Assembly: GCF_000003815.2 (NCBI RefSeq)
Contig: NC_049995.1
Location: 1,600,632 to 1,664,631 of the forward strand
Reading direction: 5' to 3'
Source of the DNA: Branchiostoma floridae
Lineage: Eukaryota; Chordata; Leptocardii; Amphioxiformes; Branchiostomatidae
DNA length: 64,000 nt
The position numbers were made by a program, and so were the translations under genes. The notes below the pieces were generated by a model. The model did no database searches. It saw nothing but the letters and a program-made list of their open reading frames with translations, and had not been told where the DNA came from. Numbering within the stretch: the stretch's first letter is position 1; every line of letters starts with the position of its first letter. Below are positions 1 through 64,000 of this stretch, piece by piece.

Positions 1-420
1 TCCATGGTGCAGATCTGTACTTGTGTTCCCTGCACTCCCTGGTGCAGATCTGTACTTCTGTTCCCTCTACTCCATGGTGCAGATCTGTACTTGTGTTCCC
101 TGTACTCCATGGTGCAGATCTGTACTTCTGTTCCCTGTACTCCATGGTGCAGATCTGTACTTCTGTTCCCTGTACTCCATGGTGCAGATCTGTACTTGTG
201 TTCCCTGTACTCCATGGTGCAGATCTGTACTTCTGTTCCCTGTACTCCATGGTGCAGATCTGTACTTCTGTTCTCTGTACTCCATGGTGCAGATCTGTAC
301 TTCTGTTCCCTGTACTCCATGGTGCAGATCTGTACTTCTGTTCTCTGTACTACATGGTGCAGATCTGTACTTCTGTTCCCTCTACTCCATCGTACAGATC
401 TTAACTTGTGTTCTCTGTAC
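1..420. repeat. 35-bp minisatellite, about 12 copies
   Basis: A 35-bp unit (core TCCATGGTGCAGATCTGTAC followed by a pyrimidine-rich TTCTGTTCCCTGTAC) repeats about twelve times from the first base of the window. Differences are single substitutions such as TTGTG/TTCTG, and the last two units are more diverged. The array lies in an intron of the CRAL-TRIO gene. The sequence just before the exon at 491 (TTCCCTGTGATTCCATAG) resembles a decayed unit, so the 3' splice site may itself derive from the repeat. All three frames are open through it, but that reflects the missing stop codons in the unit and is not coding. Confidence 0.95.
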
Positions 421-490
421 TCTGTGCTGCAATGTCATGTGTTTCATGTCCACATGTAATTTTGTGGACATGTTCCCTGTGATTCCATAG

Positions 491-607
491 GATGAAGAGA
501 CACAAGTCAATGGTTTGATGGTCATCATGGAAGTCTCCGGCATTACAGCAAACCACGCCTACCACATTGGCCCGAGGTACGCCAGCACAATGACCAACAT
601 TATTCAG
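491..607 (+). CDS. CRAL-TRIO gene, exon A
   Basis: This is a 117-bp exon with acceptor CCATAG and donor CAG/GTCAGT, phase 0 on both sides, encoding 39 residues from DEETQVNGLMVIMEVSG to TMTNIIQ. It covers the central beta strand of the CRAL-TRIO fold. Confidence 0.9.
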
Positions 608-2366
608 GTCAGTCTGCACAATGGAAACACTTGTTTAAGATAACAAAATGATATGCACCTGGTTTATGATCAAAGAATTTGGTACTTTTGATTTGAGGTC
701 TTGTTAAACAACTTGGAAGATGCTTGCCATCAAGGGACACAGAGAATATATAGGACCCTCAGCATGACTAACATTGGATAATGTTCTGATTTTCATGTTC
801 ATGATTTAAAAAAGGAACATATTAAAAGATATTGATCCTTAAAAACAGACAATGTCTGACATGATAATAAAATTGATAATATGATCATACATCATATTCT
901 TTATATTCAAGAAAGAAGTACTAGTGGTAGTACTAAAGTAACATTTCTCACAGCAGTGATTCTAAAATGTACAATCAGCACAGGTGGTTTCTTTGAAATT
1001 CTCTGGCCACTCCTTATAACAAACTGAACAGAATTTAGAAAAGACTATTTTGAGCAAATCATTCCCACTGCTACAATCATTCTGATGGTACATACTTTGA
1101 TGGTAAGTTTCTCTGCTCTGACTATAATCATGTCACCTTTAATGTGTATTTGATGTATGGTACCATCACAGGAGGCCTTCCCAGCTAGAATTAAGGGCAT
1201 GCACTTTGTGAACGAGTCAGCTTTTCTGGATACTGTCTTTGCTGTCATTCGTCCCTTCATGAAGGAGAAATTGAAGCAAAGGGTGAGTCTGGAGTTTTCT
1301 ATGATGATCTGTGTAGTTCCATTGTACTTAGTTCCACCAAACCTAGTTTTGCCCAGCAAATAACTTATTTAAGGAATAAAAAAGATAAAGCAGCCATCCT
1401 CAATGGAGGTAAAGGACTCTGTACAGGATACAGGACTCTGTACTTTCTGTCAAAGAAGGCGTGAAAGAAGAGGAAAAATCTATTACCCTTACCACACTTC
1501 AGACGATGTGCATTTACATCATTTCCTGCAAACACTGTGTAGTAACCTGTCAGATTCAAGACTTAGTGAATGTTGTAGGACAGGCACATGACGTAAAGTA
1601 GAACCAGTCATATGTCATCTGTGTCAGGTACCCATGATGAGAGGCCATTATCATGCCATTAGTTCTACAGCCATGCAGCAGACTCTTAAACATCATGTTG
1701 TACCATAGATAGGGATGGGTACCAGTACAGAAAATTCAGGTCCAGGTCCGGTTCAGGTCCAAAGGATCAGGACCTGATGCAGAAATCTGTTTGGTGGAGT
1801 ATTAGACTTACACTGGCGTTTTAAAACCCTACAACGCTAACTGCACCTGTATGATTGGCTGTAAAACTTGGTAGAAATTACTACTCTACTCTACTTCACT
1901 CTTATTATTTTCTTCCACCTGCAAGCGCCAAAACGTGTGAATGCCTGATAAAATAATCTGTTAATTTTCTAATCGATCCAACATCCGGTCCACCGATTTT
2001 TTTCAGGTCCAGTTTTTCTGGACCGGTCCAATAAGAAAAACCGGTTTTGTACCGGTACGCTGTACCGATACCCAGCCCTAACCATAGATGATGTTTGTGT
2101 TGCAGATAAAGATGCATGGTAATGTGTATGAGAGCCTACATGAGCTGACAGGCACCGAGGTCCTGCCTACAGAGCTGGGAGGAGAGGGAGGACCACTGGA
2201 GGAAATGGGCAAGGAATGGAAGGAGAAGTTACACAGCTTTGAAGATGCCATGGTGGAGAGCAACAAGTTTGGCATGTTGAAGCTGGGAGAACTAGGTAAG
2301 AGTTCAGTGGGAGATGCCACTATGGCTGGTATGGTGGGCTCCTTCCGCAAGCTCAACACAGACTGA
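491..2366 (+). CDS. CRAL-TRIO lipid-transfer protein (TTPA/clavesin-like), 3' part of gene
   Basis: Three exons (491-607, 1172-1282, 2106-2366) join in phase 0 to give the C-terminal 162 residues of a CRAL-TRIO (SEC14-like) domain protein. Members bind a hydrophobic ligand (tocopherol, retinal or phosphoinositide) in a closed pocket and move it between membranes; they are usually cytosolic. Diagnostic stretches are QVNGLMVIMEVSG, the strand-helix AFPARIKGMHFVNESAF, FMKEKLKQR followed by IKMHGN, and LPTELGG near the lid. The order matches alpha-tocopherol transfer protein, TTPAL and clavesins. The 5' exons, with the CRAL-TRIO N-terminal helical domain, lie outside the window. The tail after the domain (SSVGDATMAGMVGSFRKLNTD) ends with TGA at 2364-2366. 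Ligand class cannot be decided from this part. The introns hold a minisatellite and a hAT insertion. Confidence 0.9.
1172..1282 (+). CDS. CRAL-TRIO gene, exon B
   Basis: This is a 111-bp exon with acceptor ATCACAG and donor AGG/GTGAGT, phase 0, encoding 37 residues. It includes the family-typical segment RIKGMHFVNESAF and the helix FAVIRPFMKEKLKQR. Confidence 0.9.
1710..2080. mobile_element. Non-autonomous hAT-type element with 8-bp target duplication
   Basis: The ends are inverted: TAGGGATGGGTACCAGTACAG on the left reads against TAGGGCTGGGTATCGGTACAG from the right end (first 20 bases compared). The element is flanked on both sides by ACCATAGA (1702-1709 and 2081-2088), an exact 8-bp duplication. 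An 8-bp duplication and a TAGGGNTGGG-like terminus are the known hallmarks of hAT transposons. At 371 bp it has no coding capacity. The interior contains repeated GGTCCAGG/GGACCGG motifs near both ends. It sits in the last intron of the CRAL-TRIO gene, ending 25 bp before the next exon. Confidence 0.88.
2106..2366 (+). CDS. CRAL-TRIO gene, last coding exon
   Basis: The acceptor is GTGTTGCAG at 2097-2105. The exon encodes 86 residues plus TGA. It starts with IKMHGN and holds LPTELGGEGG, the segment that closes the lipid pocket in relatives. The remaining 50 residues are a glycine-, serine- and methionine-rich tail without a recognised domain. Confidence 0.9.
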   Translation: MKMHGNVYESLHELTGTEVLPTELGGEGGPLEEMGKEWKEKLHSFEDAMVESNKFGMLKLGELGKSSVGDATMAGMVGSFRKLNTD

Positions 2367-2410
2367 TGGGTCTGGTCAGTCAAGGGCTGAATACTTCATG
2401 TCAAACAACA

Positions 2411-2416
2411 AATAAA
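2411..2416 (+). terminator. Candidate polyadenylation signal of the CRAL-TRIO gene
   Basis: AATAAA lies 45 bp after the stop codon. It is the first canonical signal downstream. If used, the 3' UTR is very short and the CA-rich minisatellite that follows is outside the transcript. Confidence 0.5.
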
Positions 2417-2460
2417 CTGACAGCCCTTCTAATACCTTACACCTTACATTATGCATTTGT

Positions 2461-2492
<32 letters not shown>

Positions 2493-3066
2493 CCTTGTTC
2501 TTGTACACACCCATCCTTGTTCTTGTACACACCATCCTTGTTCTTGTACACACCATCCTTGGTCTACACACCCATCCTTGTTCTTGTACACACCATCCTT
2601 GTTCTTGTACACACCATCCTTGGTCTTGTGCACACCCATTCGTGTTCTTGTACACACCATGCTTGTTCTTGTACACACCACCCGTGTTCTTGTACACACC
2701 ATCCTTGTTTTTGTACACACCCATATTTATTCTTGTGCACACCATGCTTGTTCTTGTGCACACCCATCCATGTTCTTGTACACACCATCCTTGTTCTTGT
2801 ACGCACCATCCTTTTTCTTGTGCACACCCATCCGTGTTCTTGTACACACCATGCTTGTTCTTGTACACACCACCCTTGTTCTTGTACGCACCATCCTTGT
2901 TCGTGTACACACCCGTACTTATTCTTGCGCACACCATGCTTGTTCTTGTGCACACCCATCCATGTTCTTGTAGTTGTACACACCATCCTTGTTCTTGTTC
3001 ACACCCATCCTTGCTCTTGTACACACCATCCTTGTTCTTATACACACCATCCTTGTTCTTGTACAA
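2461..3066. repeat. (CA)n microsatellite running into a TTCTTGTACACACCATCC minisatellite
   Basis: A perfect (CA)n run at about 2461-2490 leads into some two dozen copies of a unit of about 22-25 bp (CATCCTTGTTCTTGTACACAC). One- and two-base length variants shift the period. Six-frame openness here is a repeat artefact. It lies immediately 3' of the CRAL-TRIO gene. Confidence 0.95.
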
Positions 3067-3069
3067 GGA

Positions 3070-5190
3070 CATGTTTTTGAGTCTTAAGTAGAAAACTAAC
3101 CTGAGACATGTTTATGAAAAAGGAATTTGAACAGGAAGATATTGAAAACTGTGCAGAATTGTGTTGACTGGATGAGATACAACCCTCCAGAAGTATACAC
3201 TCATTCAATCGCAGGTTTGCTGCGAGAAGAATGCTACAAAATATTGTACAATTCTTATTTTCTAACCAGTGGAGGCCATATTGTATCCCTAGCTAGGGTA
3301 TCCTGCCTGGCTTTGAAAAATTGAAAGATACAGTTTCAAAAATATCTTACTGGTTGTGGCAGCCCTAACTAGTGATGGTGCACTGTGAGTTTGAGCACCT
3401 ATGTCTCAAGTTAAGTCATCATTACATGTTGTATACGAATGTATTTTGGATTTGTCTTATATAGATGAAACAGTTTGATGTTGTTATCTGTTCAATCATA
3501 CATGTTGTAATAGCTATTCATTATATACTAATATCAATCCAGCAGAAATGGAATGAAGAACCACCATAATGACTGTCCATATTTGAAGTAGGCTTCAAGT
3601 TTCATGGAAGTTGCCTTCAGTTCACTTCCTAAGAAAAACATTTAGTTCATTATCTTATGTGTTCGTCTAGAAGTCTCATACTTAACAATGATGTTTCATG
3701 TATCATCCATCATTATAATGGTATTGAAGCAGACTTATGTTTCTGTTGGTCACATGTACACTAATGTTCCCTGTTTACCGCATTTTTAACAAATGCCAAT
3801 AGTTTTCCTGTTCAATATTCTCTATTTTTGTGGCTACATGTTTGCTTTGTTTTTATGCATTATTTTGTTAATCATTGTTATCTTTGTATGCCACATTTTA
3901 CATCTACCTGGTAACAGCTTTTTCTGCATTCCTCTACAATACATACAATACATACATAATTTGCATATATTTTGTATGTAATAAGCATTTGATTTCATCA
4001 TTATATATATCACTACTAGTATGCAGGGACAAGTTTGTTCCAATTATTGTATGGGTCACATTAATTCTGATTAATAAGATCATTGGTTAATATCAAGATT
4101 GTATAACTGAAGGAGCAGTAACTTATGAAAAAATTAACTTAAACATCAAAAACTTGATATATTTACTGCATTGCCACTATTTTGTGACTTTGGTGAAGTG
4201 AACTTTGCCGTTAGTGTGGGGTTTGGAAGTGTATTCTGTTATGCAAGTTGCTGGATGCAAAGATATTTCAGTTTTAAACTCATTCCGGTTTGCTTTTCAT
4301 TTATCATATTCACTCCTTGCTGAAATGTCCAAAGTAACCATTTTAAAAGTCTAAAGGTACATGTAGATGTCAATCACAAGGACCTTCTTTTCAAAATTTT
4401 AAAGATGTTTAAAGGAAACTTTACGACTTGAACTTTAAGTGATGAAACTGGTAGCTACAATATGCAAAAATTAACTTTTGGTTGCAAAATCTAGCAAAAG
4501 ACTGCTACACAATGGCTTTAGAAGGATATTTTAGACACTTTATTGTATGCCTGAAGTGACCGGGGTAGCATTTACATGTGCATTTAAATTATCAGTTACA
4601 CACATTGCTATAAAAATTACATATTTCTTTTTTCTGCAAGAGTAATTACATAGTTGAGTCACACCATTTTACAGACAGTCTACAGAGGTGAGGTCCTGAA
4701 GGAATAGAATAAAGTGCAGGTCAGCATAATAATGCAGCCTGTCTCAAACAGAGTTATAAGTATATGGACATGTATGTCCCAATTCATACATTGTAAACTA
4801 CATCCGATTCATTATTAGAAAACTGCTACTTTATGCAATGTAGGTGTAAACAGCCACTTTGATATAATCATGTACACATCAGAACAGACTATCCTGGGAC
4901 TAACAATTATAAGTACATATTCTACATTTATTTAACATCTACCAATTATTAAGGTATCTCTCATTGACTGTTACCTTTAATCTGGTAATTGGCTTCCCTG
5001 GCAGTTTGGGAGAGGTGTTGGATGACTATCATTTAATCAAACACACATAGTACATAATTATATGTATGACAATATCATGACTGTTGACTCTACATTTCCA
5101 TTGTACCCATCATGATTGTGGTTTGGTGTGAATCTGTGTCTGTGTCATCATTCATCTTTATTACCTCAAGTGGAGGAGAGAATCGTTTGC
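3070..5190. other. AT-rich intergenic DNA, no gene seen
   Basis: The stretch has no long open frame with splice signals, no RNA gene that I can recognise and no clear repeat. It is AT-rich with short runs such as CATACATACATA near 3945. Confidence 0.6.
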
Positions 5191-5194
5191 AAAT

Positions 5195-5640
5195 TCTACT
5201 GTTTTTGCTTGTGTATGTCAGTGTTTGTGCATATACGATGTAACGTTATATATTGTGTCTGTATCGTGTGTGTGCGCACGTGCATGCGTGCCGTGCATGT
5301 ATATACAATATATAATCATTATGCATGTTTGTGTAGACTATGTACGTACAAATGTATGTGTGTCACTGTGTGTCTGTGTGTGTAAAGTATCCGCGTGTGC
5401 ATATAATGTTTATGTATATTCAGTGAACATGTAAGTGTGTCTAAATATAATGTATGTGTATGTGTGTTATGTATGTGTGTATTTGACGCATGTGTGTGTG
5501 ACACTAATGTATCTGTGTATATGATTATGTGTGCTTGTATAATGTATTGTATGGATGTATATTGTGTGTGTTTGCAAAATGCATGTGTGTGTAGGTATAT
5601 ATACATACACATGCACACACACATACATGTATTACATTAT
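5195..5640. repeat. TG/TATG-rich low-complexity tract
   Basis: Irregular TGTG, TATGTG and CATGTG words fill about 450 bp and end with (CACA)-rich DNA near 5610. The tract is an imperfect purine-pyrimidine alternating sequence, a type that can adopt Z-DNA. No unit length is stable enough to call a minisatellite. Confidence 0.85.
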
Positions 5641-5825
5641 AAACGATATATGTATTCTTCACGAACATGTATGATACATGAACATGTGTTTGTGTGTGCT
5701 TCTAAAGAAACAGCATTATTCAAGAAGTTATGAATCAATGCTGATGATGTATTTAGAACAATAACAGTTAACAATAATTTTCAATACAAAAAATCAGACT
5801 TGATTGTATCCTGTATGTTAGACTG

Positions 5826-6050
5826 CAGGGCCTCCACTGGTCAGCTCCCTCCGAGCTGTGGAGTGGAATACAGTAGTGCAAGCACAGCTTCAAGCTGATG
5901 GAACAGGAGATGCAATATTGATGCTGTTCATGGCAGCAGTAGATGACTTTGTTGCTCGTCTTGAATCTTATTGTCTCAACATCTCTGCCTTGACATATAA
6001 TTCTTTAAGTTTCTCTTCTCTCTCTTCTGTGCCCTGTGTGTCCCAGATGT
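5826..6050 (+). other. Weak exon-like segment
   Basis: After TAGACTGCAG at 5818-5827 a frame stays open to a stop at 6050-6052 and reads WNTVVQAQLQADGTGDAIL and then MLFMAAVDDFVARLE. Base composition rises above the flanks. I recognise no family and see no matching partner exon, so this may be an orphan exon, a decayed pseudogene or chance. Confidence 0.2.
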
Positions 6051-6878
6051 AGGCAGAGGCAGGCAGGACAGCTGTATGAAGCAGTGGCTGCGCTCCTCCT
6101 TTTTCTACTGGAAGTGTGGATGAGTACAGGAAGAGTCTGTGTTCTACTTCATGCTTCCTCTTGCAGTATCCCATTGTAGTTTTACATACTGAAATAGCAA
6201 GCGTCTGTCAGATTAAGTATCATCTGAGAGAAGTCCAAAACATGTCAGAATTTGTAGTGACAATATGTTTTTACATGCGCAAACTGAGGCATTGATATCC
6301 TTGGCTATTTTCAAAAGTTGAGTTATTTTCTCCTTCCTTTATACAACATGACCTATGATATTTTTTCATAATTCTTGGAAGACGTCTGGTAGTACAATAT
6401 TTTGTATCTTGCATGGGGCAATGGTGACAATGCCAAAGATGTGGGAACAAAACTAGAGATAACATCATGTAACTGTTCCAGTTTAATGGAAATCAAAACA
6501 TGAAAAAAATTTACACTTTGTAATTCTTTGACAAGTACATGAAAAATACATGTATAGAAGGACTTTGTTATAAACATTTCCCAAAGACACACTTCCACAC
6601 AGTTCAACATCCTTCCACTGTTAGCCCAACTTCCACCTAGCTCAGAAGTATGGTCTGAGGACTACCCCGTACATGTGAATTACATGTAGCTGTGAGAAAA
6701 GTGCTGTATGGTCAAAAGTTGGTCTTCCCTATGTTTGGGTCAGAATTGTGCTGGTGACCGTCAGGGATATAACCCCAGGAGGGCTTCAAAGCCGCAAATT
6801 TGTCCCAGTGGATAGCCTAGTACCTCACGGTGCTTTCAGGGGTACCTCACTGCGACTGTTGCTGGGTCCTGGGTTGAC

Positions 6879-7398
6879 TTAAGGTTTCAGGATTGGCTAA
6901 ATTGGCATTTTAATCTTCCATTGTTTTCTCATTAATGAATCAAGAAAGAATGGAACCCTAACGAAGTTTGATAGATGGACGTAAAAGAATTCTAAATCTG
7001 ATTTTTGGGGGCCATATGGATGACATCATCAGGTTTTATTGCCCCTGATATCATTTTTTCTAGGAGAAAATACAGCACACACTGCAATGAAACTATATTT
7101 TTCATGTGCATGATGATGAAAGCTACATACTCGTGAGTTTGTAGCTTTCATCATCATGCACATGAAAAATATAGTTTTATTGCAGTGGTATGTACCAAAG
7201 TGCTGTATTTTCTCATAGAAAAAATTAATATCAGGGGTAATAAAACTTGATGACATCATCTGTATGGCCCAAAAAATCAGATTTAAAATTCTTCTATGCC
7301 CATCTATCAAAATTCGTTAGGGCTCCATTCTTTCTTAATTCATTAATGAGAAAACAAAGGAAGGTCAAAATGTCAATCTAGCCAATCCTGAAACCTTA
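6879..7398. mobile_element. 520-bp fold-back palindrome bounded by TTAA
   Basis: The two halves are near-perfect inverted copies of about 250 bp meeting at a 30-bp hinge around 7118-7150. The outer ends read TTAAGGTTTCAGGATTGGCT and its complement AGCCAATCCTGAAACCTTAA. The arms differ by scattered substitutions only. TTAA at both ends fits a TTAA-targeting transposon (piggyBac or Kolobok type), with TTAA as the duplicated target; that class is an inference. There is no coding sequence. Confidence 0.85.
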
Positions 7399-7857
7399 AA
7401 CTCTAAGTTAAAAAAAAATCCAAATATAGCCAGGTGGCCACAGGGTGTCTGATGATGGACCACATAGGGGGCACACCCGAAAGTGCCAAAAATAGCAATG
7501 ATGAAGCCCTGATTTGCATAGTTTATGTTTGATGATGGTCACTTTATTTATGATAAGATCAAAAAAATATTCTGGTTCTGGGGACTTTCTCTGGTACTGC
7601 GGTGTAATGGTTATTGTCAAGTCTTTTAACTTGTAACTCATTTTATACTTGTGGAAACTGAGAATTCAATCAAGGTCATTTTAATGTGAATACTGAATCC
7701 GATACTAGACACAACCATGGTCCCAACCCTCAGATACGATGATAGGTAGGTACAGGTACAGGGCAGGGTTTACATAGTAAAAATATTGACCTGATACACA
7801 TTGCAAGTTATGTGGTTCTTCATGATAGTTGTCCATAAAAAAAAACCTGCTGCATAA

Positions 7858-7945
7858 CTACAGTCAAACCTGTATTTGCGACCACTTTTGCAAAGCGACC
7901 ACTTGGTCATTGCGGTCACTTTTTGTTGGTCCCTTTGATTTTTCC
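7858..7945. mobile_element. Single terminus of the TACAGTCAAACCTG element family
   Basis: CTACAGTCAAACCTGTATTT followed by GCGACCAC, AAGCGACCACTTGG and a final GGTCCCTTTGATTTTT copies the left end of the 821-bp element at 20812-21632. The opposite end was not found nearby, so this is a truncated or solo end. Confidence 0.7.
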
Positions 7946-9240
7946 ATCATTTTTTCCCATTATTTTCCTAATAGTATGTAATTTTCAAAATGGTTTTGTA
8001 TGTTAAAGGTTTTGTGTAGGAGACAAACTGGTTGACAGTGCATAGGAGATGAGATGGATTTTGTTGGTAATGAAATGGCATGTATTTGTAGGTAATGAAA
8101 ATCTGTCTGGGCCACCATGATTCAAGACTTGTTCTGTTTACTATTGCCAGTCAGTCAAATAGACATGTTGAGAATTAAAAATGAACAGTTACAAGATTCA
8201 ACAGAGTATAGCAGAAACATCTAGTATGCTGTATATACAGCCTTAGCTCTACACATATACAGTACCTGTCCCTCATGCTGCTGAGCTATTTGATATTTTT
8301 GTGCAATATGGAATCATCCCACAGCAACCAGGATGACAACTCACAACAGGAGAAAGTATGGCCACAGATTCAGTAATTATGCAAGTTCAGACACTGATAG
8401 ACATTGTCAGCTTGAAAACATCATTCATTTGTTGAAAGTAGTGACAAGTACCAGGTGTGCAACAAGTATGTGTATGTGTGCAACAAATACTAGTGTGCAA
8501 CAAGTTCTGGTGTAACAAGTACTGGTGGTCAACAAAATTAATGAGGGAGACAACTGCCCAGTATGATTGGAACAGATAGGGGAGGTGGTGTAATATTATA
8601 TTCATTGTATATTTCAGAGAAAGGCTAATTAAAAGTGAAGTCATGATGTATATGTCCAGAAATTCCTACAGATTTACATTATATATTGTGTCTTGTTGAA
8701 TTTTTCTATTCTGTATTCATGGTGATTCCCATTCTACACTTCTTCATGTTTCAAGGTTACATTGATAAATTAAAGGGAGCCATATATATATAGTAGGTTC
8801 CTTCAACGGTATGTGTTTCAGTGGACAGTGGAAAAAAATCATGCATTTTGGAATATCAAATTGAATGTCTATGTGTCATTCTATTATAAGATTTTTATTC
8901 TTAGATCATTGTTTATCTGGGTTATAAGGTTATTTTGTGGTGATTACATGTATTTGAAATATATTAAAGCTGCTAGATGCCTGAATGTGGTGGCCTGTCC
9001 CAGGAGGACTTCAGGTTTCTCCCTAAGTTTATTTTATTTATTTATTTAGTTTGTGAATGGACAAGGCAACACAGGACTCCACTCTGCACCATGGCACTGG
9101 GCACCAATCAGATATCATGGTCCTTTATTGTATTGATCTTTCAAATAGGACACTTTGTTTACTTTAAATACATATGCTTCAGACAGAATTGTATGAAAAC
9201 TTGATTGTGATGTGTAAGCGTGACGTAAAGAAATCAAATT
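7946..9240. other. Intergenic DNA, no gene seen
   Basis: Only a short degenerate GTGCAACAAGTA repeat (about 8450-8535) stands out. No exon-like frames, RNA genes or element termini were recognised. Confidence 0.5.
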
Positions 9241-9246
9241 TATGTC

Positions 9247-9315
9247 CAGCTAATTTTTTTCAAAGAAGTAATCATGGTGACACCATCATTACTTCTTTGA
9301 AAAAAATTAGCTGGT
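9247..9315. repeat. Near-perfect 27-bp-arm hairpin
   Basis: CCAGCTAATTTTTTTCAAAG...TAAT faces ATTA...CTTTGAAAAAAATTAGCTGG across a 15-bp loop (CATGGTGACACCATC, itself partly palindromic). It could be a miniature inverted-repeat element or a transcribed hairpin. No target duplication could be assigned. Confidence 0.8.
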
Positions 9316-9974
9316 GATTCTACTATGTGAAATTGCACGGTGTAAATGAATACTGCATTCAGTACGTTCTTTTTGTACTTTTGAAGCTGGAGTTTTTTAA
9401 GACAGTTGCTGGTACAAAGTTATGAAGAATCCCACCAATCCTGTCAAAGATATGCTGTATACAAATTGCTAGCAACTACTAATTTTGTATCTGCAAAGCC
9501 AATGTCATGTACATAATAATGATCATATGATTATAGATATTAGTACAAATTGAAATGAACGCCTTTGTATACTTCATGTCTAGAAATAGTCTTGTACAGC
9601 TCAGATAACTTTGCATTTTCATACATTTTTGTAATATGCTACAAAATTAAAGGAAAATTTGAATATTGTTAGTTGCATCTTGTAACAAAAATACTACATG
9701 TACATGTATGTACTCCCAGAGCCTTTTACACATTACTCTTACCATGTTAAAGCAGAGGTTTGGCAGAGAATTTTATACAGCTAGTATATTGGATTGTCCT
9801 TGCAAGTTTTCTGTGAAGAATATGTCTGCCTGTTTAACATTAAACTTTGTTACATTCTTTTCATATTTCAATCCATATGAATTGAAATATATTGTCCTTT
9901 GTCTTGTTTCTTCTTCTTAATTTTTGTTCTCCTGCCAAATCTTCAAATGGTTTCAACTTAATCAATTTGTCATT

Positions 9975-10760
9975 TATTTGGCATGGAGGTAGAGTTAGCA
10001 GATATCCCCATGATCTTTTGATGGTGGGCTTTGATATTACTTTTAGTTTTTTTGGTCATTTTTAGACCAAAAATATATTTTTTGTGCCCTAGTATATACC
10101 TAATGACCTGAAATTTGGTACAGAAGCGCATTGGGCATATGCCCACAGGACCCATCAATACTTTTTGCATACATCACCTCAAATTTGAATTATTTTTGGC
10201 CATTTTGACTGCAAATTTATATTTTGGCTCTTATGCCCTTGTATTAAAACTTAATTCAGTGAAATTTGGTACAGAGGTGAATTTGGCATATGCCTACAGG
10301 ACTCCATCAACACTTTTTTCATACATCACTTCAAAATTGAGTTATTGGGGAATTTTTGACAACAAATGTATTTTTGGCTCCTATGTCTTGTATTAAAACC
10401 AAATGAGCTGAAAGTGGTATGAAGGTGTGTAGGTCATGTGCCCATAGTACTTTTCAATGCACGGCACACATTTTCAATTCAGGCATACATTGCTTAGAAT
10501 TGTTGAATTTTTGGCCGCTATACTAAAAATGTATAGTCTGGCTTGTACGCCTTTGTGTTAAAACCAAATGACCTGAAATTTTGTATGAGGGTGCGCACAG
10601 TATGTCCCATAGGACTGTCAGGGTGTACATCACTTGAAAATGTTTAGATTTAGTATTCTTTTTTCATTCTTGACCAAAAATTTATTTTTTTGTTTCCTGT
10701 GTCATGAGTAAACTGATCTTGAACTTGGTGTAGGGGTAGCTTTAGCATGAGAAATGGAAA
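9975..10760. repeat. Diverged tandem repeat, period about 145-165 bp, five copies
   Basis: The phrase TGAAATTTGGTACAGA with a following GGCATATGCC/CATGTGCCC recurs near 10110, 10260, 10406, 10570 and 10713. Each copy is followed by CATACATCAC and an AT-rich TTTTTGGC block. Copies differ strongly, so the array is old. Confidence 0.75.
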
Positions 10761-11208
10761 ATGGGTCACAAAGACCGGTCCAATTGCATAATTTTAGATA
10801 GGGGTGTTCTAGAAGAAGCCATTTTTGTATTGTGGGGATTTAAAAAAAATCCAATTTGGAGTGGGATGATGTTTTGGGATACGTCAATTTCTGCACAAGG
10901 TTTATATGAAACAGTACATTGCATTGGAATGGAGATGGATTGAAATATGCTGTATTTGCTCACATGCAAATGTCGGCGTTTCTAGCTACTTGTGTTGGAA
11001 AGTTCACTAAACTTTAGTACTTAAGCTGAGATATGGACTGTTCAATGATGAGAAATAAAGCCTCAAGCAATCAGACCTCAGATCATGCACGCACATGGTT
11101 ATTTTGTGATGCTCTTTCATAATGATTTTTCTTTGACATCGACATGCCAAGAGAGGAAAAGTGACAAACGGGCTGTGTTTATTCGAGGTTTCTTATCTTC
11201 GCCATGCA

Positions 11209-11308
11209 NNNNNNNNNNNNNNNNNNNNNNNNNNNNNNNNNNNNNNNNNNNNNNNNNNNNNNNNNNNNNNNNNNNNNNNNNNNNNNNNNNNNNNNNNNNN
11301 NNNNNNNN
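11209..11308. other. Assembly gap, 100 N
   Basis: One hundred N characters. The DNA after it is richer in CpG than the DNA before, so the two sides may not be truly adjacent. Confidence 1.
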
Positions 11309-12059
11309 CACACGTGCGCTGTGAGTGGTTCAAAACTACAGTTGCCACACCTGGGGCAATTACTGTCGTATTGAGGTCCTTTAGTGGCGCCAAATGGCAG
11401 CTCGCTCCAACCCTTGCGATTGAGCCCGGCCTATTGTAAGCTTCTCGCACATCAATCCCTGGCTGCCAAGAGAGAGTAGTCGGCCTACCCAATTAAATGA
11501 CAAGATAACAGTAACCATAACAGGTCCAAATCCTCGAACTGCTCACGTCTGAACCATGGTATTCTCTAATCTCATAACCCCGTCTATTACAGATCCACCG
11601 AGGAGTAGTGACAAGATACGTTCTTACCTAATACATGACACGTTAAGACACTAAACCATTCTGAGAGTTCTCCAATATGTAGTCTTACAGCACACTCCCT
11701 CCCATTGCGAATTCCTTTATCACACATGTTAGTTTCTCTGGAATACCATAGTGTAAACTTGTACGGCGATCACAGTGTAGGCCTGTGGACTATCATTGGC
11801 CTTTCGAAGTCCCCTTATGCGGTGAATGGTGAGAGGTTTATTATGGGCAACCTAGTTTCCAACATTTGTCCCAAGACCCATATCTAATATACCTTGCTCA
11901 CCATGCAATTAAACATAGGCACATTCAACAATCCCAGATCACTCTTCAATACGTGCACTCTGCAATGCAACCGATGAGGACTTTTTCCCTACGTTAAGTC
12001 CTCACAGAGCCGAGTGAACGAGTGTCACGAGACACTGTGTCCCTTTTACGTGATCGTGC
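11309..12059. other. Unassigned DNA after the gap
   Basis: I see no gene with splice signals or repeat structure here. Base composition is more balanced than upstream, and the following RT fragment suggests that this is the 3' part of a decayed retroelement. Confidence 0.4.
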
Positions 12060-12255
12060 TTCCCAAGTCACGTGCACCTTGAGTGTCGAGTCATCAAATT
12101 TGAAGTTTGGTGGAGCGGCCGTACTGATGCTCATGATCTCAAATTCCCTTGCATTGATTTTCAATCCGACTCTCCCTGACTGACGTCTATTGTCTCGTTA
12201 CTTGTTGTAGCTCCTCTTCACTATTCTCTATAAAGGCGATGTCGTCAGCAAAGAT
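12060..12255 (-). pseudogene. LINE reverse-transcriptase fragment, frameshifted
   Basis: On the minus strand FADDIAFIENSEEELQQVTR begins at 12252 and carries the FADD form of the catalytic YXDD box. After an in-frame stop and one frameshift the next block reads GRVGLKINAREFEIM, the conserved motif that follows the palm in non-LTR reverse transcriptases, then PNFKFDDSTLKV. No intact frame remains. It is a dead fragment of a non-LTR element; the clade cannot be named. Confidence 0.8.
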
Positions 12256-12775
12256 TTAATGACCTCTGAACTCCTGAGGTTGTGACCTCCTACGTAACAA
12301 TAAAATATGCATATATACAGACCTCACTCCCTCTGTGAAGTCATCGGCGCCATGTTGGATCACAACACATGCTCGTACAGCACACGACGATGTCATTGGT
12401 TAATTTAATTAACCTCCAATGTGGTCACCGGGGAACTCATATCTTAATTACCATGACTGCATCGTGGCGCCTGCCCAAGTCTATCAACTGATACCCCTGG
12501 GTATACACCTCGATACCAATTGTATCAATCCTGCCATTGCCAAATTGCTCACCTAACACACTAAATACGTCTATTTCATTCACGTAGCCCTTATATCCAT
12601 CATATGAATGCCGGCACGGTCGCCGACACTTTCATTCACGTAAGCCTATTGTGGATGACTTGCCTCCTGCACGTAACGCCTGTGAAACTCTTGTCTCACG
12701 TTCATTGCGTATCACATATCTTGTGTGACGTGAGATTATCCAACCTCTGCACACCCGGTGTGATAAAACTGATAT
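12256..12775. other. No gene seen
   Basis: This is mixed-composition DNA. Near 12705-12775 there is a diverged copy of the following 95-bp unit (CACACCCGGTGTG). Nothing else was recognised. Confidence 0.4.
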
Positions 12776-13125
12776 AGCGTCCCAGACGCAATATATCCAA
12801 TCTCAGCACACCCAGTGTGCTCGCTGCAAACTGCCATAGTCAAAGCTAAGGCCTAAGCAGCAACATAACTTACGTCCCAGACGTAAGATATCCAATCTCA
12901 GCACACCCAGTGTGCTCGCTGCAAACTGCCATAGTCAAAGCTAAAGCCTAAGCAGCAACATAACTTACGTCCCAGACGCAAGATATCCAATCTCAGCACA
13001 CCCAGTGTGCTCGCTGCAAACTGCCATAGTCAAAGCTAAGGCCTAAGCAGCAGCATAACTTACGTCCCAGACGCAAGATATCCAATCTCAGCACACCCAG
13101 TGTGCTCGCTGCAAACTGCTGTAGT
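12776..13125. repeat. 95-bp tandem repeat, about 3.7 copies
   Basis: CGTCCCAGACG starts copies at 12778, 12873, 12968 and 13063, an exact 95-bp step. Each unit carries the small palindrome CACACCCAGTGTG and the phrase GCCTAAGCAGCA. Copies differ by only a few bases, so the expansion is recent. Confidence 0.92.
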
Positions 13126-14052
13126 CAGAGAACGCCCGGCGTAAGGGGACCAACAGCAAAGCAGCCGACGTCACGAGCTGGTTTCTTCGAGCAGTATTAA
13201 CAGACACTGAGTCAACCAGGTGCATACGCGCGCCACGTGTGCACAATCTACCGACGTCCCATCCACATGCAAATTTTATGGCGGCGCTCTCTGCTCCTGT
13301 AGGATGGTAACTCTGGCGACAAAATCGCTGACTCTGGCTGTGAGTTATTGTGGTAGCTGTCGTTGCCATGATTCCCATGTCCGTCTGCCTGCTTGGGTTG
13401 TCGTCGTTGTTCTCATGTTGTCGTCGTTGTCCTCTCCTCTATGAAATGATTGTCGACTTCTGTGAAGATCTACAGTTTGATAACGACATAAGAACACCAC
13501 ACGTTAGACTTTGCTGCATTCCGCTCAAATGCAGCGCTACCCCCAACCCAAGCAAGCTTCCGCCACGCGAAGCTAGATCGGGCAACGTCGTGGACGCACG
13601 GGAAGCTCGACTTGAATTGTCCACCCAGCTACCAAACTGAATACGTGATAAACCCACCCGGAGACCCAAATCTAGACAGCACACTACCTCAGAAATGCAA
13701 ATCAGCCCCAGGTGCGCCCCATTCTCGCCGACAACTCAAACGTGGAACAAATTGACAGCAAAATGCGAAAAAGACAATTCCCTGCACAAAGTGTTACCAC
13801 TGCGACACCCCAAACCTTTCAGGTGGAAACTGTGCTAAACTCTGCTTCATCAGTACACGTGGCGTAGGGTTTCTCTGCACTGCTGCCAACACGACCCTGC
13901 TTGTGTCTTCTTGCTGCGGATGTCTCCGGGAGAATGGCAGAAGGGATTATGCACGCCGCCTTATATGGTATTATTTGATCACATGATTTCGGTTGACCAA
14001 TGATCGTGCAGTGTGAATAGTTGTACAATAAACCATGGTACCAAACAAAGGG

Positions 14053-15665
14053 GTACGGCGACGCAGATTTCCGTTTCGTAAACCGACGTTGCCTTCGAGA
14101 AGCGTCGTTGCCAAATTTTAGAACCCTCGTTGCCTTTTTAACCGACGATGCCATTTCCGAGCGACCGATCTTGAATTCCGAGTGCTCGCGGCATGTTCGT
14201 GAAGTTTCCGTAGCTTCTCGGGAAGTTTCTATAATTCATGAGGGCCAGATCTTGCTCCACTGTGGGAAGAAGATCAGTAAAGACCTTCTCAGTCGGACTG
14301 TAACTCTGTCTTCTACTTTGCTGAGGTGTACCGAAGCGTCACATGACGATATACGTACACCATTTTGTGAGTAAATTTGGCCAGAGTGCCATGTAGATAG
14401 ACTGGAGTCATTGGTTATGTAGGATTTTTCTCCGACTCTAACACTAACAGTAGAGGGGGGTGGACTGAAGTCACCGGATTGGAAATTGGTAAAGGTTACT
14501 GACCAATTCTGGACTGGATCAAGGAAGGGTTTGGGCACTTTGGAAGGAACTTTTAAGATATTTCTGGGTTGCATCTAAGGTTAGGGATAGAACCTGATTT
14601 GTACCTCTTCCACCCTCACCACATTTTTTGGAACAGTCCATTATTGAAGGAGGGGCTGGTAACACAAACAAGCGGCAGGCATTGTCATTCACGTACGGTG
14701 TTAGTGGAGTTGGGAGTCAGTAAGTCAGAGTCTGACAAACTGAATCACAACGTCACCAACACCTTTTTTTCAGTAGACGCTAGAGCATATAGCAGACAAT
14801 AGCTGTTGTACTTGTAAATGTACTAGGCTCTTACGGTCAGGTCGATAATGTATGTATGTATTTGACACTTCTCACATGCATGGCATTACATTGATGCACA
14901 TGTGCGATCGCGACCTGATTCAAATGTCGGATTTACATACAGATGAAGTCTGGTAACAAAAGAAATAAATTTGTGGACACTTTGCCCCTTCTTACACTAA
15001 TTCACCCTTCGTGTAGACATAAGAAGTAATAACTTTGATACAAGCGCTTAGAAATAAAGCACATCTTTAATAACATGATAATATAATATATTTATTGCAA
15101 ACTCATGCCCGAAGGCTAATTGCAAAAATACATGTATGAAAGTACAATGATGATAATGATATTGAATAGGGGTCATCAACTAGTGATACTTCTAATATTT
15201 CTTATGCATACTGTTGTATTGTCAGCATACCGATATCCCATATATAAATATAATGCACTAACCCAGCCACTCCAACTAACATCTGTTTTGAATAAAGAAC
15301 AGTATCCTGTACAACTCAAAGTCAAGACCTGCTTATTCCAGCCTCCCTTACAGTACGTAACAGCACAACACATTTCTGTTCTTCCACAAGTTGCGAGAAA
15401 AGTAGAATAAGAAAAGGTTTGAGCGATGATAGAGAACCAGCGCCAGAGTCACATGCTTCGAGGGGTGCAATTACCCACAATACTAAGAGTTCCGAGAATT
15501 AACGAAAATTTCACGAACATGCCGCGAGCACTCGGAATTCACGATCGGTCGCTCGGAAATGGCATCGTCGGTTTAAAAGGCAACGAGGGTTCTAAAATTT
15601 GGCAACGACGCTTCTCGAAGGCAACGACGGTTTACGAAACGGAAATCTGCTACGGCGACGGACCG
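14053..15665. repeat. Long inverted pair, 150-bp arms about 1.3 kb apart
   Basis: The arm at about 14053-14205 (GCAGATTTCCGTTTCGTAAA, then GTTGCCTTCGAGAAGCGTCG) is repeated in reverse complement at about 15505-15665 with few mismatches. The arms are CpG-rich. The DNA between them holds no transposase-like frame; it includes a LINE 3'-end-like piece at 15093-15130. It could be the subterminal part of a DNA transposon or an inverted duplication. Confidence 0.75.
15093..15130 (-). mobile_element. LINE-tail-like repeat, copy 1
   Basis: TATTGCAAACTCATGCCCGA followed by AGGCTAATTGCAA recurs at 21783-21820 with small changes. On the minus strand it reads as a terminal TTGCAATTAGCC block ending in GCAATAAA, as expected for the 3' end of a retroelement. 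The assignment is an inference from its repetition and from the terminal signal. Confidence 0.5.
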
Positions 15666-15669
15666 GCTC

Positions 15670-16690
15670 ACCAAAACGAGGCTCGCCTCATGGTTTTCGC
15701 TAAGGATGACGGATACCCGGAAGTGGTACGCGCGGTATATTTAAATCGGGGAGCCCTTTCCTTATACCCCCTTCACAATAGGCGATCGGAAGACTAGTTT
15801 ACGAACTCTGAATGACATTTTCGTGAGTAGGACGTCCGGTGTTCTCACGATCATCTTGCGATTTTTACGGATCGCCGGCAGTTTTCAGGAGTCTTACGAC
15901 GGTCGCGGTGCAGCGAAACATGTTCTTAACATATGCGACTAGTCGAAGGAAATCTCCAAAATCGCACAGCTCGTTACCGAGTCGCAAATTGTGCGTACAA
16001 ATCGTGCGTACCTTGCAAGGGTATCGGTCAATAGTCTTGCGTCAATCCAACGAGTGAAGACCGATAGGCGAGCAAAGACATAGTTATTAATCATCGAGCG
16101 CAAATCGGATGGCGAACGCCCGTCAGTTGGGCAACGTTCGGGCGACGTTCGCCCGACTTCCGTTTGTTTACAAATATTGAATTTCTGGGAATGTGAGGGT
16201 AATTCTAACATTGTGGCCGCTGTGGCAGTATGTAGGCTGGCTTTGTGACACACTTTCTTTTCTTGCGTCATTTCTATCATGCCCGCGCATTCCATTCATT
16301 GGTTAAAAAAATTACGACAACAAAATAAGCAACATTTATTGATCTCTTGCCTTTTTTGAGGAACGTTTTGTGTTACCTTGTCCGCGTGCAAGAGGTCATG
16401 GGAGGTTTATTATCATAGATTTATTCACCGTCGATCTCACGAGCCTCGCGTATATGTGAGGGGGACAGTTTTGAGGCGAAAAATACGCAAGACCATCTTA
16501 AGATCTTAAAATCAGCCGACCTTCCTGCGATCGCGAAGAACGTCCGAAGATCGTATATAATGTGAAGGGGGTATTAGCGATATACATGATATCCAAATAG
16601 ATCTACCGATCTTCCGGCTGCAGGATCGCTATATAGGCGAAGTCAGGCTAACTTTAAACGATGCCAATATGTTGGGAAGCTTTTATGCTA
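15670..16690. other. CpG-rich unassigned DNA
   Basis: This stretch has more CpG than its surroundings and many short palindromic words such as GTTCGGGCGACGTTCGCCCGA near 16136 (first 20 bases form the core). No exon or family was recognised. Confidence 0.4.
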
Positions 16691-18127
16691 TGGAAAAAAT
16701 CTAAAAACATGAAATTTCAACGAAATAAAATACCATGTTAGTAACAGATGGCATAGCTCTTACTTCAAGGGGCTTTGCCATACAAAGGAGAAGAAGAAAA
16801 GTCAATTTTTCAGAATTTGTGAGAATAAATGTTGTTTGTATTTGTAAACATCTGGTGAAAGTATATCTCTTTAACTTTATTTGAATTGTAACAAAACAAT
16901 ACAGTATGCTGCACCAGGCAGCAAGATGCTGATGTATATTTCTCATCAATTGAAATTGTTATTTCCAAGAAATTATCAAAACATCTTGGATTTTCTGTAC
17001 TGTGCTAAAAAAGACATGGCTACAATTTTTCAACATCAATTCATGTACAAAAATAGAAGTCAAACGGAAATACAGGCCAAATGTTCCTTATTGGATTCCT
17101 TTATTACTACTAAGGCTAGGGTTAAGATTTGGCTAAGGTTTGTTTCTAAGCTGGACAAATTTGGTATCAACATTTACAAGTATCTTCAAAGCATTTCTAT
17201 TACTGTTGCATCACCATAATCAGTGCAAAACAAGATACACATCAGATACAGACTTTTGTTTTGGTTCACTTTTTAATCTGCAATAAGATAAACACATGAA
17301 AAAATTGCCTCAAGCTGGTTATTTCTTATTGGACATACATGTAGCTGTTACAAGTTCACACAAGCACTATGATAGCAAAGTACCAACAGATATGTGGAAA
17401 ATATATGATTTCATACATTCTATCAATGTTACATTACACTGTGTAAAGTTGGTCTATATTTCATACATAACCCAGCATTGTTTTACTCAATGAAACAACA
17501 TTCTATTACAGGAAATGCTCATGAATAGAATTCCTAATGCCAAAGATAGCAATACTGTTTCAATACATCATTGCAAATGTTAAAACCAACAAACACAAAA
17601 TATCAATGACTTTCAATTTGATAACTTTCAAAACACTGGCAAAGTAGTGCTTCATTGTACTATATATAAGAATAAATAAATAGCATTGATAATAAATATG
17701 TACCATCTTAGAGTTAGTTCTGAAATCAACAATTATAAAACTTAAAAATGGACTATTTTAAAACATGTACTTCTGTAAAAGGGAGAAAATGGAGTGTTGG
17801 CAGTAGTTTTAAGTTCACGGTTGAAACTGCCATGCAGGGTTTTTCTGTTAAAGGCCAAATATTTGCAATCACTTCAAGCCTGCAGTTACACGTACTTCAT
17901 TACTGCAAAAAAACACAAAAACACTGCGAACATTACCCATTTACAATATACAATAAGGACATGTACACTGTATATGAAACAACTTTACAAATCATTGCAT
18001 TGAAAATCTAAAACTCTGGATAAAATACCATGATATTCTCAAATTACGAATAAATTATAAATATGCCTATGTTTGCATTCAACTCCTTTGTTAAGAAGGT
18101 ACATCATCATGTCAGAACTAAAAGTCT
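16691..18127 (-). other. AT-rich DNA, possible 3' UTR of the small minus-strand gene
   Basis: There is no coding frame with splice signals. If the two-exon gene at 18128-20734 is real, this would be its 3' UTR on the minus strand. TTTATT at 16870-16875, read as AATAAA on the minus strand, could end it. Confidence 0.25.
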
Positions 18128-20734
18128 TCATTGTTCAACTTGCTTCCACCGCTGAGCAGACACCATCTGCAAAAAAGAAAATATTTCACAGTGGAAAGTT
18201 TATAAAGACTTATTGAACTATCATACTCTTCAATTCTACTAATAGACACTGTACTTTGATATGGTGTGAGTCACCATACACCACTTGAATAGCCAGATAC
18301 ATAATCTATGTGTGAGGGGAAGGGGGGCAGGGTATGCCTTGCAGTGTTCACAACATTATATTTCTATACAGACAGCTGTTATAAAATCAGAAATCTGCAA
18401 TGTATTAAATTCAGTGCTTTACAATATTTTGTTACTTTATCCTTATAGCCAAAAAATCAGTTTGTAAGCAAAGCTACTTATGCACTCAAGTGATATATGC
18501 AGCACACAACAAATATGCTTAAGTTCCATTTACTATCAGAGTAAGAATCAGAGTCTATATATCTTCATCCAAAAAGTAAATTGACTTGATATTCATCTTA
18601 GTAAGTGTCTCTCTGTAGACTAATATATATATAGTGAAGATACAAGTACTAATGACCCACTAGTATAGATATTGTTTCCTTTCAGGATGACTTCAATATG
18701 TATGTTGTTTGACCACTAATTAACTTAAGTCTATATTTCTTTACCAAAAGCATGTATCTCCTCAATCACCCCATATATAATGAAGAAAAAGGAATTCTAA
18801 ATCCAATGATTACTATAGCTTGAGGCAATCAAGTAGCATATCACTTAGCCATGGAATACTGAGAAGTTAAACCACATTCAAATTAATATAGCCAGCATGT
18901 TAACATGTACTTTCAAAGTCTATATTTCTTAGTCAGAAGCGAGGCTTGAATTGATATTCCCTCATAAGTTATAGACATACAAGTAATATTGACTATTTCT
19001 TGATTAAAAAAAAATGAGACATGTTTTCCTGAGTCCAGGGCATTTCTGAAAGGGCTCACTGTAAACAAGAATACAAGCAAAATTTGGCCCAACTTGCAAT
19101 GAGTATATTGCTTGAATCAAAAGCATGGATTTACTTCATGTTCCTAGATATACTGGAAAGATATATGTACTATTGATTCTTACTAGTTTTTGAAAAATCA
19201 GACATGATTTTATATTTCCGTGGAATTTTGGAATGGAGCTAGGTGTCAGTAATGTAACAGCTGAAATTTACCTCAAGTTCCAAAAGCTATATTTTTTCAT
19301 CAAAAGCATGGATTGACTTGAGATTCCAATATATGTTGGAGACATATACGTACTATTGATTATTGCAAATGTTTTTTGAAATCAGACAAGTTTTTCTATT
19401 TCTGTCTATTTTCTGAATGTGACTGGGTAGCAATAACACAAGAGGTCAAATATAGGTCAACTTTGGATGAGTATTTTTCTTCATCAAAAGTATGGATTGA
19501 CTTGAGATTCCAAAATATGTTGGAGACATATACGTACTATTGATTATTGCTATTTTTTTCCAAATCAGAGAAGATTTTGTATTTCCGGGGAATTTATGAA
19601 TGTGGGTGGGTGTCAATGACAGAAGAGGTCAAATATAGGTCAACTTTGGATGAGTATTTTTCTTGATCAAAAGTATGGATTGACTTGAGATTCCAAAATA
19701 TGTTGGAGACATATACGTACTATTGATTATTGCTATTTTTTTCCAAATCAGAGAAGATTTTGCATTTCCGGGGAATTTATGAATGTGGGTGGGTGTCAAT
19801 GACAGAAGAGGTCAAATATAGGTCAACTTTGGATGACTATTTTTCTTGATCAAAAGTATGGATTGAGTTGACATTCCAATATATGTTGGAGACATATAAG
19901 TACTATTGATTATTGCTATTTTTTTCCAAATCAGAGAAGATTTTGTATTTCCGGGGAATTTATGAATGTGGGTGGGTGTTGATGACAGAAGAGGTCAAAT
20001 ATAGGTCAACTTTGGATGACTATTTTTCTTCATCAAAAGTATGGATTGAATTGATATTCCTATATATGTTGGAGACATATACATACTATTGATTATTGCT
20101 ATTTTTTTCAAAATCAGAGAAGATTTTGTATTTCCGGGGATTTTTTTAATGAGGCTGGGTGTGAGTCATACAGGAGGTCAATTGAAGGTCAACTTCCAGT
20201 GTTTTTATTTCTTCATCAAAAGCCTACATTTGCTTCATATTCCGTCATATGCTGCAAAAATATATCTATTAATGATACAAACTACCTCTGTAAGGTTTAC
20301 ATTAGTTGATCACATCCCTGGGACATGTTGAAGTTACCACACTTCTGAATAGTGGGGAGGGGGGCTACTACACACGATGTCAACTTCAAAAATCATTTTC
20401 TCAAGATCGGCCTGGCCGATTGACTTCAAATTTTCTGTGTTAATAGAGTCTATTGAGTTCTGACAAAGGGTTATACTCAAAGATAGCTATGTATTACCGT
20501 AACCATTTAGGACTTTCAAAATGGCAAAAAATGTACTTTCTGTATATAATCACAAGATACAACACGTGAAAGAAGAGCGATCGGCACTTAACACAGTACA
20601 TATAGCATACCAAATGAAACACTGTTTTATCCCCTATCCATACGCACCTTCCATGTATCGGCACACGGCTGAATAAACGCACAGTCCCCGGGGTTCTTCA
20701 GCATGTCAATCCTCCGGAATCTGGCCGGCGCCAT
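18128..20734 (-). CDS. Candidate small two-exon gene, about 41 residues, unknown function
   Basis: On the minus strand an ATG at 20732-20734 in a good context opens 29 codons (starting MAPARFRRID and ending CADTWK) and ends at 20648 with donor AAG/GTGCGT. A strong acceptor (a pyrimidine run then TTTTTTGCAG) ends at 18167. The exon 18128-18166 continues in phase 0 with MVSAQRWKQVEQ and TGA. The frame is open upstream of the ATG, but that part overlaps a transposon terminus at 20812, so the ATG at 20734 is preferred. No signal peptide, membrane segment or known domain is visible. A 183-bp satellite fills much of the intron. It may instead be the end of a longer spliced frame or a non-coding transcript. 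Confidence 0.3.
18540..20290. repeat. 183-bp tandem satellite with homogeneous core and diverged edge
   Basis: The phrase GTTGGAGACATATACGTACT recurs at steps of 183-184 bp (starts near 19337, 19521, 19704, 19887 and 20070). A more decayed copy is near 19154 and barely recognisable ones reach back to about 18540. The copies between 19450 and 20100 are almost identical over the whole unit, including TTTCCGGGGAATTTATGAAT. The gradient shows recent homogenisation of one part of an older array. It carries no coding sequence. Confidence 0.9.
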
Positions 20735-20811
20735 TTTGCTGAGGCACGCCTGATCCTTCCCGTCAGCCTTTGTAGCCGCACCCCTTTGATTGCAACACCA
20801 TGAATAAACTA

Positions 20812-21632
20812 CAGTCAAACCTGCCCGAGCGACCACCTCTTCTCAGCGACCACCTGGCCATTTCGACCGCTTTTTCTCGGTCCGATTTTTTTTCCTATTG
20901 ACGTAAGCATTAAGCGACCATTTCTCAACGACCACCTGGCCAACGCGACCGCGACCGGCCCAAACTGGGCCCCTTAACGACCGCATCATTTTCAAAATTG
21001 AGGTTTTCATCGATTTTTTATGATAACTAGCGCGATTTTGTGCCGAAATCGACCAGTTTGCGTTGGATTTTGACTGCCATTACGATGTTATGTTTAGAAT
21101 AAAGATTGCGGCGGTCAATGGGTGGGTCAATGGGGCAGTCTACTGTAACATGGGAGGAAATTTCTAAGAAAGATCTGTGTAGCTCATACCTTTTAAAGAA
21201 AGATCTGTGTGAGTCCTTTTGTCCAACTGTACTGTACATTCACCCTTGGGTAAGTACGCTATTGGGACGTACCGGGCATAGAATTCGAAAGGTGTACCGT
21301 AGTTATTTCAGATACGGCGATCAAGAACACAGCGACGCATAAAGGCTTGTATGGTAACTGACAGCATCAAAGTTCCCTTACTGTCTAAAACGTTGGTGTA
21401 AAAATATAATACTGTATCGTATAAAAGCTGGGGTGAAACTTTACAATTTACAGTGTGCGTGTTGCTTCTTTGCGTGCGTGCAGTGTGCTTGCTATTTGCC
21501 ATTAAACACAACGGAAACCGTTATACTTTGCATAGGTCATGATTTGAGTCGATACTCTTCTCAGCGACCACCTGTCCAAATCGACCGTTTTTGTCCGGTC
21601 CCCCGGGTGGTCGTCTTGGGCAGGTTTGACTG
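20812..21632. mobile_element. 821-bp non-autonomous DNA transposon, TA target duplication
   Basis: Both ends read CAGTCAAACCTGCCC into the element and are followed inward by repeats of the phrase CAGCGACCACCTGGCC. TA flanks both ends (20810-20811 and 21633-21634), which fits a Tc1/mariner-type TA target. The interior has no transposase-like frame but includes a direct repeat of AAGAAAGATCTGTGT. A solo end lies at 7858. Confidence 0.8.
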
Positions 21633-21782
21633 TAATTGTTGTCTATGGTTATCCGACGAATTAGTACGCCATAAAGGTAGTTGATGACTGTTACGAAGTT
21701 GATACATTGTAATACATTGTAATCAGTTTCTAATAACTACAGATCGTAAGTAGATATCAATTTTCGCAACCGTGAGTTTTTA

Positions 21783-21820
21783 TATTGCAAGTTCTTGCCC
21801 GATGGCTAATTGCAAGTAAA
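21783..21820 (-). mobile_element. LINE-tail-like repeat, copy 2
   Basis: TATTGCAAGTTCTTGCCCGA followed by TGGCTAATTGCAA matches copy 1 at 15093-15130 in the same orientation. The flanking DNA is not shared beyond about 40 bp, so only the terminal segment is recognisable. Confidence 0.5.
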
Positions 21821-22763
21821 AAAAAAGTGACAGACTAACAGTATACAGTAGTAACAGAAGCGACTAACTTAAGTGATACGTACATTCAAATAAACAAAAC
21901 AAAAAAACTTAAGCTATTGGCCATGGGTTTGACTTCTTTTTCGGAGACAGTAGAGGACGAAGGAGCCCTCCTTTTCGATAATGTGTGGTTTTTGTGATGT
22001 AAACGTGGGGAGATAAGGGTGGGATTTGGTGGCCTCTTTAAAACGCTACTTTCTTTCTTGATCATAGGAGGGACAGTTTGAAATGAAATGGGGTTCGTCT
22101 TCTACTGCATCCAATGTAACGTCACAGTATTTACAAGTTTTAAAAATAACGCAGTGCCTCCACAGTAACTCCAGAGTGCCCCCGCAGTGCCTCCATCATG
22201 CCATCACCATTCACGCTAATGTCAGTTTCAAGATTATACGTATGTTTGATGATCTGTTACCTATATTGCACCAAGTATCAATAAGTAAGTATCAAAATTG
22301 AACATCCTTTCAACACTCACAAATCTATTCCGATGCTTTTCTAATCATTTGACATCATCCCGACATCCGGGTGCACAATCTACAGCGGACGAACTCCAAC
22401 GTACCTCAAGGGTGTGCCTAAACACTTCAAACAACCTCAAACGACTCTAATATGCAGTGTACATGGGACAACGACATTGTGTGGCTTTATGGATATATCA
22501 TTCATGCATTTATAAATAAACTATTTACCAATCATTTGGAGTTAGTCAGCTGATTTCAAGATCAAAGCACATTGAGGCTGAAATTGACAATGCATAGAAT
22601 TTTCAAATCTCTTTTCGATGCCTTTCTAATGGTCATTTTTTTGATAAATTGACAACGCTGCGAATAAACCAAACCCCTCCATCTGAACTTGAAACGCAAC
22701 AGGGCCACGCGTCAGTGAGAGTGCAAGAGAAACGTGACTAAAATCGCGCAGAGGTGCCTCCGT
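21821..22763. other. Unassigned DNA
   Basis: No exon, RNA gene or repeat boundary was recognised in this stretch. A GTGCCTCC/GCAGTGCC phrase recurs loosely near 22160-22190 and 22755. Confidence 0.4.
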
Positions 22764-22962
22764 GTACTCTCCAAGCAGAGGTTAGGCTCCGGCTTTTTTT
22801 AACGTTTTTTTTAGTCGTTTTTATCGGGCTTTCTATTTTCTCATTTTTCTTGAAGTACTTGACACAGCAAGATTAAATAAAAAAAGAAAAGGCCCGATAA
22901 AAACGACTAAAAAAAAAACGTTAAAAAAAACAGCCGGAGCCTAACCTCTGCTTGGAGAGTAC
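22764..22962. mobile_element. 199-bp palindromic MITE, TA-flanked
   Basis: The left arm CTCTCCAAGCAGAGGTTAGG runs on through a T-rich block to TTTTTATCGGGC, and the right arm repeats it in reverse complement with almost no mismatch. A 40-bp AT-rich loop separates the arms. TA lies at both outer boundaries, fitting a TA-target element. Near identity of the arms argues for a young insertion or hairpin-driven correction. It lies about 190 bp upstream of the likely KLHL start codon. Confidence 0.85.
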
Positions 22963-23151
22963 CTCCGCGCTCCGTGAACAAACTCGGCAACCTGCCTCCA
23001 CTTGGTGTGTCGGCCACGGTAACGTTACATAAGGTCAGAGGTCAGGAGACGCTGCTGAACAGTAGATCCAACATCTAACAGGGCCGGGTCCTGGCCTATA
23101 AGTTAGTATAACGTTTCATCTGTCACCTCACCGCCCAGACAGCATCACACC

Positions 23152-23171
23152 ATGGCAGCCAAGAAGTCTTG
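23152..23171 (+). CDS. KLHL-type gene, exon 1 (inferred)
   Basis: CACACCATGGC gives a good start context. Twenty coding bases end in phase 2 before GTAACT, which joins exactly to exon 2 to make the codon TGT (Cys). No BTB residues lie in it, so it rests only on context and phase. Confidence 0.55.
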
Positions 23172-26100
23172 GTAACTGGTACTTTCAATCTAACGTTATA
23201 CTAACGTTACATGTAACGTTCTTGATAAAAACAAGACGGTTCACATGTCTTATGAAGGGTGTGGGGAGGGGGGCAGCGTATGTGATGGCATGTGTGTTCG
23301 TGTGTCTGTGTGTGTGTGTGTACAATCTATTGTATGTAAGTTACAGTGTTACCACATAGATAACGGATGCAAGTATACAAAAGTAACGGGTTCCGCACTG
23401 GTGTTCCAGTGCTGAATCAATGGGTCGAATCGGCCTCAGCACTGGCTTTCCAGTGCTGAAGAAACGTCAGCACTGGTTTTCCAGTGCTGAACGGCCTTGT
23501 ACGAGTGCTGACGCTCCCTCAGCATTGGAATTCCAGTGCTGTACCCAATGCGAGCACTGGATTTCCAGTGCTGAACTTCTCCGAGCACTGGTTTTCCAGT
23601 GCGGAACTGCCGTCAGCACTCGGGTACCAGTACTGAACTCGCGGCAGAGGTCATTCAGCACTGGTTACCCAGTGCTGAAAACGCCGTCAGCACTGGAACC
23701 GAGTGCTGATATACAAAAGTAACGGGTTCAGCACTGGATTTACCAGTGCTCGGGATCTTTTCAGCACTGGAAGACCAGTGCTGTAAAAACTTCAGCTCTG
23801 GGCTTCCAGTGCTGACGTTTATAAAGCACTGGAACATTCCAGTGCTGAACGTAATATTCGTGTACTAGTAGCATGCGTCCGTACGGCTGTCTGAGTTATT
23901 TCCTTTAGACTTAGGTATATCTGTGCGTGTTATTTAATCTCCAACCAGATCTTGCGTGGCACTAGCTTTTACTGGCTTTAGACTAGAGTAGACACTTGTG
24001 ATATTGTTAATTGTGTATACAGTTAATGGCACTCAAGTTTCTTTTCTTTTGGTCAATTGATACGAAAATTTTAAATCAATAAATCACATATTCTATACTT
24101 GTGCAAGTTGTGGCAAAGTAGTGTCTTTTTAGTCAGAGGTAGACAACTAACAGTTGTTCTATCTGTGTGGTAAAGAGATCGCTTGTTTTTTTTTTTAAAA
24201 GAATAGGTAGTTACAGGTGGACGACACATTCTGCTTGTGCGGCAAAGTAACATCATTTAAAAAACAATAGGTAGTCAGAGTTAGACAACTAACAGTTGGT
24301 CTATCCGTGTGGTAAAGAGATCGCTTGTTGTTTTTTTTTACAAAGAATAGGTAGTTACAGGTGGACGACACATTCTGCTTGTGCGGCAAAGAAGCATCAT
24401 TTAAAAAACAATAGGTAGTCAGAGTTAGACAACTAACAGTTGGTCTATCTGTGTGGTAAAGAGATCGCTTTTTTTTTTACAAAGAATAGGTAGTTACAGG
24501 TGGACGACACATTTTGCTTGTGTGGCAAAGAAGCATCATTTAAAAAACATTGTATAATAGTAGTAGTATTAATACAGTTGTCCATTTATATTTTGTTACA
24601 GAATGTAAGTTCTTTTCAACAACTTTATACATTTTATACTCGGTTTCCAGTGCAGAATATTTGTCAGCACTGGATTTCCAGAGCTGAAATGTCCTCAGCA
24701 CTGGAAATCCAGTGCTGATTGTAGTCTCAGCACTCGGTTTCCAGTGCTGACAGGAGGGCTTCGAGTGCTGAAGCTGCCTCAGCACTGGATTTCCAGTGCT
24801 GATGCCGGCTCAGCACTGGACTTCCAGTGCTGACGACCATTTCAGCACTGGTGTTCCAGTGCTGACAGAGGAGACCGTTACTTTTGTATATTTGCATAAC
24901 GGATCCGTTATATTCAATATGAATTTTTATTATTATGTTCATGGATGTTAACATTTAAATGCTGGTTCACCTTTATCCGCAAATTTGAAACCACTGTCAG
25001 CAGACTTAATACTCCTAAATGTGCTGTTTTTAAAGACAACAGATAAAGGTCACCCCACGGATAAAGGTGAACATATGACTCAAATGTAACGTTAGTTATT
25101 TATATAGCGTTAGATTTCCATGCGAAAACGAGACAATACCATACTTTCCTACTGTTGTAAGGGGTATTGTCGTAAGGGGTAATATTAATGTTAGCAAATT
25201 ATTACTAGAACATGTAGCATGTAACTGTTAGCACTAAGTAGATTATCTATCATAATCATCATCATCATCATCTCCGACTGCCCATTTACCACTTTCCTTC
25301 TCCTTACTCAGAAAGCTCCCTTTCATACTGACCATCCCATAATGGCACATCACTTCCCTCACAGCAGGTTATTCCTGTTTACTGGTCTCAGATAATTAAC
25401 CCAGCTTAATAACTGAATCAGATATTAAGCTTCCATTGGGCAACCTCATGCCTCCATGAAATATTTTTTTTGCAACTTAACAAATGACTTACACTTTTAC
25501 CTGATGTATACATTTGCTGATTGACTTGTTAAAGTTCTATGGCAATATTTGGATGTTTGCCCCAGTCAGCTGATCGTGCAGCCTGCCCCAGACAGGGACG
25601 TGCTGCAGGTGTGTGCCAGGAACAATGCCAGGAGAGTGCTGAGTGGGCTGAACCATCAGCGCCAGGAGGGGTGGCTCTGTGACGTGGTCCTCTCAGTCAG
25701 TATAGTGTTTATATATTATCTAGTGCTCTTGAACAGTCTGTACCAAACTTGACATACATATTTTAACAAACTTCATGCATGCAAAATGGATTAAGCCTAT
25801 CTTTCCCACTGTCTTATAATTAGAGTTGAATTTTAGAGGGTCTGCATGAGCGTCCTCACTATGCTTTATGCTACATTTGGGTGGGGGTGGGGGGATTGCT
25901 GATTGACTTTCCCTCATTGTCCAATTGTCTAGCACCGAAGGCACAGCAATCCTTTGGGGGCTCTTTTAAAGAATTTAACTCTTGACCCTCAGAGGCTCGA
26001 TTATGCCTTGTTTTGATATTTGGTATTTCACAGATAAAAGGTAGCCTTCATAACTATTTTATTACAGACAGATCAATACTGATAACTGTAACAATTATGA

Positions 26101-29100
26101 TAAAGCCCCAGACTTTTGGAATGGAAAGATTTGGAAATGGTATAATGGGAAAACTTGTGGTCCTTGTGTGCCTGTACATGTAGGTGAGTGGGAGGTCCCT
26201 ACCAGCCTACAGAGGTGTGTTAGCGGAGCACAGTCAGTACTTCAGGACCATGTTTTCCTCCTGTGCCTGTAGGTGAGTGGGAGGTCCCTACCAGCACACA
26301 GAGGTGTGTTAGCGGAGCACAGTCAGTACTTCAGGGCCATGTTTTCCTCCTGTGCCTGTAGGTGAGTGGGAGGTCCCTACCAGCACACAGAGGTGTGTTA
26401 GCGGAGCACAGTCAGTACTTCAGGGCCATGTTTTCCTCCTGTATGTGCCTGTAGGTGAGTGGGAGGTCCCTACCAGCCCACAGAGGTGTGTTAGCGGAGC
26501 ACAGTCAGTACTTCAGGGCCATGTTTTCCTCCTGTATGTGTCTGTATAGGTGAGTGGGAAGTCCCTACCAGCACACAGAGGTGTGTTAGCGGAGCACAGT
26601 CAGTACTTCAGGGCCATGTTTTCCTCCTGTATGTGGCCTGTAGGTGAGTGGGAAGTCCCTACCAGCCCACAGAGGTGTGTTAGCGGAGCACAGTCAGTAC
26701 TTCAGGGCCATGTTTTCCTCCTGTATGTGCCTGTAGGTGAGTGGAAGGTCCCTACCAGCCCACAGAGGTGTGTTAGCGGAGCACAGTCAGTACTTCAGGG
26801 CCATGTTTTCCTCCTGTATGTGTCTGTAGGTGAGTGGGAAGTCCCTACCAGCCCACAGAGGTGTGTTAGCGGAGCACAGTCAGTACTTCAGGGCCATGTT
26901 TTCCTCCTGTATGTGTCTGTAGGTGAGTGGGAAGTCCCTACCAGCCCACAGAGGTGTGTTAGCGGAGCACAGTCAGTACTTCAGGGCCATGTTTTCCTCC
27001 TGTGCCTGTAGGTGAGTGGAAGGTCCCTACCAGCCCACAGAGGTGTGTTAGCGGAGCACAGTCAGTACTTCAGGGCCATGTTTTCCTCCTGTATGTGTCT
27101 GTATAGGTGAGTGGGAGGTCCCTACCAGCCCACAGAGGTGTGTTAGCGGAGCACAGTCAGTACTTCAGGGCCATGTTTTCCTCCTGTGCCTGTAGGTGAG
27201 TGGGAAGTCCCTACCAGCCCACAGAGGTGTGTTAGCGAAGCACAGTCAGTACTTCAGGGCCATGTTTTCCTCCTGTATGTGTCTGTAGGTGAGTGAGAAG
27301 TCCCTACCAGCCCACAGAGGTGTGTTAGCGGAGCACAGTCAGTACTTCAGGGCCATGTTTTCCTCCTGTATGGGTCTGTATAGGTGAGTGGGAAGTCCCT
27401 ACCAGCCCACAGAGGTGTGTTAGCGGAGCACAGTCAGTACTTCAGGGCCATGTTTTCCTCCTGTATGTGCCTGTAGGTGAGTGAGAAGTCCCTACCAGCC
27501 CACAGAGGTGTGTTAGCGGAGCACAGTCAGTACTTCAGGGCCATGTTTTCCTCCTGTATGGGTCTGTATAGGTGAGTGGGAAGTCCCTACCAGCCCACAG
27601 AGGTGTGTTAGCGGAGCACAGTCAGTACTTCAGGGCCATGTTTTCCTCCTGTATGGGTCTGTATAGGTGAGTGGGAAGTCCCTACCAGCCCACAGAGGTG
27701 TGTTAGCGGAGCACAGTCAGTACTTCAGGGCCATGTTTTCCTCCTGTATGGGTCTGTATAGGTGAGTGGGAGGTCCCTACAAGCCCACAGAGGTGTGTTA
27801 GCGAAGCACAGTCAGTACTTCAGGGCCATGTTTTCCTCCTGTATGGGTCTGTATAGGTGAGTGGAAAGTCCCTACAAGCCCACAGAGGTGTGTTAGCGGA
27901 GCACAGTCAGAACTTCAGGGCCATGTTTTCCTCCTGTATGGGTCTGTATAGGTGAGTGGGAAGTCCCTACCAGCCCACAGAGGTGTGTTAGCGGAGCACA
28001 GTCAGTACTTCAGGGCCATGTTTTCCTCCTGTGTCTGTAGGGGAGTGGGAAGTCCCTCCCAGCCCCACAGAGGTGTGTTAGCGGAGCACAAGTCAGTATT
28101 TCAGGGCCATGTTTTCCTCCTGTATGTGCCTGTAGGTGAGTGGGAAGTCCCTATCAGCCCACAGAGGTGTGTTAGCGGAGCACAGTCAGTACTTCAGGGC
28201 CATGTTTTCCTCCCGTATGTGTCTGTATAGGTGAGTGGGAGGTCCCTACCAGCCTACAGAGGTGTGTTAGCGGAGCACAGTCAGTACTTCAGGGCCATGT
28301 TTTCCTCCTGTGCCTGTAGGTGAGTGGGAGGTCCCTACCAGCCCACAGAGGTGTGTTAGCGGAGCACAGTCAGTACTTCAGGGCCATGTTTTCCTCAGGA
28401 ATGTTGGAGACTACTCAGCGGCATGTAGAGGTGCATGGTTTGGAGCCCTCTGCTGTGGAGCAGCTGATCAGCTTCATGTATACAGGAGAACTGACAGGTG
28501 AACTGAAGTTAATCTGCACTCTACATTATGGCTGGCCAAATGCAAATTTTTTATGTATGAACAGGTGCCCAACTGGGAGGGCTAGCTTGTCAGCAGGGTA
28601 AGCCATAATGTTTTATAGACACACAGTAAAAGGCTAGTTAGGCAGCCCAGCATGTGTGTTCTGAAGGGCCAAACCACTGAATAAGTACAAATAATAGCTG
28701 ACCAGGTTTTGAGATGGAAATTATAAATTCACATGAGAGATTTTTTAGTGTGTCTGTGTGAGCATGTCTGTGTTTCTTTAAATAAATTAAGAACAGCATA
28801 ACTTCAGAACCTCTGTATGGATTGTCATGACATGATATGACATCTGATATGACATCTGGATATGGATACATGTAGATGTTAGCAAGACAAAGGTCAAGTT
28901 AGAACTATGACATTTGCCAAATGATTTATAACCTTTACAACTGGTGCATTAATTGTGTTTGTCAGTAATTATGCAAATAAGGTCCTTGTTTGCATATATT
29001 AGTTGATTTCTCCACCACCCAAAAGAAGACATGCACAATCTATGTTAAGAAGGCTTTTATTGCATTTATGATAATTTATGCAAAAGATGTTCTCATTTGC

Positions 29101-32100
29101 ATAATAAATGTTCAATGATGTTCACCTGTACTAACCAAATGCCATAAGAAATTCCCGTCATTTACCACGATAGGGTTATAGCATTTTCTCATTAATTATG
29201 CAGATTAGGTCTTTATTTGCATAATATGTATCTATCAGTATTCTTATCTTTCTCAGTTACAAATGTCACGTGTTGCAATATTCCTATAATGGAACAGAGC
29301 GGGTTTAAACAATTTCCTCCTTAATTGTGCATATTAGATTCTAATTTGCATAATTAATATCTAACTATATGAAGCATCACTTAAGCTTTGTACATACCAA
29401 GAATCATAACGATCTGTCAACCTCTTCATGTATTCCTTTTCAAAGTTTGACGCAGTTCCAAAACAAGCCGCTAGAGGGCCCAACCTGGGCCACTTCCTCT
29501 CTGCCCCAAGAGCTATGTGCCAATCAAAAATCATTATCAAGGCATGTTCAGAACTCGAGATATCAAACCTGCAAGTTCTGCGACATTACCTTAAAAAGCC
29601 ACTAGGGGGCCCAAAATCTAATTGTTTCTAGGTCTCATCTCCTACCCACATACCAAATATCAATATAATCAAGGAGCTTTTATCAGCTCAAAAGCTCCTT
29701 GATATAATCCATCCAGGCATTTTTGAGTTATGCTAGTCTTCTACAAACACTTGTTTTGTTTGAACCTTTGTTTATTCATGAAAGCTCAACACAAACACAC
29801 AAACACTACCCAAGATATAACCTTCATGGCGAAGGGTACAGAGAAAATTTTGGGTAAGTACTGGGGGAACGGACACTGCTTTCTGTATAAACACTGCTGG
29901 GTTACAGGGGTACCTTTACAGGTGGTACTGACACACTACAGGGGGTATGGAGACTACTTGGGGTATGGAAACTTTGAGGGATACAGACACTTCACAGGGT
30001 ACGGACACTACTAAAGGGGTACAAACACTACTGGGTACATGGACACTACATGGGATGTATACAGACACTACTGGGGGGACAGAAACTACAGAAGATTTGG
30101 ACACTACTTGCGGTAAAGACACCACTGGGGGTAAGCATATTACTGGGGGTACTGATACATTTGAAACCTACAGATGGTACGGACACTATGGCTCAATCTA
30201 GACACAGTTTTTCCTGACATCTATGGAGATGTCGGGAGGGATCTAGACCGTAGGGGGCGGGATTTTCAAAATGGCGGCAGAATGCTCAGCATTTCTGCTC
30301 ATGACAGATCAGATGATGTTCCCTCACTAGCATGATTTTAAACATGAGTGGATACAAATACTTCTTGTGGTACAGACACTCCTGGAGGTGCACACACTAC
30401 TTCGGGCACAGACACTATACTGGGGATAGGGACACTGCTGGCGGTATGGTCAGTACAAGGGGTGGACACTACTGGGTACGGACACTACTGGGGGTACGGT
30501 CAGTACAAGGGGTGGACACTACTGGGGTACGGACACTACTGGGGGTATTGGACACTACTGGGGGTACGGACACTACTGGGGGTGTGGACTCTACAGGGGG
30601 TACAGACACTACTGGGATTACAGACACTACTGGGGTAAAGACACTTCTGAGGTATGGACACTCCCTGGGGGTACAGACACTACTGGGGGTGTGGACTCTA
30701 CTGGGGGTACAGACACTACTGGAGTTACAGACACTACTAGGGATATGGACACTACTACAATATCACATCATCCTTGACTTGATTTATCATTGACTACACA
30801 TTTGTATTAATGTTGCAGTGACTCCAGACAATGTACAGGACCTGTTGGCTGCAGCAGACATGCTACAGTTGGAAGAAGTGAAAAAGTGCTGCATAGAACT
30901 TCTGCTCAAACTCACCAACACTTCCAATTGCTTAGGTATTGGGCAGATATCAAAGTTGGGCTGTCCATAGGAAATCATGTAAAAATCGTCTAATGAAGTT
31001 TTCGTGTGTGATCAGTTCAGATGGTTACATATTGCATAGTCATGCCATACTTATTGATTTTTTTCTATAAAAAATATAAGCTGCATGAACGTATCTTTGT
31101 AGTGGTGGGAAATTCCCTGAGCTTGAGTGTAAATGAAGAAATTAGGTGGTTTCTTTTGGGAGCTGTATGCGAAGCTGGATGAGCAGTGCGGTTATATACC
31201 AGCTGCATGAAAGTGCCTCTTACGGGGACTGGCAAGGTGCATGATAAATGTGCTGAACAACATAGAGTGGATATCAACACATTTCCTGTAGGTTATTAGG
31301 CTTGTACAATCATACAATCATGTAATTCTCTATCTTGACTTGTTCTGGCAGGCATGAAGTGTTTAGGTGAGAGGTACATGTGCAGCAGTCTGGTCAGTAT
31401 GGCCCAGCAAGTCATCAAGTCCAGGTTTGCAGCTGTAGCAGGTGGCGAGGAGTTCTTACAGCTGTCCCCAGGACACCTGGCACAGATACTCAGCTTGGAT
31501 GATCTGGAGTTAGGTCAGTTTTGAGCACATTTTGTTAGTGATAAAATGTGCCCCTAGAGACAGTACATCTGAATGTGAATTATTGTTAAAGTTGTGCCCA
31601 TTTTTTCAGATTACAACTGCAGAAGCTTTATTGACACAACAGAAAACACAGTGACTTTCTTATGGTCAATTTTTAAACAATAACCCAGCCTGTAGATACC
31701 CCTTGAAGTTTGCAATATGGCAACATACTGCCTACCCTATCTACATTGTACCTACCCAGTCCATTGACCTCTGAATAGTTGGGGGACAACATACCACATG
31801 TAAACTAATGCAAGGATATGTCCTTGATCCACACTAACAGAAATACATGATGCCACAAAGTTGGTACTGTAACATCCCTTGGTAAAATATTTGAGGTCAG
31901 TATAACAGGTCTGGACCGTTTAGCATAGAGATTAGTTTGTTGGTTTCCTGAGCAGATGAGTCGAGTTGGAATCCCCAGGCCAGGAGATGATGTGCTACTT
32001 GCCTCTTGTGTTTATGTGCTTCCTGTGAGTAATGGCAAAATGTGCCGGACAGGGATATGGAACCTGGATATTCGAGAACGAATCTATGAAAAAAAATAAG

Positions 32101-35100
32101 GGGGAGTAGTGCAACAGTGGAGTTCAAATACCACCAACTGACGATCTGGTGGTTCTGGGTTTGAGTCCCAGGAGACTGTACTACTGCCTTGTGTGTGTTT
32201 GCAGGGTTAGGAGGAGAGGACACAGTCCTGTTAAGTGTGCTGAAGTGGTTAGGCCACTCCCCAGACTGTAGGATTCAGGAGCTGAGACCACTGCTAGAGC
32301 ATGTCAGACTAAACCAAGTGTCAAAGGAAGTTTTCCAAACTGCCCTGGACAACAGCAGCCTACAACAGTCTCCGGGTTAGTACTACTGTAACAGTTTTCT
32401 GCATGATGTCAAAGTGATGGGAAAAGTTTTCAGCTTTCATCATGACCTTCCTTGCACAATATTTTTTGAAATTCTTGCACATGCCAGGATTTTAGACATT
32501 CTGAAGATTTCTGGGCCATGTATACATGTATGTATGCCATTTACAATGATGTGTGCAACCCATAGATATTTTAAAGGCACCCAATGTGTGTTATAGCAAT
32601 AAAATTGGCAATTTCTGGATGAGACAATTGGTACGATATTGACATTTACTCCACCATGCTAGCACATTTGTATCATTATATCATACTTTCATTGGTTAAA
32701 AAGAACACACAAACATGCCGCAATGGGCTCCTTGATTTATTGTGCCAGGACAGTAAATCAGCACAGGTTCGAGCCACTAACGAGTTCCCGTCGGTAATTT
32801 TTCAGTGATATCCCAACACGTGAGTGAATTGAATCTGATTTTCGCGTTAGCAAATCGAAACCCGATTCGAACAAGTGACGATATCGCCGGAAGCGTTCAG
32901 GACTCATCGGTCATGTTCGCATGCGTTATGAAAATTTGTAATAATGGCTGTCCCAACGGCACAGGCAGCGCTCAGTTCTCATCACCTCAATGAAAGTCGA
33001 TATTCAATGAGACAGTATTATTTAACTTTACTGTGTGTGAAAATGACATGAAAATTGAATTTGAAAAAAAAGCACATTGGGCGCCTTAAAGAACCACACC
33101 CCATACACGTTAAAGAACCCACACACGTGCAATGGTGCGGTGTGCGATGGTACAAATCCTCCTTCTGTCTGGAGTTGGTGATTCACTTCAAATCACCCGG
33201 ATGGAGGCCTGGCGAACCTCTTTCTTGTATCAGCCACATGGTGATTTACATCATTCACCCGGACGGGAGACCTGGCGCATCCCCGTCTTGTAATTAGGCA
33301 GCAAAAGGGCATGTCACCCCATAAGGGACGGTAAAACCCTGTCGTGTGTAAACATGTGCGAACTTGTGTGATCACCTTGACCGATGATGATGATGAAATG
33401 TACCACTTGTGCGCATGATGTGTAATTTAGTCCCAGAAATGCCTGTACATGGATGAATCCCAGCACACATCCCAGAAATCGGTGTGTCTTTCTACATGCA
33501 TGAAAGGCACGTATGAAAGGATCCTCTTCAATTTCCAGGCTAGTGTGTTGGTTAAACTAACTGTTCCCCTCTCTTTCCCTGCATGTAGAATGTGTTGACT
33601 ACCTCAGAAGTGTAGAAGAGGGCAACATATCTGGAAGTGACCAACTGTCAGTACAACGGGCTAGAGTACCCACCAAATACTTGTATGTCTTGGGAGGTCA
33701 CTCTCAATCAAGAACAATGTAAGTTGTCTCATTTTCCAGCCATAGTCACCTTTATAGGATGTTGCTACCGGTTGTTATCTTTTCCTATCCAGCAAAACAA
33801 TGTGAACTATCAAGTTCTATATCTATTCTATTGTAGGAGCATTTGTGTTGAAAAACTGTATAACTGAACAAATTCTAATCCAAAGATGTACTTAATGAGC
33901 TGTGCTTAATGAGTTGAAACTGCATGTAATGCAAATTAGGACTTCACTTGCATAATTGAATTTTACAAATTTTAAATATTCCATGGAGGCACAAGGTCTC
34001 CAAACCATTGTTATTATAGTGATATAAGTGGTTATTTATATATTTATATATTTCAGGGGCAGAAATCCCACACCAAAGTGTGAAAGGTTCAATCTGAAGA
34101 CACAGGAGTGGTCAGACATGAGAGACCTCCCTCCATCCATGTCATGTCCTCATCACATCATCGCGCAGCATGCTCTTGTGGTGGACAACAATCTGTACAT
34201 CCTGAACCTGCTGAAAACAGAACACCCCAGCCAGGCCACACACTACAGTAAGATAACCTACCACATGTGGAAGTACAGCACCTTACATGATGAGTGGAGC
34301 AGCATGAGAAATGACTTTCAGCTGCCATGCCTTCCTCAAGAGTTCCAGGGAGCCACAGTCATCCATTCTCAGTCGGACAACCTTCTTTACCTCGTATCTT
34401 CTCACGCATTTTTAGCATTGGATTTGGATCAAGACTCGTGCCAAAGACTTCCCGACTTTCAAGAGCCAAAGATCTACCATGGAGGTGCCATGTTGAATGG
34501 CAAGTTGTATGTGGCAGGGGGCATGCACACTGGGAGCTGCTGTGGTGTGTTAGGTCGGATTGAAGTCTTCTCATCCATGCACTGCTACGACCTTGTTGAG
34601 AAGAAGTGGTCTGAGAAGGCAAGCATGTTGGACAGAAGAGCCGGAATGGGATTTGCTGAATTAGGTGGGTTATCATTGCAAGGACTGGATGCAACAGACA
34701 GAATCCATGCCTGCCTGAGGAAGTATATAGAAGTATAATGTAGTGACCAATTAGCAAACTTTCATGGCCAATTAACCACATTGTTGCACTAAAGTATCTC
34801 ACTGACCATCAGTCAGAATATCAAGTAACTGGCAGGCATAGACAAGGAGTATATTAATCAAATTCTATCACGGTGAAAACTGTGTGTTATATGTTATGTT
34901 TCTGCAGCTGTATGCTGTAGGTACGTTATATGTTATGTTTGTGCAGGTGCAGCTGTATGCTGTAGGTGTGGTACATGTTGGTATGTTTGTGCAGGTGCAG
35001 CTGTATGCTGTAGGTGTGGTACATGTTGGTATGTTTGTGCAGGTTCTGCTGTATGCTGTAGGTGTGGTACATGTTGATATGTTTGTTCAGGTGCAGGTGC

Positions 35101-36324
35101 AGGTGCAGCTGTATGCTGTAGGTGTGGTACATGTTGTTATGTTTTCGCAGGTGGGAAGCTGTATGCTGTAGGTGTGGTACATGTTGTTATGTTTGTGCAG
35201 GTGGGAAGCTGTATGCTGTAGGTGTGTTACATGTTATGTTTGTGCAGGTGGGAAGCTGTATGCTGTAGGTGTGTTACATGTTGGTATGTTTGTGCAGGTG
35301 GGAAGCTGTATGCTGTAGGTGTGGTACATGTTGGTATGTTTGTGCAGGTGGGAAGCTGTATGCTGTAGGTGTGTTACATGTTGGTATGTTTGTGCAGGTG
35401 CAGCTGTATGCTGTAGGTGTGGTACATGTTGGTATGTTTGTGCAGGTGGGAAGCTGTATGCTGTAGGTGTGTTACATGTTGTTATGTTTGTGCAGGTGGG
35501 AAGCTGTATGCTGTAGGTGTGGTACATGTTGGTATGTTTGTGCAGGTGGGAAGCTGTATGCTGTAGGTGTGGTACATGTTGGTATGTTTTCGCAGGTGGG
35601 AAGCTGTATGCTGTAGGTGTGTAACATGTTGGTATGTTTGTGCAGGTGGGAAGCTGTATGCTGTAGGTGGTTACCAGCACATCAGGCGGCTGGACTCAGC
35701 AGAGGTGTACAGCCCAGAGTCGGACAGCTGGACCTACATAGCCAGTCTGCACAGGTCCAGGACGTACTGCCCTCTGCTGACGTGGAATGTGAATCTGTAT
35801 GTAGTTGGAGGTACGTACACAGACATGACCCTATACTTACATGTATTATTGAAGGTTTACAGCTTTCTGTACTGGTAATGTCTGCTGTCTCATTTATAGT
35901 GTATGTCATCTGAATCTGATTGATGTAGTTCATGTTTTCAGAATGAATTTTGAAAGCTTTGCGTTTGTACATCAGGGCTGTTGGTCAGGATTGTCCATTT
36001 TAGCATGGAGGATTATGCTAGCATGGTCCATTTTTGTACAGATGGGATTTTGGAATAGTGTATTATTGCAAAGGGAGAGGAGTGAACTAGAACATATTGG
36101 CATTGAAAATTTGATAATTCAGTCTAAGAAGGACCTGGCTTGCACTCAATGTGACATTATGTCTTACACACATGTACTTTCCAGGCAAGTCTTTGACCAG
36201 AAAGGATGGAGGTGCCAGAATAACCCTGAGCTCTGCAGAAATGTACCATCCCCAGACAGACTGCTGGAGCACCATCCCTGCCATGAAGCTGCAGCGCTGT
36301 CTGATGGCAGCTGCTGTCATGTGA
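23152..36324 (+). CDS. BTB-BACK-Kelch (KLHL-type) protein, ten exons, about 606 residues
   Basis: Exons 23152-23171, 25566-25695, 28320-28497, 30819-30935, 31352-31513, 32205-32375, 33589-33718, 34057-34664, 35646-35810 and 36185-36324 keep frame at every junction and give about 606 residues, the usual KLHL length. The BTB domain (about residues 32-130) shows LNHQRQEGWLCDVVL, LPAHRGVLAEHSQYFRAMF and FMYTGEL. The BACK domain (about 140-255) shows CCIELLLKL, CLGERY and VLKWLGH. Six kelch blades follow, with LYVLGG, LYVAGG, LYAVGG and LYVVGG. Relatives bind CUL3 through BTB-BACK and present a substrate through the propeller; the substrate is not predictable here. The seven-codon start MAAKKSC is inferred from a good ATG context, a GTAACT donor and matching phase. 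A donor-like ATGTGATG overlaps the stop, so a further exon is possible. Confidence 0.88.
23391..23850. repeat. Left array of CAGCACTGG/CCAGTGCTG palindromes
   Basis: About thirteen imperfect palindromes of 22-26 bp start near 23393, 23437, 23468, 23520, 23552, 23583, 23614, 23656, 23688, 23729, 23762, 23793 and 23824. The steps are about 31, 42 or 52 bp. The sequence between palindromes differs in each interval. A second copy of the ATACAAAAGTAACGGGTTC phrase lies inside the array at 23711. Confidence 0.9.
24105..24530. repeat. 142-bp tandem repeat in the transposon interior
   Basis: GGTGGACGACACATTCTGCT recurs at about 24217, 24359 and 24499 with a partial copy before. Each unit carries GACAACTAACAGTTG and a poly-T run of variable length. 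It contains no coding sequence. Confidence 0.88.
24640..24865. repeat. Right array of CAGCACTGG/CCAGTGCTG palindromes
   Basis: About seven palindromes start at 24665, 24696, 24728, 24780, 24811 and 24843 with half sites between. The steps are 31, 32, 52, 31 and 32 bp. The sequence is the same family as the left array. Confidence 0.9.
24965..25072. mobile_element. 108-bp MITE with 15-bp perfect terminal inverted repeats
   Basis: The element opens GTTCACCTTTATCCG and closes CGGATAAAGGTGAAC. Its right part (AGATAAAGGTCACCCCACGG) is shared with 40010-40048 elsewhere in the window, so it is a family. It lies in intron 1 of the KLHL-type gene. Confidence 0.85.
25566..25695 (+). CDS. KLHL-type gene, exon 2
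   Basis: The acceptor GCCCCAG precedes 25566. The exon encodes QLIVQPAPDRDVLQVCARNN through GLNHQRQEGWLCDVVLS, ends in phase 0 before GTCAGT and holds the first BTB strand. Confidence 0.88.
26184..28319 (+). repeat. Minisatellite made of 23 partial copies of the BTB exon with its 3' splice site
   Basis: Twenty-three units of 85-97 bp each copy the first 70 bases of exon 3 (GTGAGTGGGAAGTCCCTACC to GCCATGTTTTCCTC), followed by 16-25 bases ending CTGTAG or CTGTATAG. The 24th copy is the complete exon at 28320. Every unit therefore contains a pyrimidine tract, an AG acceptor and, directly after it, GTGAGT. Units differ by a few bases, mostly in the intronic part. Protein-like frames through it are a consequence of the copied exon. 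Confidence 0.95.
28320..28497 (+). CDS. KLHL-type gene, exon 3 (BTB core)
   Basis: The exon starts after CCTGTAG and reads VSGRSLPAHRGVLAEHSQYF, then RAMFSSGMLETTQRHVEVHG and ISFMYTGELT, ending in phase 1 before GTGAAC. It is the only copy in the array that continues past AMFSS into the rest of the BTB domain. Confidence 0.93.
28740..29700 (-). mobile_element. Interspersed repeat family R1, copy 1 (reverse orientation)
   Basis: The DNA matches in reverse complement the copies at 37531-38304 and 49068-49724. Shared phrases are TCAGAACTCGAGATATCAAA, AACAAGCCGCTAGAGGGCCC, CACTAGGGGGCCCAAAATCT and several TTATGCAAAT/ATTTGCATAA blocks. There is no coding sequence. The class is not known to me; the spread and variable ends suggest an old non-autonomous element. 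Confidence 0.75.
29870..30775. repeat. 18-bp minisatellite, two blocks
   Basis: The unit GGTACGGACACTACTGGG repeats with variants over 29870-30180 and 30350-30775. The two blocks are separated by 150 bp holding a hairpin (TCCTGACATCT...AGATGTCGGGA) between two ATCTAGAC words. The array ends 45 bp before exon 4 of the KLHL-type gene. Confidence 0.9.
30819..30935 (+). CDS. KLHL-type gene, exon 4
   Basis: The acceptor is ATGTTGCAG. The exon reads VTPDNVQDLLAAADMLQLEE and then VKKCCIELLLKL, the BTB end and start of BACK. It enters and leaves in phase 1 (donor TTAG/GTATTG). Confidence 0.92.
31352..31513 (+). CDS. KLHL-type gene, exon 5 (BACK)
   Basis: The acceptor is CTGGCAG and the donor GTCAGT. 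The exon reads GMKCLGERYMCSSLVSMAQQ through FLQLSPGHLAQILSLDDLEL. The pattern of Cys, hydrophobic helices and LQLS..L.ILSLDDL is BACK-typical. Confidence 0.92.
32099..32175 (+). repeat. tRNA-like sequence (SINE head or tRNA pseudogene)
   Basis: TAGTGCAACAG matches the RNA polymerase III A-box pattern and GGTTTGAGTCCC the B box. The T arm is a perfect 5-bp stem with a 7-base loop (CTGGG-TTTGAGT-CCCAG). A strong ACCACCA/TGGTGGT stem stands where an anticodon arm would be, but the loop is too long, and the acceptor stem does not close. It is therefore not a functional tRNA. It lies 30 bp before exon 6. Confidence 0.5.
32205..32375 (+). CDS. KLHL-type gene, exon 6 (BACK)
   Basis: The acceptor is GTTTGCAG and the donor CCGG/GTTAGT. 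The exon reads GLGGEDTVLLSVLKWLGHSP through LRPLLEHVRLNQVSKEVF, the end of the BACK domain with its typical LLEHVRL helix. Confidence 0.92.
33060..33400. mobile_element. SINE-like interspersed repeat
   Basis: The block starts with GCGCCTTAAAGAACCACACC and AACCCACACACGTGCAATGG, and ends with GACCGATGATGATGATGAA, a short (GAT)n tail. Internally CACCCGGATGGAGGCCTGGC is repeated as CACCCGGACGGGAGACCTGG. The short length and simple tail suggest a SINE-type element in the KLHL intron. It is not matched to a named family. Confidence 0.5.
33589..33718 (+). CDS. KLHL-type gene, exon 7
   Basis: The acceptor is GCATGTAG and the donor AAT/GTAAGT (phase 2). The exon reads ECVDYLRSVEEGN and then VPTKYLYVLGGHSQSRT, the start of the first kelch blade. 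Confidence 0.92.
34057..34664 (+). CDS. KLHL-type gene, exon 8 (kelch blades)
   Basis: This is a 608-bp exon after ATTTCAG, phase 2 in and phase 1 out. It reads CERFNLKTQEWSDMRDLPPS, then NLYILNLL, NLLYLVSSHAF and GGAMLNGKLYVAGGMH. It covers blade 1 to the start of blade 5. Blades 2 and 3 lack the usual Gly-Gly pair. Confidence 0.93.
34884..35645 (+). repeat. 50-bp minisatellite copying the kelch exon start with its 3' splice site
   Basis: About fifteen units of about 48-50 bp each hold GTGGGAAGCTGTATGCTGTA (the first bases of exon 9) followed by intron-like TACATGTTGGTATGTTTGTG and CAG. The exon start that remains in use is the last copy. Early units (34884-35150) replace GGGAAG by a (GTGCAG)n variant. 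Confidence 0.95.
35646..35810 (+). CDS. KLHL-type gene, exon 9
   Basis: The exon starts after TTTGTGCAG. It reads GKLYAVGGYQHIRRLDSAEV, then YSPESDSWTYIASLHRSRTY and NLYVVGG, blade 5 and the start of blade 6. It enters and leaves in phase 1, with donor GGAG/GTACGT. Confidence 0.93.
36185..36324 (+). CDS. KLHL-type gene, last coding exon
   Basis: The acceptor is CTTTCCAG. The exon reads SLTRKDGGARITLSSAEMYH, then PQTDCWSTIPAMKLQRCLMA and AAVM before TGA at 36322-36324. The start of a kelch strand at the end means that the propeller closes early or continues from an unseen exon through the GTGATG overlapping the stop. Confidence 0.8.
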
Positions 36325-37355
36325 TGCCTTTCTTATCATTAGATCTGCCATGTCAAATAAATGGAAGAATGGGTGGATTCATGCATTATTTGTGAATCAT
36401 AATTCTCATAATTCTGAAAAGTGTTGAAGGAAGGAAGAAATTGCTGTAACCCTTTGAACAGTTATTCAACAGTTCAGTTAATTGTCATATATCAACAGGA
36501 ATTTCTGGAATGGTAAGATATTATTTATGTTGCTTGTCTGGATCTGGAATCAACCTTTTTAACAAAATACCAAAGAAACAGCTCACCAGGTAATTGTGTC
36601 TTTATTTCCTACAAGAACCAAGAACATATTTGAGATAGGACTCTAGCAGAAAATAGCAAAGTATTGAAAAGCAACCACCATCTTGGCAGTTACGCTGTTA
36701 GATGTACATCCCGGTATCATCTTGATATGTGCATCCGGGTTACATACTCGCCCACGTCGTATGTCAGTCTAGTGCTCCATAATGTATTGTCATCCAGAGA
36801 CTCCATTCAGTATTGATTATGAGGCATGATCAGGGGTGCATTTCCGATTTGTGTAGAGAGCATCTGTTTTTCATAAGATTTGTACATAAGATTTGTACAT
36901 ATTTCATAGTGTTTTGTGCCATTTAATGACATTCCTACAAATGTTATTGCATATGCAAAAAATTTTAAAGTAAGATTTTAATAAGAAACTTCTACATGAA
37001 GAATATTTGCTGATGACTTTACACAGGCTACAGAATCATGCATATGATAATGACAGTACACATAGTTCCACCTTTCCCTCAGTATGGGGACAAAAAGCCT
37101 GCTTAACCACCTCATAAACCTTGCTATTTGGACCAAGCAGACCACATGTCACACACATATATGCATGTTAACAATAATGGCCTCTTCTGCTGTGATATAT
37201 GTGAATCATGTTACATGCCTGTGGGTGATATGAAGGGTGACAAAGAATTGTATAGTCTCACCTCTTTAAAGGGCATTGGTCCATGATGCTGAAACTACTA
37301 GTGGTTGAGTTATTGTTAGGAATGCATGTCTGTTCTGTATTTTTAATTGAATTGT

Positions 37356-37361
37356 AATAAA
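37356..37361 (+). terminator. Candidate polyadenylation signal of the KLHL-type gene
   Basis: AATAAA lies about 1.03 kb after the stop codon. An earlier AATAAA at 36357 is also possible. No gene was seen between 36325 and this point. Confidence 0.4.
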
Positions 37362-37506
37362 CTATTTTTATATTGTTCATGCACAAGAGCCCTTATGAGC
37401 TCTAATGATATTTTTGATCCAATAATATGAATAATTATGTAGAGACATAGATAATCAGAGGAGTAAGATTTTTAAATGGAATATTTAAGATCTGATACAA
37501 CGTACG

Positions 37507-38896
37507 TTCGAGGGTGATTCAGAAAGTGATGTCATTACCTTCCCAAAGAAGGTTATTGTAGCGTTTGTTTGTATGTGTGTAGAACACCAGCATAACTAGA
37601 GAACGCCTGGATGGATTGTATTGATATTTGTTATGTGAGTAGATCTTGATAACACCTGAAAATGATTAGATTTTTGGCCCCCTAGATGCTTGTTACAGTA
37701 CTGCAGCGGAACTTCATGGTTTTATATCTCGAGTTCTGAACATACTGTTGTCATGATTTTTGAGCGGTAGGCAGCTCGAGAACCGAGAGTAAGTGGTGTA
37801 GGTTTGGGCACCCTAGCGCCTTGTTTTGGAACTGCAGGGCAGGTTTAGTGTCTGACTTTAAAGGGAATAACTCGAAGGGGTTGACGGATTGTCATGATAT
37901 TTGGTACGCAGAGAGCTTAAGTGATGCTTAATAATTACATATTAATTATGCAGATTGCAATCTAATTTGCATAATTACTTAGAAAATCGTCTTAACATGC
38001 TCAGTGCAATTATAGGACCATTACAACATCTGACATTTATAACTGAGAAGGAGAGGTGAACATCGTTGAACATTAATTATGTAAATGAGGTCCTTATTTG
38101 CATGCATTATCAGAAAATGCGATTAAGCCTGCTTTCTTAGATTGTGTACGTCTGTTTGGTGAAGGAGATGATCAACTAATACAATTTATGTAAATGAGGA
38201 CCTTATTTGCATAACTAATGACAAACAGGATTAATACAGCAGTTGTAGAGGGTAGAATCATTTGGCGAAGGTATGGGGTCGTGGAACTCTAGTTGATTTT
38301 ATAACAGGCTCATTTTTTCATTGAATAAGTTGAAATTTGGCACAAAGGTAAATTCATAATAACTGTATTGCACAACTATTGTACAAGATACAAAATATTG
38401 AAATATCTTAATTTGTTGTTCAGAGTTTTCTTATTAACTGAGAGGTATCAAACTCACACTTCCTGGTCTTTTAATAGTTGATTATTGTTTATCTTTTGGT
38501 TAATGACAAAAACCTTTAATAAAAATCACGTATTTGGCTAATATTCAAACTGCCTGTAATGTAGCAACTCACTCCAGTCTAGCAGCTGTAGAAGAGGAAC
38601 CGTTGAGAGTTCAGAAATGAATATTGGCATGTAGCTTATAAAGACAGTCAATATCAAAAATCTCAGCTTCCTACAGTACAATTGTTATAAGTGGGCCAGA
38701 TCGAGAGGTACTGATCCTCTGACAAGCTTCCAAGGGTCATCTTAAAATCAACGTACTTACCCATAGGAATTTGAAAACAACAAAACAAATTGAGATACAC
38801 ACACGTATTTCAATATCAAGAGGATATATGTCGTTACCTTTGTGCCAAATTTCATTCGATGAAAAAATGAGCCATTACTTTCTGAACCACCCTCGT
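37507..38896. mobile_element. Mariner-like inverted-repeat element, interrupted
   Basis: The left end CGAGGGTGATTCAGAAAGTG faces the right end, which in reverse complement reads CGAGGGTGGTTCAGAAAGTA. CGAGGGTGNTTC is a mariner-type terminus. The next inner block GGCTCATTTTTTCAT (38306) and its inverted partner (38866) show arms of more than 100 bp. The left arm is split by 37531-38304. No transposase frame remains. Confidence 0.7.
37531..38304 (+). mobile_element. Interspersed repeat family R1, copy 2, nested
   Basis: The copy shares TTTGTATGTGTGTAG, TATCTCGAGTTCTGAACATA, CTTGTTTTGGAACTGCAGGG and GGTTGACGGATTGTCATGAT with 49068-49724. It lies inside the left arm of the mariner-like element, between GTGATG and GGCTCATTTTTT, so it inserted later. 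Confidence 0.7.
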
Positions 38897-38899
38897 ACT

Positions 38900-39700
38900 T
38901 CAAACCAGAGTTCCACTACCCTTTGAGACTATACTAGTACCTTCGACAATAATTGATGTTGCTATCAGGACTGGTGTGGTGTGGTGTGGTATGAATGTTA
39001 ATAATTGACAAGATTCTCATTTTAATGAATTGTTTTAGTTTCTCATCATTTCCAACCAAACACAGAACTTGTTCAGTATGAAAATCATATTTTGTTATTT
39101 TCAATGTATTTCAACAAATAGGGTTATTTGAATATTTTCTCATCAATTATCCAAGTACCCTAATTCAAAGGTGTTAACTTTCACTTAACTTCCGAATGCC
39201 TCAAGTATGGAATTGTCGTCATTTGAGGTTACCACTATGAAATAATAGTATTTCAACATACTTTTCTTAGGTTAACAACCTTATTTTCTCCTCTCCTCGG
39301 AAAGGCACTTTACACGACTTTCCCTGACGTTGAAGTGACGCCCACCGAGCCGCTTTGGCTAATCTGTGTACCCCAAACACATTACGGATTTGGTGCGCCA
39401 ATGTGCCAACATCTGCACATTGGTCTTCCACCAAGAACGGTTAGTTGTTATTTTCCTCTACAAAAGTTTCGACGGTCTGTCTGTTGTCTGAAGCTGGGAA
39501 GCTGGGAGGTACAGTATCCACAAATTTGATGAAATTGATATTAGATGCGTGCTCATTATAACAAAAGAACAACTTGAGATAGATAAGAAGTCGAATATCC
39601 AGGATCATCCAGCACTAGACACGGGTACCCAGAGTGAACCTTCAAAACTAGTTACACACCAAAGAGCCAAAAGCAGAATAATGTAGAGAAAAAGAAGAAA
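38900..39700. other. Intergenic DNA, no gene seen
   Basis: This is AT-rich DNA with a short GTGTGGTGTGGTGTGGT run at 38970. The frame at 39335-39529 has no convincing coding features. Confidence 0.4.
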
Positions 39701-39719
39701 GAAGGGAAGTCAGAACGCA

Positions 39720-39845
39720 ATCATTATGGTAACAACCCATACTTTAATGTGGTGACAAGGACGACTATTCGGACGGCACAATAACGCTACAGCGGTGAAG
39801 CCAGAAACCACCCTGACGCCTTTTGGTCAGCCCCAAACATAAATC
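39720..39845 (+). pseudogene. Penelope-like element fragment
   Basis: The translation FGRHNNATAVKPETTLTPFG, taken across the region with stops, parallels FRRQDHYSS/TAVKPKTTLRRL around 57830-57880, and the DNA aligns over about 110 bp (GACGGCAAGATCACTACAGC against GACGGCACAATAACGCTACA). This is the linker before the GIY-YIG nuclease of a Penelope-like retroelement. Only a small dead piece is left. Confidence 0.5.
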
Positions 39846-40009
39846 AGAGGATGCTATCATGTTTGATTTAAACTGCTACTTGCGATAGACATCCGAGGGG
39901 TTTTCTATTAAATTAAATGTTGGGTTATTTCGGAATATCGAGTTGATGGACCGTGATTTCAAATTGCAAAATTTGAGACCACTGTTCGCCGACTTGATAT
40001 TTAAGATAA

Positions 40010-40048
40010 AAACAGATATAATAGGTGACCCCGCGGATAAAGGTGAAC
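40010..40048. mobile_element. End of the CGGATAAAGGTGAAC MITE family
   Basis: AGGTGACCCCGCGGATAAAG ending in GTGAAC matches the right end of the MITE at 24965-25072, and GAGACCACTGTTCGCCGACTT before it is also shared in diverged form. The left terminus is lost. Confidence 0.6.
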
Positions 40049-40123
40049 TATCGTTACGACAAAATTTTGTATTGCTATGTGACCCTATGTTTCACTTACT
40101 AGTAAGTTTATCTGCATTTATAC

Positions 40124-40409
40124 ATGTTGACGCTAGAGGACGCGTTCTTGCAGTACGGTGACCTGACACGACCCCGGCTGGAGTCTTGCATCATGCAATA
40201 TGCTAATTTCTTGTCATTCACCCCTGCCCTGATCACGCAGCTCTGCTCCCACTGCCGTACATACAGCACACCGAGCCGGGCTCCCAACATGATCAGCGCG
40301 CGTCTGAAACTACTGCGGGCGGTGGGAAGGCATCTGCCGGGGCACGGCAGGGTACTTGGGGGGAGGACGACACTGTTGTGGTACCACATGCACAGTCGGG
40401 AACACATTG
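40124..40409 (+). CDS. Candidate first exon, unknown protein
   Basis: An ATG at 40124 opens 95 codons with even composition and a GC-rich third position, ending in phase 1 before G/GTAAGG at 40410. The protein starts MLTLEDAFLQYGDLTRPRLE, continues through FLSFTPALITQLCSHCRTYS and ends TTLLWYHMHSREHIG. I recognise no family; there is no membrane segment. The frame stays open beyond the donor to 40552. No second exon was found within the window. The codon pattern and donor make it more convincing than other anonymous frames here. Confidence 0.4.
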
Positions 40410-41355
40410 GTAAGGCCGAACGTCTTGTCCGGGCTCGCCACCTAAACTTTATTCTCAGTCTCACCGTCAACCCCCAGAATTTTTACACATTAACTGTTAT
40501 ATCTAAAAGCTCATTTCTCAATCATACTTTGACATGCAGACATAAGCGATAGACGACTCTTTAGTCTGTGAAAGCACTGAGTTCGTAATGGATGATATCC
40601 AAGCAGATACGAGGACCCTGATCATTCTCATTCTCATTGTTAAAGCCTGTTGTTGCAACATTCTTATCTAGAGCACATTGACTCCTTACTTTGGCTTGGA
40701 GATCCTTGTCCATAATAACCCCACACCTTTATGGTATATAACTTTAACTCAGGTGTCGAGAACGGGCCAGTGAGTACAGACAAGCAGAAATATAGTCATT
40801 AATTAACTGCCCTGTGCCCACAGTGTTTACACACTCTACTCAGGGCAAACTCCTGTCTGGGTCTCATTTACAGGTCACGCCACGGCTGACAGGTGTAAAC
40901 AATGCTTTAAATTAAATGAGATGCATGGCCGTGAAGCAAGTAATTTCGAGACAAATCCGTCTCCAGTTAACACATGTAACGTTAAATGTTGACTGTTAAC
41001 GTTACGTGTAATGTCGTGTTCCATTGTTGCACCACGACGGCTTGTCACATGCCATAATCTAAGATCACGTGTACAACGTTAGCTGTCTAGTAGTTTTGTG
41101 GCTGAGTCTGCTTGTAAGCCCTATTTTATCTATGTGCGTCCCGCGAGGGTTTATGATACCAACAAAGCAGCGGCCATACCCATAAATGCTAGCTGCACGT
41201 CAGCGATGTACTACGTGCAACGTGACATATGAAAAAGGCGAGGCTATCTGAGGGGTCCCATGTAATTTGCGTCTAGGCCCTGGGTACCGGGTACTATACA
41301 TTTATGGATCCCATGAAACATGAGACCCGACACGACATTTCACTTTTTGTGGCAG

Positions 41356-41537
41356 ATAAGTAATAGTTACCCCATGGGCGGGGTGAGGTTTCTGTGTATA
41401 TCACCAGGCCCGCCCACCGAGGGGTTTCTAGTGTCCCCGAGGGCGAAGCCCGAGGGGAGACTAGAAATCCCCGAGGTGTCGGGCCTGGCGATATACACAG
41501 AAAACGAGCCCAAGGCCATGGGGTAACTAACTTAGCC
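41356..41537. mobile_element. 180-bp palindromic repeat
   Basis: The arms TAGTTACCCCATGG and TTTCTGTGTATATC(A/G)CCAG, then CGAGG(G/A)TTTCTAG, face each other around the centre GGGCGAAGCCC at about 41441. Mismatches are more frequent than in the 22764 palindrome, so it is older. It is a fold-back or MITE-like sequence without coding content. Confidence 0.8.
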
Positions 41538-41944
41538 CATGGCATACTTCCCCGAAGCTTTTCTAGTTCATCAGCTTTGCAAAATGTTACTTTATTTTGT
41601 CCTAAAAGTCCACAATCTTCCTTGTTATTGCTTGAAAAGCTGTGACAGACTGTCAGGCTGTAACAACACACGGTCATTAATCTTGTCAAGACCTCCCCGG
41701 CCAAGGTACCCGGAGAGACAGAAAGTCTGGTGATATTCCTCTGGGCAATTAGAAGTGAAGAGTGGGATTGGTCAGTTATCACCTGACACAATTCTAGTCC
41801 CAGAAGATGGGCTCAAAGGTAAGCTAGGGTTGGTCAGAACAGGTCACATGCCTATAGCACCCACACTTTTTAGGCTGATATCACCACAGTTTTCTTGATA
41901 TCACCACAGTTTTTTTTTTTTTCATTTGCATGAAATAGCAGCAC

Positions 41945-42056
41945 ACTATCTTTCCTGCGCTGTGATTGGCGATGCCTATATTAGGCGAAGACCCAATCCC
42001 ATATAAAGGCAGGATAGACTATTCACATGCAGTTTGACGGACTCCTCCCCACAGCC
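41945..42056 (+). promoter_or_regulatory. Promoter-like repeat A, copy 1
   Basis: This 112-bp sequence is repeated at 48293-48404 with only about three differences. It contains GATTGGC (inverted CCAAT box), an internal palindrome CCTATATTAGG, and CATATAAAGGC, a good TATA box, at about 42000. A start site would be expected near 42030. An ATG in a strong context (GACGCCATGG) follows at 42071. It may be a true promoter duplicated with the surrounding DNA, or the terminal repeat of an element. Confidence 0.6.
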
Positions 42057-42070
42057 GGTTCGTCGACGCC

Positions 42071-42205
42071 ATGGCTACGGAAACACAGAAGATCCACAGA
42101 AAGACCGCCAGCAGGTTTTCGGGGTGTAGAAGAGAGACCGAGTATTTACCTCGTTTGCGTTTACAGGGAGTACAGATTTCGAAGATTGCCCTTTTAGTGT
42201 CATGA
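42071..42205 (+). CDS. Small frame after the TATA-like repeat
   Basis: Forty-four codons start MATETQKIHRKTASR in a strong Kozak context 70 bp after the TATA-like box, ending with TGA at 42203-42205. I recognise no family. CAG/GTTTTC at 42115 could act as a donor. It may be a 5' exon or a leader frame. Confidence 0.2.
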   Translation: MATETQKIHRKTASRFSGCRRETEYLPRLRLQGVQISKIALLVS

Positions 42206-42582
42206 AGATTTCGTATTTTATTTTGCTTTGTGAAACTGCGAGAAGTTGTTGCTGCGTAGGGACGAATGTGAGTTGTCTGCGTTTTGCACGTGTATCGCTC
42301 TTTGTCATGCTGAGGTCCGTTCTTCTCGCAGACACTGGCGTGCCGGGCATTGTGTATGGGTTATGGAAGAAAGCATGTCTCACTGCGAGAATAGACGCTT
42401 ATTTTGGGCGTTTGTTAGACATCACAGGTATATGCAGTACTGTCTGAAAGGACGTCGACGGAGAAGGCAAGTCACACCGCCGGCACGGCCGACCCCAGCA
42501 TGACTGACGCAGCAGCCTTGTGAATGAGCCGGATGTTCCATAGCAGAGCACCAGTAACACTGTTTTTGACAGTGAGACTCAC

Positions 42583-42720
42583 CAGGACAAGTCTGCGATA
42601 TCTACGACCTTCTGGGAACGGGTAGGGAAACTTGCCGACAACAGAGAAGATAGAGTAGTTTCCTACGGGCGTAGGATTTACAAGCCAAGCAGGTACGCAA
42701 GGTTTTGAGCTCGCCGCCAT
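42583..42720 (-). CDS. Candidate first exon on the minus strand, unknown protein
   Basis: On the minus strand AAAAATGGCGGC opens a frame that starts MAASSKPCVPAWLVNPTPVG and continues NYSIFSVVGKFPYPFPEGRR. A donor CTG/GTGAGT occurs after 46 codons in phase 0. Without splicing the frame runs 82 codons to 42472. Codon use looks coding. No domain was recognised. It could be the start of a minus-strand gene whose other exons lie to the left, or an element-borne frame. Confidence 0.35.
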
Positions 42721-43619
42721 TTTTGGCGTCTTGTGGAATTTTCCATTTTGATTTGTCTTCCTACGTTGGCTGTTTTTTCTAGTGGATCCCTCGGCTGTTT
42801 TCTTTCTTGTTCCTTCTTGATTTTATTTTCCTGTTTTCCCCTTTTGTATGATTATGGTGTGTTTTGTTGGTCAGCAACTATTCTGTCGGTCATTTCGTTT
42901 AGCGACTCGTAATTTGCATATGTTTGCGCATCGCACATGTTTCGCGTGCGCAGGTGTGAGTGATTCTATTTGGTAAAATAGGCTTGGTATAATTAATTTT
43001 GTGTGGTCTCATTTGAGTTAGGTATGTTGATACAGCTGAGCCACCGCTAGGGCTGCCGTTTACCCCGTCTTTTCGCCATAGGAGCCTTTATGAAGCGGTG
43101 CAACGTTGTTCCAGTTTCCACACGCTCGGAGCAGAGCCCGACCTTTTTTATCAAGAAAGAGTCGGAGGCTTCAACTTATCACTGGTAGCTCTATGGGTGA
43201 GTTACGTTGTTTGAAAGGCTTTTGACAGTATTTGGTATAGTTTTTTGTCTGCCTATCACGTTTGTTGTTGTTGTTGTGGAAGGAGTCTAACGTATTGCCT
43301 TATTTTACGTATTTTCCTTTGTTTTTTTCTGTATATTTGCTTTGTTTAATTTTGAAGTTAGGTTCGGCGATTCTGGGCATTGCATTTTGTGGACCAGCCA
43401 GCATTCAGCAACCCGAAAAGCTGAGGGACCAGGCCTCAAGACGCTCAGACAGCTGTCAACCACTGCGGCAGTTTTCCTAAGGTGTGTCCTATATCTCAGC
43501 TAGAGGTTGTTATCTTGTTGCTCGTCAGGTCGGCAGACAACCTCGAGTTTGTAGCGAGATTTCAGGTGATTTGATTTTTGTTTATGAGCCGATTTGCTTT
43601 TTGTTGGGTTTCTCGCTTG

Positions 43620-45270
43620 ACAGGTTCTTGGACAACCCTAGGTAGAAAAAAAAGTGCTTGCAGTTTTTTGTCTGGTTGGTGTCATGCAATAGTTTGTTGG
43701 ACAATTGAACTGTTGGACAGTTTTTTTGTTTGCTGTTGTCGTACGACATGCTGTAAACAACCCCAGAGAGATAACAAGACTGCTGGAAAGTTTTGTTGTT
43801 GTTGTCATGCGACAGGTTGTTGGACAACCCCAGGTAAGTAACAAGACTGTTGGACAGTTTTGTTTGTAGTTGTCATGCGACAGGTTGTTGGACAACCCCA
43901 GGTAAGTAACAAGACTGTTGGACAGTTTTGTTTGTAGTTGTCATGCGACAGGTTGTTGGACAACCCCAGGTAAGTGTACAAGACTATTGGATAGTTTTGT
44001 TTGTGGATGGACGACGGGTTGTGGGATAGCACCAGGCAGGTAACAGGACTGTTGGACAGTTTTGTTTGTTGATGTACGACAGGCTGTGGGACAGCACCAG
44101 GCAGGTAACAAGACTGTTGGACAGTTTTGTTTGTTGATGTATACGATAGGCTGTGGGACAGCACCAGGCAAGTAACAGGACTGTTGGACAGTTTTGTTTG
44201 TTGATGTACGACAGGCTGTGGGACAGCACCAGGCAGGTAACAAGACTGTTGGACAGTTTTGTTTGTTGATGTACGACAGGCTGTGGGACGGCACCAGGCA
44301 AGTAACAGGGCTGTCGGACAGTTTGTTGATGTACGACAGGTTGTGGGACAACACCAGGCAAGTAACAGGACTGTTGGGCAGTTTGGTTCGTTGATGTACG
44401 ACAAGCTGTGGGACAGCACCAGGCAAGTAACAGGACTGTTGGACAGTTTGGTTCGTTGATGTACGATAGGCTGTGGGACAGCACTAGGCAGGTAACAAGA
44501 CTGTTGGACAGTTTGGTTTGTTGATGTACGGCGGGTTGTGGGACAGCACCAACCAGGTAACAAGACTGTTGGACAGTTTGGTTGGTTGATGTACGACAGG
44601 CTGTGGGACAGCACCAGGCAAGTAACAAGACTGTTGGACAGTTTGGTTTGTTGTCGTGCGACAGGCTGTGGGACAGCACCAGGCAGGTAACAGGACTGTT
44701 GGACAGTTTGGTTTGTTGTCGTGCGACAGGCAGTGAGACAACGCCAGGTAGAGTAACAACAGTGTACGACAGTTTTTTGTTTGCTGTTGTCGTATGACAG
44801 GTTGTTCGACAACCCCGGGTAGGTAACAAGACTGTTGGACAGTTTTGTTTGTTGTTGTCGTGCGACAGGTTGGTTAGACAACCCCAGAGAAGTAAAAAGG
44901 CTGCTCGACAGTTTTGTGACGCTGTGCTGTCGTACGACAGATTGTTGAGCAACTCCAGGAAGCCAACAAGACTGTTGGACATTTTTTGTTTGTTGTTGTC
45001 GTGCGACAGGTTGTTAGACAACCCCAGAGAAGTAAAAAGGCTGTTAGACAGTTTTGTGGGTTGTCGTACGATAGATTGTTTAGCAACCCCAGGTAAGCAG
45101 CAAAACTGTTGGACATTTTTGTTTGTTGTTGTCGTGTGACAGGTTGTTAGACAACCTCAGAGAATTAAAAAGGCTGTTAGATAGTTTTGTGTGTTGTTGT
45201 ACGACAGATTGTTGAGTAACCCCAGGTAAGCAGCAAGACTGTTGGAAAGTTTTTAGACTAGAGAAGTAAA
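43620..45270. repeat. Minisatellite of about 63 bp whose units carry 5' splice-site motifs
   Basis: About 26 units contain GACTGTTGGACAGTTTTGTT, a (T/G)CG(T/A)(A/G)CGACAGG word, and (A)CCCCAGGTAAGTAACAAG or CACCAGGCAGGTAACAAG. CAG/GTAAGT or CAG/GTAACA thus recurs every unit. Inverted words (TTGTTGGACAAC, CTGTGGGACAG) make each unit partly palindromic. Long reverse-strand frames here arise from the repeat. No adjacent exon could be identified. Confidence 0.93.
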
Positions 45271-45968
45271 GAGACTGTTAGACAGTTTTCTGTTGATACG
45301 TTGTTACAAATTTGTTACCCAGGTGTTAGTGGTTGGTCGCACGACAGGTTGTTTAGACAAGCCTAGGTAGGTAACATAGCTGGCGGACAGTTTTTTATTT
45401 TGTTTGTTATGCGACAAGTTGTGGGACAACCACAGGTGGAGTTTAAGACTGAAGGACAATTTTTGTGTGCTATGAAGCCGTACTATTAGTTATTGGACAG
45501 CTTCAGGCTGATAACAGGACTTGGTTTTCGTTCGGTTTGTTACTTGACAAGTCGAGGGACAACTCTAGGCTGATATAGTTGGTCGTGCGACAGGGCAGCC
45601 ACATGTAGGAAATGAGAATAGTACAGTTTGGCTGGCTGACTACGACAGGTTTTGGTTAACTTCGTGATGGTACATACCGAGACTGTCCGATACTTTGGGT
45701 GAGATTTGTGGCATTGCAGATTGTTGATGGATCCCGTGTAGATAACGAGAACGGCAAGCAGTTTTTAACGCGATTGAGAAAATATCTACAGAAGCACTGA
45801 AGTCGAGGCCGACAATTGTGAAGATTACGGTGTGCAATGTAGAGAATAGTACGTCGTGGATAGTTTTAGGACAGACAGCACAAGATTAAAAGTTGGCACT
45901 TATATACGTATAACTGCAAGGAGTTTGAACTAATTACGAGTATCATTCGTTCGTTTTTCAACACGCTA

Positions 45969-46556
45969 TTGTATCGCTATGATTCTTGGTACACGTACGT
46001 TTTCTTTGAAGTACAAGAGACAGAGCAACATTGTCGTAGAACATTCGTAACCAACGACGTATTCGTTAGTTGGTACAGGTTTTCAAGAGAAAGGATACCT
46101 TCATCCCGAAGGACATGCAATATGATAAATATGTTACAGGAAGCATACAGTACAACGCGTGTGGGGGTGATGCGAGGACGTCTGAAAATACCACCTCAAG
46201 TTCAGCAACTTAGACCCACCAGCCAGCTGAGAAGTACACGCAGCAAACCATATGGGAGGGCGGCGTACAGGCAGGGATGGTGGCCAAGCAAAGGGATCAA
46301 GAAGTTTAAAACTAGACTTAGAATTCAGAAACAGAGACAACAGCCCCAGAATTTTTTTTACTCTCTCGTACGTTCGAATTGTGACCTGAACTTCCATTTT
46401 GCAGTAACAGAATATGTTAGAGGGCGTCTGTTAAACGCTTTCTTCGTAAAAAAAAAAGAACATCTATACTGTCTTAGAGTTCACTGTAGGGATGACCACT
46501 GTATTTGCTTGTTTTTCATTAAAACACATCAACGTCAGAAGTTGTCCAGGAAGTGA
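45969..46556 (+). CDS. Uncharacterised 195-codon frame
   Basis: The frame is basic, with an Arg/Lys/Gln-rich middle (RGRLKIPPQVQQLRPTSQLR, then WWPSKGIKKFKTRLRIQKQR). No known domain is visible. It lies between the two copies of repeat A. There is no clear promoter or polyadenylation context. It may be chance, a decayed element protein or a real gene. Confidence 0.2.
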   Translation: MYRYDSWYTYVFFEVQETEQHCRRTFVTNDVFVSWYRFSRERIPSSRRTCNMINMLQEAYSTTRVGVMRGRLKIPPQVQQLRPTSQLRSTRSKPYGRAAYRQGWWPSKGIKKFKTRLRIQKQRQQPQNFFYSLVRSNCDLNFHFAVTEYVRGRLLNAFFVKKKEHLYCLRVHCRDDHCICLFFIKTHQRQKLSRK

Positions 46557-46559
46557 CAT

Positions 46560-47635
46560 TTTTTCGTTGTAATGTTGAGAAACAACTAGTTAATAAATCG
46601 GTTTGCTGTTTTCGTCTGTCTCCATTTTCTTTACTTGGTAGTACGTTCCAGCGCTTATGGTTTATAAGTAATTTGAAAAGGAGCATGTTTAATATAAAGT
46701 GCCATGGATAAATACAGGTTCGTGTATCTTGGGTAGTAATTTGTTGATAACTTGACGAGGCACGAAAGTTAAAAGGCAGCAGTTATTTTGTCGTTTTATC
46801 GAAACATTTAGGCCAAAGTCTAATTTTGTTTCGTAGGTAGATCTGACATGTTTAGCTGTAATGAGTCCAAAGATGACGCTATAAAAGTTTCAGGTTAATA
46901 TAGCCAGTATTGAAAGGTCACTGCTTACTTTCTAACTGTCAGCCTTTATTGGCACACACAGGGTTAAGGCTTATTTATAGAAGACATGAAGGTTTTGCTG
47001 CACATAATATAGAATGTCTTCAATTTATCACATATGCTTTTCAACCTAGACCTAGTAATATAGGGTTGGCTACCCAGCGCAAGATATGGCATTGGCCAAA
47101 ACTGGTTTCGTCAAGTATGCTCATCAATTCAAGGGTTAGTGGATTTTCCAGAGAGGTTGTTATCAGTGAAAAGCTAGAACAGTACGTAGTGAGGAGGACT
47201 CTTAACACTTCAATACACATTTTTTTGTTTAGATACAATTATCCCAATGTATGTGACGTAGCTTGGTTTGCTAAACGGCAGTTGAAACAAATATTTGAAA
47301 CCGAATGTCGACATTTTTTTTTTTTTTTGTTTATACCCGAGTTCTGATAGGGAGAAATGGGATTATATTGGGTATTTATTCTTGCAATATGTCTGGGCCA
47401 TTTGTGTACGTCGAATTTGGAGAGATCCGTTATACGAAAGTTACATCTGCTGCGATAATAGACCATTGTTACGTACCGTGTCTATTCTATTTATGGGGTT
47501 GGAAGTATATTTGGAGTTTGCAACATCTGACAGAGGACACTTCTAGTAGTTTTTAGAAGAGGACCGCCGGCGATGCAAGAAATAAAAAGTATTAGACTGC
47601 ACATTAGTTTTATTGTAGTTGATTCACTTCCGATA
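46560..47635. other. No convincing gene
   Basis: Several medium frames lack splice or family support. A poly-T run at 47313-47327 is the only notable motif. Confidence 0.4.
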
Positions 47636-47639
47636 AGCA

Positions 47640-47900
47640 GGACACGAATAAAAGAATAATGAATGGAGGTTGGGGTAGTTAAAAGAATAATGAATGGAGG
47701 TTGGGGTAGAAAGGAATAGAGAATGATGGTGTGAAGAACTTGGCGGATGAGAGTGGGAGAAGTAAGGATGAGAGTGGGAGAGAACGATAGAGTCAAGGAA
47801 GGTTAAGATGAGATTGGGGATAGTAGGAGGTATGGATATTTATGAACGATGGAGTGAAGGAAAGTTAGGATGAGATTAGGAATAGTAGGAGGTATGCATA
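47640..47900. repeat. Short purine-rich tandem repeats
   Basis: AAAAGAATAATGAATGGAGG and TTGGGGTAG repeat about twice near 47650-47710, and GATGAGATT(A/G)GG(A/G)ATAGTAGGAGGTATG repeats near 47808 and 47868. It is a strand-asymmetric purine tract. Confidence 0.8.
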
Positions 47901-48032
47901 TGTAAGAAGGAAGAATAGTAGCACCAATATTGTATAGTGATTGTTATGGTAGGTCTGGACCACCACCCATATAAGTGGTAGAGTCCGCTAGTGGTTACGT
48001 CACGCACTGTGTGGTGCTGGTTGTTTACCATC

Positions 48033-48202
48033 ATGGAACGGTTCCATAAGAAGTTGTCAATAGACTATGTTGAGTATGTTGACTATGCGTCCACTGTCGT
48101 CCTTGGGTATACACCGCACGCGTTCCCTATTAGCGTGGAGTCAGCGGTTGGTCTCCTAGAACCCACACACGCACCAAGAAGCTTGGATGCCACGCAACTC
48201 AG
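48033..48202 (+). CDS. Candidate exon, unknown protein
   Basis: ATCATGG opens 56 codons that start MERFHKKLSIDYVEYVDYAS and continue TVVLGYTPHAFPISVESAVG, ending in phase 2 at CTCAG/GTAATG. Composition is coding-like. No family was recognised. It lies 32 bp before the B1-A2 repeat block, so it may be part of the same duplicated or mobile unit. Confidence 0.35.
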
Positions 48203-48234
48203 GTAATGATACTAAAAAGAAGAGGCGCGACGGA

Positions 48235-48621
48235 AGGCACCACCCCATAGCTTCATATGGATGAGTCAATCACTGCGCAGAAAGAATAGGTAACTATCTT
48301 TCCTGCGCTGTGATTGGCGATGCCTATATTAGGCGAAGACCCAATCCCATATAAAGGCAGGATAGACTATTCACATGCAGTTTGACGGACTCATCCGCAC
48401 AGCCTGGAATCCGTCGAAGACGTGAACATGGGATAGAAGGAGTGGGACAAGGGAAAAGAGGTAGGCACGATGGAGCGCAGTTTTTTTCTTTTTCGCCCGC
48501 CCACCCACCCACCCACTCAGTCTGGGGAATGTTATATGTATCACATCTTCGCGCGACTCCAGGCACCACCCCATAGCTTCATATGGATGAGTCAATCACT
48601 GCGCAGAAAGAATAGGTAACT
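48235..48621. repeat. Split direct repeats B1-A2...B2
   Basis: B (61 bp, AGGCACCACCCCATAGCTTC to GAATAGGTAACT) occurs at 48235-48295 and identically at 48561-48621. A2 (48293-48404) directly follows B1 and copies 41945-42056. The order over 6.7 kb is A1, long interior, B1, A2, 156 bp, B2. This resembles the split direct repeats of tyrosine-recombinase retroelements (Ngaro/PAT type). No RT or recombinase frame was seen in the interior, so the class remains open. Confidence 0.7.
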
Positions 48622-49067
48622 TTTTTTCGTAGCACCATACTATGTGGATATATCAACAGAAAATGGGGGCTCCTCATTGGCTGAGGGGAAGTAGCCATGG
48701 GCTAACGTTAATTATGTTGGCACCATGTACTTGAATTAGCTTCAGAAATGTGATCCTCTGTCAGTGGAAGTGTTTCTGTTTGTACCACATGCACACAGAT
48801 CATGCTGTTTACATTAAAACCTGCCCAGGTAGTAACGTTAAACACCAAATGCCAAATAAATTTAGATGTCATAAACACGAGCCTGCTTTCCCTTACCCTA
48901 GGATGCAGGATATCCAATAACCCTACACGAGCTTCACTAACGTACGCGTGTTACGGCTCGAGATTACCAAGGGCGACGATAAGGTCATGGGAACCATGGG
49001 AAGGGCACAGGGTGTGTGGTGGCGTTGCGTGTACATTGACAACATGAATGTTTGTCTCCATTCATCC

Positions 49068-49724
49068 TTGTTAAATTCGCCAAGAAGGTTATATTTTGGG
49101 TAGCGTTTGTATGTGTGTGCGTTACAGCATAACACAAAACGCCTGGATCGATTGTATTGATATTCAGTATGTGTGTAGGTCTTGATGAGACCTGAAAACG
49201 ATTATATTTTGGGTCCCCTAGTGGTCCGTTACGGTACTGCAGCGGACCTTCCGGGTTTGATATCTCGAGTTCTGAACATGCTGCGGCTATGATTTTTGAG
49301 TGGTAGACAGCTCTTGACGCCTTAAGTAAGTGGTATAGGTTTGGGACCTTAGCGGCTTGTTTTGGAACTGCAGGGCCGGTTTAGTGACAAACTTTAAAAA
49401 GGGAATAACTATAGAAGAGGTTGACGGATTGTCATGATTTTAAATATGTCGATAGGTTAAGTGATGCTTCATGTAATTAAACATTGATTCTGCAAATTGG
49501 AATCTGATTTGCATAGTTAATGAGGAAATCGTTTAAATACGCTCTGCTCCATTGTAGGACCATTGCAACACGTTACATTTGTAACTGAGAAGAAGAATAT
49601 TGATAAAAATATTATGTAAAATAAAGACTCTAATTTGCATAATTGATGAGAAAATGTTATAGTCTCATCGTGTGTGGTAAATGATGGAAACTTCTCACTT
49701 GTATTACAACTCTGATTAAATATG
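49068..49724 (+). mobile_element. Interspersed repeat family R1, copy 3, cut by the gap
   Basis: The copy shares GAAGGTTATATTTTGGGTAG, TATCTCGAGTTCTGAACATG, TTGTTTTGGAACTGCAGGGC and GTTGACGGATTGTCATGATT with the copy at 37531. The 3' part is lost in the N run that starts at 49725. Confidence 0.7.
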
Positions 49725-50035
49725 NNNNNNNNNNNNNNNNNNNNNNNNNNNNNNNNNNNNNNNNNNNNNNNNNNNNNNNNNNNNNNNNNNNNNNNNNNNN
49801 NNNNNNNNNNNNNNNNNNNNNNNNNNNNNNNNNNNNNNNNNNNNNNNNNNNNNNNNNNNNNNNNNNNNNNNNNNNNNNNNNNNNNNNNNNNNNNNNNNNN
49901 NNNNNNNNNNNNNNNNNNNNNNNNNNNNNNNNNNNNNNNNNNNNNNNNNNNNNNNNNNNNNNNNNNNNNNNNNNNNNNNNNNNNNNNNNNNNNNNNNNNN
50001 NNNNNNNNNNNNNNNNNNNNNNNNNNNNNNNNNNN
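49725..50035. other. Assembly gap, 311 N
   Basis: The run of N interrupts the R1 repeat copy. Open frames across it are artefacts. Confidence 1.
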
Positions 50036-50139
50036 GTCCATTTTACCTATGTTTATTTCAATGTTTGAAGTCCTTAGATGTCATATTTCCTCAAAATGAA
50101 AGATGAATATGAACTTCAATGATGAAGTGAACGAGAAGT

Positions 50140-50420
50140 AATTATAGACTCTCCACCTGCCAACAGTGCCAATGCAACCTCAGAGTAGCACATGTCACCT
50201 GCCGTGCGCTCGAGCAGCCGTGCTGATGCAACTTCAAGGTAACACCTGTCACCTGCCGTGCGCACGGGCCAGCTGTGCTGATGCAACCTCAGAGTAACAC
50301 ATGTCACCTGCCGTGCGCACGGGCCAGCTGTGCTGATGCAACCTCAGAGTAACACCTGTCACCTGCCGTGTGCACGGGCCAGCTGTGCTGATGCAACTTC
50401 CGGGTAACACCTGTCACCTG
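50140..50420. repeat. 57-bp tandem repeat, about five copies
   Basis: The unit GTCACCTGCCGTGCGCACGG followed by GCCAGCTGTGCTGATGCAAC recurs at about 57-bp steps with AGAGTAACAC spacers. It is GC-rich and young. GTAACACCTGTCACCTG resembles E-box clusters (CACCTG), which is probably incidental. Confidence 0.9.
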
Positions 50421-50429
50421 TGACCTGAC

Positions 50430-51255
50430 CTCAAACAGCAAATAGACCAAGATGGCGCCACCTGATCGTGGGTTAGCGACTGCAGGTCTGTCAGGTTTAG
50501 CACGGGGAAGCTTTGGTAGCCTGAGATTCAGCTTTATTACTTTCGCCAAGGTTCAGATTTACGTTGGATCCTATGGTTGAGATCTGGAACAGAAGAACTC
50601 GAGATGCTTTAAATGAATGTTTATATTCGGTATAAATGTAGGTGTTGACAAGTGCGATTAACAGCGACACCGATCGACTTTCCTTGACCCTGCAGCGGCA
50701 CCTGTGGCGTGTGAAAGTTAGGTAAAGGATACATTGTTAGACATAGAAAATGTCATTGATGGCATCATGAGTGAGTTTAAGGGAACGTCAACTAAGATGA
50801 TATTTCCCTGGCGAGTTTGAAAGTAAGCAGCCGGTGTTGTTTATGTACGTCACAAAGAGAGGTGGGAAAAGGAGCCGCTAATGTAGTAAAACATATGTAC
50901 AGTTGCACCATCGTGCCGACTTTATCTGAGACTACTACTCTTCTTGCAAAATTATAAAGTGAGATTGTACATATCTAGTAGATAAATAGGTAAAATCAAA
51001 TAGTACACGAGGTGAGTTGTCTTTTTTTCTATTGCATGTAGAGCGACTTGATTTACTAACGTTACTTATCAAACTGTACTCACTGGAAATGGGAAAAAAT
51101 AAGCTGCACCCTCCTGTATTGCTCTCCTGACGCCTTCGGATTGTTTTCGGCGTTTTAAGACAAGACTGAGGCAGACATACATACACATAAACGAATAGGC
51201 ATACACACATGTACATAGCACACTTTTACCTCCTTTACCTTATCGTTTTCCATCA
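50430..51255. other. Unassigned DNA
   Basis: AAGATGGCGCC at 50449 is a possible ATG context but leads to no frame with splice support. Nothing else was recognised. Confidence 0.35.
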
Positions 51256-51257
51256 AT

Positions 51258-51560
51258 TCTGAAACCACTTCTGAAACATCTTGAATTGTAATGTCAAAAG
51301 TCACGTAGAGATGTCCGAGTTGTAAGATCGATTCTCATAACTTAGATCCCTCCATTTGGAAGATTATGAGGGGGAAACAATTTTCACGGGCGAGCCAGAT
51401 GTTTCGAAGGGCCATGAGGTCCGTCCTCCTGAAAATCGCAGTATCGTTCCACAATCACTTCTGAAACATCTTCAATCGCAATATCAAGACTCTTGTCGAG
51501 ATGTCCGATTAACATTGCTATTCAGGATTTGTCAGAATTGAATATTAAACGATACTGCGA
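51258..51560. repeat. Diverged 192-bp direct repeat with an inverted word
   Basis: CTTCTGAAACATCTT(G/C)AAT and GAGATGTCCGA recur at 51266 and 51458. AAAATCGCAGTATCGTT (51431) is inverted at 51549. The pattern is local duplication and inversion without coding content. Confidence 0.6.
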
Positions 51561-52353
51561 TTTTAGGTCCCTTTAAAGTTTAAAATAATTGATATTACAG
51601 GTAAGCGTTGTCTTTTTATTATGTCAAAAAATACAGACTTGAAGGCATGTTTGGGGCTTCTGGAACACCTTAGACGGATGTGTGGTCAAAGGTCACCACT
51701 TTTTGTTAGATGCTACCGCCGGCACGTGTTGCAGTATACTCTCATGGTGCAAGTATTACTCACTATACAAGACGACAGACTAGCTACTTCCCCCTCCTAC
51801 AGTGACGCTCGTTCATCCACAAGGCTCCATCTATGCGATAACAGACTATAGTTAAGTTAGTTAGACGTACCACGCCGCAAGGCTCAGACAAAACTAGTTT
51901 CTACAGCTAGCAAATGGTATGGAGCAAGACGAAGTTCAGGGTCGGGTGTGCATTGAAAACCCCCAAACATATTCTCTCTAGTCCTATTTCTCAATACTAC
52001 GCGTGTATTTTTACCGCATTTTTTTTACCGCATTTGTTCTTCCGCAAAGCACAATCAATAACTAATTTTTACAAAATGGCCATTACTTTGTCGGGAGACC
52101 GCCTGGGAACACCGGATGCTGTAGGCACACCAGAGGGCCATCTTTTGACCCTTTCTCTTAGAAGCGTCTTTAAGTGCGTCATCCGAAAGGCATCTTTCTC
52201 CTATGGCCACATCACGTTGAATACACCGGATCTCCATCGTTATCGAAAGTTACGCTACGTGGAGCCGTTCATTACTTGAGAACGTGTTTCCCTGTGACTG
52301 TGTTCTCCTGCCTGTAATTCCCTTAGCCTGATGCCAACACATTCGTGCCGCCA

Positions 52354-52845
52354 GTTTTCCCGATCCACGGTGCTGACTGTGTTTCTCTGTCCCTGGTGCT
52401 GACTGTGTTTCCCTGGTGCTGACTGTGTTTCTCTGTCCCTGGTGCTGACTGTGTTTCCCTGGTGCTGACTGTGTTTCCCTGTCCCTGGTGCTGACTGTGT
52501 TTCTCTGTCCCTGGTGCTGACTGTGCTTCCCTGTCCCTGGTGCTGACCATGTTCTCTGTCCCTGGTGCTGACTGTGTTTCTATGTCCCTGGTGCTAACTG
52601 TGTTTCCCTGTCCCTGGTGCTAACTGTGTTTCCCTGTCCCTGGTGCTGACTGTACTTCCCTGTCCCTGGTGCTGACTGTGTTTCCCTGTCTCTGGTGCTG
52701 ACTGTGTTTCTATGTCCCTGGTGGGGCCAGTATTTCCCACGATGCTGACCGTGCTTCTCTGTCCCTGGTGCTGACTGTGCTTCTCTGTCCCTAGTGGTGA
52801 CTGTGTTTCTCTGTCCCTGTTGCTGACTGTGTTTCTCTGTCCCTG
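52354..52845. repeat. 26-bp minisatellite, left block
   Basis: The unit GACTGTGTTTCTCTGTCCCT followed by GGTGCT repeats about nineteen times with 13-bp half units. The same array resumes at 54117 after a LINE insertion. Confidence 0.93.
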
Positions 52846-54116
52846 GTTTGTTTGTTTGTTTGTTTCTATTTAACCAGGGTTACATATCGCCAATTTAGGC
52901 GTTTTTCAAAGTTCCCTGGGGGCAACCCCGAACATACATGCAACATAAAAGCGATATCAAATAACATAAATGGTAACATAGCGAGTACTAACGAAAATTA
53001 ACAAAAATCAATTTTACAACGTAAGCATAATGTAACTCATAATCATTATCAAAATGAAATAAATGGAGATTTGCATACGAATGTGAACAAAACAAGAAAA
53101 GACATGATAGTTTGACGTTTTAGACCATGTGGTGTTCTGTTTGGTATATGGTTTTGAAGGTGGAAATGGATGCTGCTGCCCTTAAGTGTGGAGTTAGTGA
53201 GTTCCACAGGGATGCGCCGGAGAACGAGAGAGACTTTTTCTGGTATTGTAGACGTGTTTTAGATAGTTGAAGCCCCCCCCCCCCTGTGTACTGTGCCGGG
53301 TGTGGTGTGAGTGTGTTTCAGCAGATGTGGTGAAGAGTTGGGAAATGTGTGTAGGAGACATTCCATTGAGTGCTTTGAACATAAAGACAGCCTTATTTCT
53401 CTTGTGATGCTGCGCTACAGGGGTCCAGCCCAGTGTGTTCAGAATAGTCTCTCTTGGAGTGTGGTGGTCGCAACCTAGCACTACCCTGCCCGCCCTGTGT
53501 TGCAACTTTTGTAGTTTGTCAATGCCCCCTTCCCTCCCTGGTCCCATACGGTGGTACAATATTGAATGTGTGGGAGGAATAGTGTAGTATAAATTGTCAA
53601 TAGCGCTTGCCTGTTCAGATATGGCCTTAGGCATTTCATGATGCCGATGATCTTAGACAGCTTCTTGTTAACGTGAAGAAAGTGGTAGTTCCACAGAAGG
53701 GCCTTGTCTATTACAACTCCTAAATACTTAAAAGTGTCCACCTGCTCCAGTTCAGTGTAATCTAGAAGGAGCTGTAGTGACTGGTCAGTAGCTTTGGACT
53801 TCTGTGACCCAACCAACATTGATTTGCATTTTGAAGGGTTTAAGGATAGTTTGTTGGCGACGAACCAGTGCATGAGGCGGATGCAGTCATTCTGTAGGGG
53901 CTCCTGTACTGTCTGTATGCTGCGATGGGAGAAGTACACAATGGTGTCGTCCGCATACATAGCTACTCTACATGACTGTAAACAATTAGGCAGGTCGTTG
54001 ATATATACAATAAAAAGGAGGGGTCCAAGAATGGACCCATGAGGAACTCCACAAGTCACGCAAGATGTATCAGATAGGAGTTGACACAGGTGCATTGCAG
54101 TCTACCTGTGTGACAC
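52846..54116 (-). mobile_element. 5'-truncated non-LTR retrotransposon (Jockey/CR1/I group)
   Basis: On the minus strand a broken frame (54095 to about 53194) reads VPHGSILGPLLFIVYINDLP, AMYADDTIVYF with the YADD catalytic box, NKLSLNPSKCKSMLVG and FKYLGVVID, then QKLQHRAGRVV and KAVFMFKALNGMSP of the C-terminal part. One frameshift lies near 53500 and another at a poly-C run at 53275. The 3' end is GGTTAAATAGAAA(CAAA)n, a simple-repeat tail. It starts within the RT domain, so endonuclease and ORF1 are missing. The element interrupts the 26-bp minisatellite. Confidence 0.92.
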
Positions 54117-54358
54117 GACTGTGTTTCTCTGTCCCTGGTGCTGACTGTGTTTCTCTGTCCCTGGTGCTGACTGTGTTTCCCTGTCCCTGACTGTGTAACT
54201 CTGGTGCTGACTGTGTTTCTCTGTCCCTGGTGCTGACTGTGTTTCTCTGTCCCTGGTGCTGACTGTGTTTCTCTGTCCCTGGTGCTGACTGTGTTTCCCT
54301 GGTGCTGACTGTGTTTCTCTGTCCCTGGTGCTGATTGTGTTTCTCTGTCCCTGGTGCA
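54117..54358. repeat. 26-bp minisatellite, right block
   Basis: The same unit as 52354-52845 repeats about nine times. The two blocks were one array before the LINE insertion. Confidence 0.93.
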
Positions 54359-54359
54359 G

Positions 54360-55118
54360 AGTGGTTATCATCAAAATTTTTGGGACATTTGGCAGCTGTG
54401 TTAAGTTAATCAGACATATATCGTGCAAATTAGGGTCTCAATTGATTATTTGGTGAGGAAAATCAGGAAATAATGCAATAGCCTTTCATTCGTACGGCCT
54501 TTGTACTTTGAACGTATAGTGTAGTTTAGGCAGAGAAGATGATCAACTGATGATCTATGTGAATGGAGAACTAATTTCCAATTTATAATACGTCATTCGA
54601 AAACATTTGTAATGCGTCACTTGTCACAAGTAATCACTTTTCTCTTAACAGCAATGCCCTACAAACATCCATCGTGTTAAACCATCATTGATAGATACAG
54701 CCAAAGAACACGAATACTGAAACACACCACCACCAGCAACAAATGTATATTGATTCATATAAATCGTAGCCCCGTCGCCATGGCAATTCGTTATCATTGC
54801 CACACTTATTCTAGAAATTGCAGATATCTGGTCTTATCAGGTATTATCATTTTGATAGTTGCCATTCAAGAGACCAACCCTTTCGAAATGAATGCTGTGG
54901 TTTGTAAGTAAAATAAAGAATATCAGATGTAAAGTAACACAAACTACTGTCTTTTAGTGATGTTTAATCATAACCAAACCATGAAAGTCGATATTGTGTT
55001 TGATTCCCCTTTGCTATCATGATTATACATGTAACATACACACACGCACAAACAAACACACACTTTAATAACCTTACGTGCTTTTGTTTCTAAAGGTAGT
55101 AGGCGGTGCTAAAATGTA
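54360..55118. other. Intergenic DNA with remnants of family R1
   Basis: GATGATCAACTGATGATCTA and GTGAATGGAGAACTAATTT near 54540 parallel the R1 copy near 38170. No gene was seen. Confidence 0.4.
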
Positions 55119-55120
55119 TG

Positions 55121-55126
55121 ATTTAT
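55121..55126 (-). terminator. Candidate polyadenylation signal of the polycystin gene
   Basis: TTTATT on the plus strand reads AATAAA on the minus strand, about 550 bp after the stop codon at 55673-55675. The 3' UTR would hold a 24-bp inverted pair (55238-55261 and 55354-55377). Confidence 0.5.
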
Positions 55127-55672
55127 TCACACTATAAAAACCGGAGATTACTCCGGACGTTGCGAGTGGCATCCGTTACTCTTCTTAAGAAGTAGAATGA
55201 ACTGGCAGAACAAGTCATTACGAGTACTAAAAAAACGGTTGAACATGTCAAAGTGGCTAACTTATAAAGATCGTATGCAAATGTCACCCATATTGTTTTA
55301 CCTAAGGTGACATTGCTCCTATGCAATAGCATGAGTGAATACGATTATTATATGTTAGTGACTTTGACATGTTCAACTGGGTTTTCTAGTTAAATGTACT
55401 TTAAATGTACCTTAAATATATACTTTTTACAAAATGTACCAGACTTCTAGACTGAGTACTTACAAAATTAGAGTCCTTTCTAATGTTTAATCAATAACTG
55501 ATGCATTGATTGTTACTTCAAACAGGCAGACATCAATCATATTAGTGAAAAGCCTTATGAAATCCCATTACTACTATACTACAGTAAGTGTTCCATATTA
55601 TGTAGTTTATATACAGCACACAAACATCACGCAAAAATTAGCCATTCTTGACTCAAACGTCAAATGGTACGT

Positions 55673-56057
55673 CTACAATATGCAATAGAATGGATCTTTC
55701 ATGTTCTTGTCTCCGTTCTCTGCGGAAGTTTGTACTTGTTCCTTTTCCTGAGTTTTGAAGTCTGTCCAACTGTCGCGGCTCTTGGTCATCTGGCGTGTAT
55801 CTTCTTCTATCAGGTCATCAGAGCTCCGCGTGCGTGGGGAAGGTAAGATGGCATTACGTTTGTTTTTCTCCTTTTTCCAGCCTATGTAGTCCTTGAATTG
55901 CTTCACCATGAAGTCCACAATCTCGTGGTCGTTTGACTGTTTCTCGATGTTGGCTTTAACGCTCTCGAAGCTGTCCATCAGGATCGCCACAAAGGTGAAG
56001 ACGAGGATGCAGCTGGACGTCACCACGTACGTGAACCAGATCGCCGGCCCAAGGAAC
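55673..56057 (-). CDS. Polycystin-1-like gene, last exon
   Basis: The exon starts after CTTCTCAG in phase 2. It reads FLGPAIWFTYVVTSSCILVF and then TFVAILMDSFESVKANIEKQ (S6), then a Lys/Glu-rich cytosolic tail ending DPFYCIL and TAG at 55673-55675. Confidence 0.92.
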
Positions 56058-59000
56058 CTGAGAAGAGGTAAGATCAGCATGAGATGAGGTAAGAGATGAG
56101 ATGACTTAACAAGTTGGAGCATAAAGGAAAAAATGTACAAGTAGTGTTTCACATACTGCATTACTGGATGCTGTCACTTCATAAGCAAATATCAATTCAA
56201 CATCGTTGCTTCGTGTTTAATATTACAATGAAAAGAAAAGACTTTACCGACAACTCCAAGGGAAACGCTTTACACAATATTCAACATTTGTAACTTTCTA
56301 TCGTCAATGCACAAGATTTGAATATGATAATGTCATAAAGGCCTTGTGGACAAGATTAAGTCATATTAGCGCCCTGTTTGACGGTATGGCCTTCAAAAAA
56401 CTTTATGTATTCTTCTCTGTTGAGGAGAGGCATTCACGGCACCACAAAGAAACTATGAAGACAACACTCAATTCTATTTTGAAAATGCACATTTGAACAA
56501 TGTTAGCCGTCCCTCACCAGTGTCCGTCCCAGAACTCGCTGAAGTCAAACTCTCCCAACTGGATGTTCCACAACGTCTTCAGGCAGGCCAGGAATGTGCC
56601 GAAGCTAGCTGACGTGTTTCCGAGGACGAAGAACAAAGCTTGTGCGAACGCCATGATGACAACGATGTAGATCACGATGAAACCCAACACTTTTGGTGCG
56701 GCGTGTTTGATAGTGTCACCGATAAGCGACATCCGACGGTTGAAGCGGAGAAGCTTGACAAACTTTGCGATGACGAGAGTGACGATGATGGCGATGACGT
56801 ACCCGTACACAGCGTCCCAGAACGCCGCTTCACTAGTGGTGGAAGGTAACAAACATATACAGTTCCCTCTGTGAGGAGGCTTGGTCATATTAGAAAGTTA
56901 AAGGAGCACACATTCTCAAACAAGAGACAATCAACAGTCTTATAAGACTACAACTAAAGTACAAGCTCCATCAAATAGTGGGGCAGTCATAAAATATTTG
57001 CAGCTCCTTATGCTCTGTCTTTTTTTTTACAGGGAAGGCCTGATTTATCTAGAACACGTCGTAAGGCGTGGTCCTAAGTAAAGTAGAGGTTGGCTTAGAC
57101 AATACTATGCGAACATTTGAAATAGTATATCCTTGAGATCCTTCAGTCCTAGTCATGATACAAAAAGCTTGAAGCAATTAAGCCGCCAACTGGTACAAAT
57201 ATATGAATTGAGTCCACAACCAACCTGTAGTTAACGAATCTGCCGGGGTTGCTCCTGCGATAGGCCGTTATCCTGTCAGTAATGACCATGCGCCACGCGA
57301 ACAGACAGACGGCACACACAGACAGCCAGGCCACCGCCAACTCCACCCAGTTCCAGAATTCACCGAAATACTTACATTTCTTCTGGCGAAGCTCTTTCAC
57401 TGAGAAAAGAGAGTAATTTTGTCGTCGGTTTGAAGTGCCCCACACAATGATAAAGATTGATGTTAATTGAACAACGATGATGACATCCGTAAATAGTTTC
57501 ATCAGGTTGGTAGATCAATCGAACAAAGTCTTCTTCGTTTCACAACCTTCCTTTTTATTCTTCCATAGACGTTTCGGCGACTGTCACCTTCATCAGAACA
57601 AAATGAAACATACTAACGTTATCGGTGCGATATGAACTATACAATCAGTGCAATCCGAACTTAACGTATTGTATTGTGACGTAATTACTTGACATAGAAT
57701 GTTCTCTCATATGATTACTTGACATGAAATGCTGAAGAATACAGAGAAGAAGAAACAAGAAGAAACGTCCAGAAACGTCCAGAGGTATAGTGACACTCCC
57801 ATACATAAAAGGAGTTACAGAGCCATTCGAGATAATATTCCGACGGCAAGATCACTACAGCAGTAAAACCCAAAACCACCTTGAGGAGACTTTTAGTCTA
57901 TCGATATCCCAAAGACTTCGAAAAATTAGAAGACGCTGTAAAAACAGATTGTTTGTATATAATTCCATGTAAAAGTTGTAGCAAAGTATATATTGGGGAG
58001 ACAGGAAGAACATTTGGCACTAGATTAGAAGTACACAGAAAGGAGGCTACAAATGTTGAAGGAAGAAAGTACACTAGGGCACAGAAGAAAGAAGCAGAGA
58101 AAGAGGAAACAACTCAGCGGTGACGGACCACATTGCAAGAAATAACTGTGTAATAGATTGGGAGGGGGCAAAGGAAAGAGAGGACAACAAATACACACGT
58201 TTGGTCAAGGAAGCCATCTGGATCAGAAAATCTACAGCAGTGATGAATAGAGACGTGCCATGGATCAATGAATACTGTTTTCGCTCTTTTGTTTACGTAG
58301 AACGCTATGTGCAATTTTGAAAACAACAACATCAAATTTATTACACGTACGATAGACAGCATAGATCGCACGACTCTGGTTTCAAAGAGATTGTTCCAAA
58401 GCCCATACCCTCCGTTGTGCGAAAGGCTACCGACAGAAAAGTTTTCTAGTCGCTATATGTGAGATGCTTTTAGATACAAAATGTATAATTATTCAATTAC
58501 ACACGCGTGCGCGCATGCATGCCATGCACACACACATAAATGGACTCTTAGATAATTACATCTTAATGGCTTTTATGAATATTATGATCTTTAGAAACGG
58601 CTCTCTGTTAGTAAATCAAGTGGTATAACGTTTTGTGACGTAACACCAACTAAAAAAACCTTCTGACCTTCCCGGTACAGGTAGAAGAGCAGCATGATGA
58701 CGTAGAGAATCTCACACGCCATGATGTAGAGCGTGTACTGGGACGTGTAGTTGTACAGGCGTACAGTCTGGATGTCTGCCCGCGGAAACACGCCTCCCGA
58801 CACGGGCAGCTCAAGGGCGAGTGTCACCACCGAAAACAGGTTGACGTAAGCGTTGTAAATGGTGAACTCGACGAGAACGGTGCGCGTGTTGTCGTCGATC
58901 CACATGTTGTTCTTCAAGTCCTGGATAATGGCGACGCTTTCTGCTGGGTTGGTGCTGAGTTCTGCTACATAGCCACCGCCTGCATACAGAGCAAAGCTAC

Positions 59001-62000
59001 CCCAGAATGGGTAGCCTAGGGAAATAATATGTAGCACTTGTAAGTAAAAAAGAATCACTAAAATCCTGTTTAATCATATCTGACCAGTTTACTAGTTAAC
59101 TTGTAACCTCTTCCAATCATTCCTCCTGTATTGCATCCTCTGCTCAGGGCTTTGAACAGTCGATGTGGGAATGTGTAGAGAACGCTGTACTTTTTGTAAA
59201 GTTTCATCTTGTAAAAAAGTATATGTATATGATTACAATGAAATGTTGAAAATAGCATTTCAGTTTTACAATGCATTTGTTCGATCACTCGGCTGAAAAA
59301 AATAATACAAAAAAGACAATCCCTACCTATCGTCTCTACATTTTTTTCAGGACCGTAACTGGAAACACAAATATTTTTCCTAACCTAACAGCATAATGAA
59401 GACCCTCAGTGGTTACATGTATGTCATGCCTTCTCTGTAATAGTTGGACTTGCTTTTGCTGTTGCTGTTTCACTTCTGGACAGAAATCAGATTACAATTT
59501 TGACTTTGATAGAAAATATATGGGTACTCGCTGATATTCATATTGATATTCAACTGAAACAAGAGTCCCATAGTCCTCGGTGAAGTAATACTGGTGTTTG
59601 CGGCGTGGCTTGAGTGTTTGATACCCTCTTAACTACAGACTACCGACATGCCAAATGCCAAATGTCAAAAGGATCCTGATTTATAGTTGCAAAGGAACAA
59701 ATCCAAACGCAAATATCAAAGAAGATTTTTCTCATAGATTATGTAAATGAGGCCCTGATTTGCATCTAAGAATGATCAAATTCATACGAATGCAGCAATG
59801 GGATCGTGAGATGCAGTTGCGAACGTACACACATTGCCACCTACAATACTCACATATACACACATGGCCACCTACAATACTCACATATACACACATGGCC
59901 ACCTACAATACTCCTTCAGGAGGTTACCATCCTTCCCGGAGGTATTACAGAGCTATTGAAAATTGATCAGCCCAGCTGATGTACTGTTACACGTGTAGGC
60001 TCGTACCGTTTAGCGCTGAAGATGTCTGATAGACCCAGGGAGATGTTTGGTTGACGACGGCGTTGTTCATAGGACTGGTGTCTTCATTCTCCCAACTATA
60101 CTCTACGTTACAGTCGTCAAGAACGCCAGCAACTCGGGGGGACATGTTGCACACAGCATCTGCATGTTAAAAACAAAGCGTCATGTAAAACCTGTCCTAC
60201 TAATTGTTGTAGTTGAGAAGTACGGTCCAACACGCAGTTTTCATGTTGTATGTCGGATATGCATCATTCGGTAGCATTATATCTGGTATGCTTCATGAGT
60301 CATAACTCTTTTTCTAAAAGTCAGTGTCAAGGCACATCTATTGAATCTAGTTATGTGGCACTTCTATTCCGACGGACGAACAAGATTGAATCTAGTTATG
60401 TGGCACTTCTACGTGGCATTATCTTAATTTCAGCCCGTCAAATCAAATCGTGACATTTATCGTAATAGCCTAAATTCCTTCAGAAAAATGGACACTACAC
60501 TTTTGAACGCCCATTCCTCCAGCGACTTGTCATCTAAGCCACAACATCTAACAATCTTCAGCCTTCAATTCGATGGTAAATAATCGCAGCTTGGTAGGGT
60601 TGTTCTCAGTTTTAACTTGTTTGCAGTTTGTAAATCCGCGCGGCGGACCATCACTTCCGTCCAAGGGTTTAGGCAATGAGTAATGACGACCAACAGGCAA
60701 CACGCTCAACATGCAAAATATCCATGTGCTGCTCGAGATATAAGGCTCGGCTCCCTAGGCCTAGCACGTGCACGTTAATGTGGGTCACGCTGTAGCTGTG
60801 TCACGCTGTAGCTGTCGAAAAGGCCGTAGTATTCCAGTAATGGCCGATAACGACGTCGACACTCTGAACACAATACTTTTTACTTTTTCAGCTGGAGAGC
60901 CCGGGAGCCCTGGAAGCACTGCGCTGATGCGCTGATGATTTCAACTAGGCTCCTTGCAGGAGGCGGCGGCAATTATTTTGGGGAGCGATGATTCGCGATT
61001 TTCAACTTATGGGCCAGGTTCTTATTACAGGAATATCGTGTTTAAAGGACATTCCCAGTATAACAATCTGGCCCAAAATCGCGAAGAAGCGTTCTCCATC
61101 CCCTTAAACTTCTCCATCCCCTTAAACGTCCCAAGACGCCTGCGAAGGCGGCCAGTTCTCGGAGCCTGGTCACCCCCACCAGGTAGTGGACGTGCCCAGC
61201 CGTGAAGGCGCTGTTGCTGACGGTGTCGCCGTTGTACCAGGTCTCCGTCAGGCCGGGGATCAGACCCTCCTCCAGCCAGGTCCAGAAGTCATCCAGCTCT
61301 CCAATCTGTACATGTACATTCAGGACGAAATGGTCCAAGTTGAACTATTAGGTACACGTATATTGTTGTTGATAGATATTGTTGATAAATATTGTTGCAG
61401 ATTTCATTGTAGATACTTTGTACACTATCTTTCATCATGCATATATAATAGTTTTTTTTTTTAAATTCCATTTGAATTGTCTCTGTTTTTTTTTCATCAG
61501 GGCTAGCCCTTTGTAACAGCCCTTGGCAAAATTATTCCATCATTGTTCTTAAGTTATATATCTACCTATGGTAAACAGTGAGATCCAAAACTACACCTTT
61601 CTGGTGTCCTCACCATTTCATTTTTATTTCCTATTGTTACACCTGCACCTGGCACATACATTGTATCTCAATGTGTATATAATGGTTCACACCATACAGA
61701 GGTGACAGCGATGGTCACAGTTGCTCTTTTTTGCTCCTTGGAAGATTTTGACCAGAATGCCCCAGCAGTTCTAAAGCAAGCTGCTAGAGGGCCCAAACAT
61801 ACAACACTTCTTCCTTACACCACAAGCTATGTGCCACCAAAAAATTAAGACCATATCATATCCATGTCAAAAGATACAAAAATCCAAGTTCTGTTGCAGT
61901 ACCAAGGTCACACACCAGGGGATCCAAAATTGACTTTGACCTTCGTCTTCCAAACACATACCCAAATACCAAATATCATTACAATCCATCAACAGGTTCT

Positions 62001-63623
62001 AAAGTTATGCTGACCACAAATATGTGGAAACACAAACAGACACACACACAGACACACCAAAAACTATACTTCCATTTTTCATGGAGGTAAATATCATCGC
62101 AATCACATGTTCTGTTCTGGAGATATAGCACTGGAAACGACCCTTCCACACACTCCCATGCTACTGAAAACTCAAAACACATGTTACAGCTGCTAGCTGT
62201 CCCCAAGGAGGTTGAGACAGAGGGAATGAGGCCAGATCACTCCATATCAGGAAAAGGGGTGTAAATATTCTTTTTAAACGAACCACAAAACAACAGCAAA
62301 CTTCTAATCTACTTAATAGCACAATAGGTCACACACTCTATACCCATAGCAAAGGAAATCGCAATCCATCCAGAGGTTCTAAAGATATAGGTCCGGAATC
62401 ACAAAGATCCCTACCAGAAACAGTACATGCTTTTTTCAAGCATGTAATAAATATATAGGTACACGTAACCATGTATATGTCAATGCCCTCACATTCTGGA
62501 AGGACAAGATTACAAACTATTGAAGCAAAATATATACATCATGTTAGATATGAAGCCAAACCAGGCATGGTATTCGGTATGCAAGTGACTAATGTGTAGA
62601 CTAATGCTTCAGGTCAAATGTAGTCAAATCATATAGAATCATAACGGTACATTCTGGTAGGAAAAATGGCGTCACGTCAAACTCTGCAGCTCTTACCTCT
62701 TCAAAACCATCGTCCTCAGTAGGCGGGGCCAGGAAGATCTCTCTGACGTCATTGTTCTGGTAGAAGGCGGATTCGGACCTGTGGCCGTTAGCAACGGAAA
62801 CAACGACCCACACGAACAGGAGATAGAAGATAACCTCCACCATCACAGAGTACATCTGACGTTGTTTGGAGCGCAGCTCGCGGGCCGCAGCCAGTTTCTG
62901 TGGGTCGGCCAGGGGTGGCTTTGGGCGTTCGATGTTGGCGTCCTGAAATATGGTATAATTTGTACAAGTTCTTGTTCTTGTTCTTGTAATGATACTGGGC
63001 AACACCCCTAGTTTGTTGGGGCAAACCACCCAGGGCGTAGTGCTGTTGTGTTATTGGCTGTTCCTCAGAACAGGTTGTCTTTTTCATTGGCTTTCGATGT
63101 AACTTATTGACATATCATTATTGACTTATCATGACTAAGTTGCCTGCCGAGTATTTCCATGTACATGAAATATGCCGCAAGGTCTTTACAACTGGTGAAC
63201 TCAAAGCGAGTACCAAAACGGGTGATAAAATAATGCCAATACCAAATGGTGCAAATTCAAGTTATTCTAATGCTGGTGTTATCTATATGGATCGACATGA
63301 TACATATTCACTCATACACATTGAAAACAATTATTCCTGACAGATAAGTTCTAGAGATATCAATGGTAGCATTTGCCAATGAATAAACTAAAGAAATGAA
63401 TATCATTAAGTGTGTTTACGCTAGAAGCTCTGCAGATTTTCAGATTACCTAGTAGTGCTGCGTTTAGATGGCAAGAAAGATTGCGGATTAGATCTACAAA
63501 TATTTCACATTCCACGCATTCCAGGCGATTGTTTCCACCTACCTGCCCAGCTGACATGTGCAGATATTCTTCATTGTCTCGGAGCCTTGCTGCCACGGCG
63601 TCATCGTCCCCGGTGTCTACACT
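55673..63623 (-). CDS. Polycystin-1-like channel protein, C-terminal eight exons
   Basis: Minus-strand exons 63543-63623, 62697-62942, about 61128-61305, 60007-60159, 58668-59015, 57225-57399, 56518-56832 and 55673-56057 join in frame to about 625 residues of a PKD1-family membrane protein. The first recognisable part ERPKPPLADPQKLAAARELR precedes a membrane helix. Then come the extracellular polycystin domain (DDFWTWLEEGLIPGL, YLVGVTRLREL, CNVEYSWENED, YAGGGYVAEL, WIDDNTR), helices S2-S5 with KLLRFNRRMSLIG, the pore region TLWNIQLGEFDFSEFW and S6 with FTFVAILMDSFESVKANIEK. The PKPPLADP segment before S1 favours PKD1L/PKDREJ over PKD2. Members form channels or receptor-channel complexes, often with PKD2-like partners, in cilia or sperm. 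The large N-terminal extracellular part lies beyond the window. The tail after S6 is hydrophilic and lacks an EF-hand. Confidence 0.9.
56518..56832 (-). CDS. Polycystin-1-like gene, S4-S5-pore exon
   Basis: Acceptor CCACTAG, donor CTG/GTGAGG, phase 2 on both sides. It reads AAFWDAVYGYVIAIIVTLVI, KFVKLLRFNRRMSLIGDTIK, then S5 and LKTLWNIQLGEFDFSEFWDG, where the pore loop lies. Confidence 0.93.
57225..57399 (-). CDS. Polycystin-1-like gene, S3 exon
   Basis: Acceptor TTTCTCAG, donor ACAG/GTTGGT. It reads VKELRQKKCKYFGEFWNWVE and LAVAWLSVCAVCLFAWRMV, the family-typical linker and S3, in phase 1 and out phase 2. Confidence 0.92.
57568..57596 (-). ncRNA. Hammerhead-ribozyme-like core
   Basis: On the minus strand CTGATGA is followed by GGTGACAGTCGCC, which folds as a six-pair stem with one G-U pair, then GAAAC and GTC. 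This is the catalytic core order of a hammerhead. Penelope-like elements are known to carry hammerheads with very short stem III. Stem I is not well formed here, so activity is doubtful. It lies 200 bp from the GIY-YIG fragment, on the opposite strand. Confidence 0.4.
57780..58290 (+). pseudogene. Penelope-like element, linker and GIY-YIG nuclease fragment
   Basis: The frame reads LPYIKGVTEPFEIIFRRQ, then DCLYIIPCKSCSKVYIGETG with the YI...KVYIG signature of GIY-YIG nucleases, then RTFGTRLEVHRKEAT. After a stop and frameshift at about 58120 it continues TDHIARNNCVIDWEGAK, KYTRLVKEAIWIRKS and NRDVPWINEYCF, the conserved C-terminal end. The reverse transcriptase part is missing. It lies in the intron between the S3 exon and the 58668 exon of the polycystin gene, in opposite orientation to the host gene. 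Confidence 0.85.
58668..59015 (-). CDS. Polycystin-1-like gene, polycystin domain end and S2
   Basis: Acceptor TTCCCTAG, donor GAAG/GTCAGA, phase 1 on both sides. It reads YPFWGSFALYAGGGYVAELS, WIDDNTRTVLVEFTIYNAYV, NLFSVVTLALELPVSGGVFP and the S2 helix YTLYIMACEILYVIMLLFYL. Confidence 0.94.
59820..59915. repeat. About 30-bp tandem repeat, three copies
   Basis: GCCACCTACAATACTCACAT followed by ATACACACATG repeats three times, the last cut by CTCCTTCAGG. It lies in a polycystin intron. Confidence 0.88.
60007..60159 (-). CDS. Polycystin-1-like gene, polycystin domain middle
   Basis: Acceptor CATGCAG, donor AACG/GTACGA, phase 1 in and out. It reads AVCNMSPRVAGVLDDCNVEY and SWENEDTSPMNNAVVNQTSP. 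The two conserved cysteines and Y-S-W-E-N-E-D match the disulphide-bearing loop of the domain. Confidence 0.85.
60160..61127. other. Polycystin intron with direct repeats
   Basis: TTGAATCTAGTTATGTGGCA recurs at 60339 and 60387 and AGCTGTGTCACGCTGT near 60790-60815. No exon was seen, although a small one could hide between RLREL and AVCN. Confidence 0.4.
61128..61305 (-). CDS. Polycystin-1-like gene, polycystin domain start
   Basis: After ACATGTACAG the exon reads IGELDDFWTWLEEGLIPGLT, ETWYNGDTVSNSAFTAGHVH and YLVGVTRLREL. The 3' edge is uncertain: a weak donor GAC/GTTTAA at 61127 gives the phase required by the next exon, but residues after RLREL (AAFAGVLG) do not look conserved. Confidence 0.75.
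61740..62420 (-). mobile_element. Interspersed repeat family R1 and related unit, two diverged copies
   Basis: AAGCAAGCTGCTAGAGGGCC, AAGCTATGTGCCACCAAAAA and CAATCCATCAACAGGTTCTA match the reverse orientation of R1. A second short copy reads CAATCCATCCAGAGGTTCTA at 62362. It occupies the intron between the S1 exon and the 61128 exon. Confidence 0.65.
62697..62942 (-). CDS. Polycystin-1-like gene, S1 exon
   Basis: Acceptor ATTTCAG, donor GAG/GTAAGA, phase 0, 82 codons. It reads DANIERPKPPLADPQKLAAA, RELRSKQRQMYSVMVEVIFY and LLFVWVVVSVANG (membrane helix), then the start of the extracellular part. Confidence 0.93.
63543..63623 (-). CDS. Polycystin-1-like gene, short cytosolic exon
   Basis: Acceptor CTGACCAG, donor CAG/GTAGGT, phase 0, 27 codons: SVDTGDDDAVAARLRDNEEY then LHMSAGQ. 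Its acidic character fits the loop that precedes PKPP in relatives, and the phases match. Confidence 0.65.
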
Positions 63624-64000
63624 CTGGTCAGGCATGTCAAAACACGTTTAGACAAGGACATACATGTATACATTCATCATTCATAGTATGGGTAGTTTGC
63701 GTCGAAAAGTTCATCTTAAGCGGAGCGATTATGTCACCTATGTAGCAGTTCGCACACGTGCTAAGATTTATGTAAACGCTGTTGAAACGGCGTCTATTTT
63801 TCTGGCTTGGACATGTATGCCGTATGCCAGGTGGGAGAATTCCCAGGGACCACCTGTACAGTCAACTAACCATCGAGACAAGAGCACGTAGTCGTCCCCA
63901 CCTGCGGTTCACGGATGTTAAAAGTGACATAAAATAACATACCAAAAACTATACATAACTGCACTATCAAAAAGATACCCTTTGGGCGAAAGTGATTTAG
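63624..64000. other. Polycystin intron, no exon called
   Basis: The next exon upstream is not certain. An AG/GTGGTCCCTGGG at about 63855 on the minus strand is a possible exon start but gives no recognisable peptide. Confidence 0.3.

Follow-up and report, generated by a model that had tools for sequence, protein, structure and literature searches.

One question about transposons of the Foldback type is why they retain long, repetitive ends. In the window, the whole 64,000-nucleotide stretch of Branchiostoma floridae DNA analyzed here, positions 23369-24895 are occupied by a 1,527-bp non-autonomous DNA transposon that is non-coding and palindrome-rich at both ends. The original prediction had placed a 1.55-kb inverted-repeat element at 23360..24911, both ends of which were arrays of a single palindrome family. 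Terminal repeats, together with 13 left and 6 right palindromes, bear out the transposon and its arrays, while the exact bounds are corrected to 23369-24895 plus 9-bp duplications.

Structure of the element

The features of the element are as follows, with the fit of palindrome centers to a 10.5-bp period given as R(10.5).

23360..23368, unstranded: left target-site duplication ATAACGGAT, a 9-bp exact repeat of 24896-24904
23369..23389, plus strand: left terminal inverted repeat GCAAGTATACAAAAGTAACGG, 21 bp; 52 exact GCAARTATACAAAAGTAACGGGTTCC ends genome-wide
23393..23847, plus strand: left array of 13 palindromes; center steps 44, 31, 52, 32, 31, 31, 42, 31.5, 42, 32.5, 31, 32; R(10.5)=0.946
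23502..23510, plus strand: half-palindrome within the left 52-bp step; expected center 21 bp past the preceding palindrome
23710..23725, plus strand: second core of the terminal repeat, lying 336 bp (32.0 turns) inward of the outer core and followed by 4 palindromes
24130..24549, plus strand: middle domain, about 3 copies of a 144-bp repeat
24647..24655, minus strand: innermost right-array palindrome, degenerate, or a half-site
24665..24864, minus strand: right array, 6 palindromes with steps of 32, 31, 52, 32, 31 counted inward; half-site at 24762-24770; R(10.5)=0.979
24875..24895, minus strand: right terminal inverted repeat, reverse complement GCAAATATACAAAAGTAACGG, 21 bp; terminus of the GCAAA...GGTCTCC type
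24896..24904, unstranded: right target-site duplication ATAACGGAT, matching 23360-23368

The 21-bp termini (GCAARTATACAAAAGTAACGG) form a near-perfect inverted repeat, and no open reading frame of at least 150 aa was found between 23369 and 24895. A second terminal core at 23710, within the left array, gives the left end two termini in tandem.

The palindrome CAGCACTGG-N4-CCAGTGCTG has 16 matches in the window with at most 3 mismatches, as against 0.02 expected from shuffles, and three further palindromes with loops of 3, 5 and 6 nt bring the total to 19. The usual loop is 4 nt (16/19 in the window, and 118 of the 147 distinct palindromes in the loci compared) rather than the 3 nt originally proposed, and the 4-nt loops are A+T-rich (81%). 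The palindrome steps had been given exactly, although the outermost left palindrome (23393-23414), with its step of 44, had been overlooked. The 52-bp step of each array holds a half-palindrome (23502 and 24762). As had been suggested, the sequence between palindromes differs each time: within the window arrays, spacers of the same length are 31% identical (33 pairs), while arms are 93% identical (136 pairs). A CRISPR array was rejected, since neither a near-constant spacer length nor a single array orientation is present; spacers range from 9 to 41 bp and the arrays are inverted within a transposon.

Copies in the host genome

The host genome searched comprises 513,431,437 bp in 431 contigs, and 40 of 478 and 40 of 390 candidates were scored in the family DNA searches. 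The terminal core has 209 exact matches, versus 2 for a reversed control, and family 1, to which the window element belongs, has more than 100 ends. Among 81 ends in which the core is followed by GGTCTCC, 67 start with GCAAA, like the right end in the window, and 14 with GCAAG; the five GCAAG ends that were fetched (L038, L040, L044, L045, L048) have left-type spacing. A subfamily made up of L040, L044, L045 and L048 was considered and rejected, because the sequence beyond the terminus is also common to all four, which makes the element end part of a larger repeat.

Of the 46 two-ended copies of family 1, 34 carry an exact 9-bp duplication, 3 a duplication with one mismatch and 9 none at that position. 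This count omits L001-L008, which have a single end or overlap, L034 and L035, which are truncated and apparently duplicated, and also L049-L060, L079-L082 and the family-2 loci. In L026 and L033 a 9-bp repeat lies 3-4 bp further outside. The duplications lack a strong consensus except for A/T at positions 6 and 8. A comparison with empty sites yielded one case, L066, for which the joined flanks match two adjacent host tandem units at 89-90% over 150 nt; these units contain a single CTTACACTA and no element, which indicates precise insertion with a 9-bp duplication. Termini, duplications and empty site together constitute the anatomy of transposition.

Once inverted, the right end of one copy shows about 70% identity over 250 bp to the left end of a different copy, and the number of palindromes or repeats in the ends varies between copies. 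Two short copies, L039 (290 bp) and L041 (190 bp), have intact duplications; long arrays may thus be dispensable, provided that these copies did not shrink after insertion. A 77-bp remnant (L077, G000:C323:160740-160990) retains both termini and one palindrome and lacks the 9-bp duplication.

Helical phase of the palindromes

The centers of the window palindromes fit a 10.50-bp period, R being 0.946 for the 13 sites on the left and 0.979 for the 6 on the right, which upholds the proposal that the steps approximate 3, 4 and 5 helical turns. For a 31.5-bp period the values are 0.08 (left) and 0.46 (right), and the joint R of both arrays is 0.956 at 10.50 bp, sharply the best period, versus 0.20 at 31.5. 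Since the peak of a simple tandem repeat of 31 bp would lie at 31-32, it is the non-unit steps that carry the phase signal; when the 31-32 steps were kept and the others redrawn, 0.18% of 20,000 trials equaled the observed 10.5-bp fit. The outermost left step of 44 bp is the worst fit in the window, at 2 bp off phase.

Step values were tabulated over the usable fetched copies of both families, omitting L003-L005, L008, L034, L035, L040, L044, L045, L048, L049-L060 and L079-L082, and distinct values rather than events were compared. Non-unit values present in at least three copies (20, 40, 41, 42, 43, 44, 51, 52 and 63) deviate by a mean of 1.0 bp from multiples of 10.5, whereas the deviation is 2.8 bp for the 21 values found in no more than two copies and would be 2.6 bp for a uniform spread (Mann-Whitney p=0.0014). 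The difference holds at p=0.003 when the value 41, which occurs at different places in four copies, is moved to the rare set, and at p=0.011 when the shared values are collapsed to five ancestral positions. Because shared values lie near phase and rare ones are random, the data suggest that indels arise at any phase and that ends keeping phase have multiplied more. The non-31 steps are few, falling at about five homologous positions, and the two families share ancestry, so that the layouts are not independent.

The phase is looser where arrays have grown. In nine layouts expanded by pure 31-bp units, R(10.5) drops to 0.59-0.86, with a spread of up to 5 bp, and better periods lie at 10.36-10.46 (R 0.89-0.99). 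Among the expanded arrays, R(10.5) is 0.74 in the left array of L013/L016 and 0.78 in the right arrays of L013, L016, L019, L029 and L033; in L066, where the 12 sites on the right scatter over about 5 bp, it is 0.59. Copies with added 31-bp units thus depart from strict phase, and facing in them is near rather than perfect. The tabulation of spacings called for in the original prediction, done over the fetched copies of both families, therefore places values shared by at least three copies near 10.5-bp multiples and rare values elsewhere, with drift from strict phase in the expanded subfamilies.

A second family and retention of the layout

Family 2 was found through L071 (G000:C15:9842210-9843640), a family-1 copy lying in a family-2 palindrome array beside L079/L080. 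Its termini are GCAAGTATACCGAAGTCACGG and GCAAAACTACCGAAGTCACGG, the latter with 59 exact matches in the genome. Of the 16 copies fetched, 12 have a 9-bp duplication, which in L088 is displaced 9 bp outward from the usual terminus. L074 begins 40 bp past the right end of a further family-2 copy, L097. A search of the host genome for further families with an altered terminus gave one match only, which was family-1-like.

The commonest left layout of family 2 is 29.5, 43, 31, 52, 32, 31, 31, 31, 43, 30.5, 43, 32.5, 31, 40, in which the 52 step was often split by the detector into 20+32 at the half-site, and the right layout opens with 36.5, 32, 31, 52 (or 51), 32, 31 in many copies. The corresponding layouts in the window are 29.5, 44, 31, 52, 32, 31, 31, 42, 31.5, 42, 32.5, 31, 32 (left) and 36.5, 32, 31, 52, 32, 31 (right). 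The two families agree to within 1 bp, except in the innermost left step (32 versus 40) and in how many 31-bp units they contain. For the most frequent layouts of family 2, R(10.5) is 0.911 (left) and 0.937 (right), and the maximum deviation across the four layouts of both families is 1.5 bp. Measured from the terminal core, the mean phase is 9.5 and 8.5 in the left arrays and 4.9 and 4.6 in the right arrays of families 1 and 2, respectively; left and right arrays are thus about half a turn apart relative to the termini, alike in both families. Since the families share ancestry, this likeness represents retention and not independent origin. Phase is a property of the basic layouts, and both the layout and the half-site core have been retained between the two families. 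Length changes of at least 3 bp between families numbered 1 where 7.7 were expected (p 0.004, or 0.10 at half the rate), a rough comparison from a hand-made list that was given no weight.

Twelve left units of the window were compared with those of the family-2 copy L098 in an alignment typed by hand, from which one extra L098 unit was dropped. The GCACT/AGTGC core is identical at 114 of 120 positions (95%) and the outer arm at 66 of 96, compared with 110 of 163 (67%) for spacers, a figure flattered by the counting of half-sites and the inner terminal copy as spacer, and 22 of 45 for loops. Changed arm pairs fall mostly (24/30) at arm positions 1, 2 and 8. Two pairs changed on both sides and kept pairing, 20 were broken and 7 newly formed; among the 147 distinct palindromes, changes affect both arms in 2 cases and one arm in 193. 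Complementarity of arm pairs is 91% in the 12 left window units and 79% in the 12 family-2 units. It is half-site sequence, not base pairing, that is kept. Variation among copies is more modest evidence: at the right end (17 copies) arms are less variable than spacers (p 0.0046; non-CpG 0.043), and at the left end (10 copies) there is no clear arm constraint (p 0.08; non-CpG 0.56). Weak recent constraint is as expected if most copies decay after insertion.

Class assignment and search for a transposase

The element is of Foldback type, with end repeats that vary in number among copies, and its movement probably depends on a Mutator-like (MULE) transposase from another locus. We base the MULE assignment on the 9-bp duplication, the long repetitive inverted ends and the tandem termini, which fit that superfamily. 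The exact 9-bp duplication in 34/46 copies falls within the 8-11 bp given for MULEs in the part of the source consulted (PMC6446971), and the roughly 70% likeness of ends over 250 bp between copies, with the near-perfect 21-bp terminus, agrees with long terminal inverted repeats. Rehavkus elements combine a 9-bp duplication with a PHD-type transposase; of the two, the duplication was observed here, and no transposase was found in the copies examined. For Merlin no support was found; the genome has three matches to PF12762 (IS1595-type transposase), none within 10 kb of the listed ends. The P superfamily, to which Galileo belongs, has duplications of 7-8 bp, in disagreement with the 9 bp found here.

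An autonomous copy was sought, and no transposase was found in the element copies examined. The genome has 27 matches to the PF10551 MULE domain; the one closest to any of the 159 listed ends is 17 kb away, so that none falls within 10 kb. Two long, two-ended loci (L011, L061) were rejected as autonomous partners, since their frames of 828 and 957 aa were read by eye as those of non-LTR reverse transcriptases. The 9.9-kb L009/L010 has no ORF longer than 139 aa and the 4.3-kb L089 none longer than 132 aa, and Pfam comparison of 10 chosen ORFs out of 216 non-redundant ones gave nothing transposase-like. Ten 3.2-kb MULE loci (L049-L058) and the larger L059 and L060 were also set aside; these lack palindrome arrays, and the family terminus matches them no better than expected by chance.

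Elsewhere in the genome, L099 (G000:C9:6718000-6724800) has an open 590-aa FLYWCH+MULE frame between ends of about 350 bp with subterminal repeats. A 9-bp duplication, GTGTGTAGC, was read by eye on both sides, and a strict automatic scan found none. The subterminal repeats are spaced by 16, 25, 22, 21, 22, 23 and by 16, 14, 22, 23, 23, with R(10.5) of 0.51 and 0.29; they are unphased, so phasing is no general property of MULEs. L099 and a second FLYWCH+MULE element, L100 (G000:C19:2132800-2139600), are 97-98% identical, both with ends of about 350 bp. These two elements contrast with a 2019 survey which, in the portion available, reports no MULE transposase in Branchiostoma floridae (PMC6446971).

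Proposed mechanism and alternatives

We propose that this is a non-autonomous Foldback-type element with a 9-bp target duplication, most likely mobilized by a MULE transposase from elsewhere. The 21-bp terminal repeat would serve as the cleavage site at each end, with cutting at GCAA. Inside each terminus, every palindrome of the array (core GCACT-N8-AGTGC) would be occupied by a dimer of a DNA-binding protein, for which the transposase or its DNA-binding domain is the likeliest candidate. With centers about 3, 4 or 5 turns apart, the dimers of one end would face roughly one side of the helix and contact each other, and the resulting cluster may mark the end and help to pair both ends before cutting. 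We infer the bound protein, its cooperativity, the synapsis and the MULE source, and regard the explanation as a whole, with dimer arrays on one face marking and pairing the ends of a Foldback/MULE element, as moderately probable. The dimer binding and one-sided facing put forward in the original prediction fit the conserved half-site core and the uncompensated arm changes; binding is still a matter of interpretation, and strict facing does not hold in every expanded copy. That helical facing was itself selected is a more tentative claim, to which we give somewhat less than an even chance. On this reading 13-14 dimers would line up on one face and stay in phase along about 430-470 bp despite the divergence of spacers and outer arms, and in each family the left and right rows would be held half a turn apart as measured from the cut sites.

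The same regularity could instead be a by-product of array growth, in which an old 31-bp tandem repeat gave rise to steps of 42, 52 and 63 by deletion or decay of sub-blocks of about 10, 21 and 31 bp, with no selection for facing. Duplicated 31-bp units in subfamilies, such as the run of identical units in L016, would be explained in this way, as would the drift of expanded arrays from strict 10.5-bp phase, the composition of 52 as 21+31 with a half-palindrome and the closeness of 63 to 2x31.5; Drosophila FB ends, as far as the cited text describes them, likewise have blocks of 27-31-bp repeats (PMC7642927). We nevertheless judge this origin unlikely, in that the window layouts have a period of 10.5 and not 31.5, and the layout has outlasted 33% spacer divergence. 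Rare length changes, moreover, are not multiples of 10.5, so that the mutational process alone does not favor them.

A bound host factor or rotationally positioned nucleosomes would make the array a chromatin or promoter module rather than a docking site for transposase. Both the 10.5-bp phase and the A+T-rich 4-nt loops (81%) would also suit nucleosome positioning, and no transposase was found in the copies examined; but in those copies the arrays occur at both ends, inverted, and in both families most of them begin at a set distance, 29.5 or 36.5 bp, from the terminal core, which leaves such a module distinctly improbable. Least credible, and in our estimate very improbable, is that the palindromes act as DNA hairpins or cruciforms at structure-recognized ends, or as RNA hairpins. 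The window palindromes are nearly perfect, as hairpins would have it, with 91% of arm pairs complementary in the 12 left units, yet the 12 family-2 units keep the half-site core at 79% complementarity, and helical phase is irrelevant to hairpins. Protein dimer sites are favored over hairpins because arm changes are mostly uncompensated.

Should facing indeed be selected, the ends of these elements would act like a natural ruler on which a transposase filament is assembled in order. The model of phased dimers is directly testable, since two natural families show which features are kept (half-site core, near-helical phase) and which are free (spacers, loops, number of units).

Relation to known elements

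The original prediction that no element with this architecture had been described proved too strong: Foldback-type MULEs with subterminal repeat arrays (Tm1, Muta1) and the palindromic ends of Mcmar are on record. According to the available text, Tm1, a Mutator/Foldback element of root-knot nematodes, resembles the present families in its mostly 9-bp duplications, its mostly non-autonomous copies and its composite ends with short repeats in variable number, but has a tandem direct repeat unit of 13-15 bp and a known copy with a Phantom-type MULE transposase (PMC3169594). Muta1 and other Aedes aegypti MULEs are termed 'type 2 Foldback'; unlike the element here, Muta1 has an array in which a 12-bp direct repeat occurs 9 times, separated by 3-4 bp, and a known active transposase (PMC5225508). 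The word 'helical' is absent from the Tm1 paper (PMC3169594) and the Muta1 paper (PMC5225508).

Elements of the Tc1/mariner superfamily duplicate TA. One of them, Mcmar of Meloidogyne chitwoodi, has 355-bp ends of direct repeats and palindromes, as here, although it is Tc1/mariner-like and is compared from a one-sentence description (PMC3169594). Galileo shares long repetitive ends and several binding sites for its THAP-containing transposase, and a multi-site synaptic complex has been proposed for it; that transposase, however, is of the P superfamily, three sites are named, 'palindrom' is absent from the paper as consulted, and the geometry of the multiple sites is not given in the text examined (PMC3688188). 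Drosophila FB elements have inverted ends with 27-31-bp repeat blocks in variable number, like the ends here, but in the description consulted the blocks are contiguous, without the layout of palindrome plus variable spacer (PMC7642927). Plant MULEs with tandem terminal inverted repeats also carry a second terminal repeat behind the first, whereas the inner copy here sits in a palindrome array (PMC3310237). In the part of the open PMC literature covered, no helix-phased palindromes in transposon ends were found. Within that scope, repeat arrays in such ends are already known and the palindromic one-face layout is new.

Other features of the window

Just upstream of the element, nested inverted repeats at 22764-22962 (37 nt, 97% complementary; 42 nt, 88% complementary) resemble a small MITE. 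About 24 copies of a 95-bp tandem unit occupy 26179-28396, the translation of which resembles a repeated exon fragment, and other large tandem arrays lie at 19099-20195 and 43709-45253. Polycystin, kelch and reverse-transcriptase domains are present in the window, including a reverse-transcriptase fragment (RVT_1) on the minus strand at 53481-54101.
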